Shown here piece after piece: positions 1-39,702 of a DNA stretch of 39,702 nt (the stretch's first letter is position 1; every line of letters starts with the position of its first letter). The notes under the pieces are model-generated. The model had not been told where the DNA came from. It did no database searches and saw only the letters and a list, made by a program, of their open reading frames with translations. The translations under genes were made by a program, and so were the position numbers. The stretch covers positions 1 to 39,702 of the forward strand of contig JAJYGA010000164.1 of NCBI GenBank assembly GCA_021785255.1, written 5' to 3'. Source of the DNA: Actinomycetes bacterium. GTDB lineage: Bacteria; Actinomycetota; Acidimicrobiia; Acidimicrobiales; Acidimicrobiaceae.

Positions 1-1
1 G

Positions 2-106
2 TGGGGAACACACTTCTGGTCACCGTCGTATTTTGTCGGATCAGCAGGAGGCGCAAGCCTGGATGTATTACAGACATACATAGAGAACCAAAGGAGACCG
101 AGCTAA
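2..106 (+). mobile_element. C-terminal fragment of IS200/IS605-family TnpA (Y1 HUH) transposase
   Basis: The window opens inside a reading frame (frame 2) whose last 34 residues include WSPSYFVGSAGG followed by QTYIENQ and a TAA at 104-106. The WSPSYF...GG....YIENQ pattern is characteristic of the C-terminus of the small single-strand transposases (TnpA, tyrosine HUH) of IS200/IS605 elements. The 5' part lies outside the window, so neither the catalytic HUH motif nor the Tyr can be checked, nor whether the gene is intact or whether a tnpB accompanies it. The hairpin immediately downstream fits the right end of such an element. Recognition is by motif only. Confidence 0.8.
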
Positions 107-109
107 TAT

Positions 110-151
110 GCGCCTATCCCTCCCCGCTCTAAAGACGGGGTTTCCCGGCGC
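110..151 (+). repeat. Right-end hairpin of the IS200/IS605 element
   Basis: A CCCCG / CGGGG stem (122-126 with 136-140, 9-nt loop) is followed by TTTCCC. It is enclosed by an outer pairing GCGCC (110-114) with GGCGC (147-151). A CCCC-stem, A-rich loop, GGGG-TTTC arrangement a few bases after tnpA is typical of the subterminal hairpin at the right end of these elements, which the transposase recognises as single-stranded DNA. The exact cleavage point is not visible. It should lie close to position 150, so 150-300 is probably host DNA. Confidence 0.65.
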
Positions 152-281
152 GTTGGATGAAGACCGTATCGAACCTGAACTCCTCGCTCCCTAGTCAAAA
201 AACAATGCGCGGGGCCACACAAATCGTTTTAGGAGTGACAATCGCCACAAACTAGCAACAGAGCCAGTCTTTAGGTATATA

Positions 282-296
282 CTTGTAATATACAAG
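282..296. promoter_or_regulatory. Palindromic operator-like site upstream of the MFS exporter
   Basis: Perfect inverted repeat CTTGTA-ATA-TACAAG. A further half site, TACAAG, lies at 303-308. The same core (TTGTA-ATA-TACAA) recurs at 4396-4410 ahead of another membrane-protein gene, and a related TGTA-N3-TACA core lies at 3672-3694. The size and symmetry fit a dimeric repressor of the TetR/PadR/MarR/GntR kind. The family cannot be decided from the DNA alone. The site overlaps a possible -10 (TATACT, 278-283). Confidence 0.5.
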
Positions 297-374
297 CTTT
301 TGTACAAGGAATATCATCTGGGGCATAACATCAGTCTGGCGAGTTTTAGATCTCTTTTTACCACGGGAAGGCCT

Positions 375-2198
375 ATGCAAACACAACCTCGACGTTCGGG
401 AGACGATGCTGCAAAGTTTCTGCAAGATCATCCCGGTTACAAATGGATAGCCCTCTCAAACACCACAATCGGTATTTTGATGGCAACTATCAACGGATCC
501 ATCGTGTTGATATCTTTGCCCGACATTTTCCGAGGTATCGGTGTCAATCCATTGACGCCGTCCAACTCCACGTACTTGCTGTGGATGCTCATGGGATTTT
601 TGATCGTAACCGCGGTACTCGTTGTCAGTCTCGGTCGAGTCGGAGATATATTCGGTCGTGTTCGAATGTACAACATGGGGTTTGCCATCTTCACATTCTT
701 TTCTATTCTACTTTCTATAACTTGGATGCATGGAACATCGGCAGCTCTTTACATAATTGTTATGCGAGTGTTTCAAGGAGTAGGAGCTGCGTTTTTGTTT
801 GCCAACTCCTCTGCCATCATCACCGACGCCTTTGCACCCAATGAACGAGGCGCTGCTTTGGGTATCAACTCCATAGCGCTAATAGCGGGATCATTCATAG
901 GTCTTATCCTTGGCGGTGTACTAGCACCGGTATCTTGGCGACTTGTCTTTTTAGTATCGGTACCCTTCGGAGTTTTTGGAACCGTCTGGGCATACCTAAA
1001 ACTCCGAGACACTGGCGTTCGAACTCCTGCAAAGATTGACTGGATCGGAAATCTGCTTTTTGCTGTTGGTTTGATCTCTGTCATGGTAGGTATCACCTAT
1101 GGTATTCTTCCCTACGGTCACTCTACGATGGGATGGGGCAATCCAGCAGTAATAGCAGAGATCGTTGGTGGGATAATTACCCTCGCGGCGTTTGCGGTAT
1201 ATGAAACTAAGGCATCGTCCCCAATGTTTCGTCTTCAACTTTTCAAAATAAAGGCTTTCGCGGCAGGAAACGTAGCTACCTTACTCGGTGCCCTTGGCCG
1301 AGGGGGCCTGCAGTTCATACTCATCGTTTGGCTCCAAGGAATCTGGCTCCCAGAGCACGGATACTCTTTCGCCCAAACTCCACTTTGGGCCGGCATATAT
1401 CTGATTCCCCTCACTGTCGGATTTCTCATATCTGGACCTCTAGCAGGAAAACTATCGGATCGGTTTGGGGCTAGACCCTTCGCAACCTTAGGCATTTTCG
1501 TTCAAGGCGCCACTTACCTAGCACTACAATTTCTTCCCATTGACTTTAACTACGTCGCCTTTGCACTAATAGTAGCTGTCAACGGTCTTGCTGGCGGTCT
1601 CTTCTCTGCACCCAACCAGGCCGGAGTAATGAACTCACTGCCACCAAACCAAAGAGGAGCTGGAGCGGGCATGTTGACTACCTTTCAGAACTCAGCTCAG
1701 GTTCTCTCGATAGGTGTCTTTTTTTCGTTAATCATCGTGGGGCTTTCTGCAACATTACCCCACGCGTTATTTTCAGGATTAGTCCAACAAGGTATACCAG
1801 CTAAAGCAGCACACTTTGCCGCCTCTCTTCCGCCTGTTGGAAGTCTATTTGCGGCATTCTTAGGGTACAATCCGATTAAAACACTGCTTGGACCGGTCTT
1901 GGTACACATGCCAGCTGCAAAGGTCGCCTATCTTACTGGCCGTTCATTTTTCCCTCATCTTATTGCTCCTGCATTTCAAAGTGGCTTGAGAGACGCACTC
2001 GACTTCGCATTTTTAGCCGCTATGGTCGGAACAATTGCCTCTTGGATGCGAGGTGGAAAGTTCCACTATCAAGGCGCTCTCGCAGTACAGAGTCCAGACC
2101 AAGACGGTAATGAAGATGGAAAGCTCCACTATCACGGTGCTCTCGCAGCAGAGGCCGATCTGTCCCCTGAAGAGTCCTTGGGAGAACCTGACCACTAG
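375..2198 (+). CDS. MFS multidrug/solute exporter, DHA2-like (14-TM type)
   Basis: About 607 residues with many hydrophobic segments and the major-facilitator motif A variant GRVGDIFGRVRMY after TM2, plus GKLSDRFGARP in the second half. Length and motifs fit the drug:H+ antiporter DHA2 group, which exports small molecules across the cytoplasmic membrane. The frame is open from a TTG at 300. I prefer the ATG at 375, because GGGAAGG sits just upstream and the 25 residues before it are not typical of the family; the TTG also sits among palindrome half sites. The C-terminus carries a hydrophilic tail containing two copies of GK(F/L)HY(Q/H)GALA. It stands alone behind the operator-like palindrome at 282-296. 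Substrate unknown. Confidence 0.85.
   Translation: MQTQPRRSGDDAAKFLQDHPGYKWIALSNTTIGILMATINGSIVLISLPDIFRGIGVNPLTPSNSTYLLWMLMGFLIVTAVLVVSLGRVGDIFGRVRMYNMGFAIFTFFSILLSITWMHGTSAALYIIVMRVFQGVGAAFLFANSSAIITDAFAPNERGAALGINSIALIAGSFIGLILGGVLAPVSWRLVFLVSVPFGVFGTVWAYLKLRDTGVRTPAKIDWIGNLLFAVGLISVMVGITYGILPYGHSTMGWGNPAVIAEIVGGIITLAAFAVYETKASSPMFRLQLFKIKAFAAGNVATLLGALGRGGLQFILIVWLQGIWLPEHGYSFAQTPLWAGIYLIPLTVGFLISGPLAGKLSDRFGARPFATLGIFVQGATYLALQFLPIDFNYVAFALIVAVNGLAGGLFSAPNQAGVMNSLPPNQRGAGAGMLTTFQNSAQVLSIGVFFSLIIVGLSATLPHALFSGLVQQGIPAKAAHFAASLPPVGSLFAAFLGYNPIKTLLGPVLVHMPAAKVAYLTGRSFFPHLIAPAFQSGLRDALDFAFLAAMVGTIASWMRGGKFHYQGALAVQSPDQDGNEDGKLHYHGALAAEADLSPEESLGEPDH
2054..2148 (+). repeat. In-frame direct repeat in the exporter C-terminal tail
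   Basis: Two 32-base copies (2054-2085 and 2117-2148), offset by 63 bases (21 codons), differ at only a few positions. They encode GKFHYQGALA and GKLHYHGALA. The period is a multiple of three, so it duplicates a short peptide module in the cytoplasmic tail. Confidence 0.8.
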
Positions 2199-2206
2199 AG
2201 ACCAAG

Positions 2207-2230
2207 AAGTAGGTTCGTCACCGCCTACTT
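2207..2230. terminator. Possible bidirectional terminator hairpin
   Basis: AAGTAGG (2207-2213) pairs with CCTACTT (2224-2230) across a 10-base loop in the 79-base gap between the convergent exporter and aminotransferase genes. There is no strong U-tract, so this is a weak call. Confidence 0.35.
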
Positions 2231-2277
2231 GTTCACGTCAGTTACGTCTTTAATCAATGTACTAATGGTCTCGACAC

Positions 2278-3645
2278 CTAAAACAGTTCACTGACCGCGT
2301 CGTTGAAAATTGAACTATGAGCGTCGACGTCCGCTAAAGAGGTCGACGGCGACATGAGTGCCATGTTATGAAAAGGAGTCATCAGCACTCCACGATTTAG
2401 GCAGTAGAGGTGAAAGTACTCATCAAGCATCTCGTCGCCATAAGCTGCTGACTCGCCTCCATTTTTGGGAGGATTTGGGCAAAATCTGTATTCGACTCTT
2501 GCTCCCAGCCTAATTACGCAAAACGGTGCACCATGAGCTTGAAACGCTTGAGTAACCCCGGCTTCGAACCTACTTGCCAGATCAATCATTTCCAAAAACG
2601 CCTCTTGGGTAAAGACAGAGTTCAAAGTAGTAGCTACCGCCGCCACGGACAAAGCATTACCAGCAAGGGTTCCTCCGACACCACCGGTATCTACCAGGTC
2701 TGCCCTATCATCTCTAAGCAGTTGATCCGCTATGGCCTCCGAGACACCATAGGCACCCACAGGAACGCCTCCTCCTATGGACTTTCCTATTGTGATGATA
2801 TCAGGCTTCAAACCATAAAGCTCGGTTGCGCCGCCATATCCCGCACTAAAGGTATGCGTTTCATCCACAATTAGAAGTGTTCCCGTCTCAGTACATAGGC
2901 TTCGAAGCTGTTCATGAAAGCCGTCTTCTGGTAGTACTATTCCTATATTAGTCAAGGCAGGTTCTGTCAGAACCGCTGCAATCTCTCCCGTGGAAAGAGC
3001 TCGCCTAACGGCGTCAATGTCGTTGAACTCGACAGCTTCAGTAGTTACAGCTGGATCTACAGCAGGTCCGACATTCCCCTCTCGTGATACTGATACTCCG
3101 TCTTTCAAAACTGTAAAACTTTCATCAACGGTGCCATGGTAACAGTAGGAAAACACAAGGATTTTTTTCCGTCCAGTAATCTGACGTGCAAACCGCAGTG
3201 CAAATCTGTTGGCATCTGTGGCTGAAAGTGTAAACTGCCACAGAGGAAGTGGAAAACGACTTTTCAATGCCGTAGCCGCCTTGATTGAATCCAACGATGG
3301 AAGCATGGTTGTCACGCCTCCTTTGAGTTGAATCCTGTCGATCACGCTATCGACGGTTGGTTCGGGACTATGTCCAGCCATGGCACCTGTGTCACCAAGA
3401 CAAAAATCGATATAGGAGTTGCCGTCGACATCTATTATCCGGGATCCTCTGGCACTTTCAAAAAATATCGGATAGCCACCACTCCACTTACTCATCCAGG
3501 ACATCGGTACTCCACCGATGAGAGCACGACGCGACTGCTCAAAAGCGGCCAACGATAGCTGTGTCCGCTTGGCAAACACTTCTCGCTCTCTATCTAAGAG
3601 AGTCTCTAGTCGCTTACGATCGTTGTAGACGAACATCGTCTTCAC
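2278..3645 (-). CDS. Class III PLP-dependent aminotransferase (HemL/glutamate-1-semialdehyde aminomutase-like)
   Basis: 455 residues of fold-type I aminotransferase. The N-terminal half contains IDVDGNSYIDFCLGDTGAMAGH. The centre has the PLP-phosphate region SATDANRFALRFAR and the YCYHGT motif. The second half has IVDETHTF, whose Asp should contact the pyridine nitrogen, and IGKSIGGGVPVGAYG, whose Lys should form the Schiff base. These place it in the class III group closest to HemL. It stands alone, without other tetrapyrrole genes, so an amino-acid or secondary-metabolite transaminase is as likely as aminomutase activity. The start is GTG at 3645 with GGGGTGA upstream; an ATG three codons in (3636) is possible. 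A perfect palindrome at 3672-3694 sits just upstream. Confidence 0.8.
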   Translation of the reverse strand: MKTMFVYNDRKRLETLLDREREVFAKRTQLSLAAFEQSRRALIGGVPMSWMSKWSGGYPIFFESARGSRIIDVDGNSYIDFCLGDTGAMAGHSPEPTVDSVIDRIQLKGGVTTMLPSLDSIKAATALKSRFPLPLWQFTLSATDANRFALRFARQITGRKKILVFSYCYHGTVDESFTVLKDGVSVSREGNVGPAVDPAVTTEAVEFNDIDAVRRALSTGEIAAVLTEPALTNIGIVLPEDGFHEQLRSLCTETGTLLIVDETHTFSAGYGGATELYGLKPDIITIGKSIGGGVPVGAYGVSEAIADQLLRDDRADLVDTGGVGGTLAGNALSVAAVATTLNSVFTQEAFLEMIDLASRFEAGVTQAFQAHGAPFCVIRLGARVEYRFCPNPPKNGGESAAYGDEMLDEYFHLYCLNRGVLMTPFHNMALMSPSTSLADVDAHSSIFNDAVSELF

Positions 3646-3671
3646 TTATCACCCCAAGATCATCGTCTATC

Positions 3672-3694
3672 CGGTACTGTATGATACAGTACCG
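3672..3694. promoter_or_regulatory. Perfect 10-bp inverted repeat, operator upstream of the aminotransferase gene
   Basis: CGGTACTGTA (3672-3681), spacer TGA, TACAGTACCG (3685-3694). All ten pairs match. It lies 27 bases upstream of the minus-strand aminotransferase start and has no U-tract, so it is better read as a repressor site than a terminator. The core TGTA-N3-TACA matches the sites at 282-296 and 4396-4410. Confidence 0.65.
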
Positions 3695-3841
3695 ACCACA
3701 ACTAGATTCAACTCAAAGGAAACAGCATTGCGCTTTGAGAACACCTCTAAATTGATCAATGGCATTTTGTTAAGTCAAACAATCTTTAGTCTTTCATCAA
3801 AGTTTCATGAGAACAGTAACGAATTGGCGTACACTTGCGAC

Positions 3842-3856
3842 ATCCTACGTTAGGAT
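3842..3856. promoter_or_regulatory. Short palindrome upstream of the Thr/Pro-rich protein gene
   Basis: ATCCTA-CGT-TAGGAT, a perfect 6-3-6 inverted repeat 25 bases before the ATG at 3881. Its half-site sequence differs from that of the TGTA/TACA sites, though the geometry is the same. It may be an operator or chance. Confidence 0.35.
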
Positions 3857-3880
3857 CCCTAAAAAACGAGGCGTACGGAC

Positions 3881-4255
3881 ATGCAGGGTAAACAAATTTT
3901 AGATCACAGCGGTGAGACAGCCAAGACCATAAGGCGCATTGCAGTGGCAGCTCTCGGGTTTCTAACAGTTCTCGTCTGGCGAGTAAATCCGGGGAAAACG
4001 TATCCTGTAGCATCGACGGCAGGAGCAATAACCACTGGATCGTCGACCTCCACTAGCCCAAAAGCACTAACGCCTTCAAGTTCGTCACAGCCAGCCGCCA
4101 CATCTCCAACGACCCAGGCACCTGCTACGACCCAGGCACCTGCTACGACCCAGGCACCTGCTACGACTCAGGCACCTGCTACAACTCAGGCACCTGTTAT
4201 GACTCAGGCACCTCCTATGACCCAGGCACCTGTAGCTGTAAGCGGCGGCAGTTAA
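3881..4255 (+). CDS. Small membrane-anchored or secreted Thr/Pro/Gln-rich repeat protein
   Basis: 124 residues. A basic N-terminus is followed by a hydrophobic stretch at about residues 19-34 (IRRIAVAALGFLTVLVW), which could be an uncleaved signal anchor. Then comes a Ser/Thr-rich linker and seven six-residue units of the form xxTQAP (PTTQAP, four ATTQAP, VMTQAP, PMTQAP), ending in VSGGS. Such low-complexity Thr/Pro tails are common in cell-surface proteins and can be O-glycosylated in actinobacteria. No enzymatic domain is visible. The start ATG has GAGG nine bases upstream. Function unknown; the repeat number may vary between strains. Confidence 0.6.
   Translation: MQGKQILDHSGETAKTIRRIAVAALGFLTVLVWRVNPGKTYPVASTAGAITTGSSTSTSPKALTPSSSSQPAATSPTTQAPATTQAPATTQAPATTQAPATTQAPVMTQAPPMTQAPVAVSGGS
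4106..4231 (+). repeat. 18-bp tandem repeat, seven copies
   Basis: Seven consecutive 18-base units with the constant part CAGGCACCT encode xxTQAP. The first four units are almost identical and later ones drift (CCC to CTC, ACG to ATG). This is a coding minisatellite. Confidence 0.9.
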
Positions 4256-4395
4256 CTCTACTTCTTGAGTCAGAGTTCGCATGGATGCATGTCAGTTACA
4301 AGTTTTAAAAGTTAACTGAGGAACTCTATCTATATTCAGGGAGACAACTGATAAAAAATTTCTCCAGCTGAGGAATACGCTAGCCAACTCATATG

Positions 4396-4410
4396 GTTGT
4401 AATATACAAC
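4396..4410. promoter_or_regulatory. Palindromic operator-like site, second copy
   Basis: GTTGTA-ATA-TACAAC, perfect 6-3-6 inverted repeat sharing the 13-base core TTGTA-ATA-TACAA with the site at 282-296. It lies 15 bases before the ATG at 4426 and just upstream of a possible -10 (TATAGT, 4413-4418), a position suited to repression. Confidence 0.55.
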
Positions 4411-4425
4411 GATATAGTTTAGGCG

Positions 4426-5499
4426 ATGCTTATGGAGTACTCGAAAACACATCTACGGGATACGACAGACGCTAAGTTTCAGGTACAACATCACCTGAGA
4501 ACTGCGACCGTTGCGGTCATTTTGGGTCTGGCAATCTCTCTAATATTTTTGCACAATGCTTCTGTCCAGATATATGGAGTAAGCGAGTTCGGAGTTCATT
4601 TAACTACAGTTCTTTCTCTTGGCACAGGACTTTTTGTTGCCTCATACAGTATCTGGGGCGTCGCGGAAGATCTTCAACGTGAAACTCAGAGAAGTACTCT
4701 AAAGCGAGCTTTTCAAGGCATGAGCATCTTTTTAGTATTGATTGTATTAACACCATTTAGCATCAATACATTCTTCAACTGGACCCACATGATCGTGGGA
4801 ACGCTATTGTTCTTAGATCAGCTAGCCATATCGATCTATCTCGTCAACGTGAATGACTATAAGAACAAGTTGGTCATCTATTTTGTAGTCGAGATAATGG
4901 GAGGCATTCTTGCTGCTCTCTCGCTCCCTAACCACATGCTAACTTATATGTTTCAAGGAGAAGTATTGTTCCAGGTGGGTTTCATCTCGATTCTCTTTGC
5001 GACACTACCTAAACTGACACCTAAAGAATATGCCTTCTCCGATTCCTCGTCAGACCGCCTTGGGAGCCTACTTAGCTACCACGAAACTCTTCGATGTTCA
5101 CACGACAGGCAAACAGCCGATAATGCAAGCGAAAAAAACACCGTGACGATACGTCTGCATGCAAGCGATTCAACGACTGCCAAAACACAACTCAAAAGAT
5201 TGAAGCACGGCGAGATTCCTTTTCTCGTCTCATTAGAGAGGACTTTGCACTCCTTTTGCAAAATTAGGACGTTGCGGACAGCTTGGTTAACACCTAAGAG
5301 GCAGGTGGAACGAGCTGCTCGCCGTTTTCTAACGCCGTTATCTGATCAATTCTTCGTTGATGCCTGCCACCTTCATAGGTCGCATCCAAAAAGCTATCTA
5401 CAATTGAAAGAGCAAGTTCCACGCCAAGCAAGCGAGCTCCAAGAGACAGGACATTTGCGTTGTTGTGTTGGCGTGCCAGACGAGCACTCAACTCATTAA
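4426..5499 (+). CDS. Polytopic membrane protein of unknown function with antisense-overlapping C-terminus
   Basis: 357 residues. About six hydrophobic segments lie in residues 25-200 (for example VAVILGLAISLIFL, MSIFLVLIVLTPFSI, VIYFVVEIMGGILAAL and VLFQVGFISILFATL). The N-terminus is cytoplasmic-looking and basic. I do not recognise a named family. After residue ~205 the sequence turns hydrophilic and low in conserved appearance. The last 206 bases lie antisense to the 3' end of rpiB, so residues ~290-357 may be an accidental extension left by loss of an earlier stop. No good ribosome-binding site precedes the ATG; a second ATG lies at 4432. It follows the palindrome at 4396-4410. The membrane part is probably real; the exact C-terminus is uncertain. 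Confidence 0.55.
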   Translation: MLMEYSKTHLRDTTDAKFQVQHHLRTATVAVILGLAISLIFLHNASVQIYGVSEFGVHLTTVLSLGTGLFVASYSIWGVAEDLQRETQRSTLKRAFQGMSIFLVLIVLTPFSINTFFNWTHMIVGTLLFLDQLAISIYLVNVNDYKNKLVIYFVVEIMGGILAALSLPNHMLTYMFQGEVLFQVGFISILFATLPKLTPKEYAFSDSSSDRLGSLLSYHETLRCSHDRQTADNASEKNTVTIRLHASDSTTAKTQLKRLKHGEIPFLVSLERTLHSFCKIRTLRTAWLTPKRQVERAARRFLTPLSDQFFVDACHLHRSHPKSYLQLKEQVPRQASELQETGHLRCCVGVPDEHSTH

Positions 5500-5785
5500 A
5501 ACAAAGGGCCGCCCTTATACCAGGAACCTTGTTAGCGACGATCTGTTCCCCCTGCCCAGAACCTCCAAAGACAATGCCCAGATCAGCCGCTCCTGTCGAC
5601 ACTGCTTCCGCTGCAGGTGCGCAGTAAAGGGGATAGTCGGTTGACTCAGTAGAAAACGTACCAAAGTCTAAGACTTTATAGCCTTTGCTCTCCAAATGTT
5701 CCTTTACGACTATTTTCAAAGGATAACCAGCATGGTCGCTACCCAATGAGATTGTTGCAACCTTTGTAGATACCTCACCACTCAA
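5294..5785 (-). CDS. rpiB: Ribose-5-phosphate isomerase B
   Basis: 163 residues of the RpiB/LacAB family. It interconverts ribose 5-phosphate and ribulose 5-phosphate in the non-oxidative pentose phosphate pathway. SDHAG (residues 16-20) supplies the substrate-binding Asp17-His18. GGSGQGEQIVANK (74-86) carries Glu80 where enterobacterial RpiB has a catalytic Cys; the actinobacterial enzymes such as that of M. tuberculosis use this Glu as the base. RQHNNANVLSLGAR (106-119) is the second phosphate/ring-opening region with His107. The start is TTG at 5785, overlapping the stop of the upstream bpa gene by four bases (TTGA), so the two are translationally coupled. Confidence 0.93.
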   Translation of the reverse strand: MSGEVSTKVATISLGSDHAGYPLKIVVKEHLESKGYKVLDFGTFSTESTDYPLYCAPAAEAVSTGAADLGIVFGGSGQGEQIVANKVPGIRAALCFNELSARLARQHNNANVLSLGARLLGVELALSIVDSFLDATYEGGRHQRRIDQITALENGEQLVPPAS

Positions 5786-6258
5786 AGGTAGTTGCCTCCC
5801 CCTACGCTTCCTTCAATTCGACTTTGGGGAAGTCCTCGTCCTCGCATATCTTCAAGCTGACCTCTCGCAGCCATCTGTTGTGCAAACAAAGTAGCTTGAA
5901 TGCCATGAAACAAACCTTCTAGCCATCCCACCAACTGGGCTTGAGCTACCCTAAGTTCAGCTTCAGAAGGAACATCATCAGGCCCAAATGGCAACGAAAA
6001 AGTCTTGAGTTCTTCAACCAAGTCATCAGACATCACTTCAGATAGTTGAGCAATTGAGGTATCGTAGATCTCTTTAAGTCTCACCCTCGAGGCTTCATCC
6101 AAGTTAGAAGCCTTCACCTCGTCAAGAAGCGTCTTGATCATTGAACCAATTCGCAAGACCTTCGAAGGAGAGGTTACGGTATCGCGGTCACTCTCTTCAG
6201 ACTCCTCCGCCGCCTCAGGTACGACCACCTCTGGCTCGTTACTTTCCTGCTCGGTCAT
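5782..6258 (-). CDS. bpa: Bacterial proteasome activator Bpa/PafE-like
   Basis: 158 residues. An acidic disordered N-terminus (1-30) precedes KVLRIGSMIKTLLDEV and the strongly conserved block AQAQLVGWLEGLFHGIQATLFAQQMAAR, both diagnostic of the ATP-independent proteasome activator of actinobacteria (Rv3780 in M. tuberculosis). Bpa forms a dodecameric ring that docks on the 20S proteasome with a C-terminal GQYL motif and opens its gate for unfolded or partly folded substrates. Here the C-terminus is GGGNYL, so Gln is replaced by Asn. GAGAGGA lies five bases before the ATG. rpiB follows with a four-base overlap. No proteasome genes are in this window. Confidence 0.9.
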   Translation of the reverse strand: MTEQESNEPEVVVPEAAEESEESDRDTVTSPSKVLRIGSMIKTLLDEVKASNLDEASRVRLKEIYDTSIAQLSEVMSDDLVEELKTFSLPFGPDDVPSEAELRVAQAQLVGWLEGLFHGIQATLFAQQMAARGQLEDMRGRGLPQSRIEGSVGGGNYL

Positions 6259-6324
6259 ACGGATCCTCTCTCCATCCCAAATCGCAACTTCTGCGTCACT
6301 ATCCTACCGGCAGACAGCAATCAA

Positions 6325-6350
6325 TGACACGTGATTGGCACATTGTGTCA
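6325..6350 (-). terminator. Stem-loop between hypE and bpa
   Basis: TGACAC (6325-6330) pairs with GTGTCA (6345-6350), with an inner GTG/CAC pair (31-33 with 39-41) around a five-base loop and a three-base bulge. It lies downstream of hypE on the minus strand, 67 bases before bpa. It could end the hypDE transcript or act as an operator for bpa. There is no clear U-tract. Confidence 0.35.
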
Positions 6351-6460
6351 CTACTCCCTTGCATCCCCAAACGATGACGGGTCTAAAGTAGTGACGGACT
6401 CATACGCGTCAAATGTTGTTCTCGCAAAGATAGCTCGATCAATTAAACTATAGTCGAGAC

Positions 6461-7486
6461 CTAGCAGATCCGGGGAAGAGGGTCTCCCGTAAGCATATCA
6501 AGTGTGCGATGTGCACCAAATTGTGTTCTACAGACGACCACAGGAAGATCAGTCTCTCTAATCTCACCAATCAGGGCTGCCTCTTTCCCAAGGTGATGTT
6601 CACGCAAAAGATCCAATGCAGCATCGGCAATCCGCGGGTCAACGACTACCACGACCTTGCCTTCGTTAGCGATATGGAAAGGATCCAGACCCAAAATCTC
6701 GCACGCACCCCTGACTGGATCCGACAGCGGAACCCGAGCTTCATCAATCACTATCTCGGTTCGAGTATCTAATGCCAGCTCGTTTAGGGTACTTGCCAGC
6801 CCTCCTCTAGTAGGATCCCGCATCCATCTCACTTTGTCACCAAACTCGGTCAAAAGGGCTTCGACAAGCGGCCAAAGATTTGCAGTGTCAGAGGACAACC
6901 AATCAGAGGAAAACTCAAGATCTCCCCTGGCCATTAATATGGTAACTCCGTGGTCCCCCAGAGACCCTGACAACAATACACTATCGCCGGGTCTGACACG
7001 CCCGCTGGAAAGAGCAGCTCTTGGATGTCTGACACCCAGACCAGTTGTCGTTACGTAGATTCCATCTCCTGCACCGTGCTCTACCACCTTGGTGTCACCT
7101 GCAACGACCTTCGCTCCAGCCGCCTCAGCAGTTGAGGCAATCTTTTCCAGTTGAAGCTGCAGTTCATCTACAGATGTTCCAGCCTCGATGATCATTGCTA
7201 ACGTTAGCAGCAAAGGACGTGCGCCCGCAACCGAGAGATCGTTCAGGGTTCCGTTCACTGCCAACTCACCTAACGTCCCTCCAGGAAAAACGCTTGGACT
7301 GACTACAAAAGAATCAGTAGTTATGTACATCTGCGAGTCGGGAATAGCAAAAGAATCCTCTAGCGTGGGTGCACTTCCGTAGTTAGAAAGAATAGGAGCA
7401 ATAAGCCCGTCCATTAACTTTCTAGACGCTTTTCCCCCAGCTCCATGGGCCATTAAAATCTCTTTGTCAGAGAACCAAACGTCCAC
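6461..7486 (-). CDS. hypE: Hydrogenase maturation protein HypE (carbamoyl dehydratase)
   Basis: 341 residues of the PurM/AIR-synthase-like family. HypE receives a carbamoyl group from HypF on its C-terminal Cys and dehydrates it with ATP to a thiocyanate, the CN- source for the [NiFe] site. AHGAGGK near the N-terminus and AGDTKVVEHGAGDG are typical nucleotide-binding elements. The protein ends in PRIC, so the essential terminal Cys341 is present. The start is GTG at 7486, immediately after the TAG of hypD with no gap, so the two genes form an operon. The remaining maturation genes are elsewhere in the same island. Confidence 0.96.
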   Translation of the reverse strand: MDVWFSDKEILMAHGAGGKASRKLMDGLIAPILSNYGSAPTLEDSFAIPDSQMYITTDSFVVSPSVFPGGTLGELAVNGTLNDLSVAGARPLLLTLAMIIEAGTSVDELQLQLEKIASTAEAAGAKVVAGDTKVVEHGAGDGIYVTTTGLGVRHPRAALSSGRVRPGDSVLLSGSLGDHGVTILMARGDLEFSSDWLSSDTANLWPLVEALLTEFGDKVRWMRDPTRGGLASTLNELALDTRTEIVIDEARVPLSDPVRGACEILGLDPFHIANEGKVVVVVDPRIADAALDLLREHHLGKEAALIGEIRETDLPVVVCRTQFGAHRTLDMLTGDPLPRIC

Positions 7487-8608
7487 CTAACTGACTCCAC
7501 TTCCTGATCGTGTAGAACGTCTGTGAACATAGGTATAGTAGGCGCTGCAGGCTCCTTCTGAAGACACCATCAAGGCCCCTACTGGGTACTCTGGAGAACA
7601 GGTAACTCCCAACAACGGGCAGTCTTCCGGTTTCTTTTTCCCTACAAGAACCTCCCCACAGATAGCTCCTTCAGGGTCAGGAGAACATATCTGCTTCACT
7701 TTATAGCGCACTTCAGCGTCGTATCGGATGTAGGTATCTTTAATGCGAAGTGCTGAGGAATCGATGTAACCAAGTCCTCTCCATTCGAAGCTGGGACGTT
7801 CTTCAAACACCTCGTCCATGGCTGCCAAAGCCGCTAGGTTACCTTCGCTCTTTACTGCCCTAACGTATTGGTTCTCAACAGAAGCGGCGCCAGCATTAAT
7901 TAGGCGTACTAACCACAAGATAGACTCCAAAATATCCGTGGGTTCAAAACCAGAGACTACGATGGGACGAGAAAACTCCTCCGCTACAAAGCGATATGGG
8001 TCAAGGCCTATAACGGTAGATACGTGTCCGGGGCCGACAAATCCGTCAAGATCAAAAAATTCGCTCTCTAAGATGGAACGAAGGGGTGGACCCACGGTCA
8101 CGTGGTTGCAAAACACCGAAAAGTTTGAGACTCCCAGGTCGTGAGCTTGTTTTATAGTAAGCGCTGTAGATGGCGCAGTAGTTTCAAATCCGATCGCGAA
8201 GAATACAACGTCCTTGTCTGGGTGCTCAAGAGCAATCTTGAGAGCATCTGTCGGAGAATAGACCATTCGGATATCGGCACCTTTGGCTTTCACTTCAAAT
8301 GGACTCTGCTTGGATCCGGGAACCCGCATCACGTCTCCAAAGGCAGTAAATATCACGTCGTTAGACTGCACAAGCTCCAACGCTTCGTCCACCTTGCCTA
8401 AAGGAAGAACACATACCGGACATCCAGGACCATGAATAAGCTCTATGTTCTGGGGTAGGAGTTCATGGATTCCAAATCTGTAGATACTGTGGGTATGACC
8501 GCCACAGATCTCCATAAGACGGTAACTTCGATCGGCAACCTCTTGTTTTATTTGACGGCTCAGCTTCAGAATCAACTCCGGATTGCGGTACTCGTCGATA
8601 AAGCGCAT
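7487..8608 (-). CDS. hypD: Hydrogenase maturation protein HypD
   Basis: 373 residues. HypD is the [4Fe-4S] scaffold that, with HypC, assembles Fe(CN)2CO. MRFIDEYRNPELI is the usual N-terminus. MEICGGHTH holds a catalytic Cys, and HGPGCPVCVLP a CxxC pair. The C-terminal cluster region runs from CSPDPEGAICGEVL through PEDCPLLGVTCSPEYPVGA. The frame is open further upstream (to 8707), but GAGGAGGGG lies five bases before the ATG at 8608 and family alignment starts there, so I choose 8608. hypE follows directly. The AraC regulator is transcribed divergently. Confidence 0.96.
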   Translation of the reverse strand: MRFIDEYRNPELILKLSRQIKQEVADRSYRLMEICGGHTHSIYRFGIHELLPQNIELIHGPGCPVCVLPLGKVDEALELVQSNDVIFTAFGDVMRVPGSKQSPFEVKAKGADIRMVYSPTDALKIALEHPDKDVVFFAIGFETTAPSTALTIKQAHDLGVSNFSVFCNHVTVGPPLRSILESEFFDLDGFVGPGHVSTVIGLDPYRFVAEEFSRPIVVSGFEPTDILESILWLVRLINAGAASVENQYVRAVKSEGNLAALAAMDEVFEERPSFEWRGLGYIDSSALRIKDTYIRYDAEVRYKVKQICSPDPEGAICGEVLVGKKKPEDCPLLGVTCSPEYPVGALMVSSEGACSAYYTYVHRRSTRSGSGVS

Positions 8609-8751
8609 CTGGACCCCTCCTCGAACTCCAAGCAAACTCAATAAGTCCAACGTCACACTATCAAAGTGCAGGAATATCGCAAGAGATGCCATAGCCCCAA
8701 TACGCAAGCTACATCCGATTTCCGAAGTATATCCAAAGTATCTAGTCCGAC

Positions 8752-9834
8752 ATGCGAAATATTGATACTATTGCGAACATGGCGATTACACGCGTCCGAA
8801 TGATAGATACAACCCGGACCGAAAACCCGGTCCCAGCTCGAGGACGCAGCCGGGGCATTCCCCCAGCTCTGGAACGCTATGAGGTTAAAAAGACCCGAAT
8901 AATTCACGAAGCTGTACAGGTGATTAGCCAGCTCTTCGGAGAACACTCTATTTTAGTCGGCGGGCAAGACGCGGCCAACTTCGGCCTCACCTATCATGCC
9001 GCCACGCTCAAAGAGATAAGTTTTGGCTACTTCGACTATCGAGTTCGGGTCGAGTTGCGAAACTTGAAGGTAGATAGCTACTACCTTTTCATGCCAACTA
9101 GCGGCTCAGGTACCTTCCAACTAAAAAACTGTGAACTTAGGACCTCAACCATAGGTGCATTCATCGCCAACCCAGGGACTCACTTCGACCTGAAACTTGA
9201 ACCTGACTCACCTCATCTTTTTCTAAGAATCTCGCCAAAACTAGTTGAACATCAAATATCAAGAGCACTAGCACGCACGCCTACCGACCCGGTGCAGTTT
9301 GATTGTTCCTTCGACCTCTCCAACGCCTACTCTTGGAGATGGCATACAGCGGTTCAGCTACTTCATGAAGAGCTATATGCCCAAGATAGCCTGAGCCACA
9401 ATCCGCTGCGCATAAGTGCATTGGAGGAGTATTTAGTTGCCACCTTGCTTCTGCTTCAAAGTTCAAACTACTCCACTTGTCTTCAACCAGTTGGAATTGA
9501 ACGAAGCAGTCGCACTTTACGCTTGGCAATAAAGTACATGCAAGAAAACCTGGACCAGGACATAACACTCGAAGAGATCGCCAGCAACATTGGAATCAGT
9601 CCACGAAGTATTCAAAAGGCATTCAGAGAGGAACTGCACTCCTCTCCTATGACCTATCTACGTGACCTGAGACTCGATCGAATACAACTTGAGATTCTCT
9701 CAAGTCCAGACAAAATGATAAAGATCGGAACCGTGGCTCGCAAGTGGGGCATGAACCATTACGGGAGATTTGCCAAAGCATATAAGGATCGCTACGGCGA
9801 ATCACCTTCTGAAACTCTGGACGGACTCGGATAG
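8752..9834 (+). CDS. AraC-family transcriptional regulator
   Basis: 360 residues. The C-terminal ~100 residues form the double helix-turn-helix of AraC/XylS (NLDQDITLEEIASNIGISPRSIQKAFREE, then KIGTVARKWGMNHYGRFAKAYKDRYGESPSE, with the usual GRFxxxYKxxYGESP signature). The N-terminal part resembles the cupin-like sensor domain found in AraC-binding-like regulators. It sits between hypDE and the hydrogenase operon, which makes it the likely regulator of one or both. Several ATG/GTG starts are possible (8752, 8779, 8803). None has a strong ribosome-binding site, and the first ~40 residues look unstructured, so the true start may be later than given. Effector unknown. Confidence 0.87.
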   Translation: MRNIDTIANMAITRVRMIDTTRTENPVPARGRSRGIPPALERYEVKKTRIIHEAVQVISQLFGEHSILVGGQDAANFGLTYHAATLKEISFGYFDYRVRVELRNLKVDSYYLFMPTSGSGTFQLKNCELRTSTIGAFIANPGTHFDLKLEPDSPHLFLRISPKLVEHQISRALARTPTDPVQFDCSFDLSNAYSWRWHTAVQLLHEELYAQDSLSHNPLRISALEEYLVATLLLLQSSNYSTCLQPVGIERSSRTLRLAIKYMQENLDQDITLEEIASNIGISPRSIQKAFREELHSSPMTYLRDLRLDRIQLEILSSPDKMIKIGTVARKWGMNHYGRFAKAYKDRYGESPSETLDGLG

Positions 9835-9888
9835 AACTCTGAAAACTTAAGATAACCTTTTTAGGTTTTCAGGAACCGTATCCATCAT

Positions 9889-9953
9889 ACGCATTTCGGA
9901 TTAAGTCTCTTTATCGTAATTCGTAGATCGACTTAATATTACGTAATACGGAT
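9889..9953 (+). promoter_or_regulatory. Three direct repeats upstream of the hydrogenase operon
   Basis: Three related 13-15-base units face the same way: ACGCATTTCGGAT (9889-9901), TCGTAATTCGTAGAT (9914-9928) and ACGTAATACGGAT (9941-9953). Start-to-start spacing is 25 and 27 bases. Direct repeats spaced two to three helical turns apart are the usual binding pattern of AraC-family proteins, and an AraC gene ends 54 bases upstream. The third unit also contains the palindrome ATTACGTAAT (9938-9947). Confidence 0.45.
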
Positions 9954-10055
9954 ATCAAAACCTGGCTGGCTTTCATATGGGTCGATAATGTTGTCTATAG
10001 TCAAACCACCAACTTCAAGGTCGGAGACAATAAAGCCAACACATAAGGGGGGAAG

Positions 10056-10580
10056 ATGGCGACATACGCTGATGCGAACGTAAAACATGATGATGTCGAA
10101 CGTCTAATAGAAAAGCTTACCGACTCCACTACAGCTGAATATGCCCTTGGAATAGTCGAAAACCTCGAAGCTCTCTATATCCTGACCGTCTCCTTGAACG
10201 AGTTCTTGAAGCGAGGAGACGAGATTGTGTCATCTCTCTCCGAAGGAGTCGGCGAGTTACGTGGCGTCACCTCAGACACAATGAGTAGCTACATGGATAC
10301 ATTAAAGGAACTCTTCCAGCTCTATCGGAGCTTAGGCGACAAGAGTGCGGCGTTAGGTTCACTACTTCGCAATCAACTACTAGAGGAAAACTTTATATCG
10401 GGCGTAACTGTGATTACTAAGTCTTTAGCACAGGCACATCAAAATACGAAAGCGTTAAATACACAGACAAAAGGTATCGGATCGCTCCTTAGGAGCATCA
10501 AGGATCCCGAAGTACAGCGTGGACTAGACTTTGCCATCGAACTCCTACGGTCAATCGGGCGCAACAACGTTAGGCCATAG
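10056..10580 (+). CDS. DUF1641-like protein, candidate HucM-type hydrogenase scaffold
   Basis: 174 residues, mostly alpha-helical by composition, without cysteine clusters or a signal peptide. The ending GSLLRSIKDPEVQRGLDFAIELLRSIG matches the conserved end of DUF1641 proteins, which are often encoded beside hydrogenases and formate dehydrogenases. In M. smegmatis the gene just ahead of hucSL encodes HucM, a protein of similar size that organises the Huc hydrogenase around a membrane-associated stalk. Position at the head of this operon and size suggest the same role. That is inference, because no homology search was possible. GGGGGGAAG lies immediately before the ATG. hypA starts four bases after the stop. 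Confidence 0.7.
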   Translation: MATYADANVKHDDVERLIEKLTDSTTAEYALGIVENLEALYILTVSLNEFLKRGDEIVSSLSEGVGELRGVTSDTMSSYMDTLKELFQLYRSLGDKSAALGSLLRNQLLEENFISGVTVITKSLAQAHQNTKALNTQTKGIGSLLRSIKDPEVQRGLDFAIELLRSIGRNNVRP

Positions 10581-10584
10581 ATGC

Positions 10585-10947
10585 ATGCATGAAGCCTCTC
10601 TAGCACGAGCCATGTTGAGCACCGTAATGGACTCTTTGGATGAAAGATCTCTGCGGGGACAAGATGTCGTCTCCATAACCGTCCGCATCGGAGAGTTGGC
10701 ACAGATAGATCCCGAGTCTTTGGAGTTTGCTTTTTCATTCGCAGCCGCTGAGACGGAGTTAGAGGGGTGCAAACTCATCTTCACTACAGCTGTAGCTGAG
10801 CTGCTGTGCGTATCTTGTCAGCGACTCAATACATATGACATTGAACATCTCTACCGATGTGTCTATTGCGGTGGTCCCTGTGACCTGATAAGCGGCAAGG
10901 AGTTTGACGTTATCTCTCTTGAACTGGCAGGTAGCACAGTAACATGA
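10585..10947 (+). CDS. hypA: Hydrogenase nickel insertion protein HypA
   Basis: 120 residues. The start is fixed by the conserved MHE N-terminus (ATG at 10585), in which His2 binds nickel. The zinc site is C75-x2-C78 and C92-x2-C95 (CVSC ... CVYC). HypA accepts nickel and, with HypB, delivers it to the hydrogenase large subunit. The frame is open upstream to 10531, but those 18 residues overlap the preceding gene and do not belong to the family. hypB overlaps its stop by four bases (ATGA). Confidence 0.95.
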   Translation: MHEASLARAMLSTVMDSLDERSLRGQDVVSITVRIGELAQIDPESLEFAFSFAAAETELEGCKLIFTTAVAELLCVSCQRLNTYDIEHLYRCVYCGGPCDLISGKEFDVISLELAGSTVT

Positions 10948-11615
10948 GTATTTCAGTCAATCTTGAGGCTCAGATTCTAGATAAGGCAAACTCCGAGGCC
11001 CAGATACTCAAAAACGCCTTTGCGAGCGTAGGCACGCTGGTTATAAACGTCATGTCTTCTCCTGGAAGCGGCAAAACAGAGTTGATCTCAGTCTTGTCAG
11101 ACGAACTTCGCGCCCAAGGCAGCAAAGTAGCGGTGCTCGTGGGGGACTGCGCGACCGATCATGACGCGAAACGTCTTTCACCACATGTCGACTGGGTCGA
11201 ACAGATACAAACCAAAGGAGTATGTCACCTAGAAGCTCGCATGTTCACGCCTTATCTGGACGACCTCTTGCAACTAGCACCACAGTTTCTATTCATTGAA
11301 AACGTCGGGAATCTCGTATGCCCAGTCGACTTCGACCTTGGAGAGTCGATCAGAGTCTCACTTTTGTCAACGACAGAGGGAGAGGACAAGCCAGCTAAAT
11401 ATCCCGATCTGTTTCGGACATGCCACATAACCGTCATCTCCAAGGCAGACCTCATTGAAGCGGTCGAATTCTCAGAACACGAGGCAAGACACTACATAGA
11501 GTTAGTGTCACCAAAGACTAACACGATAAAGGTCTCTGCCCGCACGAAAGAAGGCATAGAAGAGCTGGCTCAGGCAATCAGAGCCATTACTGCACAGACC
11601 AAGGAGGGATCGTAA
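10944..11615 (+). CDS. hypB: Hydrogenase nickel GTPase HypB
   Basis: 223 residues of the SIMIBI GTPase class. P-loop SSPGSGKTE (38-46), the switch region GDCATDHDAKR, the metal-site GVCHLEA (Cys-His) and ENVGNLVCP, and the base-recognition SKAD are all present. It lacks the N-terminal CxxCGC motif and the poly-His tract found in some HypB proteins, so it is a minimal type with only the G-domain metal site. GTP hydrolysis drives nickel transfer from HypA. It overlaps hypA by four bases. A 160-base gap with a stem-loop separates it from the small subunit gene. Confidence 0.95.
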   Translation: MSISVNLEAQILDKANSEAQILKNAFASVGTLVINVMSSPGSGKTELISVLSDELRAQGSKVAVLVGDCATDHDAKRLSPHVDWVEQIQTKGVCHLEARMFTPYLDDLLQLAPQFLFIENVGNLVCPVDFDLGESIRVSLLSTTEGEDKPAKYPDLFRTCHITVISKADLIEAVEFSEHEARHYIELVSPKTNTIKVSARTKEGIEELAQAIRAITAQTKEGS

Positions 11616-11673
11616 GAGGTCACATAGTCGCGAAGAACAGATGAAAACAAGCACGCTACTGCATAGGCCTTCA

Positions 11674-11710
11674 ACTGTGTCGTTGATCGTTATATCGAAA
11701 ACGACACAGT
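11674..11710 (+). promoter_or_regulatory. 11-bp stem-loop upstream of the hydrogenase small subunit gene
   Basis: ACTGTGTCGTT (11674-11684) and AACGACACAGT (11700-11710) are perfect inverted complements around a 15-base loop. They lie between hypB and the small-subunit start at 11776. No U-tract follows. It may protect the 5' end of a processed structural-gene mRNA, attenuate between hypB and hucS, or bind a regulator. Confidence 0.6.
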
Positions 11711-11775
11711 ACGGCCAAGCTACATAAGAGAAAAAGTAATAGAAGTAGTAACTAACAGTTGAAAGGAGTAAACAA

Positions 11776-12747
11776 GTGGCATCAGTTCTATGGCTTCAAG
11801 GGGGAGCCTGCTCTGGCAACACAATGTCGTTCTTGAACGCCGAAGAGCCAAGTGTGGTGGATCTAATAGTCGACTTCGGTTTGGATCTTCTTTGGCACCC
11901 ATCACTTGGTGTTGAACTTGGCGCCAATGCCCAGAAGATCTTCTGGGATTGCGCAAAAGGAGATATGCCTCTTGACATCTTTGTGTTTGAAGGAACGGTC
12001 ATGGAGGGTCCAGAGGGCTCTGGTCGCTTTGACGTGTTTGCGGATCGACCGATGAAAGATTGGGTCAACGATCTAGCCGCGCAAGCTGGCGTCGTCGTGG
12101 CCATTGGAGACTGTGCCTGTTGGGGTGGTATACCTGCTACCGAGCCCAACCCCACCGCGTCGACAGGCCTGCAGTTCCACAAACGATCCAAAGGCGGCTT
12201 CTTGGGGGTTAATTTCAGATCAAAGATGGGACTCCCCGTGATAAACATTCCCGGATGTCCTGCACATCCCGACTGGATTACCCAGATCATCGTCGCTTTA
12301 GCCTCTGGTCGAGCCGGAGACATTACTTTAGACGAGCTTCATCGGCCGCAAACCTTTTTCAAGAGTTTTACGCAGACGGGCTGTACCAGAGTACAGTTCT
12401 TCGAGTACAAGCAGTCAACTACCAACTTTGGCGAGGGTACGCGAACGGGTTGTCTCTTTTACGAATTCGGTTGCAGGGGTCCGATGACCCACTCACCTTG
12501 TAACCGAATCCTGTGGAACCGTCAATCATCCAAGACGCGCGCGGGAATGCCGTGCACAGGGTGCACCGAGCCCGAGTTTCCTTTCTTTGACCTGGCACCT
12601 GGAACGGTGTTTAAGACTCAAAAAGTCTCAGGAGTGGTTCCTAAAGAGGTCCCCGAAGGAAGCGACCACCTTACATACATGGCTCATGCTTTAGCGGCAC
12701 GAGTTGCATCACCACAATGGTCCAAAGAAGATATGTTCGTCGTTTAG
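11776..12747 (+). CDS. hucS: [NiFe]-hydrogenase small subunit, group 2a (HucS/HupS type)
   Basis: 323 residues, no Tat signal, so cytoplasmic-side. The N-terminus LWLQGGACSGNTMSFLNAEEP, then GDCACWGGIPA, INIPGCPAHPDW, FTQTGCTR, GCRGPMTHSPCNRILWNRQ and GMPCTGCTEPEFPFFDLAPGT match cyanobacterial HupS and mycobacterial HucS. Proximal cluster ligands are Cys12, Cys113 and Cys161. The second Cys of the usual CxxC is Asn15, as is normal for group 2a. In M. smegmatis Huc all three relay clusters are [3Fe-4S]. The other cysteines are 203, 226, 233, 242, 260 and 263. It carries electrons from the active site to a quinone or partner. The start follows GAAAGGAG. The large subunit gene is 22 bases downstream. 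Confidence 0.96.
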   Translation: MASVLWLQGGACSGNTMSFLNAEEPSVVDLIVDFGLDLLWHPSLGVELGANAQKIFWDCAKGDMPLDIFVFEGTVMEGPEGSGRFDVFADRPMKDWVNDLAAQAGVVVAIGDCACWGGIPATEPNPTASTGLQFHKRSKGGFLGVNFRSKMGLPVINIPGCPAHPDWITQIIVALASGRAGDITLDELHRPQTFFKSFTQTGCTRVQFFEYKQSTTNFGEGTRTGCLFYEFGCRGPMTHSPCNRILWNRQSSKTRAGMPCTGCTEPEFPFFDLAPGTVFKTQKVSGVVPKEVPEGSDHLTYMAHALAARVASPQWSKEDMFVV

Positions 12748-12769
12748 AAGTTGCAAGGAGAAAACACTA

Positions 12770-14377
12770 ATGAGTACAGTTGACTTACGTGTGAGTCCAC
12801 TTGGTAGAGTCGAAGGAGATCTCGACGTCAGAGTAACGATCAAAGACGGGGTTGTAAGTTCCGCCTGGACTGAAGCAGCGATGTTTCGAGGTTTTGAGAT
12901 CATCTTAAAGGGGAAAGACCCACAAGCAGGTCTAATAGTGACGCCAAGGATCTGTGGCATCTGTGGGGGTAGCCACCTCTACAAAGCAGCCTACGCTCTC
13001 GATACAGCGTGGAAAACAAAGATGCCCAAGAATGCGACGTTGATACGCAACATCGCGCAGGCCTGCGAAACCTTACAAAGTATCCCCCGCTATTTCTATG
13101 CTCTCTTCGCTATAGACCTGACCAATAAGAACTACGCTTCATCTCCCCTTTATGAAGAAGCGTTAAGGCGATTCGCACCATACAGCGGTGCCAGTTATCA
13201 AAAAGGCGTGATCGTTTCGAACAAGCCTGTGGAGATCTACGCCATCTTTGGAGGCCAGTGGCCACACTCCAGTTTCATGGTTCCCGGCGGCGTCATGTGT
13301 GCACCAACGTTGTCTGACGTCACTCGGTCAATGTCAATTCTGGAGTACTTCAGGCGAGAGTGGCTAGAAGGCACTTGGCTGGGCTGTTCAGTTGAGCGTT
13401 GGTTGCAAAACAAAACCTGGGAGGACGTACTGGCCTGGGTTGAGGAGAACGAGAGCCAGTACAACAGTGACTGCGGTTTCTTCATTCGCTACTGCATGGA
13501 CGTAGGTCTTGACAAGTACGGCCAAGGCTCCGGTAACTATTTGGCCGTCGGAACATATTTTGATCCCGAGTTGTACAAAACACCAACGATAGAAGGTCGC
13601 AATGCCGCCCTGATCGGTAGATCCGGTGTCTATGCAAACGGTCAGTTCTCAGAGTTCGATCAAGCTCGAGTTACAGAAGACGTCTCACACTCCTTCTATG
13701 AAGGTAACAGGCCGCTTCATCCCTTCGAAGGCGAGACTATACCCATGGACCCCGAACGGGGTCGGAAGATGGACAAGTACTCCTGGGCTAAGTCCCCCAG
13801 ATATGACGTCGAAGGAGTCGGACACATCCCCTTAGAGGCAGGGCCTCTGGCAAGACGAATGGCTGCGGCAGCTCCAAATGCCGCGGCTCATCAGGACAAT
13901 GATCCTTTGTTCCTTGACATCTTGAACAAGATAGGACCCTCAGTGATGGTCCGTCAGTTAGCGAGAATGCACGAGGGGCCGAAGTACTTCACCTGGGTCA
14001 AAGAATGGCTCTCCCAGATCGACCTTCACGAAAGTTTCTACAACAAGCCCGAAGAGCTGACAGAAGGGAAGGGATTCGGCGGCACTGAAGCAGCACGCGG
14101 ATCTCTTTGCGATTGGATCGTCATAGATGATGGAAAGATTGCCAACTATCAAGTGGTAACCCCAACCGCCTGGAACATCGGTCCACGAGACAGCGCCGGA
14201 ACTCTCGGACCTATCGAACAGGCTCTCGTCGGAGCGCCAATCAAAGACGTCGAGGATCCCGTAGAACTGGGACATGTGGCTAGGAGTTTCGACTCCTGCT
14301 TAGTTTGCACCGTACATGCATACGACGAACGAACTGGTAAGGAACTGTCGAGATTTCTCGTGAACGGAATGGTATAG
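12770..14377 (+). CDS. hucL: [NiFe]-hydrogenase large subunit, group 2a (HucL/HupL type)
   Basis: 535 residues with the Ni-Fe active site. The N-terminal motif RICGIC (Cys62, Cys65) and the C-terminal DSCLVCTVH (Cys510, Cys513) supply the four ligands; Glu15 in GRVEGD is the conserved acidic residue. A 19-residue tail follows His516, the expected cleavage site of the maturation endopeptidase encoded next. IPRYFYALFAIDLTNK, GGQWPHSSFMVPGGVMCAPTL and TAWNIGPRD are group 2a hallmarks. The start ATG at 12770 has AAGGAG nine bases upstream; the open frame back to 12704 overlaps the small subunit and is not used. Group 2a enzymes oxidise H2, in mycobacteria down to atmospheric levels. Confidence 0.97.
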   Translation: MSTVDLRVSPLGRVEGDLDVRVTIKDGVVSSAWTEAAMFRGFEIILKGKDPQAGLIVTPRICGICGGSHLYKAAYALDTAWKTKMPKNATLIRNIAQACETLQSIPRYFYALFAIDLTNKNYASSPLYEEALRRFAPYSGASYQKGVIVSNKPVEIYAIFGGQWPHSSFMVPGGVMCAPTLSDVTRSMSILEYFRREWLEGTWLGCSVERWLQNKTWEDVLAWVEENESQYNSDCGFFIRYCMDVGLDKYGQGSGNYLAVGTYFDPELYKTPTIEGRNAALIGRSGVYANGQFSEFDQARVTEDVSHSFYEGNRPLHPFEGETIPMDPERGRKMDKYSWAKSPRYDVEGVGHIPLEAGPLARRMAAAAPNAAAHQDNDPLFLDILNKIGPSVMVRQLARMHEGPKYFTWVKEWLSQIDLHESFYNKPEELTEGKGFGGTEAARGSLCDWIVIDDGKIANYQVVTPTAWNIGPRDSAGTLGPIEQALVGAPIKDVEDPVELGHVARSFDSCLVCTVHAYDERTGKELSRFLVNGMV

Positions 14378-14380
14378 AAG

Positions 14381-15196
14381 GTGGTCGACTCGCCCTTTGA
14401 CTATCTAACATCACAAAACACAGGGACTGTCCTGATTGGTTGTGGCAACATCTTGCGCGGCGATGACGCCTTGGGGCCAATCCTGATCCGACAGCTCTTC
14501 ACAGATGGATACGCACAAAGGGTCACTTTAGTCGATGGCGGCACCGCAGGTATGGACGTCGCCTTCAAGATGAAAGGCGCCACGAAGGTAATACTAGTGG
14601 ATGCTTATCGTGATGGTTCTGATCCCGGAACAATATACAAAGTGCCGGGATCAGAGCTAGAACGGCTTCCTGAACTGGAAACTTTCCAAAGTCACGCTTT
14701 TCGATGGGACCATTCCCTGGCCTTCGCCCGTTGGTTGCTGGACGAAAGCGAATATCCCGAGGAAATCACGGTGTTTTTGGTATCCATCTCATCCACAGAG
14801 CTTGGAGCCGACCTATCTGAAGAGATAAAATCAGTGCTTCCCATGCTCAAAATGCTGGTAGTCATCGAAGCTGGACTCGCAGTTGCGGTAGATGTAACAA
14901 TTTCATCCTCCGGAGTCCTAAAGGTCACCGATGAGCAATACGGGTTGGATCTACCCGAGACTGTGGGCGTCCGTCTAGTCGAAGGAGTACTCGAGGTTCA
15001 CCTTCTTGACGACAAAGGTGCGGGCAGACCAACGAAGATAGTCACTTTGAGCGGTAGGAGGGGCGTCGAGGTCTCTGATATCATCGACAACTTAGGTCAT
15101 GAGTTAGTCGTGCATGGTGTCTTTGACGAGGAGACGCGGACACTCAAGGTTCCTGTTACAAAAGCCGCCTCTACGACAATGGATTATCTTTCTTGA
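14381..15196 (+). CDS. Hydrogenase large-subunit maturation endopeptidase with C-terminal extension
   Basis: 271 residues. Residues ~15-165 are an HycI/HupW-type nickel-dependent endopeptidase: GCGNILRGDDALGP at the N-terminus, LVDGGTAGMD, LVDAYRDG, and the H-containing FQSHAFRWDHSLAFA. It should remove the C-terminal tail of the large subunit after nickel insertion. The family is usually about 150-180 residues. Here some 100 further residues follow (VEGVLEVHLLDDKG, then HELVVHGVFDEETRTL), with no motif I recognise. The start is GTG at 14381, three bases after the hucL stop. The gene belongs to the operon. Confidence 0.88.
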   Translation: MVDSPFDYLTSQNTGTVLIGCGNILRGDDALGPILIRQLFTDGYAQRVTLVDGGTAGMDVAFKMKGATKVILVDAYRDGSDPGTIYKVPGSELERLPELETFQSHAFRWDHSLAFARWLLDESEYPEEITVFLVSISSTELGADLSEEIKSVLPMLKMLVVIEAGLAVAVDVTISSSGVLKVTDEQYGLDLPETVGVRLVEGVLEVHLLDDKGAGRPTKIVTLSGRRGVEVSDIIDNLGHELVVHGVFDEETRTLKVPVTKAASTTMDYLS

Positions 15197-15210
15197 GAGA
15201 TGTGCTGTCC

Positions 15211-15363
15211 ATGAGAACGCTCGTAGGCTTGGATGAAGAGACCTTATGGGAACAAGGCGTATATAAACACGACTTCAGTCTGAAACGATTAACATCGCAA
15301 GGAGATCGAAGTGAGATGAGTGCCCAGTCTCAAGACACGGTGACGGTAACAAGGACAACATAA
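15211..15363 (+). CDS. Short ORF (50 residues) in the hydrogenase operon
   Basis: ATG at 15211 to TAA at 15361-15363, 50 codons, starting MRTLVGLDEETLWEQG and ending in a Thr-rich TVTVTRTT. It fills most of the 180-base gap between the endopeptidase and TPR genes, in an operon whose other genes are packed tightly. The ribosome-binding site is weak (GAGAG 12 or more bases upstream). It may be a real small protein, a decayed gene or a chance frame. No known family is recognised. Confidence 0.4.
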   Translation: MRTLVGLDEETLWEQGVYKHDFSLKRLTSQGDRSEMSAQSQDTVTVTRTT

Positions 15364-15376
15364 AGATCGAGGTACT

Positions 15377-16663
15377 ATGTCACACGAACTCCATGAGAAT
15401 CCCAACACAACCACCTACCTGGCGTTGGATCACCTCGGCGTAGGACCACTTCCTTTGAGTCTTATGGTCTTTCCAAAGACACTATGGGAAGATCTCGCTT
15501 TGGATCTGCAGCAAGGGATCAAACCGACAAGCACTCGTCATCCTCTTTTTATGAGATACGTGGCTGACGGTAAAATAGACCTTGCAATTGAGGAACTGGC
15601 GAGCTTCGATTCCGAACCATGGGTCCAATACAACCTTGGTGTTCTAAAAGGGAAGAGCTCCCTCCAGGCTAGGCGTCTATACGATAAAGAACTCTTGATC
15701 TTAGATGAACTGGCTCGTTTCACGCTAGGGGAAACAGACACATTAAGTCCTCAGATACGAGAAACTCTTCATCAACACCCTATAACAGCACTAAGAGCAC
15801 TTTGTGGGTTCTCCCTATTGGCGTTGTCTTGCGAGACCGATGACAAGTTCTTGAGACGTGAGGTTCTCGATCAATTGGCATCGATGACTGTCGGACCACT
15901 TACGCCTTTGACCGCACTGATCCAAAGAACCGTACTTGGCTACTATAAAGAACTGGGTCTAAGCGACGCAGAAGCTATATCAGGCTACCGGCACTCACTT
16001 AAAGTGCTAGAAAAGACAGATCTATCACAAGATATAGGTTCTCTCCATCTAGAACTGGCCACCATCTTTCATGAACTGGGAAGCTCCAATCCAGGTTATC
16101 TACAAGAGGCCGTGAAATGTTACCAGTCTGCGACAAAGTACTTCTCGAGAAAGAACAACCCTGAGACATTCGGTTCCATACAGATAGACTTAGCCGTCTG
16201 TTATCTTGCTATGCCAATGTCCGAGGTCAAGGAGTCTCTGCGATACGCCGTCGCCATTTCAGCTTTACGAGAAGCTTCACGGATATTTCGAAAAGAAAGC
16301 CATCCCCGGCAATGGCTGGCAACTCAACTTAACCTGGCTAACGCCCTCATCTATGCTCCCTCTTCGCATACAACTGACAACCTCGTTGAAGCGGTATCGA
16401 TCTACTCAGAACTAGCTGCGTGCCCCCAGATGAAAGAAGATCCCAACACCTATGCGCATCTCATGTTCAACTGGGGAAACGCGATGGCGCATCTTGGTGA
16501 CTTCACCCAAGCTCGATCGCGGCTACATGAAGCTCGCCGAATTTTTGAGGAGTTCCAGAGCTACCAAGATGTCAAGGCTGTGAGAGACCTTTTGGATGAG
16601 ATCGAAAGACACCATATGAAAGAGGCAACCGATGGAGCTATACGAGCAGATATTGATGGATGA
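15377..16663 (+). CDS. TPR-repeat protein of the group 2a hydrogenase operon
   Basis: 428 residues. The second half (about 210-420) is made of helical pairs with TPR-like spacing (SLHLELATIFHELG, AVKCYQSATKYF, SIQIDLAVCYLAM, QLNLANALIY, LMFNWGNAMAHLGDFTQARSRLHEARRIFEEF). The N-terminal half looks helical without a named motif. TPR proteins serve as protein-binding scaffolds, and such genes commonly lie downstream of group 2a hydrogenase structural genes. A role in assembly of the complex is inferred. The start ATG follows GAGGT. The next gene overlaps it by 32 bases. Confidence 0.8.
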   Translation: MSHELHENPNTTTYLALDHLGVGPLPLSLMVFPKTLWEDLALDLQQGIKPTSTRHPLFMRYVADGKIDLAIEELASFDSEPWVQYNLGVLKGKSSLQARRLYDKELLILDELARFTLGETDTLSPQIRETLHQHPITALRALCGFSLLALSCETDDKFLRREVLDQLASMTVGPLTPLTALIQRTVLGYYKELGLSDAEAISGYRHSLKVLEKTDLSQDIGSLHLELATIFHELGSSNPGYLQEAVKCYQSATKYFSRKNNPETFGSIQIDLAVCYLAMPMSEVKESLRYAVAISALREASRIFRKESHPRQWLATQLNLANALIYAPSSHTTDNLVEAVSIYSELAACPQMKEDPNTYAHLMFNWGNAMAHLGDFTQARSRLHEARRIFEEFQSYQDVKAVRDLLDEIERHHMKEATDGAIRADIDG

Positions 16664-16997
16664 GGCCTTTAGAACAGCGGCCATTAGATACCTCGAAACG
16701 GTCGAAGAACGACTAGGGAGCGAGATCCTTCGGGCTCTTTCAACGAGGCCGGATCCGAAAGAGTTGGCATTTCGGGAGCAGTATCTAAAAATTTTGATGG
16801 AAGAACTTGATCTTACGGGAACCTCCGGTGCCCTGGCGATCTGCGGCTACCTCAAGTCCGTCATAGTCCCTGTAGAAGATGGCACTAAGAGCATTGACGA
16901 CCATGTCAAGGAACTCGCCTGGAATGCACTTTTCAAGTCCTTTAGCACTCAGCTTCAAAACATAGTGCAAAGGTACGAGATCGCAGGGAGGCTCTAA
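16632..16997 (+). CDS. Hydrogenase-operon protein of unknown function
   Basis: 121 residues, mostly helical and charged, with two cysteine-free halves apart from a single Cys (AICGYLK). No signal peptide or membrane segment. I do not recognise the family. Its frame begins 32 bases inside the end of the TPR gene, and its stop overlaps the next start by one base (TAATG), so translation is coupled to both neighbours. That supports a genuine gene whose product acts with the TPR and Rieske proteins. No specific function is proposed. Confidence 0.7.
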   Translation: MELYEQILMDEAFRTAAIRYLETVEERLGSEILRALSTRPDPKELAFREQYLKILMEELDLTGTSGALAICGYLKSVIVPVEDGTKSIDDHVKELAWNALFKSFSTQLQNIVQRYEIAGRL

Positions 16998-17836
16998 TGG
17001 AAGAGCTGAAAATTGAAAGTACCTGGGAGATACTTGAGAAAGAGTTAGAACGTCTAGATACAGCGGTGCAGGAGATTCATTCGTTGGATGAGATCTCAAA
17101 GAAAAAGGCGCTGGAGATGAAGTCGTCTCTGGAGGAGTTCTTCACTAAAGTTCTTCACCAAGTTATAGTTTGTCTTAGAGAAACTCCTCAAGGAGACACT
17201 CTAAGAAAGAGACTCATGCAAGATCCCTTTGTCGTTACAGGACTCTCCGTGTGCGGACTTGTTGAACCAACCTTGTCGCAGGAGATAGTGATGCTTGTGG
17301 AGAACATTCGTCCTCAACTTAGAGCTCAAGGTGGTGATGTCGAGATTATCGCGTTTGAGGAGCACTCGTTGTTCCTTCGAACTACAGGTTCCTTGTCAGG
17401 CTGTGGTGGCACTGAAGTTCAAAAAGAGTTAGCCGCATTTCTTCAGAGCCAAGTGGGTCCTCAACTGAACGTAGTCTTTGAAGATCAACCAACCGACGAC
17501 GCACAAGACACTAACGCTATCAAATTAAGTCGCTTCCGGGAGGTGGCTCGTCTTGACGACCTTGAAGAGTCAAAGCCTATTCCCATTGATCTAGGCTCGC
17601 AACGGGTAGTATTCATCAAGATAGGTACACAGGTTTCTTGCTTCAAAGACAGCTGTGGACACCTCGGCCTCCCACTTGACAACGCCGAAGTATGTGACCA
17701 AGTCCTCACCTGTCGTTGGCACGGGTTCCGTTTCGATGCATTGACTGGCGAGGGCCTCAGTATTCCAGGCGTGGATTTGGAAAGAGTACCGGTAAGGGTA
17801 AAGTCAGGTGTCGTTTCGATACGGGAGAGCATGTGA
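16997..17836 (+). CDS. NifU-like / Rieske [2Fe-2S] fusion protein
   Basis: 279 residues. The N-terminal ~95 residues are helical. Residues ~97-165 resemble the C-terminal NifU domain (LVENIRPQLRAQGGDVEI ... GSLSGCGGTEVQ), but only Cys136 of the usual CxxC remains; Leu133 stands in for the other. Residues ~185-275 are a Rieske domain with C220-x-H222 and C239-x2-H242, complete for a [2Fe-2S] cluster. Rieske/NifU proteins (HucE/HhyE in mycobacteria) are needed for high-affinity hydrogenase activity and may pass electrons onward. It could also help cluster assembly. It overlaps the previous gene by one base and the next by four. Confidence 0.88.
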   Translation: MEELKIESTWEILEKELERLDTAVQEIHSLDEISKKKALEMKSSLEEFFTKVLHQVIVCLRETPQGDTLRKRLMQDPFVVTGLSVCGLVEPTLSQEIVMLVENIRPQLRAQGGDVEIIAFEEHSLFLRTTGSLSGCGGTEVQKELAAFLQSQVGPQLNVVFEDQPTDDAQDTNAIKLSRFREVARLDDLEESKPIPIDLGSQRVVFIKIGTQVSCFKDSCGHLGLPLDNAEVCDQVLTCRWHGFRFDALTGEGLSIPGVDLERVPVRVKSGVVSIRESM

Positions 17837-18927
17837 GGCCCATCAAACTCTTTGGAGGAGACTCGCCCGGAGGACTGCGCTTGCCACCCGCAAAGGCTTC
17901 AAGAAGGAACCTTTACGGCCCAAGAGGCGTCACCATTCACGGTAACGATCTCATAGTTTGTGACACCGGAAACCATAGAGTACTGATATACAAGGACTTT
18001 GTCGAGTCCGGTCGCTATGACGCGGACATAGTAATCGGTCAAGATGACTTCGATTCAGAGCGTCATTGTTCCAGCGAAGCAAAGTCGGGGCTGTACATGC
18101 CTACCCAAGCTGAGGTCATAGATGACTACTTAGTAGTCGCCGACTCATGGCACCACCGCCTGGTTGTGTTTGACTACGATTCCAATGGAGAGCCCTCGCA
18201 ACATGCCGTATGCGTTATAGGTCAAAATGATCTCAACAGCATTGACGCTAACCAAGGATCAAACGATCCCTCCGCGAACTCGCTTTATTGGCCCTTCGGG
18301 TTTGTTGTCTTGAACGACTCGCTTTTCGTTGCCGACACCGGTAATCGAAGAGTTCTCGCGTGGTCAATGTCAAGGTTCCCAGACCTTGAATCAGCACGCC
18401 TAGTACTGGGACAAAACAGTATGTTCGAGCGAGAAGAAAACAGAGGTGAATTGGCTGGTGACACCTTTAGATGGCCACACGCTTTAGACGGAACTGAAGA
18501 GATGCTATTTGTAGCTGACGCCGGTAACCACAGAGTTCTTGGGTTCAACCAAACAAAGCTAAAGGAACCCGCCCAGGTAATCATCGGACAAACTGGCCCT
18601 TTTGAAAACTCGGAGTGGCCCTACGGTCCTCAAAGTGCAACCAAACTCCGATTTCCCTACGGTCTCAGCGTTGACAAAGGGAGGCTCGCTGTAGCTGACA
18701 CAGCAAACAACAGGGTACTCATATATCGTAAGTTGCCAAGGGGGTATGGAGAAGGTGCCGACCATGTCTTAGGCCAAGTCAACTTCGAACAAAATGGAGA
18801 GAACCGATGGCAGACTGTAGCTTCCGACACCTTCTGCTGGCCCTATGGAGTGGATATGGTTGGAAACCTGCTTGCCGTTGCAGATAGTGGAAACAACAGA
18901 GTAGCGATTTGGAAGTTGGAGGAGTGA
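17833..18927 (+). CDS. NHL-repeat beta-propeller protein of the hydrogenase operon
   Basis: 364 residues from the GTG at 17833, whose GTGA overlaps the stop of the Rieske gene. The open frame upstream to 17716 lies over the Rieske domain and is not used. Six NHL-type repeats are visible, each ending with a (N/H)(H/N/R)RV-type strand: DTGNHRVLIY, DSWHHRLVVF, DTGNRRVLAW, DAGNHRVLGF, DTANNRVLIY and DSGNNRVAIW. This predicts a six-bladed propeller. There is no secretion signal. NHL proteins usually bind proteins or ligands; here a role in the hydrogenase complex or its assembly is inferred from operon position. Confidence 0.88.
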   Translation: MRPIKLFGGDSPGGLRLPPAKASRRNLYGPRGVTIHGNDLIVCDTGNHRVLIYKDFVESGRYDADIVIGQDDFDSERHCSSEAKSGLYMPTQAEVIDDYLVVADSWHHRLVVFDYDSNGEPSQHAVCVIGQNDLNSIDANQGSNDPSANSLYWPFGFVVLNDSLFVADTGNRRVLAWSMSRFPDLESARLVLGQNSMFEREENRGELAGDTFRWPHALDGTEEMLFVADAGNHRVLGFNQTKLKEPAQVIIGQTGPFENSEWPYGPQSATKLRFPYGLSVDKGRLAVADTANNRVLIYRKLPRGYGEGADHVLGQVNFEQNGENRWQTVASDTFCWPYGVDMVGNLLAVADSGNNRVAIWKLEE

Positions 18928-18934
18928 GTTAGAG

Positions 18935-19204
18935 ATGTGTCTTGGAGTACCTGGTTTAATCAAGGAATTGGATCCTTCTGGTGCTGTCCTTACGGGAATG
19001 GTAGACTTCGCGGGAATCACTAGAGAGGTTTGTTTCGCGTCTCTACCAGATGTCAAGGTGGGAGAGTATGTCTTGGTTCATGTAGGCTTTGCCCTTACAA
19101 AACTCGAAGAACAAACAGCCATGGAGACTTTGGATCTCTTCAAGGAGATGGGCGTACTTCGAGACGAACTCGGCGTCCCCGACCCAAAAACATCTGACTC
19201 ATAA
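18935..19204 (+). CDS. hypC: Hydrogenase maturation chaperone HypC/HupF
   Basis: 89 residues. The N-terminus MCLGVPG carries the essential Cys2, which holds the Fe(CN)2CO unit with HypD. VDFAGITREVCFASLPDVKVGEYVLVHVGFAL is the usual beta-barrel core. HypC transfers the iron moiety from HypD to the large subunit. GAGTTAGAG precedes the ATG. It is the last gene of the plus-strand hydrogenase operon and ends 15 bases before the convergent hypF. Confidence 0.95.
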   Translation: MCLGVPGLIKELDPSGAVLTGMVDFAGITREVCFASLPDVKVGEYVLVHVGFALTKLEEQTAMETLDLFKEMGVLRDELGVPDPKTSDS

Positions 19205-19219
19205 CGAGTACCTCAAGAG

Positions 19220-21493
19220 TTAAGATCTATACTTCGACACAGCCACCATAACTTGTCCTGCGGCAATATTTTCATCGTTACAGCTGAGGCGAGTGTTGTA
19301 ATAGGGCTCATAAGGAAGTCGCTCTTCAATCAGGTGTCGTAGCAGCAGGTTTTGAAATACCCCTCCCGAGAAACAAAGAACTTGGGGCTTGTAAGTGATC
19401 GTCAGTTCCCCTATCGCATCTACCAGAGCACATGCCAAAGAAAGATGAAAGTCCAAGGCTAGCTGATCAGGTTCGAAAGAGTCTAACGAGCGAAAACACA
19501 GATCATCCAGATATTCCCTATACTTTATCTCTCCGTGTTCATACCTCAACAGCTGGACTCTTTGTGGTACACGTCCCTTCTCCAAAGCCGACACAGCCAG
19601 ATTTTCCAACCAAATAGCAGCCTGACCTTCATAAGTAGTTGCCTGAAAGTATCCACAGATAGCCGCCACCGCATCAAAAAGACGCCCAGTGGAAGAGGTT
19701 GGGAAAGAAGGACTTAACTTAGCAAGCTCGACCATCTTTGCTACCTTGGATAACTCGAAGGTTGAAACAAAGTGTCTCCAAGCCCCTTCACTTATGTATC
19801 CCGAGAGACATTGCAAGGGAGATCTTGCCGCAGCATCACCGCCTATAAGAACGGAGTACTCAAGATGGCCAACACGAACTAGACCATTTTCCAAATCTCC
19901 ACAGAAAAACTCACCGCCCCATATGGCACCATCATCTCCAAAGCCAGTGCCATCAAGAGCCACGCCTAAGATAGAGCGATCCCAAAGGCCATGCTCTGCG
20001 ACGACCGAAGCTATGTGTGCCCTGTGGTGTTGAACCTCGATTAAACACCTTGCACGGTAGCTGTTTACGTACTCTATGGCAAGATGATGAGAACGATAGT
20101 CAGGATGCAGATCTGTTGCTACAATCAACGAGGTTGCATCGAGTTCAAACAGCTCAATTAAATCAGCAACGCTGCGCCTATGATCCTTTTGTACCGAAAA
20201 GTAAGAGAGATCTCCCAGATATCCTGTAACGTGCAGACTTCCTTCCACCAAAATTCCAACTGTTGACTTTAGATCAGCACCGCAACCAAGTACAGGCACA
20301 TCTATCACCGGTAGCTGGGCGACCGTAGATGGAGCAAATCCACGAGACCTCCGGAAAAACACAGTTCGTTCCCGCGTGTCGATAGCAACAACAGAGTCGT
20401 CCAGACGTCGAGCTATTGGGCGTTCACCTAATAACACTGCATCTGCAATATCAATAAAGGTTTCAAAGACATCCCCGTCTCTATATACCATTGGCTCAGA
20501 AGACCTATTGCCGCTTGTCATCACCAGCAAGTTCGGTGCCCCAAAGTGAAATAGCAGGTGATGTATCGGTGCATACGGCAACATCACTCCCAATCTCCAA
20601 TCCCCTGGGGCAACGTATGTGGGGCTGCATTTAGCCTTCAACAAGACGATAGGAGACGCCTGTGACTGCAGTAAGTTCTTCTCGGACTCTTTGACGTGAG
20701 CAAACTCTTCAAGGGTTTCGAGATCTTTAGCCATTAAAGCAAACGGCTTTTCTTTGCGGAACTTCCTCTCTCTCAGTGTCTCGACCACGGTTGAGTTGAG
20801 TGCATCAACAGCCAACAGATATCCGCCGATGCCCTTCATAGATAGAATCAGTCCATTTTGCAGACTCTGCGCAGCCAGCTTTATGGCGTCTAAGCCGCTG
20901 GCTACCTCTTTGTATCCTTGAGTTTCACGTTCATAAAAGACATACGCCGGACCACAGCTAGGACAAGCTATTGGTTCAGCATGAAAGCGCCTGTTTGAAA
21001 CGTCTTTATACTCTTTGGCACAGTATTCACACAAGGGCCAACCTTGCATTGTCGTATTTGCCCTATCATAGGGAAGTCTCTCAACCACCGAAAATCGCGG
21101 TCCACAGTCAGTACAGTTGATGTAAGGGTATAGATATCTTCTATCACCACTATCGAACAACTCCAAGAGGCAGGAGTCACATAGCTTTAGGTCCGCTGGA
21201 ATCTCCGCTCTTTTAACTCCCGCCTGAGCCGAATCGATAATGGAAAATCCCGCCAAATCCTCGTCTAACACTTGTTTCACTGCTACTTTGTCGATTCTGG
21301 CATTTGGAGGCGGATTCGACAACAGCGCTAGTTGTAGCGACTCAGATTCAACCGCGCCATCTAAGAAGATCTCCACTCCGGAACCATCGTTTCTGATCCA
21401 TCCTCGCAAACCTAAGGACTGAGCTCTTCTAAATACAAATGGGCGGAATCCCACTCCTTGAACCACTCCAGTTACTCTGAGGAGAATTGCCAC
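19220..21493 (-). CDS. hypF: Carbamoyltransferase HypF
   Basis: About 757 residues. Domain order: acylphosphatase (VTGVVQGVGFRPFVFRRA, about 5-90), two zinc-finger motifs (CDSCLLELF ... NCTDCGPRFS and CEYCAKEY ... CPSCGP), YrdC-like domain (MKGIGGYLLAVDA ... RFRKEKPFALM), and the Kae1-like carbamoyltransferase domain (VQHHRAHIASVVAEHG, GVALDGTGFGDDGAIWGGEFF, LCFSGGVFQN). It converts carbamoyl phosphate to carbamoyl adenylate and loads HypE. I start at GTG 21493 because GAAGGGAG lies seven bases upstream and the family begins here. An ATG at 21526 would add 11 residues without a ribosome-binding site. It stands alone and convergent to the operon. Confidence 0.95.
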   Translation of the reverse strand: MAILLRVTGVVQGVGFRPFVFRRAQSLGLRGWIRNDGSGVEIFLDGAVESESLQLALLSNPPPNARIDKVAVKQVLDEDLAGFSIIDSAQAGVKRAEIPADLKLCDSCLLELFDSGDRRYLYPYINCTDCGPRFSVVERLPYDRANTTMQGWPLCEYCAKEYKDVSNRRFHAEPIACPSCGPAYVFYERETQGYKEVASGLDAIKLAAQSLQNGLILSMKGIGGYLLAVDALNSTVVETLRERKFRKEKPFALMAKDLETLEEFAHVKESEKNLLQSQASPIVLLKAKCSPTYVAPGDWRLGVMLPYAPIHHLLFHFGAPNLLVMTSGNRSSEPMVYRDGDVFETFIDIADAVLLGERPIARRLDDSVVAIDTRERTVFFRRSRGFAPSTVAQLPVIDVPVLGCGADLKSTVGILVEGSLHVTGYLGDLSYFSVQKDHRRSVADLIELFELDATSLIVATDLHPDYRSHHLAIEYVNSYRARCLIEVQHHRAHIASVVAEHGLWDRSILGVALDGTGFGDDGAIWGGEFFCGDLENGLVRVGHLEYSVLIGGDAAARSPLQCLSGYISEGAWRHFVSTFELSKVAKMVELAKLSPSFPTSSTGRLFDAVAAICGYFQATTYEGQAAIWLENLAVSALEKGRVPQRVQLLRYEHGEIKYREYLDDLCFRSLDSFEPDQLALDFHLSLACALVDAIGELTITYKPQVLCFSGGVFQNLLLRHLIEERLPYEPYYNTRLSCNDENIAAGQVMVAVSKYRS

Positions 21494-21697
21494 TTTGATA
21501 CTCCCTTCTATGGCACAGCTTTTCATATATCATTGAACCAAAGAGGCGTGCCAGGGTGTTCTCCATGAGGCAGGTACGGTTAATCCACCTCAACACGTGA
21601 GGAAAGACAAAAACAAGCTAGCAGATTTTAGCACACTTTGACGGACCTGTGGGCACAAGCTAGCTCATAGGTACTTCTAACCAGGTACGAGATTCGC

Positions 21698-22933
21698 TTA
21701 TTCTAAAGCACATCCACCTAGATTCGACTTAGTTCCAACCGCTACCACAAGCCCAGCCACAACGAACGTAGACGCCATCAGCAAAAACGCCGACACAAAA
21801 CCTACCTCAGTTACCGCAATTCCCAAGATCGCGATCCAGATACTGCCTATGGACTGAGACACAGTGAAAAATATCCCGAAGCCAGCTCTAGCGTTGGGAT
21901 CTGAGAGCAAATCAGAAAAGAGTGTCTGGCGCAGAGACAGTTCGGAGTACGTGAAGATGCCTACTAACAGTCCGCTAACGGCAAGAGTCAACAACGAACG
22001 TCCGAGCAACACGAAGGTCACGAGAGAAACTGCACCCAATGCATAGTTAGCAAGCAAAACTCTCCTATGGCCCATCCGATCCGCAGTACTTCCCAATAGT
22101 ATTGGTCCCACCACTGCGCCGACATAAAGAGTCGTCATTACAAAACTCATCGAAAAGGTCGTTTCATGCAAAGAGTCATGGAGAAAAGCTGGGGTGAATA
22201 CCCCAACAACTCCAATACCTTGCCCACCAGAGGCGATTATTCCAGAGACAAGAAGTGCAATAACGCCTTTTCTGGAAAGTAACGCCTTAAACTCTTCCCA
22301 AAAGTGAACGCTTTTCTCTCCACTTGGGGCAGTCTCAAGCGGCAGTTTTTTCCAAGGAGAAGGAAGCCAAGTCGCCACCAAAACCGTCGTTAGTGCTAAC
22401 ACAGCCGAAAGAAACCAAAACGCCCCCCTCCAACCAAAACCAGAGACTACAACAGGAACGATTAGCGGTGCCAGTAGAGTTCCCAGATTCCCCGCTGTCA
22501 CGTGCCAGCTAAGTATCGTTCCACGTTTTTTAGGGTAACGGTTCGAAAGGTATGCTGCACCGACGGGATGTTGAGGCCAACCCGATCCGGACTGAACAAA
22601 CCTACCAAGCATAACCAAGTACACACTTGGAGCTACGGCCGCTATCACTGCGCCAACTGTAGAACCTAGATTCTGTAAGGTAAAGAGCAACCTAGCGGAA
22701 CTCCGCTTTACGAACAGCGCAAGAAGCTGCAAGGCATTTGCAGCTATCGCGGCAAATGATAAGAGCACTCCCACCACTGCATAGTTGCTGTGAAACGCAC
22801 TCACCACATAAGGAATCGCGATACCAAGTCCGGCAGTGTAAGCATGCTGGCCAGCATGGGACACTCCCACTACAAAGATGTCTCGGCGACGCCTCTTAGC
22901 CTCAACTCTTTGGCCTTTTACCAATCGCACCAT
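21698..22933 (-). CDS. MFS transporter (12-TM)
   Basis: 411 residues with about twelve hydrophobic segments. An MFS motif A variant is visible between the halves (GSTADRMGHRRVLLANYALG). RFVQSGSGWPQHPVGAAYLSNRYPKKRGTILSWHVTAGNLG is a characteristic TM4-5 region. The basic N-terminus (KRRRRD) fits a cytoplasmic start. Substrate not identifiable; the general pattern resembles organic-anion or nitrate/sugar-phosphate type MFS rather than multidrug exporters. It is a single gene on the minus strand, 170 bases beyond hypF, divergent from rarA. Confidence 0.85.
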   Translation of the reverse strand: MVRLVKGQRVEAKRRRRDIFVVGVSHAGQHAYTAGLGIAIPYVVSAFHSNYAVVGVLLSFAAIAANALQLLALFVKRSSARLLFTLQNLGSTVGAVIAAVAPSVYLVMLGRFVQSGSGWPQHPVGAAYLSNRYPKKRGTILSWHVTAGNLGTLLAPLIVPVVVSGFGWRGAFWFLSAVLALTTVLVATWLPSPWKKLPLETAPSGEKSVHFWEEFKALLSRKGVIALLVSGIIASGGQGIGVVGVFTPAFLHDSLHETTFSMSFVMTTLYVGAVVGPILLGSTADRMGHRRVLLANYALGAVSLVTFVLLGRSLLTLAVSGLLVGIFTYSELSLRQTLFSDLLSDPNARAGFGIFFTVSQSIGSIWIAILGIAVTEVGFVSAFLLMASTFVVAGLVVAVGTKSNLGGCALE

Positions 22934-23170
22934 CTTTCTCGATAATATGCGCTAGGTGCATCTCAGATATCACCTCAGTTGCTGACTTTTCACCTACTCC
23001 TGACCTTTGAGCGGCACAGGCAACTACGCATCGCGCACTTTGGTTAAAGGGCAACTTGGCACATCGCAACAACAACTTTCGCAGATTCGTATTTCCAAAG
23101 CGTCAGTAACGCTACTAAGCTAGAGGCTATCACTTCATTCAGCACTAACCACGCGGAGTCCATGTAGTCG

Positions 23171-24319
23171 ATGACAGGACTTTTTGAAACAAAATACGAC
23201 GCCTTGAGATCTCCACTTGCCCAAAGAGCACGCCCGCAACGCCTAGCAGACTTCTTTGGATTGGAAAGATTACTTAAAAAGAACCCTGCACTAAGACTCG
23301 CTCTTGATGGAACTCGTTCATTTCAAATCGTCTTCTACGGCCCTCCCGGAGTTGGAAAGACCTCCTTGGCTCGCCTTATTGGCAGACAGAGAGACGACGA
23401 TATCGTAGAGTTCAGTGCTACAACTGCGTCCGTAAAGGATATCAAGGAACTCCATCAAAAGTCGAAGAACATCTCCACGCATCATGTGACGACAACACTT
23501 TGTTTCGTCGATGAGGTACACCGGTTTTCAAAAACTCAGCAAGATGCGCTCCTTGCGCCTTTAGAAGAGGGTGTATTCAGTTTCATCGGAGCGACCACAG
23601 AGAATCCCTACGTCTCTTTAACGCCAGCCTTGCTTTCTCGCGTTCGCTGTATCGAGCTTACGCCCCTGTCAGATGACGAGCTGCGAGGACTTTTAAATCG
23701 CGCAGCCAACTTTGAACGTGTAGAAATGTCTGAATCCTTTGTCGATGAAGTAATAAAACTTTGCGGAGGCGACGCAAGAGCGGCACTTGGAGCACTTGAA
23801 GAAGCAGCGTCTTTACGTAGAGAACAAGACTCCCTCTCTCTGACGGAGATCGTACGTCTCGAAGGGTCAGATATGAACGCCGACGTAGTGGTGTTGGGAG
23901 GTGGTCAGAGCAAGTCTTCGCACTACGAACTGACTTCCGCATTGATCAAAAGTATGCGAGCATCAGATTTGGACTCCGCTTTTTACTATCTGGCTCGGCT
24001 CCTTTTGAATAAAGAAGATCCGAGATTCATAGCACGACGTCTCGCCATCTTTGCCAGTGAAGACATAGGCGTAATCAACAACCAAGCATTAGCAGTAGCT
24101 AACGCTACTTATTCACTGATTGAAAAAGTAGGTATGCCTGAGGGTAGATACATTCTGGCACACTGTGTAATGTACTTAAGCAGCTCAGTGAAGTCGACCC
24201 AAGTAAAAGATATGCTCGGGGATGCACTGGAGCGAGCATCAAAGACCCGAACCGATGCCGTACCGAAACATCTAAGAGGAACCATCACCGACATTGAAGA
24301 CAGATATCACAGAATATGA
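23171..24319 (+). CDS. rarA: Replication-associated recombination protein A (AAA+ ATPase)
   Basis: 382 residues of the RarA/MgsA/WRNIP1 family. N-terminal ARPQRLADFFG, Walker A GPPGVGKTS (57-65), Walker B with CFVDEVHRFSKTQQDALL, sensor 1 IGATTENPYVSLTPALLSR, and the C-terminal tetramerisation part (SALIKSMRASDLDSAFYYLARLL, ASEDIGV). It acts at stalled replication forks. Length is slightly shorter than the ~440 residues of enteric homologues because the C-terminus ends soon after the conserved helical region. ATG at 23171 has no strong ribosome-binding site; GGAG lies about 15 bases upstream. Confidence 0.93.
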   Translation: MTGLFETKYDALRSPLAQRARPQRLADFFGLERLLKKNPALRLALDGTRSFQIVFYGPPGVGKTSLARLIGRQRDDDIVEFSATTASVKDIKELHQKSKNISTHHVTTTLCFVDEVHRFSKTQQDALLAPLEEGVFSFIGATTENPYVSLTPALLSRVRCIELTPLSDDELRGLLNRAANFERVEMSESFVDEVIKLCGGDARAALGALEEAASLRREQDSLSLTEIVRLEGSDMNADVVVLGGGQSKSSHYELTSALIKSMRASDLDSAFYYLARLLLNKEDPRFIARRLAIFASEDIGVINNQALAVANATYSLIEKVGMPEGRYILAHCVMYLSSSVKSTQVKDMLGDALERASKTRTDAVPKHLRGTITDIEDRYHRI

Positions 24320-24386
24320 CCGTTCTTTTAGCAAGTCTCAGATTTGACAGAGAATCCTAGAGCTTCGAGTGTACCTATCTAACTAC

Positions 24387-25568
24387 TCACGAAAGATAAC
24401 TCAAAAGAGGAACCTCGATCTCATCGGCAGTTAGAGCACCGTGCCTACAAACGAGCTCAAATGGTCCCGTATCACACGGATCATAAAATGCCACCTTTTG
24501 AGTCGCCACCAACGCCACGTCTCCTAGACGAAGTGCCACCTCTGGTTGCATAGCAGGACCAAGAATTTGAGCGTCAAGAAGCTCCTCTCTAGTGAGCACC
24601 TTACACTGGTCTCCGTAGTACTTCTCACATAGATTCGAAACCTCATCTGTCATCCCGACTTTGAGATGGAGCCACCTAAATCTTCCCTCTCCGCTTTGAT
24701 ACAATACTTTCGACAAAATGTCGGAATGAAGATGCACGGGAGGATCTAGAACCTCGACTTGGCCATGGTCAGCTGTCACCAAAAGGGTTGAGTTCCGACT
24801 CAACGCAGCCTGTAGATGGCCAACTAGATAGTCGATAAATTCAAGCTCCAAGTCATAGTGTTCTCCCAGTCCATACTCGTGGGCGGTAGTGTCCAATCCC
24901 TCATAGTAAAGATAGATAAAGCGCTCTTTTTCTCTTTGCAGATCCCTGACAGTAGAAACAATCCCAGACAAGGTTCGCCAGTACTTGGTTCGCACATTAC
25001 GAAGATGAGCCTTCGTAAATCCGGTGTTGTGGTAGATCGCCTTAGTGACGACCATGGGCCGAAGTCCGAAAAACGGCTCATGAGGTTGAAGAACTTTTGG
25101 CTCCGGAATCTTGACTGAACAGTCGCGATCAGTAGCCCACTTCAGTGTGTTCAATATAGCGGCCGAGCCTATCCTCATTCGATAACCCACAAGACCATGC
25201 CTTGACGGTGCAAGCCCAGTAGTAATAGAGGTAAGCGCAGACGCGGTCGTAGTCGGAGCAACCGAGTGAATCATCTCGTGAGTCATCGCAGAAAGATTAG
25301 GGAGTCGGTCAAGTCTCTGTTGAAGTTGGCGAAATCCTAGTCCATCTAGGACCAATAACACCACAGAATCGACCCCCTCGACGCCTTTAGGAAGTATTGA
25401 AGTTGGAGATCTACCCTCCAAAGCCTCTCGCCTTATAACCTCCTCAACTTTCATGAAAGAGTTCGAGGACGGGAGGTTCAGGCCCTTTCCTAAACTAAGA
25501 TAGATCGATGGAACAAGGTTTGTAATACATCTGCCTTGGTAGTCAGGTACTATAAAGTCATCTGACAA
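24387..25568 (-). CDS. Alkaline-phosphatase-superfamily phosphodiesterase / nucleotide pyrophosphatase-like
   Basis: About 393 residues. LLVLDGLGFRQL provides the first metal Asp. SVAPTTTASALTSITTGLAPSRHGLVGYRM contains the likely nucleophilic Thr. YYEGLDTTAHEYG provides Asp and His. TADHGQVEV gives the Asp-His pair, and HLHSDIL follows. These are the type I phosphodiesterase/nucleotide pyrophosphatase ligands for two metals. There is no signal peptide, so action is probably cytoplasmic. I start at TTG 25568, with GAAGGA six bases upstream. The frame is open to 25661, but the extra 31 residues are Trp/Cys/Ser-rich and unlike the family. Substrate unknown. Confidence 0.82.
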   Translation of the reverse strand: MSDDFIVPDYQGRCITNLVPSIYLSLGKGLNLPSSNSFMKVEEVIRREALEGRSPTSILPKGVEGVDSVVLLVLDGLGFRQLQQRLDRLPNLSAMTHEMIHSVAPTTTASALTSITTGLAPSRHGLVGYRMRIGSAAILNTLKWATDRDCSVKIPEPKVLQPHEPFFGLRPMVVTKAIYHNTGFTKAHLRNVRTKYWRTLSGIVSTVRDLQREKERFIYLYYEGLDTTAHEYGLGEHYDLELEFIDYLVGHLQAALSRNSTLLVTADHGQVEVLDPPVHLHSDILSKVLYQSGEGRFRWLHLKVGMTDEVSNLCEKYYGDQCKVLTREELLDAQILGPAMQPEVALRLGDVALVATQKVAFYDPCDTGPFELVCRHGALTADEIEVPLLSYLS

Positions 25569-25707
25569 CGCAAATCCTTCGTTCAACCAAGTACAACTCC
25601 CGCGTCCCCAACTACACCACTCCCAACTACATAGGCTAATAAGACTCGGCAAGAATAGCAACCCCCACCGTCACTTATTACCGTGCGTAGATAACTACGA
25701 TATAGGT

Positions 25708-26187
25708 GTGAGAGTTTCTACACGCGGCGACTATGCATCAAGAGCACTTCTTTCTCTAGCTCTTCATAGAACAGACCCTGGGCCGACATCAGTTTCAGAT
25801 CTAGCAAAAAGAACGGGATTGCCGCAGCCCTACCTGGAACAGATTCTGCTCGCACTAAAAGGCGCTGGGATTGTACGATCAAAGCGGGGGGTCGGTGGTG
25901 GATATGTACTGGCTCGGGATCCTAAAGACATCACCATTGCCCAAATTGTCAGCGCCGTAGATGGTCCGATTGTGGCTGGAGACTTTGGCGAACCTCACGA
26001 AGACGGAGCTTGTGATCACGAAGGTCAGTGCGTGCTCTTGGCTCTCTGGTCAGAAGTTGGTGCTCACATGCGTGCTCACCTAAGTTCGTACACCCTGGCC
26101 GATATGGTTACCCGCGCCCTTGGTGGAAATACATCGTCAAAGATCGATCCCTTATTAAAAGAACACGACGGAGTGTACTACATATGA
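25708..26187 (+). CDS. Rrf2-family transcriptional regulator
   Basis: 159 residues. The winged helix begins MRVSTRGDYASRALLSLA, with the recognition region DLAKRTGLPQPYLEQILLALKGAGIVRSKRGVGGGYVLA, highly typical of Rrf2 proteins (IscR, NsrR, RsrR). Two cysteines, Cys102 and Cys108 (C-x5-C), occupy the Fe-S loop; the third Cys seen in IscR/NsrR is missing. Asp8 is at the position that supplies a non-Cys cluster ligand in some members. It probably senses redox state or NO through an Fe-S cluster, or has lost that function. The start GTG at 25708 has no Shine-Dalgarno, so a leaderless mRNA is possible. The stop overlaps the next start (ATGA). Confidence 0.88.
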   Translation: MRVSTRGDYASRALLSLALHRTDPGPTSVSDLAKRTGLPQPYLEQILLALKGAGIVRSKRGVGGGYVLARDPKDITIAQIVSAVDGPIVAGDFGEPHEDGACDHEGQCVLLALWSEVGAHMRAHLSSYTLADMVTRALGGNTSSKIDPLLKEHDGVYYI

Positions 26188-28814
26188 CCGTGCCACCTAA
26201 CTACCCCAAACATTGGGAGACAGACATCGTAGCAAACGACGGCGGAACACTTTTTCTCAGGCCCATCACGCCAGAAGACGCCGATGACATTCGCAAGCTT
26301 CATGGAAGGCTGTCCGAAGAGACTGTCTATTTCCGTTTTTTCACTCCCCTTCCATACTTATCTGATGCCATGCTTCATCGCTTTGTCAACGTGGACTACA
26401 CAGACAGAATGGCTTTAGTAGCGGTACTGGGAGAACTCATAGTCGCAGTTGCCCGTTACGATAGACTTCCCGGATCTTCTGAAGCAGAGGTGGCGTTCTT
26501 AGTGGATGATGCCCACCAAGGACGGGGTCTAGCAACAGTTATGCTTGAGTATCTTGTCGCTGTGGCCAAAGAGTCAGGAATTACTCGCTTTGTAGCGGAT
26601 ACTCTGCCTGAGAACACCAAGATGCTAAAGGTGTTTCATGACGCCGGTTTTAGAGATCATCGCCACTTCCAAGACGGGGTTGTGCGGGTTAGCTTTGAGA
26701 TTTCCCCAACTCCCAAATCCATAGAGGCGATGCAGAAAAGAGAACGAACGAGCGTCTCGAGATCTGTCGCGAAACTTTTAGCCCCCAAAACTGTTGCCGT
26801 CGTCGGAGCCTCACGGATACCAGGAAGTGTCGGAAATATTGTATTTCGCAACATACTTGAGTCCAACTTTCAAGGTACCGTCTATCCCGTCAATCCTCAT
26901 GCAAAGGCAGTAAACGGAGTGAGGGCTTATGCCACCCTGCAGGAGGTACCGGAAAATGTGGACATGGCTGTCGTGGTTGTCGCAGCCGAACACATCGAAT
27001 CCGTAATCACAGATGCGGCTGAGAAACACGTAGGCGCCTTGGTTGTGATCTCGGCAGGGTTCTCCGAACTCAATGAGGATGGTGCGCATCTAGAACAACG
27101 TTTGGTGCGACTAGCCCGGAGAAACGGCATGAGAGTAGTCGGCCCGGCATCAATGGGAGTTGCCTCTATGGATGTCGGTACTACTTTAAACGCCACACTT
27201 TCGCCAATAGCCCCCATGCCAGGTAGCGCAGCCTTACACTCTCAATCAGGAGCGCTGTCCCTAGCCATCTTGGAAGAGGCAAGACGTCGAGGACTTGGCA
27301 TATCCTCCTTCGTATCCTCTGGGAACAAAGCCGATATCTCTGGAAATGACCTATTGCATTACTGGGAGGATGATCCATCCACAGGAGTTATCTTGCTTTA
27401 TATCGAGGACTTCGGTAATCCCAGGACCTTTGCCAGAGTAGCCAAAAGGGTAAGTTACAAAAAACCAATTCTGGCGGTCAAATCGAAGCGGAACTCTTCT
27501 ACCACGAGATTTGTACCCTCTCGATCCTCAAAGCCGTGGACTCCACAGCTTCCTAACGACCTTGCAGTCGACGCACTTTTTGAACGAACCGGAGTCATAC
27601 GCGTGGACACGCTCGAACAGCTCTTCGAACATGCGGTGGCACTAGCTAACCAACCCCTTCCACGGGGCAGAAATGTAGCCATCATCTCCAATACCGGAGG
27701 TCCTGCACCACTTTGCGCCGACGCTTGTCTAGCCGTTGGTCTTGAAGTGCCCAAGCTGTCAAACAATCTTTCATCCACCCTCACAAAACGGCTGCCAAAA
27801 GATTGCCATATATCTAATCCAATCGAACTCTCTGCATCAACCCTTCCAAGCGACTTTGGAATGGTGCTGGACAATGTGCTTAGAGATGAACACATCGATG
27901 CAGCTATTGTTCTATACGTCCCAACTGTCGTAGGTACTCCAGACTCGCCATCGACATTGGCCCGTCCAACTATTGAGGGTCGCCTGCGGGGGACTCCGGA
28001 GATCGCTCAGGACTTCGCCGCTGCCGTCGCCTCGGAGATTGCCCTTGCCGCTAGACAAGATTGGACCAACTCTCCAAAACCCGTTCTAGCCAACTTTCTC
28101 GCTCTACCGGGTGTACCAACAGCCTTGAGAGGGGCAAAAAGACCTATCCCTTCTTACGCTTTCCCCGAGGCCGCAGCCATGGCTCTAGGTAGGATGGCGG
28201 ACTACTTTAGTTGGACTCAACGACCGGTTGGTGAACCTTTTAGCATCTATGAGCCGGAGTTTCAAAAGGCCAAAGAGATCGTAATCAATGCCCTAGCCCC
28301 CATAAGAGTCAACGACGAAATCACTTTTTTAGATCTGCCGGAAGATCAAGTGCAGAGACTTCTAGGTAAGTTTCACATCAACGCCATTATGTCGCGAAAC
28401 GTAAAGGCCCTGCACTCAGAGAATCTGAGGATAAGTATCGATGTCTTCCATGATCTGCAGTTTGGTGTATTCGTAGACTTGCATCCCGACAGCGATGTCA
28501 TCGGACTTACCGATCAAAGGTCTCTCCGATACATGCCTCATACATCTCAGGAAGTGAGTGACGTCATGAGGGCAATGCCTGGCTATCAGGCGCTTCTGAC
28601 GCGCAGAGGCTATCTAAAAGAAGACTTTCAAGTTATTGAAGACACGATTAAGTGGCTCTCGATAATGACGGAAAACATCTTTGAGATCTCCCACGTCTCA
28701 CTGGTCATCGAGATAGTACGTGGCGGAGGCTCCATGGTGCTATGTGGACCCATAACCTTAGCGACCTGGTCGCCTGAAGCTTACTTCATCACAAGAGCTC
28801 TGCGCAAACCATAG
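26184..28814 (+). CDS. GNAT acetyltransferase fused to acyl-CoA-synthetase (NDP-forming)-like domains (Pat-type)
   Basis: 876 residues from the ATG at 26184, coupled to the Rrf2 gene by a four-base overlap. Residues ~10-165 are a GNAT domain with the acetyl-CoA loop (HQGRGLATVMLEYL, then VADTLPENTKMLKVFHDAGF). Residues ~190-320 are a CoA-binding Rossmann domain (VVGASRIPGSVGNIVFRNIL, YPVNPHAKAVNGV). Residues ~330-460 are a succinyl-CoA-ligase-like part (SQSGALSLAIL, SSGNKADISGNDLLHYWEDDP). The C-terminal ~200 residues align loosely with the ATP-grasp part but look degenerate. Such proteins are protein lysine acetyltransferases in which the synthetase-like part regulates. Target unknown; here GNAT is N-terminal, unlike Salmonella Pat. 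Confidence 0.88.
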   Translation: MTVPPNYPKHWETDIVANDGGTLFLRPITPEDADDIRKLHGRLSEETVYFRFFTPLPYLSDAMLHRFVNVDYTDRMALVAVLGELIVAVARYDRLPGSSEAEVAFLVDDAHQGRGLATVMLEYLVAVAKESGITRFVADTLPENTKMLKVFHDAGFRDHRHFQDGVVRVSFEISPTPKSIEAMQKRERTSVSRSVAKLLAPKTVAVVGASRIPGSVGNIVFRNILESNFQGTVYPVNPHAKAVNGVRAYATLQEVPENVDMAVVVVAAEHIESVITDAAEKHVGALVVISAGFSELNEDGAHLEQRLVRLARRNGMRVVGPASMGVASMDVGTTLNATLSPIAPMPGSAALHSQSGALSLAILEEARRRGLGISSFVSSGNKADISGNDLLHYWEDDPSTGVILLYIEDFGNPRTFARVAKRVSYKKPILAVKSKRNSSTTRFVPSRSSKPWTPQLPNDLAVDALFERTGVIRVDTLEQLFEHAVALANQPLPRGRNVAIISNTGGPAPLCADACLAVGLEVPKLSNNLSSTLTKRLPKDCHISNPIELSASTLPSDFGMVLDNVLRDEHIDAAIVLYVPTVVGTPDSPSTLARPTIEGRLRGTPEIAQDFAAAVASEIALAARQDWTNSPKPVLANFLALPGVPTALRGAKRPIPSYAFPEAAAMALGRMADYFSWTQRPVGEPFSIYEPEFQKAKEIVINALAPIRVNDEITFLDLPEDQVQRLLGKFHINAIMSRNVKALHSENLRISIDVFHDLQFGVFVDLHPDSDVIGLTDQRSLRYMPHTSQEVSDVMRAMPGYQALLTRRGYLKEDFQVIEDTIKWLSIMTENIFEISHVSLVIEIVRGGGSMVLCGPITLATWSPEAYFITRALRKP

Positions 28815-29084
28815 TCAAACAGTGGTTCTTCATTTGTCCAAGTGACGTGAGTTGAACGAGATCACCTCATTTTGGTTGATTCGAGCCACGACTCCAAACG
28901 GATACATCTTCTTGACACCGCCGCCAATGAAGGAAAATCGATACGGTTAGAAGTTTCAAAACGAGGCGTCACGTCAACCATGTTCACAAATACACGCTAA
29001 AAGCTTCGTTCTTGTATAAGTAAATTACGTCAACTGCACGTCAGCTCCAGATCTGACTCTGGGTATACAGCTTCACCAACAAGT

Positions 29085-29504
29085 TCATCTTCGAATCCTC
29101 GAAAACGAAACTATCCGACAGGGCACCTCGACATTCTCGTCAATCTCATACACTGCGCAGATCCTGTGATAGCCGTCTGCTATGACAAGTGCCACTCCCG
29201 TCATTGCATCTCCACGAACAAGCAGAATCGGTGACAGTTCCACGTTGTCTCTGACTTTTGCCAGATCGGAAGCAACGTGTCTATTCGATCCAGGTAACTC
29301 CGGCAAGGCTGAGGCGCGAAGCACGTCTTTAGCATGCTTGTATTCAGTTGGCGCCAGCTTCATCTTTGAGACCAATGTGTCTACTTCTTTTTCTTCAAAT
29401 AACAGCGCCAAGTAGTCCTTTGCCGCCGGATAATCATGATCGTCAGGATCATGTTTCCATCTCGGATCATGTTTCTTTTCTGTTTTATCCTTTTTCTTCG
29501 CCAT
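29085..29504 (-). CDS. ParB/Srx-domain small protein
   Basis: 139 residues. A Lys/Asp/His-rich N-terminus (KKKDKTEKKHDPRWKHDPDDHDYPAAKDYL) precedes a helical stretch and a C-terminal ParB-like fold fragment with SPILLVRGDAMTGVALVIADGYHRICAVYEIDENVEVPCRIV. The (A)DGYHRI..A pattern is the conserved phosphate/nucleotide-binding signature of ParB/sulfiredoxin-type domains. It lacks a helix-turn-helix, so it is not a partition ParB. It is a stand-alone gene between the convergent GNAT fusion gene and the aquaporin gene on the same strand. Role unknown. The ribosome-binding site is poor. Confidence 0.7.
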   Translation of the reverse strand: MAKKKDKTEKKHDPRWKHDPDDHDYPAAKDYLALLFEEKEVDTLVSKMKLAPTEYKHAKDVLRASALPELPGSNRHVASDLAKVRDNVELSPILLVRGDAMTGVALVIADGYHRICAVYEIDENVEVPCRIVSFSRIRR

Positions 29505-29544
29505 TTTCTGGGCACGTCTCTTTCATCTCGTCTCGAAAATAGGA

Positions 29545-30378
29545 CTATCGGTCAAACTCTCCTTTCTGTTCTATCGTCGTCAAGATGGGCTCTAAAGTAC
29601 CCTGAGCCGCACGTGCCGCCGTAGGATCGCCACCTGGACCTCGTAGTATCCAGGCTGCACCAACAGCAAGTAGCGCCCCTAGCGTAGGTCCAACCAGATA
29701 AACAGCAATATCTCGATAGTCGCCCGCAACGATAGCTGGGCCTAGTGATCGGAAGGGGTTCATAGATGCCCCAGTCATGGGAGATGCCCAGAGTCCAGCC
29801 AAAGCTATATACCCGCCCACTGCAAAAGCAGAGAGAGCTCCGACATTTTGAGCTCCTGACGCCGTACCTAAGATAGTGGACACGAGAGCGAAGGTAAGAA
29901 GTGCCTCAAGAGCTGTTCCTTGGAGAACTCCCATTCCTTTTATCATCTCGGTCATGCCAAAACTCCCAGTATTTCCAAGAACCGCCCAAAGAGAGAGAGG
30001 GGCCAATGTAGCTCCTGCAATTTGAGCCAGCAGATATCCTGGAACCCGCTTCCACGGGAACTCCCGTCGTAGAGCAAAAGCTAAGGTGACCACTGGGTTT
30101 AGATGCGCTCCAGATACCGTTCCCATGAACAAAATGATCGCTGCAACCATAAGACCAGGCGCGGTGACAGCTGCTGCCCTTCCGATAGATCCACGGTCAT
30201 ATCCATCTACCATCACCGGACCAATAGCCGCCACAAGCAGAAGATAAGTTCCCATCAACTCTGCAAAGAGACGTCGCCATTCTTTTGAATAGTCTTTGAA
30301 CTCGCTAATCCACCGCGGCTCTGAAACTACTACAGCGGTAGCAACTCTGGTAGCTGGGGTCAGCTTTGAATCCTCCAT
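29545..30378 (-). CDS. Aquaporin / glycerol-facilitator family channel with altered NPA motifs
   Basis: About 277 residues with six membrane segments and two half-helices. The first pore motif is GAHLNPVVTLAFALR (NPV instead of NPA) and the second GASMNPFRSLGPAIV (NPF instead of NPA, with the following Arg retained). The overall MIP pattern, including LFAELMGTYLLLVAAIGP in TM1, is clear. The N-terminal 45 residues are hydrophilic and cytoplasmic. The start is set at ATG 30378 with GGAGAG six bases upstream; GTG two codons earlier (30384) is too close to that site. Selectivity (water, small solutes or gases) cannot be told, and the altered NPA boxes make substrate assignment unsafe. Confidence 0.85.
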   Translation of the reverse strand: MEDSKLTPATRVATAVVVSEPRWISEFKDYSKEWRRLFAELMGTYLLLVAAIGPVMVDGYDRGSIGRAAAVTAPGLMVAAIILFMGTVSGAHLNPVVTLAFALRREFPWKRVPGYLLAQIAGATLAPLSLWAVLGNTGSFGMTEMIKGMGVLQGTALEALLTFALVSTILGTASGAQNVGALSAFAVGGYIALAGLWASPMTGASMNPFRSLGPAIVAGDYRDIAVYLVGPTLGALLAVGAAWILRGPGGDPTAARAAQGTLEPILTTIEQKGEFDR

Positions 30379-30581
30379 AGCCACTCTCCATCTTTACCAG
30401 AAACTATAGTGCTATGACTATAGCGTACTTCTTTCTTACAATCACTTGCTGCAACTTCGACTCATTTAGGACAGATTGGGTGTGCTTCAAGCACGTTCCA
30501 AGAACATTGCTAACTAAATCCCCTGCCGCTGGCAGTAGATCATGCTCATCTGATACAGCTTTACTTACAGTCCTTAGAGTC

Positions 30582-31328
30582 CTATAGGTCGTAGAGATCG
30601 TGAATCAGAGTTGACGTTCCATCTGTAGCCAACTCAAAGATCGAGTAGTTTGGCAGTTCGAGCCACCCCTCTTGGTTCCACCCACTTGACGCCACAACAA
30701 TACCTTCGTCACGGGGTTGGTAACGAATTGTATAGTAATCTCTTGGCAGCTGCTTTGGTGCTTTGTCGTTTTCGTGAGCAGAGACGACATAAAGACTCTT
30801 AGGAGTAAGGATCATTGCGTTAAGGCTAGAGTACTCACAGCTTTCAACTATTTTGCGCACAGTGGAGGATATAGCACCTAAGGGATTCTCGCCAAAACCG
30901 GCGGAGTACACAGCTCCGAAAAACGCCTCAGAGTCAGTGGTGCCGTGAAGCATCTTTAGATACTTCGGATCCACATAGCTGCGTAGCACGTCTATCGACG
31001 AGATTGATCCATTGTGGCAAAATGCTGTACCTGATATGGAAAATGGGTGCGAATTCTCCAAGGTCACGCCAAGGTTCATCGTCGCCCATCTGTAATGCAA
31101 AATAGCAGCGTTTGAACGTGCCGCGGTCAGAACGTCGCGATACTTTGGGTCACTCAGCGCGGCGGTTGGAGCCTTCTCTATCTTTACAGATCCATCAGCC
31201 AGCCAACCAACACCCCAGCCGTCTCCATGTTCTGCCGTGGAAAGACGTTCAAAAGAATTGAAATTTTCTCCTAACAACTCTGGAATTGTCGTCGCGACTT
31301 TTGTGACATATCCGAGCATTCTGCACAT
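30582..31328 (-). CDS. Class II glutamine amidotransferase (YafJ-like)
   Basis: 248 residues. The start at ATG 31328 places Cys2 (MCRMLGY) as the N-terminal nucleophile after Met removal, and GGAG lies six bases upstream. The frame is open seven codons further, but those would block the Ntn mechanism. EHGDGWGVGWLADG, LHYRWATMNLG, ENSHPFSISGTAFCHNGSI and GTTDSEAFFGAVY are the glutaminase-pocket motifs. It hydrolyses glutamine to release ammonia, or acts on a gamma-glutamyl amide. No synthetase domain is fused, and the acceptor is unknown. It is a single gene. Confidence 0.88.
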   Translation of the reverse strand: MCRMLGYVTKVATTIPELLGENFNSFERLSTAEHGDGWGVGWLADGSVKIEKAPTAALSDPKYRDVLTAARSNAAILHYRWATMNLGVTLENSHPFSISGTAFCHNGSISSIDVLRSYVDPKYLKMLHGTTDSEAFFGAVYSAGFGENPLGAISSTVRKIVESCEYSSLNAMILTPKSLYVVSAHENDKAPKQLPRDYYTIRYQPRDEGIVVASSGWNQEGWLELPNYSIFELATDGTSTLIHDLYDL

Positions 31329-31598
31329 CTGCGTCTCCATTCTGTTCAAGTCCAGACTTCAAAAACCAGATCATCTCTTTACACGTTATCGTAATTGCAA
31401 TTCAGTTACATCTTCAAAACAAAATATTAGAAAACTTTCATCAGCTCTTACGTCAACTTATCGTCGAAGAGCAAAAGGGGACTTGAGGTCGTACGCTCGC
31501 TCATGGTCAACCACGATTATAACTAGGCCGACCCCAAGGAGTGCTGAAGACTTCTTCGGCTGATCTGTGGTGAATTTCAGGAAATATTGCTGCAAAAA

Positions 31599-33065
31599 CT
31601 ATAAAGCCGCAGCATTTATCGCTGCATATTTGACGTAGAGGTATTCATCTATACCTTCGAATCCACCTTCACGTCCAAAACCGGAGTGTTTCACGCCACC
31701 AAACGGTCCAGCTGCATTTGACACCAAACCTTGGTTCACTCCCACCATTCCGGTCTCAAGTCGTTCCACCACCCTCAGAGCCCTATTCAAGTTCTCGGTG
31801 AAGAGGTACGCTACAAGTCCATAAGGAGTTGAATTAGCCAATTTAATGACCTCCTCTTCAGTATCGAATACGTACAGAGCTGCTACTGGTCCGAAGATCT
31901 CTTCATTTGCTATCTCAAAAGTGGAGTCGACCCCCAAGACAATGGTAGGTTCAAAAAAGTATCCAGGACCAAAGCTCCCACCACCCGCGACGATTCTCGC
32001 GCCACGACTCCTGGCATCTGTGACGAGTCGCTGAACCTTATCCAATGCTGCCTGTTCTACCAACGGTCCCACTTCAACCCCTGCATCAGTTCCTCTGCCG
32101 ACCTTCAGAGCCTCAAAACGACTCTTTAACGCCAAGGAGAACTCTTCTGCCACTCCTCGCTGCACAAATATGCGGTTTGCGGAGGTGCACGCTTCACCTG
32201 TGTTTCTCAACTTGGCCAACATTGCACCTTGAACTGCTTTATCAAGGTCAGCGTCTTCAAACACGATCAACGGAGCATTCCCACCGAGTTCCATAGATAG
32301 CCGCAAAAGATTGTTAGATGCTTGAGACATCAACAACCTTCCTACTTCAGTAGATCCAGTAAAAGACAGCTTACGCAGTCTTGTGTCGTTCATGAGGCTC
32401 ACTGACACTGCACCAGGATCTGACGTGTGGATCAAATTTACTACTCCATTTGGAACCCCAACTTCTTCAAGAATCCGAAAAAACGCCGCCATAGTCAACG
32501 GGGTCAGCTCTGCTGGCTTTACAATTGTGGTACATCCAGCGGCCAAAGCCGGGCCAAGTTTCCTAGTAGCCATCGCCAAAGGGAAGTTCCAAGGAGTGAT
32601 CATATAGCTAGGACCTACCGGCTGTCTTTGGGTTAGAATCTTCATCGATCCCTCGGGACCCATGTAGTACTCGCCTTTTATCCTTACCGCTTCTTCTGAA
32701 AACCATCTCAGGAACTCAGCAGCGTAAAGTACCTCGCCTCTCGACTCAGAGAGAGGTTTCCCCATCTCAAGTGTCATCAAAAGAGCCAGCTCATCTTGAT
32801 GCGCAATCGTCAGTTCGTATGCCTTACGCAGCATCTCCGCCCTCAACCTTGGAGCTGTCCGTCCCCACGACTCCTGGGCAAGATGAGCGGCCTCAAGTGC
32901 AGCTAAAGCGTCATCCACTGTTGCGTCTGCAACCTCGCCAATCACATCTCTAGTGGCAGGATCCTCCACTTTGAAACTCTTACCGTCGCTGCTCTTTTTC
33001 CACGATCCATCTATAAACAGTTCCTTGGGAACGCTATCTACAGTTGCTTTTTCAGATAACTCCAT
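31599..33065 (-). CDS. gabD: NAD(P)+-dependent succinate-semialdehyde dehydrogenase
   Basis: 488 residues of the aldehyde dehydrogenase superfamily. Asn160 in TPWNFPLA, Glu259 in MELGGNAPLIVF and catalytic Cys293 in NTGEACTSANRIF are all in place. The FTGSTEVGRLL cofactor loop and the C-terminal GGVKHSGFGREGG are typical of SSADH/GabD. It oxidises succinate semialdehyde to succinate, for example in GABA breakdown or a bypass of the TCA cycle. The substrate is inferred from overall similarity; a related aldehyde is possible. GAGAGGGG lies before the ATG. No GABA transaminase is adjacent. Confidence 0.88.
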   Translation of the reverse strand: MELSEKATVDSVPKELFIDGSWKKSSDGKSFKVEDPATRDVIGEVADATVDDALAALEAAHLAQESWGRTAPRLRAEMLRKAYELTIAHQDELALLMTLEMGKPLSESRGEVLYAAEFLRWFSEEAVRIKGEYYMGPEGSMKILTQRQPVGPSYMITPWNFPLAMATRKLGPALAAGCTTIVKPAELTPLTMAAFFRILEEVGVPNGVVNLIHTSDPGAVSVSLMNDTRLRKLSFTGSTEVGRLLMSQASNNLLRLSMELGGNAPLIVFEDADLDKAVQGAMLAKLRNTGEACTSANRIFVQRGVAEEFSLALKSRFEALKVGRGTDAGVEVGPLVEQAALDKVQRLVTDARSRGARIVAGGGSFGPGYFFEPTIVLGVDSTFEIANEEIFGPVAALYVFDTEEEVIKLANSTPYGLVAYLFTENLNRALRVVERLETGMVGVNQGLVSNAAGPFGGVKHSGFGREGGFEGIDEYLYVKYAAINAAAL

Positions 33066-33435
33066 GGTATCCCCTCTCTATCGTACAAAGCAGATCTCAC
33101 CTTAAAACGATCGTAACTAACCTTTACGTTTCCTCATCACGATATAGGTTTTGAAATTCATAATGTAACTGTGCAGTTTCCACAAACATCAGCGGACAAG
33201 TTGGAGTTCCTGCCGAAAACTATCTGTCATCGAATCATTAAACACTCAAACACGCAGATTCTCATCAAGCTGAGTTATGCTAAAGCGCTCTATTGACCAA
33301 GAAAATTTGCACGTAGTAGCGATCTGTAGCGGTGCAAGGGTCGCGCTTTCATCTTGGGATCTCTCCTTTGACTGCGCTCAATGCCTACACTTGACAACTA
33401 ATCAGTTTCAGACAAGCTTCTACAGTACATACAGA
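33066..33435. other. Gene-poor interval of 370 bases
   Basis: It lies upstream of the gabD start and downstream of the ABC permease. It must hold the gabD promoter, but I see no convincing -35/-10 pair, hairpin or conserved small ORF. A plus-strand frame from 33277 runs into the permease antisense and shows no protein character. Confidence 0.5.
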
Positions 33436-34239
33436 CTAAGAAAATATGTCTTTGGCGCGAAAGTTTATCCATGCCGCAACTAGGGCTACAGTCAACCACA
33501 CAAACTGCTCCAATATATCAAGCTTCACATTGTGAAAGACTTGCGGACTCCTAAAGAGATCTATAAATGAACCCCAGTAGTTCGACAAAAGTAGAGGTCG
33601 GATATGAACAAGTTGCGGAATCTGTCCAAGTATCTGAGAGATTACCGCAACTGCCACCGCTACCGCCGATGCTGCCGCTGACGAGTCAGTAATAGTGGAT
33701 ACGAAGACCCCTATACCCACTATGGAAAACATTGACAAGCCAACCACTGCTGAAGCTTCGAGAGTTAAAACAACTCCTCGTATATTGGATACCGTTGTTC
33801 CCGAAAGTGTGACTATAGGTCCGAGGTGGAAAAGTATTGCTCCAGTGACTCCTCCCACCACAGCTATGATCAAAACCGCAACCAGCGTAAAGACCAAAGC
33901 TGATGCTGTTTTGACTATCAGAAGCCGGCCTCTACCCGCTGGGGCCACGAGCAGGTAACGCAGAGCTCCACTAGAAGCTTCACCAGAGACTGAGTCTCCC
34001 GCGATCAACGAGACCGCCAGAGGAATCAAAAACGTCTCCATGGTTGTAAGAGCCACCAACGATAAGAACACTGGATTTTGGGTAAGCTGGTTAAAGAAGG
34101 GAGGTCCCCCGCCGTTGCCATTTCTAGGTCCCAAGGTCTTGACAACAACACCAAGTAAAATGGGCACAAGTGCAATCAGCCCCAACACTACGAGGTTTCT
34201 CGGTCTCCGAAAGGTTCGCCTTAGTTCATCAACGAACAT
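33436..34239 (-). CDS. ABC-2 type transporter permease
   Basis: 267 residues with about six hydrophobic segments: LVVLGLIALVPILLGVVV, MTETFLIPLAVSLIAGDS-like TM2, LVFTLVAVLIIAVVGGVTGAILF, the SAVVGLSMFSIVGIGVFVSTI region and a C-terminal VWLTVALVAAWINF. GDSVSGEASSGALRYLLVAPAGRGRLLIVKTASAL is a typical ABC-2 signature loop that contacts the ATPase. The start ATG at 34239 lies six bases after GGAGAGGG and inside the end of the ATPase gene, an 11-base overlap. With the ATPase it forms an exporter of unknown substrate. Confidence 0.88.
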   Translation of the reverse strand: MFVDELRRTFRRPRNLVVLGLIALVPILLGVVVKTLGPRNGNGGGPPFFNQLTQNPVFLSLVALTTMETFLIPLAVSLIAGDSVSGEASSGALRYLLVAPAGRGRLLIVKTASALVFTLVAVLIIAVVGGVTGAILFHLGPIVTLSGTTVSNIRGVVLTLEASAVVGLSMFSIVGIGVFVSTITDSSAAASAVAVAVAVISQILGQIPQLVHIRPLLLSNYWGSFIDLFRSPQVFHNVKLDILEQFVWLTVALVAAWINFRAKDIFS

Positions 34240-35173
34240 CAAAGCCCTCTCCTATATAGCGAACGAAGATATCTTCAAGAGATTGGCCAACAACTCTCAG
34301 ACCCGATACAGTAACTCCTTCTGTAACCAACTGATAGTTAATGGTTCCACAGAGATGATCCGATGAAGGCAGATCGACCCTGATGGTCGAACTGCTTTCA
34401 TCGGTCAGAACCTTCAGGTCTGGATACCACGTTGCAATGAGAGTCGCTGCTTTGAGAACCGGTTCCGCATGAATCTCCACGAAACGTTTCTGCTCTTTTT
34501 TCAGATCCTCCATGGTCCCACTCTTCAGTATCGATCCCTGGGACATAAGAGCAACGTCGGAACAAACCTGATCAACCTCTGTTAAAAGATGCGAGGAAAG
34601 AAAGACAGTGGAACCAGAGCGTGCAAGCTCCACGACTAACTCCCTGACCTCCTTCATTCCTGCCGGATCAAGTCCATTGGTAGGTTCATCCAAGATGTAA
34701 AGCTCCCTAGGTAGCGCTACTGTCCATGCTAAAGAAAGCCTTTGTTTCATACCCAAGGAGTACTTTTTGGCATTCATATCCGCAACCTTGGAGAGACCGA
34801 CGCGCTCAAGAGCTTCGCCCGCTAACTTAGTTGCCTGTGATCCGGTAACTCCAACAGCTGCAAGAAGGCGCTTAACGTTTTGAGTTCCACTTAAATATGG
34901 AACAAATCCCGGCCCCTCAATCATCGCCCCTATCTTGGGAAGAACTTTGGGAAGTTGCTTTGGAACTGAGCCACCCAAAACAGTGGCCTTACCTTCATCA
35001 GGATAGATGAGACCTAACAGCATACGAATTGTCGTCGTCTTCCCCGCACCATTGGGTCCCAGAAAACCATAGACAGAACCTTGCTTTACAGTCAAAGAGA
35101 TGGCGTCAACGGCTCTTTTTCTCTTAAAGGATTTAGTAAGAGCCTCAATCTCAATTACGGGGTCGTCAGACAT
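34229..35173 (-). CDS. ABC transporter ATP-binding protein (exporter type)
   Basis: 314 residues. Walker A GPNGAGKTTT, Q-loop region, signature YSLGMKQRLSLAW, Walker B YILDEPTNGLDPAG and the H-loop SSHLL are intact. The last ~90 residues form the accessory domain often seen in drug or antibiotic exporters of the CcmA/DrrA group. It energises the permease encoded next, which overlaps it. AAGGGACGT precedes the ATG. It may export a drug, lipid or signalling peptide; the secreted LolA-like gene lies upstream on the same strand but across an intergenic hairpin. Confidence 0.92.
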   Translation of the reverse strand: MSDDPVIEIEALTKSFKRKRAVDAISLTVKQGSVYGFLGPNGAGKTTTIRMLLGLIYPDEGKATVLGGSVPKQLPKVLPKIGAMIEGPGFVPYLSGTQNVKRLLAAVGVTGSQATKLAGEALERVGLSKVADMNAKKYSLGMKQRLSLAWTVALPRELYILDEPTNGLDPAGMKEVRELVVELARSGSTVFLSSHLLTEVDQVCSDVALMSQGSILKSGTMEDLKKEQKRFVEIHAEPVLKAATLIATWYPDLKVLTDESSSTIRVDLPSSDHLCGTINYQLVTEGVTVSGLRVVGQSLEDIFVRYIGEGFDVR

Positions 35174-35233
35174 ACGTCCCTTGTCTGCAATGCCTAAAAC
35201 CCGGCATCATCTGCCAAAGGTTCAAGTCCTGTT

Positions 35234-35255
35234 CCATAGTTCCCGTGAACTATGG
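35234..35255. terminator. Hairpin at the end of the LolA-like gene
   Basis: CCATAGTTC (35234-35242) and GAACTATGG (35247-35255) pair perfectly around the loop CCGT. It contains the stop codon of the minus-strand gene ending at 35250. No U-tract follows, so it may be a weak terminator or an mRNA 3'-end stabiliser between that gene and the ABC operon. Confidence 0.5.
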
Positions 35256-36392
35256 CCTATACCCCATAGTTGCGTCTATTGCCAGTTGGTTTAGTGTTAC
35301 GGCGCCAGCAATCATTTGGCCATTTGGAAGCACCATAACGTTGAACAGCGGAGTGGAAAGCACCTTTCCCATACCAAAGGGAGTTTCATATTTGGTAAAA
35401 ACCTGCGCAAATAATGAGTGATACTTAGTTCCGGCTTTTCTTACCAGGCTTTGATACGACCCAGGTCCTGTCACAACCACCGACGTCAATCCGTTACCAA
35501 ACGTCGTGACCTTGCCAACCGAAGCTGAAGAGATGAAAGTCTTAGCCATAGCCATACCATTTTGAACACGCTCAACAGCAACTCCGTTTCGGTTCTTAGA
35601 AGCTACGGCAATGGCCTTGTTGGAAACCTTTGTTCCTTGAGGCGGAACGAACTTGAACACAGACCGCGAAGGTGTAGCGAAATCAATAGAAGAAAACTCA
35701 GATGACAGCACTGGTGTAGAACTAGCGGTCGAGACAACATTTACTCCCAGGACCTGCCAGTTGTTAGCGTCAATGTATATGTTGATATTGCGTATCAGCG
35801 AGGAGTAGTCCAAGGGAACTAGTCGTAGGTCATATACCGGCTGACCACCTATATAGTTGTTCTGCCCTCTTGTGATGTTCACGTATGGGCTCACCTTTGC
35901 AACTATCTCCTTTGCCAACGTTCGAGGATCGAATGCCGCTGGAGAGTACTTCTTGTCAATTGCTACGGCAGTGCGTGGAGACTTCATTGTTAGGTGAACA
36001 GCGCTCATAGTAGAGGAGTCCCACAGCCAAGCTGCATTTCCATTAACGTAAAGATCGCGTTCAGAGGAAGAGTTCAGGAGCTGAGCTCTAAATTGATCTT
36101 TTATTCCCCTCCACATCTTTACAGTGGCAGTCCCTTGGGGAAGACTTATATTCGGGATGGCAGAACTCGCCAAAGATGACACTGATCCCAATAAATTAGA
36201 AGTAGCTACGACAGTACCCGAGTAAGGAGCAGGCTTAGCTGCCAACATATTTTGAACCAGTTCCACTCTTGAGATGATCGGCAGAGATGGATCTTGAGCA
36301 CTCGCCAGAGACGGAGTCATCATAGCTGCTCCCAAACTAGCTACTCCGATACCAAGAGGAACAACTACTCTCAAGGTTCTACGTGCTTTCAT
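35250..36392 (-). CDS. Secreted LolA/LolB-like outer-surface protein
   Basis: About 380 residues. A classical signal peptide (MKARRTLRVVVPLGIGVASLGAAMMTPSLASA, cleavage after ASA) is followed by a periplasmic or extracellular beta-rich domain. It includes GTVKMWRGIKDQFRAQLL-like strands, an outer-membrane-lipoprotein-carrier-like segment (YVNGNAAWLWDSSTMSAVHL) and YDLRLVPLDYSSLIRNINIYIDANNWQVLGVNVV, resembling LolA-type or MucB/RseB N-terminal folds. Proteins of this kind in actinobacteria are predicted lipid binders or regulators. The start ATG at 36392 has AGGTGG six bases upstream; a TTG two codons earlier is too close. Upstream of the ABC operon on the same strand. Confidence 0.75.
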   Translation of the reverse strand: MKARRTLRVVVPLGIGVASLGAAMMTPSLASAQDPSLPIISRVELVQNMLAAKPAPYSGTVVATSNLLGSVSSLASSAIPNISLPQGTATVKMWRGIKDQFRAQLLNSSSERDLYVNGNAAWLWDSSTMSAVHLTMKSPRTAVAIDKKYSPAAFDPRTLAKEIVAKVSPYVNITRGQNNYIGGQPVYDLRLVPLDYSSLIRNINIYIDANNWQVLGVNVVSTASSTPVLSSEFSSIDFATPSRSVFKFVPPQGTKVSNKAIAVASKNRNGVAVERVQNGMAMAKTFISSASVGKVTTFGNGLTSVVVTGPGSYQSLVRKAGTKYHSLFAQVFTKYETPFGMGKVLSTPLFNVMVLPNGQMIAGAVTLNQLAIDATMGYRP

Positions 36393-36632
36393 ATCCAACC
36401 ACCTAACGAGGATCTATTCGCCGCGTATCCGTTGCAAACTCTGATTCTTGACTTACAGAAACCGTTCACTACATCGTACATTTCATTATAACTATGATAG
36501 TGGGGGGTAAATTTCAACGTTATGCAAGAACTAGGCAATGTCTCATAACGTTCTCAAGTTCTCCATAGGTTCGTGTCGACATAATTTACATTGAAAATTT
36601 GCCTTTTAGTTGGAAGTTCTAGAACGAGCATG

Positions 36633-36641
36633 TGTTATACT
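36633..36641 (+). promoter_or_regulatory. Extended -10 promoter for the sigma-factor gene
   Basis: TGT followed by TATACT (36636-36641), an extended -10 with the TGn element, 39 bases before the ATG. A -35-like TTGGAA at 36610-36615 is 20 bases away, too far for a normal spacer, so the extended -10 may suffice. Confidence 0.5.
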
Positions 36642-36679
36642 AGTGCGTCACGTTTTAGAGAAAGTATAGCGAGAAGGTA

Positions 36680-37606
36680 ATGGCATCGAGAAAGACGACA
36701 GATATTAAGATGGAAAAAGAAATGGCTGAAACAAAAACTAGGCGTAGGAAGACACAAACAGAACTCGAAACCGCTCTCGCGTCCGTAGGATTGGGTGCTG
36801 ACTCGGTCCGACTTTTCCTAGACGATCTTGCAAAACATCCCCTCCCGTCCGCGAGTGAGCAGGTTGAGCTGGCAAAACGAGTAAGAGAGGGAGATGAAGC
36901 CGCTAAGGCTGAGATGGTCGCAGCTAACTTGCGTTTGGTTGTTCACTGGGCACGTCGTTATCAAGATCGAGGCGTTGAACTCTCAGATCTTATTCAAGAG
37001 GGTACCTTTGGGTTAATACGTGCCGTCGAGAAGTTTGATTGGAGAAGAGGATTTAAGTTCTCCACCTATGCAACTTGGTGGGTCAGGCAGTCTCTTCAAA
37101 GAGCTGTTCACAACCATGGACAAGCGATCCGGTTGCCCATGGAAGCAGCTGAGCGCTCTCGTCGAGTGGACAACGTCTCTCGTGAGTTGGCTTCTGACTT
37201 AGGAAGAGCACCATCTGAAGACGAGATTGCAGAGGCATCTAACCTCTCCTCATCGCAGCTCTCTGACGTGAGACATGCTGCCAGAGTCGTAGCGAGTCTT
37301 GATCAGGCGGTTGGTCCTGAAGGAGAGACAAGTCTCGGAGATCTCGTCGTCGGTTCAGATACTAACTTCGAAGATACTGTAGATGAAGGTTTAGCTCGCG
37401 AACAGCTACGACGAGCGGTGGAAGAACTCGACCCACTGGAACGGGCTGTCGTAACTTTGCGCTTTGGTCTTAACGGAGACAGGCCAGCCTCACTTGAAGC
37501 TACAGCAAGGATGCTTGGGATCGGTCCGCGTCGAGCACGCAGACTTGAAGCATCAGCTCTGGATAGATTGGCAGATCATCCAGGCCTAAAAGCTCCTGCA
37601 GCCTAA
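36680..37606 (+). CDS. RNA polymerase sigma-70 family factor (RpoD/SigB-like)
   Basis: 308 residues. A basic N-terminus precedes region 1.2 ([28 protein letters not shown]). Region 2 follows ([65 protein letters not shown]), then region 3 and region 4 ([17 protein letters not shown]). Region 2.4 is close to the primary sigma consensus, so a standard -10 is expected. The -35 recognition helix is [15 protein letters not shown], unlike the RERIRQIE pattern of primary factors. This points to a group 2-like alternative factor rather than the housekeeping one. GAGAAGG precedes the ATG. A strong terminator follows. Confidence 0.92.
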
Positions 37607-37631
37607 AGTCTCTTCAGCGGTAGATATCCTC

Positions 37632-37665
37632 ATAAACGCCCTTGGTACGCTCCAAGGGCGTTTAT
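37632..37665 (+). terminator. Rho-independent terminator after the sigma-factor gene
   Basis: A perfect 14-bp stem, ATAAACGCCCTTGG (37632-37645) with CCAAGGGCGTTTAT (37652-37665), around the loop TACGCT. G+C-rich core and T-rich end, 26 bases after the stop codon. Confidence 0.88.
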
Positions 37666-37745
37666 CGTATCAAGAACATCTCCAAGATCTGACCACATTT
37701 AACCGTTTCCACACGCACGAAAACTAAGTCAAACACGCAACTCCA

Positions 37746-37773
37746 TTGATACTTTGTTGAATAGAGCTATGAT
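37746..37773 (+). promoter_or_regulatory. Sigma-70-type promoter for the NfeD/SPFH pair
   Basis: TTGATA (37746-37751), 16-base spacer, TATGAT (37768-37773), 21 bases before the GTG start. Both hexamers are near consensus. Confidence 0.65.
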
Positions 37774-37794
37774 AAGTACATAGGAGAACAGGCG

Positions 37795-38274
37795 GTGGAC
37801 ATGCTACTCATGACCGGTCTAATAGTCGCACTCTATGCGTTTGCCTTTATGACAGTTCATAAAGGTCACCACGGAGTTATCCTTGCAGGTATATCGCTTG
37901 CCGGCGCATTGCTTCTTACGATCGAGGTTGCTACGTCAGATCCCGGCTCCTTCAGTATTCTCAAAGTAGCCGCCCCTATCGTCTTCTTGCTATTCGTTGG
38001 TGGCCTTGCTATGCGTGCAGTTACCACGATCAAGAAGGCTGCGATAACCTCTACAAGCACCCCAAAAACAACGCTTTATGGAGCACAAGGTCAAGCGCTG
38101 TCAGATCTAGCGCCAAAAGGCGTAGTACAAATAAACGGAGAGAGCTGGAGTGCCGAGGCTCTACAGGGAACGATTCCCAAGGGCTCGATAGTACATGTTG
38201 CTGAAGTGAACGGACTTCATCTCGTCGTTTGGTCAGAAGATTTCGATAAGAAAGAACCGGAGAACGTTAAATGA
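37795..38274 (+). CDS. NfeD-like membrane protein
   Basis: 159 residues. Two to three hydrophobic segments at the N-terminus (MDMLLMTGLIVALYAFAFMTV, VILAGISLAGALLLTIEVA, VAAPIVFLLFVGGLAM) are followed by an OB-fold-type C-terminal domain (LYGAQGQALSDLAPKGVVQINGESWSAEA ... GSIVHVAEVNGLHLVVW), the NfeD soluble domain. NfeD proteins pair with SPFH/slipin proteins in membrane organisation. GTG at 37795 lies seven bases after AGGAGA and is preferred; ATG at 37801 is 13 bases away. Its stop overlaps the SPFH start by four bases. Confidence 0.88.
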   Translation: MDMLLMTGLIVALYAFAFMTVHKGHHGVILAGISLAGALLLTIEVATSDPGSFSILKVAAPIVFLLFVGGLAMRAVTTIKKAAITSTSTPKTTLYGAQGQALSDLAPKGVVQINGESWSAEALQGTIPKGSIVHVAEVNGLHLVVWSEDFDKKEPENVK

Positions 38275-39215
38275 TTGGTTCGGTAGTTGTAGTACTGGTA
38301 ATAGTTTTAGCATTTGTATTTGGGCTGCTCAGAAGTGTCCGAGTGGTACCGGAGTATCAAAGACTAGTTCTCTTCCGATTAGGCAGAATACAAGGGAACA
38401 AAGGCCCCGGCCTCGTGCTCGTAAATCCACTTACGGATCGCGTAAGCATGGTTGACCTCAGAGAGCAGTTCTTGGAGATACCTCATCAAGTTGCCATCAC
38501 CAAAGACAACGCGCCCATCTCGATAGACTTCATCATGTTTTACAAGGTCATAGATCCCACGATGTCAGTCGTTCAGGTTAGAGACTTCTCCGGAGCCGCC
38601 TTGAACATCGCCGCTACAACGCTTAGAAGCGTGGTTGGGGATATGTCTTTGGACGACGTGCTCTCAAAACGTGAAGAGATGAACGGATTTTTGAGAGTTC
38701 GACTCGATGAGGTCACAGAGAGATGGGGAGTCAAAGTTACCAACGTCGAAGTTCGCGAGATAAATCCACCACCGCAGGTACAAGAGGCCATGACCCGACA
38801 GATGTCCGCCGAGCGCACGCGACGTGCCGCGGTGACTGAAGCAGAGGGACAGAAAAGGGCCGCAATCACAGTAGCCGAAGGCCAGCAAGAAGCAGTAATA
38901 CTTCAAGCAGAAGGACAGAAACAGGCTGCGGTTCTCGCAGCAGAGGGCGAGAGACAGGCTGCGGTTCTAAAAGCACAGGGCCTGTCAGGTGCACTAGAAG
39001 CGGTAACAGGGGTGGCGAGACAGATCGATTCAAACACCATGTTGTTTCAGTATCTAGATGCACTACGTCAGTTGGCTGCTTCACCTGCTACAAAGTTTAT
39101 TTTACCCATGGAACTAACCTCAATGTTGTCCGGAGTAAAACAAGCAGTGGAAGCGATCTCAAAGGCCCAAAATACATCCACAACGACGAACGGAGTCGCC
39201 TCCAAGCCGTTGTAA
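38271..39215 (+). CDS. SPFH/Band 7 protein (slipin/stomatin-like)
   Basis: 314 residues. An N-terminal membrane anchor (residues 3-20) is followed by the Band 7 domain (VVPEYQRLVLFRLGRI, GPGLVLVNPLTDRVSMVDLREQFLEIP, about 24-180) and a coiled coil. The coiled coil contains repeated AEGQ-type units (AEGQKRAA, AEGQQEAV, AEGQKQAA, AEGERQAA). These proteins oligomerise into membrane-microdomain scaffolds and influence lateral membrane organisation and associated proteases. It is translationally coupled to NfeD (ATGA overlap), the usual arrangement. The C-terminus is Ser/Thr-rich. Confidence 0.93.
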   Translation: MIGSVVVVLVIVLAFVFGLLRSVRVVPEYQRLVLFRLGRIQGNKGPGLVLVNPLTDRVSMVDLREQFLEIPHQVAITKDNAPISIDFIMFYKVIDPTMSVVQVRDFSGAALNIAATTLRSVVGDMSLDDVLSKREEMNGFLRVRLDEVTERWGVKVTNVEVREINPPPQVQEAMTRQMSAERTRRAAVTEAEGQKRAAITVAEGQQEAVILQAEGQKQAAVLAAEGERQAAVLKAQGLSGALEAVTGVARQIDSNTMLFQYLDALRQLAASPATKFILPMELTSMLSGVKQAVEAISKAQNTSTTTNGVASKPL

Positions 39216-39403
39216 GGTGTACACCATGAGGCTTTAATCTAGATCCGGGAATCCGACGTCTCGTCATCTCAAGTTAATGACTAACGAGCCAGAGCGGTGG
39301 CCAAAAACCTTTTCATGGATCTTTGATTTAGCGCGCAAATTCACTTGACACTTTCAAAAACTACTTCCGATTAGCTACTTATCGACAACAACGGAGACAT
39401 CGC

Positions 39404-39702
39404 GTGAACAGACACGGTCCCCCGAGACCTTTAGGCAAGTTACCTAACCTCCAAAGAACTATGCTTGTATCATCTGCCCTAGAGGCGCTCTCATATGGGG
39501 CTGTAGCTCCTTTTATCTTGCTTTACCTGCACTTTTCCTTGGGATTTCCTACTTTCTTAGCTGGATTCGCGTTTGGATTTGCGGGGATCGTCTCACTATG
39601 TGCATCTCTTTTTGGAGGAGTGTTACAAGACCTACTAGGAGATAGCAAAGTGTTCGCTCTCGCGACTATTTTGGAGTCCCTAGGACTGGTAGTACTCGGG
39701 GT
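39404..39702 (+). CDS. Partial MFS transporter (N-terminus, cut by the window end)
   Basis: About 99 residues from GTG 39404 (GGAGA eight bases upstream) run to the window edge without a stop. They begin with Pro-rich VNRHGPPRPLGKLPNL and continue with the hydrophobic segments YGAVAPFILLYLHFSLGFPTFLAGFAFGFAGIVSLCASLFGGVLQDLLG. The last part, GGVLQDLLGDSKVFALA, fits MFS loop 2-3 (motif A variant). Substrate cannot be judged. Confidence 0.7.
   Translation, partial: MNRHGPPRPLGKLPNLQRTMLVSSALEALSYGAVAPFILLYLHFSLGFPTFLAGFAFGFAGIVSLCASLFGGVLQDLLGDSKVFALATILESLGLVVLG

Follow-up and report, generated by a model that had tools for sequence, protein, structure and literature searches.

The window, which is the whole stretch of 39,702 nucleotides that was analysed, carries a regulator gene of the AraC/XylS type between two groups of hydrogenase genes. 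The regulator gene is flanked by hypD-hypE on the minus strand at one side and by the huc operon on the plus strand at the other. The gene order on the plus strand is hucM-hypA-hypB-hucS-hucL-protease-TPR-Rieske/NifU-NHL. The genes that bear on the analysis are as follows.

6461..8608, minus strand, hypD and hypE, a divergent operon facing the repeat array called array 2 below (PF01924 for hypD, AIRS domains for hypE)
8779..9834, plus strand, AraC/XylS-type regulator gene (PF14525 and HTH_18)
10056..10580, plus strand, hucM (DUF1641, PF07849), the first gene of the huc operon
10585..11615, plus strand, hypA and hypB (sequence, HypB domain and gene order by tblastn)
11776..14377, plus strand, hucS and hucL, group 2a [NiFe]-hydrogenase

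Huc is among the enzymes by which soil bacteria take H2 from the air, and its structure is known. The hydrogenase was assigned to group 2a by the homology of hucS, hucL and hucM to the M. smegmatis enzyme of known structure. The HucS match to M. smegmatis Huc (7uur) has an E value of 4e-202, and HucM matches the Huc membrane-associated subunit (PDB 7uus_Q) with an E value of 2e-9. HucL is 80.7% identical to its counterpart in G522, a genome with a HucS identical to the solved chain. The open reading frame of hypD opens at 8707, and its likely start is the ATG at 8608 behind a GGAGGGG ribosome site.

The regulator combines an N-terminal AraC_binding_2 domain (PF14525, E 1e-21) with a C-terminal domain of two helix-turn-helix motifs (HTH_18, E 8e-17). 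Its structure model shows a strand barrel followed by the HTH helices, with a pLDDT of 86. When this model was searched with Foldseek, general AraC-family likeness alone was returned (CuxR, ToxT, Rns), and no ligand clue came from these matches. In the N-terminal part of the protein (window 8839-8874), an R-x-R-S-R-G-I-P-P-A-L-E stretch precedes the cupin-like domain. Within the family the huc-linked AraC proteins conserve this stretch, and it is partly kept beyond the family.

Three direct repeats had been named in the original prediction between the regulator gene and the huc operon, on one strand and with spacings of 25 and 27 bp. All three are present as described, namely ACGCATTTCG (9889), TCGTAATTCG (9914) and ACGTAATACG (9941). 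The motif WCGYAWTWCG has three matches in the 39.7-kb window, all within 9889-9950 and facing the huc operon; no other match was found in the window when both strands were searched. Clusters of three such motifs within 60 bp were obtained in 0 of 1000 Markov-1 simulations.

The upstream regions of ten genomes were then placed ungapped on the last half-site (d), with the d-site anchors picked by eye before matrix building. Four half-sites emerge, forming an array (TNCGNAWWTNGGAT) with offsets of 0/20/52/72 bp in the ten genomes. In the window this array, named array 1, lies at 9868-9954 and faces hucM-hypAB-hucSL. The half-sites below were scored with a matrix from other genera, and their ranks are out of 79,370.

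9868..9882, plus strand, half-site a (TTCAGGAACCGTATC), 6.8 bits, rank 55 of 79,370, the weakest of the four
9888..9902, plus strand, half-site b (TACGCATTTCGGATT), unit 1 of the original prediction, 13.6 bits, rank 3 of 79,370
9913..9927, plus strand, unit 2 of the original prediction (ATCGTAATTCGTAGA), half-site-like, out of register and not conserved
9920..9934, plus strand, half-site c (TTCGTAGATCGACTT), the conserved middle site, 7.4 bits
9940..9954, plus strand, half-site d (TACGTAATACGGATA), unit 3 of the original prediction, 15.0 bits, rank 2 of 79,370

As operator units, the first and third repeats stand and the middle one at 9914 does not. The 9914 unit scores 9.9 bits in the window. 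Its counterparts at the same offset score -4.6 and -2.8 bits in the two genomes of the same genus, and the range in the other genomes, as across all nine relatives, is -18.6 to 1.2 bits. The 25/27-bp spacing was rejected as the conserved layout on this ground. The conserved middle site is 9920-9934, with true spacings of 32 and 20 bp; it scores 6.3 and 7.8 bits in the same-genus genomes and lies 20 bp before d in 10 of 10 genomes. The fourth and weaker site, 9868-9882, is found upstream of the three named units. It keeps a fixed offset of -72 from d and is kept in both same-genus genomes, and it is the least certain of the four. The earlier observation is thus right in substance and wrong in register. 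Conservation upstream of the operons of relatives had been proposed as its check, and the repeats are conserved there in the corrected register. With a leave-one-genus-out matrix (the tested genus excluded from training), array 1 comes first among the 79,226 positions of the window. In each of the ten genomes it is first or second, and the other top match in genus g5 is array 2.

Array 2, which the original prediction missed, lies at 8778-8692 on the opposite strand, between the regulator gene and hypD, and repeats the layout of array 1.

8764..8778, minus strand, half-site a (GTTCGCAATAGTATC), at the fixed offset, overlapping the -10 box of the AraC gene
8744..8758, minus strand, half-site b (TTCGCATGTCGGACT), 9.5 bits, rank 17
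8712..8726, minus strand, half-site c (TTCGGAAATCGGATG), 13.6 bits, rank 4
8692..8706, minus strand, half-site d (TGCGTATTGGGGCTA), 12.8 bits, rank 5

Array 2 was not used in building the matrix and ranks 2 in the window with the matrix from other genera. It is also the second-best match in the three g1 genomes. Arrays 1 and 2 are identical at 53 of 93 bases without gaps, a value that no other placement in the window reaches (mean 23.4, sd 4.2, next best 46). Half-site a of array 2 alone scores -5.7 bits, so it may be conserved because of the AraC -10 box instead. When the 64 half-sites of both arrays were pooled, the consensus was TNCG-N6-GGAT, and a C and a G spaced by eight positions were each found in 63 of the 64.

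The distance from the arrays to the predicted promoters is nearly constant. Of 16 arrays, 15 have a TANNNT box 31 or 32 bp past half-site d, and in the remaining one the distance is 33 bp. The box is found at 31 bp in both window arrays and, on the hypD side, in all six copies of array 2. The predicted promoter elements are listed below.

9986..9991, plus strand, TAATGT, predicted -10 box of the huc promoter, from the TANNNT distance to half-site d
9996-10001, plus strand, TATAGT, alternative -10 box of the huc promoter
8655..8660, minus strand, TAGTGT, predicted -10 box of the hypD promoter, 31 bp beyond half-site d
8766..8771, plus strand, TACTAT, predicted -10 box of the leaderless AraC gene

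The start of the regulator gene was placed at 8779. The first ATG of the open reading frame (8752) is probably not used; G001, G002, G023 and G029 have no start codon there, the frame of G026 is shorter, and the start codons of these five relatives match 8779. The pattern TACNAT-N7-ATG also occurs in G001, G023 and G029. Since the relatives lack the 8752 start and the TACNAT box recurs 7 bp before the ATG at 8779, the regulator transcript is probably leaderless, with its -10 box under array 2.

The arrays were then followed in the family. Among the 36 family genomes searched for both HucL and AraC, nine carry HucL at an identity of at least 77%, and the same nine carry a full-length AraC. Genera g1, g5 and g4 and one g6 genome share the same gene order. 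The AraC gene is co-directional with huc in g1 and g5 and divergent from it in g4 and g6. A sequence-only profile finds exactly two arrays in the whole genome to which the window belongs (E 3e-15 and 7e-14). Across the family, the arrays found by profile search are confined to huc-bearing genomes, bar one marginal, partial hit (E 0.05). L068 and G062, whose arrays had no part in the training, each carry one beside AraC and hucM; in G062, the contig with the array is separate from the contig with the hucL fragment. In L074 (Acidimicrobiales HyVt-434), the tandem half-site pairs are 73 bp apart, not 52, again about whole helical turns.

The HucS threshold was passed by seven other genomes, from several families, among 396 of the phylum. 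In all seven, hucM or hucS adjoins an AraC homologue (28-36% identity). Full four-site arrays were not found with the window-family matrix in most other families of the phylum, where tandem pairs only were seen. The failure of relatives to keep the middle unit of the original prediction would be expected if the repeats were chance similarities or functionless relics. That reading can be set aside with near certainty. It is contradicted by the conservation in relatives and by the persistence of the arrays in other families of the phylum, and it does not account for the first rank that a matrix from other genera gives among 79,226 positions, for the second array or for the constant distance to the -10 box.

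Similarly, an AraC homologue adjoins huc in Pseudonocardia dioxanivorans CB1190 and P. asaccharolytica. In the Mycobacterium sample, whose genus label comes from matching HucS to the M. smegmatis structure, 69 of 248 genomes carry HucS. The AraC orthologue is found beside huc in 59 of these 69 and in none of the 179 Mycobacterium genomes without HucS (p ~5e-47, with shared ancestry ignored). The distances of HucS and AraC are correlated (Spearman 0.59), and none of 2000 permutations gave a value as high. In G522, the AraC gene is divergent from hucM, and the operator has one match genome-wide. The TANNNT box lies 21 or 22 bp from the half-site in 19 of 20 loci of Mycobacterium and Pseudonocardia, one helical turn closer than in the window family and as expected for contact with the -35 region. 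The mycobacterial huc promoters (L095-L108 and others) also show more conserved elements, some 20-60 bp on the upstream side of the tandem operator, namely an inverted repeat resembling GCGCGC-N3-CAGCGCGC and the stretch ATCAYGCAAG. These are perhaps the sites of a second regulator.

Ten mycobacterial genomes carry huc without the AraC orthologue. Their HucS shows 84-88% identity, and the operator is absent genome-wide in 10 of 10. The operator is present once per genome in all five huc genomes with AraC that were examined. Four of the exception loci were read (L109-L112, from G627, G654, G476 and G655); in none was hucM or AraC found upstream of hucS, and hucS lies behind a gatB-like gene in three of the four. 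This lineage may control huc differently. Because the operator and the regulator gene go missing together while huc remains, the operator probably belongs to the regulator; by the same genomes, the regulator system is not needed everywhere. Binding of the arrays by another regulator, tied to the AraC gene merely through huc, was also considered. Linkage to huc alone would unite the arrays and the AraC gene, and the additional conserved elements of the mycobacterial promoters could be read in the same way. The joint genome-wide absence of AraC and operator in ten huc genomes speaks against it, as do the position of array 2 at hypD, on the far side of the AraC gene, and a half-site form and spacing of the AraC/XylS type. 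We regard binding by another regulator as quite improbable.

The half-sites were compared with those of known regulators. Each is 15 bp long, with a box A, six intervening bases and a box B of the form GGNTA, as in the XylS/CphR type. The direct repeat is 20 bp in 16 of 16 window-family arrays and in 20 promoters of Mycobacterium and Pseudonocardia. CphR is an actinobacterial AraC-type regulator that acts at the cphA2A1 promoter in Rhodococcus and controls 4-chlorophenol oxidation (PMC6205950). Its sites are two 15-bp direct repeats of the form TGCA-N6-GGNTA, 20 bp apart and upstream of the operon; they differ in being a single pair at -35 to -69, compared with two pairs here, and no second array was reported (PMC6205950). 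The box A sequences mutated in that work were CGCG and TGCG (PMC6205950), and box A here likewise differs from TGCA in the last base. XylS has a C-terminal domain with two HTH motifs and binds at Pm two 15-bp direct repeats, each with box A and box B 6 bp apart (PMC5481539). The differences are a box A of TGCA against mostly TNCG here, benzoate effectors and one pair of repeats, and at Pm the sites of the activator and RNA polymerase overlap (PMC5481539). The XylS and CphR sites touch the -35 region, whereas the window-family array lies one helical turn further upstream, and its promoter-side half-site, 31-32 bp from the -10 box, does not reach the -35 region.

AraC-family proteins are able to activate and to repress transcription. 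This dual capacity would allow the adjacent regulator to bind the arrays and mainly repress huc and hyp, with relief on starvation. The strong repression of huc under plentiful carbon (PMC13098282) is consistent with such a role. Nevertheless, the half-sites lie upstream of the predicted -10 box in both clades, not over it, and the -35 stretch between them is not conserved, as would be expected of activator-dependent promoters. XylS and CphR, which share the geometry, are activators. A mainly repressing regulator is therefore judged unlikely.

Taken together, the half-sites are very likely the operator of an AraC/XylS-type regulator dedicated to huc, and to hypDE where hypD is divergent; this regulator is probably an activator. 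The original prediction had held that the repeats suit the adjacent AraC regulator and that the operon may have a dedicated activator. This is supported by the XylS/CphR form of the half-sites, by the restriction of the arrays to the promoters that adjoin the AraC gene, here as well as in relatives, and by the shared absence of operator and gene in ten genomes. The comparative evidence, which consists of arrays, geometry, linkage, co-occurrence and joint absence read from sequence, supports the regulator interpretation well and with a reach far wider than was first proposed.

A dimer of the regulator most likely binds each tandem pair, with its half-sites 20 bp apart. The pairs are 52 bp apart and the half-sites 20 bp, which puts all of them roughly on one face of the DNA. 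The half-site nearest to the promoter lies some 31 bp away from the -10 box. The bound regulator would recruit RNA polymerase to the hucM and hypD promoters. We infer activation of huc and hypDE because CphR and XylS, whose half-site form and 20-bp repeat recur here, are activators that bind tandem repeats as dimers. The joint output would be that the hydrogenase, the HucM scaffold and the maturation factors are made together. Array 2, which faces hypD, covers the regulator's own -10 box, and this suggests that the regulator would limit its own synthesis through it. The signal may be one of energy or carbon status.

Direct control of a [NiFe]-hydrogenase operon by an AraC-family protein has a precedent in AppY, which binds and induces hya (hydrogenase 1) in E. 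coli (PMC10057817). AppY differs in being prophage-encoded, in having many targets and in acting on an operon other than group 2a Huc (PMC10057817). In M. smegmatis, transcription of the same huc operon responds to carbon limitation and is subject to GylR-dependent repression (PMC13098282). GylR, Crp1 and Crp2 did not bind the huc promoter; a promoter pull-down gave no specific huc-binding protein, none of the four candidates tested bound, and the direct factor was left open (PMC13098282, 2026). A huc-linked AraC regulator is not mentioned in that paper, and a commentary repeats that the direct factor at the huc promoter is unidentified (PMC13289019). Both articles agree with the remark in the original prediction that group 2a hydrogenases have no well-established regulator of this class. 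Within the literature searched, no paper links a group 2a hydrogenase to a regulator of the AraC family, though such papers may exist elsewhere.

Whether the AraC/XylS-type protein is the missing direct regulator of Huc in most Actinomycetota appears evenly balanced. It would then act below carbon-status signals (GylR in M. smegmatis, for example) and couple the hydrogenase and maturation genes via arrays that flank its own gene. Such a regulator would also be of use in making Huc for fuel cells powered by air. One candidate gene and exact DNA sites for direct control of huc are named here, both in this locus and in the model organism, which makes such control testable.

Follow-up and report, generated by a model that had tools for sequence, protein, structure and literature searches.

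An Rrf2-family regulator with a two-Cys/His sensor loop and its operon with a predicted type II Pat acetyltransferase in Acidimicrobiales

A short regulator gene that runs into the start of a GNAT/acyl-CoA-synthetase fusion raises the question of what the regulator senses through a loop with only two cysteines, and whether its task is the control of protein acetylation. Both genes lie in a window of 39,702 nt, the whole stretch of DNA that was analysed, from an actinomycete of the Acidimicrobiaceae; the host group consists of acid-loving bacteria. The regulator (25708..26187, + strand; 159 aa, GTG start) is a member of the Rrf2 superfamily, scoring above the curated Pfam and NCBIfam cut-offs (PF02082, 132.5 bits vs 30; TIGR00738, 115.4 bits vs 73.3). 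The sequence-only reading had described Cys102, Cys108 and Asp8 in it, which are all present, the two Cys being the only ones in the chain, as well as an overlap with the fusion, which indeed amounts to 4 bp (ATGA) at the stop codon of the regulator. The fusion (26184..28814, + strand; 876 aa) likely starts at this ATG, and the ORF start listed at 26028 is a mechanical extension.

Among characterised relatives, IscR proteins are the top phmmer matches and the nearest fold (Z 16.3), followed by CymR (16.1), RsrR (15.0) and NsrR (13.9). The scores against the IscR, CymR and NsrR models lie under their cut-offs (TIGR02010, 95.8 bits vs 207.55; NF047409, 79.7 vs 195; PRK11014, 31.5 vs 182), and the diagnostic residues are incomplete: for the three Cys and His107 of IscR there are two Cys only, and going by the spacing of the loop His107 is replaced by Leu111; for the three Cys and Asp8 of NsrR, Asp8 is present and the first Cys absent; and for the His33 and Glu8 that RsrR takes from the other subunit, residues 30-40 (SDLAKRTGLPQ) contain no His and residue 8 is Asp. 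In Bacillus, the gene order is rarA-cymR, and the window regulator also has a RarA neighbour, which recurs in Ferrithrix (L066). Positional orthology with CymR was dropped because the genes that accompany the regulator order-wide are those for DnaE, Bpa, PDE, a sigma factor, RluD and LspA. Weak Rrf2-like matches below the cut-off are also found in the regulator's own genome (L003-L005).

The sensor loop, H97-X4-C102-X-H104-X3-C108 (25996..26031, + strand; His97 25996-25998, Cys102 26011-26013, His104 26017-26019, Cys108 26029-26031), is invariant together with Asp8 (25729..25731, + strand). Specifically, D8, H97, C102, H104 and C108 are kept in 105/105 distinct orthologues (137/137 rows for the loop) once Rrf2 matches under 80 bits are dropped. 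Loop and Asp8 are likewise intact in 18/18 hard cases, orthologues selected from those that missed the pattern or scored low, which share 65-81% identity with the window protein. The loop pattern occurs in 41 of 198 genomes of the class, all 41 within the order, and its carriers form a clade in the Rrf2 tree (H_2C, support 98/94), so that by pattern and phylogeny the two-Cys/His loop is restricted to the order. Asp8, at the ligand position of ScNsrR Asp8, and Arg12 are each invariant in 42/42 rows of alignment A2. In ScNsrR, Arg12 salt-bridges Asp8, the fourth cluster ligand, Cys99 and Cys105 are buried, Cys93 is exposed, and the loop touches the recognition-helix region (PMC5411485). By spacing, Cys102 and Cys108 correspond to the buried pair and the missing residue to exposed Cys93. 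The claim that a third Cys is missing thus stands with a refinement, as the absent one is the outer (first) of the usual three and the invariant His97 lies near its place in NsrR/IscR, and the earlier suggestion of a ligand set unlike that of IscR/NsrR is supported. The spacing of His97 presumably matches the first Cys of E. coli NsrR only (C-X4-C-X5-C), and in deeper relatives with three Cys (L172/L173) the first Cys lies nine residues before the second, which makes column equivalence with H97 uncertain. Apart from Gly and Pro, most residues that are invariant in the loop belong to types able to bind metal (H, C, H, C); several adjacent positions vary. In a sister clade outside the order, one invariant Cys is accompanied by an HxH motif (HDHxEGHC in most). 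The AlphaFold monomer has a pLDDT of about 55-69 at residues 91-110, too low for ligand geometry.

The partner gene has the anatomy of a type II Pat in both halves. The GNAT domain (residues 23-157; 26250..26654, + strand) exceeds the PF13302 and PF00583 cut-offs and keeps the P-loop Q112-G-R-G-L-A117 and Glu102 within AEVAF, the latter being invariant in alignment A3 and, by analogy, taken here to be the catalytic base; the closest solved chains are 4nxy/4u5y, presumably the S. lividans enzyme. The N-terminal GNAT thus combines an acidic residue with a loop that fits Q/R-x-x-G-x-G/A, a published loop motif (PMC8556138), and the C-terminal NDP-forming synthetase domain is without the catalytic His. 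In the latter, CoA-binding and ligase domains are recognised (residues 197-600; 26772..27983, + strand; CoA_binding_2/Succ_CoA_lig; 2csu, Z 35.4), and the TIGR02717 score is below the cut-off (400.7 bits vs 567.15). The fusion is therefore predicted to be a type II Pat lysine acetyltransferase. The synthetase half has been further eroded: the phospho-His loop (residues 434-461; 27483..27566, + strand) is degenerate, lacking the SSHTAAL of relatives, and the model falls under pLDDT 50 at residues 437-452; the ATP-grasp domain is a remnant (residues 735-876; 28386..28811, + strand; PF13549 21.2 bits, under the cut-off of 27.6), and the segment that carries the ATP-binding Lys just before it in relatives has shrunk from 66 residues to 3. 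Both SHT and ATP-grasp segment are missing from 29/29 same-family Pats, a count that omits the His-loop pattern match of L021, which is a different stretch (FSHTGV), whereas unlinked Pats keep the ATP-grasp segment in 12/12 cases and SHT in 6/12. A working acyl-CoA synthetase of the ADP-forming type was rejected on these two losses; the fusion described earlier holds, with the correction that its synthetase half is a remnant that cannot be a working ligase. The proposed functions left to this half are acyl-CoA binding and support of the fold.

The coupling of the two genes noticed in the single locus is recurrent: 26 of 29 same-family loci have Rrf2 ahead of the fusion, with a gap of -4 in 9 of the 26, and the remaining three are cut by contig ends. 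The arrangement persists across genera g1-g8 of the family, overlapping or closely spaced, and the linked Pats fall on one side of a branch in the Pat tree (support 76/96; 46 of 58 rows, after 12 near-copies and truncated rows were left out beforehand). At least one same-family genome has the Rrf2 without Pat (G018, L053). By its distribution, the pairing is confined to one lineage, Acidimicrobiaceae-like. Conversely, the regulator is matched in 268 of 298 genomes of the order at E<=1e-12, including some with only other Rrf2 paralogues, and it is a core gene of Acidimicrobiales, mostly without the acetyltransferase. Of 110 order loci, 25 have Pat downstream; in the other 85, some of which end early, none was found directly behind the regulator. 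Given this distribution, its basic role cannot be the control of acetylation, and the general role of this kind suggested by the sequence-only reading is not borne out. Its most widespread partner, kept across the class as far as gene neighbourhoods indicate, is not Pat; it is a type I phosphodiesterase / nucleotide pyrophosphatase (PDE; 24387..25661, - strand; PF01663, 86.7 bits), divergent from Rrf2 in 61/110 order loci and present in 15/15 of the best out-of-order loci (L157-L171). The start codon of the PDE in the window is uncertain and probably lies further inside.

Upstream of the regulator, a -10-like hexamer TACGAT (25696..25701, + strand) lies 12 nt before the GTG, and 94 of 95 non-redundant upstream regions carry a TANNNT at 11-15 nt from the start codon, with 2.7% expected by chance. 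TACGAT is hence the probable leaderless promoter of the regulator and of the operon. In the same 95 regions, the column profile held nothing beyond the -10 element and adjacent bases, and exact palindromes with arms of 5-6 were unremarkable, with one kind in at most five regions vs 2-3 in shuffles. This commonest palindrome is GC-rich and has no spacer. A palindromic operator was not apparent in front of Rrf2, and autoregulation stays a proposal.

The explanation preferred here, given nearly an even chance, is that the regulator responds to redox state with a [2Fe-2S] cluster on 2Cys/His/Asp ligands and is the first gene of an operon that includes a type II Pat. The three-Cys cluster loop would have been rebuilt, and, because the outer Cys is lost and His97 fixed, the expected ligands are Cys102, Cys108 and His97 (alternatively His104) of one subunit and Asp8 of the other. 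A 2Cys/His/Glu set holds a [2Fe-2S] redox sensor in RsrR (PMC11138216), and R. sphaeroides IscR binds its cluster with one Cys (PMC4618611). The residue types for the RsrR-like mode (2Cys/His/carboxylate) are present and invariant in the regulator, which would have reached this set via different positions. Asp8 and Arg12 would connect the cluster to the recognition helix, so that its redox state or presence would alter DNA binding. Moreover, one event would have placed Pat behind the regulator on the same, probably leaderless, transcript, so that redox/Fe-S status would set the amount of Pat and acyl-CoA its activity. The enzyme may acetylate AMP-forming CoA ligases such as Acs, which carries a PKTRSGK site in this genome, and the single Sir2 copy may be the sirtuin that reverses it.

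The nature of the loop is where other explanations compete. It may be a mononuclear Zn/Fe site, or Cys102 and Cys108 may form a disulfide thiol switch, sensing metal or oxidants, a serious if unlikely alternative: two Cys with two or three His/Asp are a common Zn set, and the sister clade with one Cys and HxH fits a classical cluster poorly. S. aureus CymR also senses oxidation with one Cys (PMC9338935). Against this speak the conservation of Asp8 and Arg12, as in the cluster-to-helix link of ScNsrR, and the three Cys retained by the deeper relatives. Order-wide invariance could also mean a structural or DNA-facing role; a cofactor-free regulator, which might depend on a partner protein like CymR of B. 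subtilis, would suit the rank of CymR among the best-scoring structures and the contact between loop and recognition-helix region in ScNsrR, and is judged improbable, as the invariant residues are mostly H, C, H, C while several neighbours vary. A [4Fe-4S] NO sensor of the NsrR type, with His for one Cys, is more improbable still. Asp8 and the related fold speak for it. It was rejected as first choice because there are only two Cys, because the score against NsrR is low and because the same genome has a separate NsrR-like Rrf2 (C-X6-C-X5-C-X2-H) beside a polyferredoxin-type membrane protein. It is this three-Cys/His paralogue that makes the NO-sensitive switch raised earlier unlikely.

The place of Pat invites a different objection, compatible with either cofactor reading, namely that Pat is a lodger, inserted behind the regulator and simply co-transcribed, and that the regulator's conserved task concerns itself and the divergent PDE. 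The reach of the PDE within and beyond the order, the minority of loci with Pat downstream and a linked state compatible with a single origin favour this possibility, which is nonetheless doubtful in view of the persistence of the arrangement across genera and of the distinctive remodelling shared by the linked Pats. Returning to the [2Fe-2S] redox regulator, a wider version is put forward tentatively: a core Rrf2 of Acidimicrobiales with a His-X4-Cys-X5-Cys plus Asp8 cluster site, undescribed in the literature searched, in an operon that would join redox, acyl-CoA and acetylation. The sites would then form a series of three Cys, two Cys with His, and one Cys with HxH, with an almost unchanged DNA-reading helix, and the synthetase half of Pat would have become a pure acyl-CoA receptor in one lineage.

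Searches of open-licence PubMed Central gave no match for Rrf2 in Acidimicrob-, no two-Cys/His Rrf2 cluster in Actinobacteria among titles and abstract beginnings, nothing on acetylation in the Ferrithrix/Acidithrix literature, and no description of a transcriptional link from a redox/Fe-S regulator to a lysine acetyltransferase; for Rrf2 with a GNAT/acyl-CoA-synthetase acetyltransferase, the match concerned a benzoate regulator. If the proposal is true, the class would be a natural experiment on the swap of sensor chemistry with DNA reading retained, and the operon a direct transcriptional link of that type, both testable in the cultivated relatives Ferrithrix and Acidithrix.

Among known systems, RsrR of Streptomyces venezuelae ([2Fe-2S]) shares with the regulator the Rrf2 fold (VIA Z 15.0, rmsd 4.0 over 137), two Cys, a His and a position-8 carboxylate as the expected ligand types, and a divergent partner gene. 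RsrR takes His33 and Glu8 from the other subunit, whereas the regulator has Asp8, the candidate His97 within the Cys loop and no His at about 30-40; in addition, RsrR has an 11-3-11 operator, and no such inverted repeat stood out here. NsrR of S. coelicolor ([4Fe-4S], NO) has Asp8, Arg12 and the two inner Cys in common with the regulator, which differs in the missing outer Cys, in a score far under the NCBIfam cut-off and in the other NsrR-like protein of its genome. IscR of E. coli and Thermincola potens is closest in Z and phmmer rank, but the equivalents of its Cys92 and His107 are absent, and no isc/suf genes were recognised alongside the regulator. As for the fusion, the SlPatA-like type II Pat of Streptomyces lividans likewise has an N-terminal GNAT and a C-terminal synthetase half without the catalytic His, while the fusion also lacks the ATP-grasp segment and has its gene within an Rrf2 operon; the type I enzymes PatZ and SePat, in turn, combine a GNAT with a dead NDP-forming synthetase (PatZ 9isq, Z 29.4) in the reverse domain order.

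The Rrf2-family regulator (25708-26187, + strand) is encoded in the 2.57-Mb draft genome (173 contigs) of an Acidimicrobiaceae-like actinobacterium, carries Asp8, Cys102, and Cys108 without any further cysteine, and overlaps by 4 bp, through its stop codon, the ATG at 26184 of the GNAT/NDP-forming acyl-CoA-synthetase-like fusion Pat (26184-28814; 876 residues, GNAT N-terminal). Both the two-cysteine loop and the overlap described by the sequence-only reading are thus borne out in the open reading frames, and the loop is conserved well beyond what that reading could see. Specifically, Asp8 and the motif H-X4-C-X-H-X3-C are present in all 137 similarity-found rows, among which some genomes recur, corresponding to 105/105 distinct sequences, and the two loop cysteines are the only ones in 99 of these 105 orthologues. 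The exact loop DNA pattern, sought in 198 genomes, matched 41 of the 51 genomes (counted by eye) belonging to the order Acidimicrobiales and none outside it. Within a set of 24 hard-case genomes, comprising the ten in-order pattern misses and low scorers of the order, D8, H97, C102, H104, and C108 are retained in 18/18 orthologues, with Glu105 changed to Asp in two and Gln107 altered in two; five other matched genomes gave a different Rrf2 paralogue as the best match, and one (G313) gave no Rrf2 match. Such conservation indicates that the loop is a fixed motif rather than a damaged one.

In the other orders of the class Acidimicrobiia, a close orthologue was found in 15 of the 30 genomes searched (loci L157-L171; E 2e-60 to 2e-52). 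Their DNA-reading region is nearly unchanged with respect to the regulator of the order, and their loop is six residues shorter, reads HDHxEGHC in most cases, and has Cys108 as the sole invariant cysteine. Three cysteines, spaced C-X8-C-X5-C, occur in two deeper relatives (L172, L173). The His-two-Cys clade (16 rows, 98/94) comes out in the tree as sister to the one-Cys clade (15 rows, 97/90), and the three-Cys pair joins them next through a weak node (89/36). Since sister clades with different loops share a near-identical DNA-reading region, it is the sensor loop that has been rebuilt, with the DNA-reading part retained.

The class-wide most conserved neighbour of the regulator is a divergent type I phosphodiesterase (24387-25661), whose true start is probably further inside because the listed TTG lies upstream of a likely promoter (by eye). 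It is the commonest neighbour in the 110 loci of the order (61 divergent within 700 nt, 73 anywhere in the locus) and is retained in 15/15 loci from the other orders. Bpa (bacterial proteasome activator), DnaE, a sigma-70-type factor, RluD, and LspA also occur near the regulator in the order; Bpa (PF10759) is divergently encoded in many genomes, e.g., L131 5441-6043. The fusion lies directly downstream in 25/110 order loci, some of which end early. In the family, the fusion is present, whole or in part, in 33 of 36 genomes, the window's own included, and 26 of 29 loci have the regulator in front of it, at a distance of -6 to +122 nt in 25 and of 769 nt in one; the three loci without the regulator are cut off at a contig border or close to one. 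The coupling is real but confined to one lineage. A TANNNT hexamer starts 11-15 nt before the regulator's start codon in 94/95 non-redundant upstream regions, where chance would give 2.7%, a placement that makes a leaderless transcript probable; a search of the 95 upstream regions brought up no palindromic operator.

The GNAT half of Pat retains both Glu102 in AEVAF and the Q-x-x-G-x-A loop, and its closest solved chains are 4nxy and 4u5y. The model of the fusion resembles acyl-CoA synthetase alpha chains (2csu, Z 35.4, 2.3 angstroms over 431 residues) and PatZ (9isq, Z 29.4, 4.1 angstroms over 605). The label of acyl-CoA synthetase fits only a dead remnant, as the SHT phospho-His loop and the ATP-grasp segment are both missing from every one of the 29 same-family fusions, with 3 residues left of the segment. 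Among fusions of the order encoded outside the Rrf2 operon (unlinked), 12/12 have an ATP-grasp segment of 64-66 residues, Lys included, and 6/12 have the SHT loop; one of the unlinked fusions (L104) has an Rrf2 gene about 1.3 kb away on the opposite strand. The cut to 3 residues is identical in 14 of 17 named linked rows, several of which are the same genomes as unnamed rows; L136 has 19 poorly aligned residues there and also lacks SHT, and L067 and L069 stop short of the region. Apart from L080, which the tree does not place firmly, the linked fusions share the same side of one branch (76/96), which argues for a single lineage rather than repeated separate events. The unlinked type II Pats L188, L189, and L193-L196 lack the phospho-His loop and keep the ATP-grasp Lys, a pattern implying that the His was lost more than once, or earlier than the ATP-grasp segment. 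Pat enzymes usually have an AMP-forming acetyl-CoA synthetase and a sirtuin as partners, and the genome encodes both: a synthetase of this kind bearing a PKTRSGK site, and a single sirtuin. Adjoining the fusion is a 139-aa protein (29085-29504) with no Pfam match at E<=1e-5; the Ferrithrix fusion has the same neighbour (L066, 63% identity).

Most likely, the regulator would sense redox or Fe-S status through a [2Fe-2S] cluster bound by Cys102, Cys108, and His97 together with Asp8 from the other subunit and, in the window's lineage, would additionally set the amount of Pat; cluster, DNA target, and tie to acetylation are all inferred. The strongest rival takes the same invariant loop for a zinc or thiol site. 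RsrR holds its [2Fe-2S] cluster by two Cys together with a His and a Glu (PMC11138216) and Rhodobacter sphaeroides IscR binds its cluster with one Cys (PMC4618611), so a two-Cys loop is no bar to a cluster, and this loop may carry one. In the other rival, the phosphodiesterase is the regulator's old partner and Pat no more than a lodger downstream; the class-wide retention of the phosphodiesterase gene fits this reading, and the family-wide gene order speaks against it. The proposed redox- or NO-sensitive switch over acetylation is supported in part: the odd loop and the one-lineage coupling stand, the synthetase half is dead, and an NO role is unlikely, as the same genome holds a separate NsrR-like Rrf2 (L002, contig C134, 1378-1947, - strand; loop C-X6-C-X5-C-X2-H). 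The divergent neighbour of this second Rrf2 gene encodes a polyferredoxin-type membrane protein, NosR/NapH-like as judged by eye.

In spacing, His97 agrees with the first Cys of E. coli NsrR, and Asp8 and Arg12 are both invariant (42/42 aligned rows). By spacing, Cys102 and Cys108 correspond to Cys99 and Cys105 of Streptomyces coelicolor NsrR, and the cysteine absent from the regulator to its Cys93; in that protein, according to PMC5411485, Cys99 and Cys105 are buried, Cys93 is solvent-exposed, and an Asp8-Arg12 salt bridge couples the cluster to the recognition helix. Pat, in turn, is a type II GNAT by the scheme of PMC8556138, in which the synthetase half, inactive for lack of the His, is regarded as a sensor of acetyl-CoA; having lost the ATP-grasp segment too, Pat has moved a step past that scheme.
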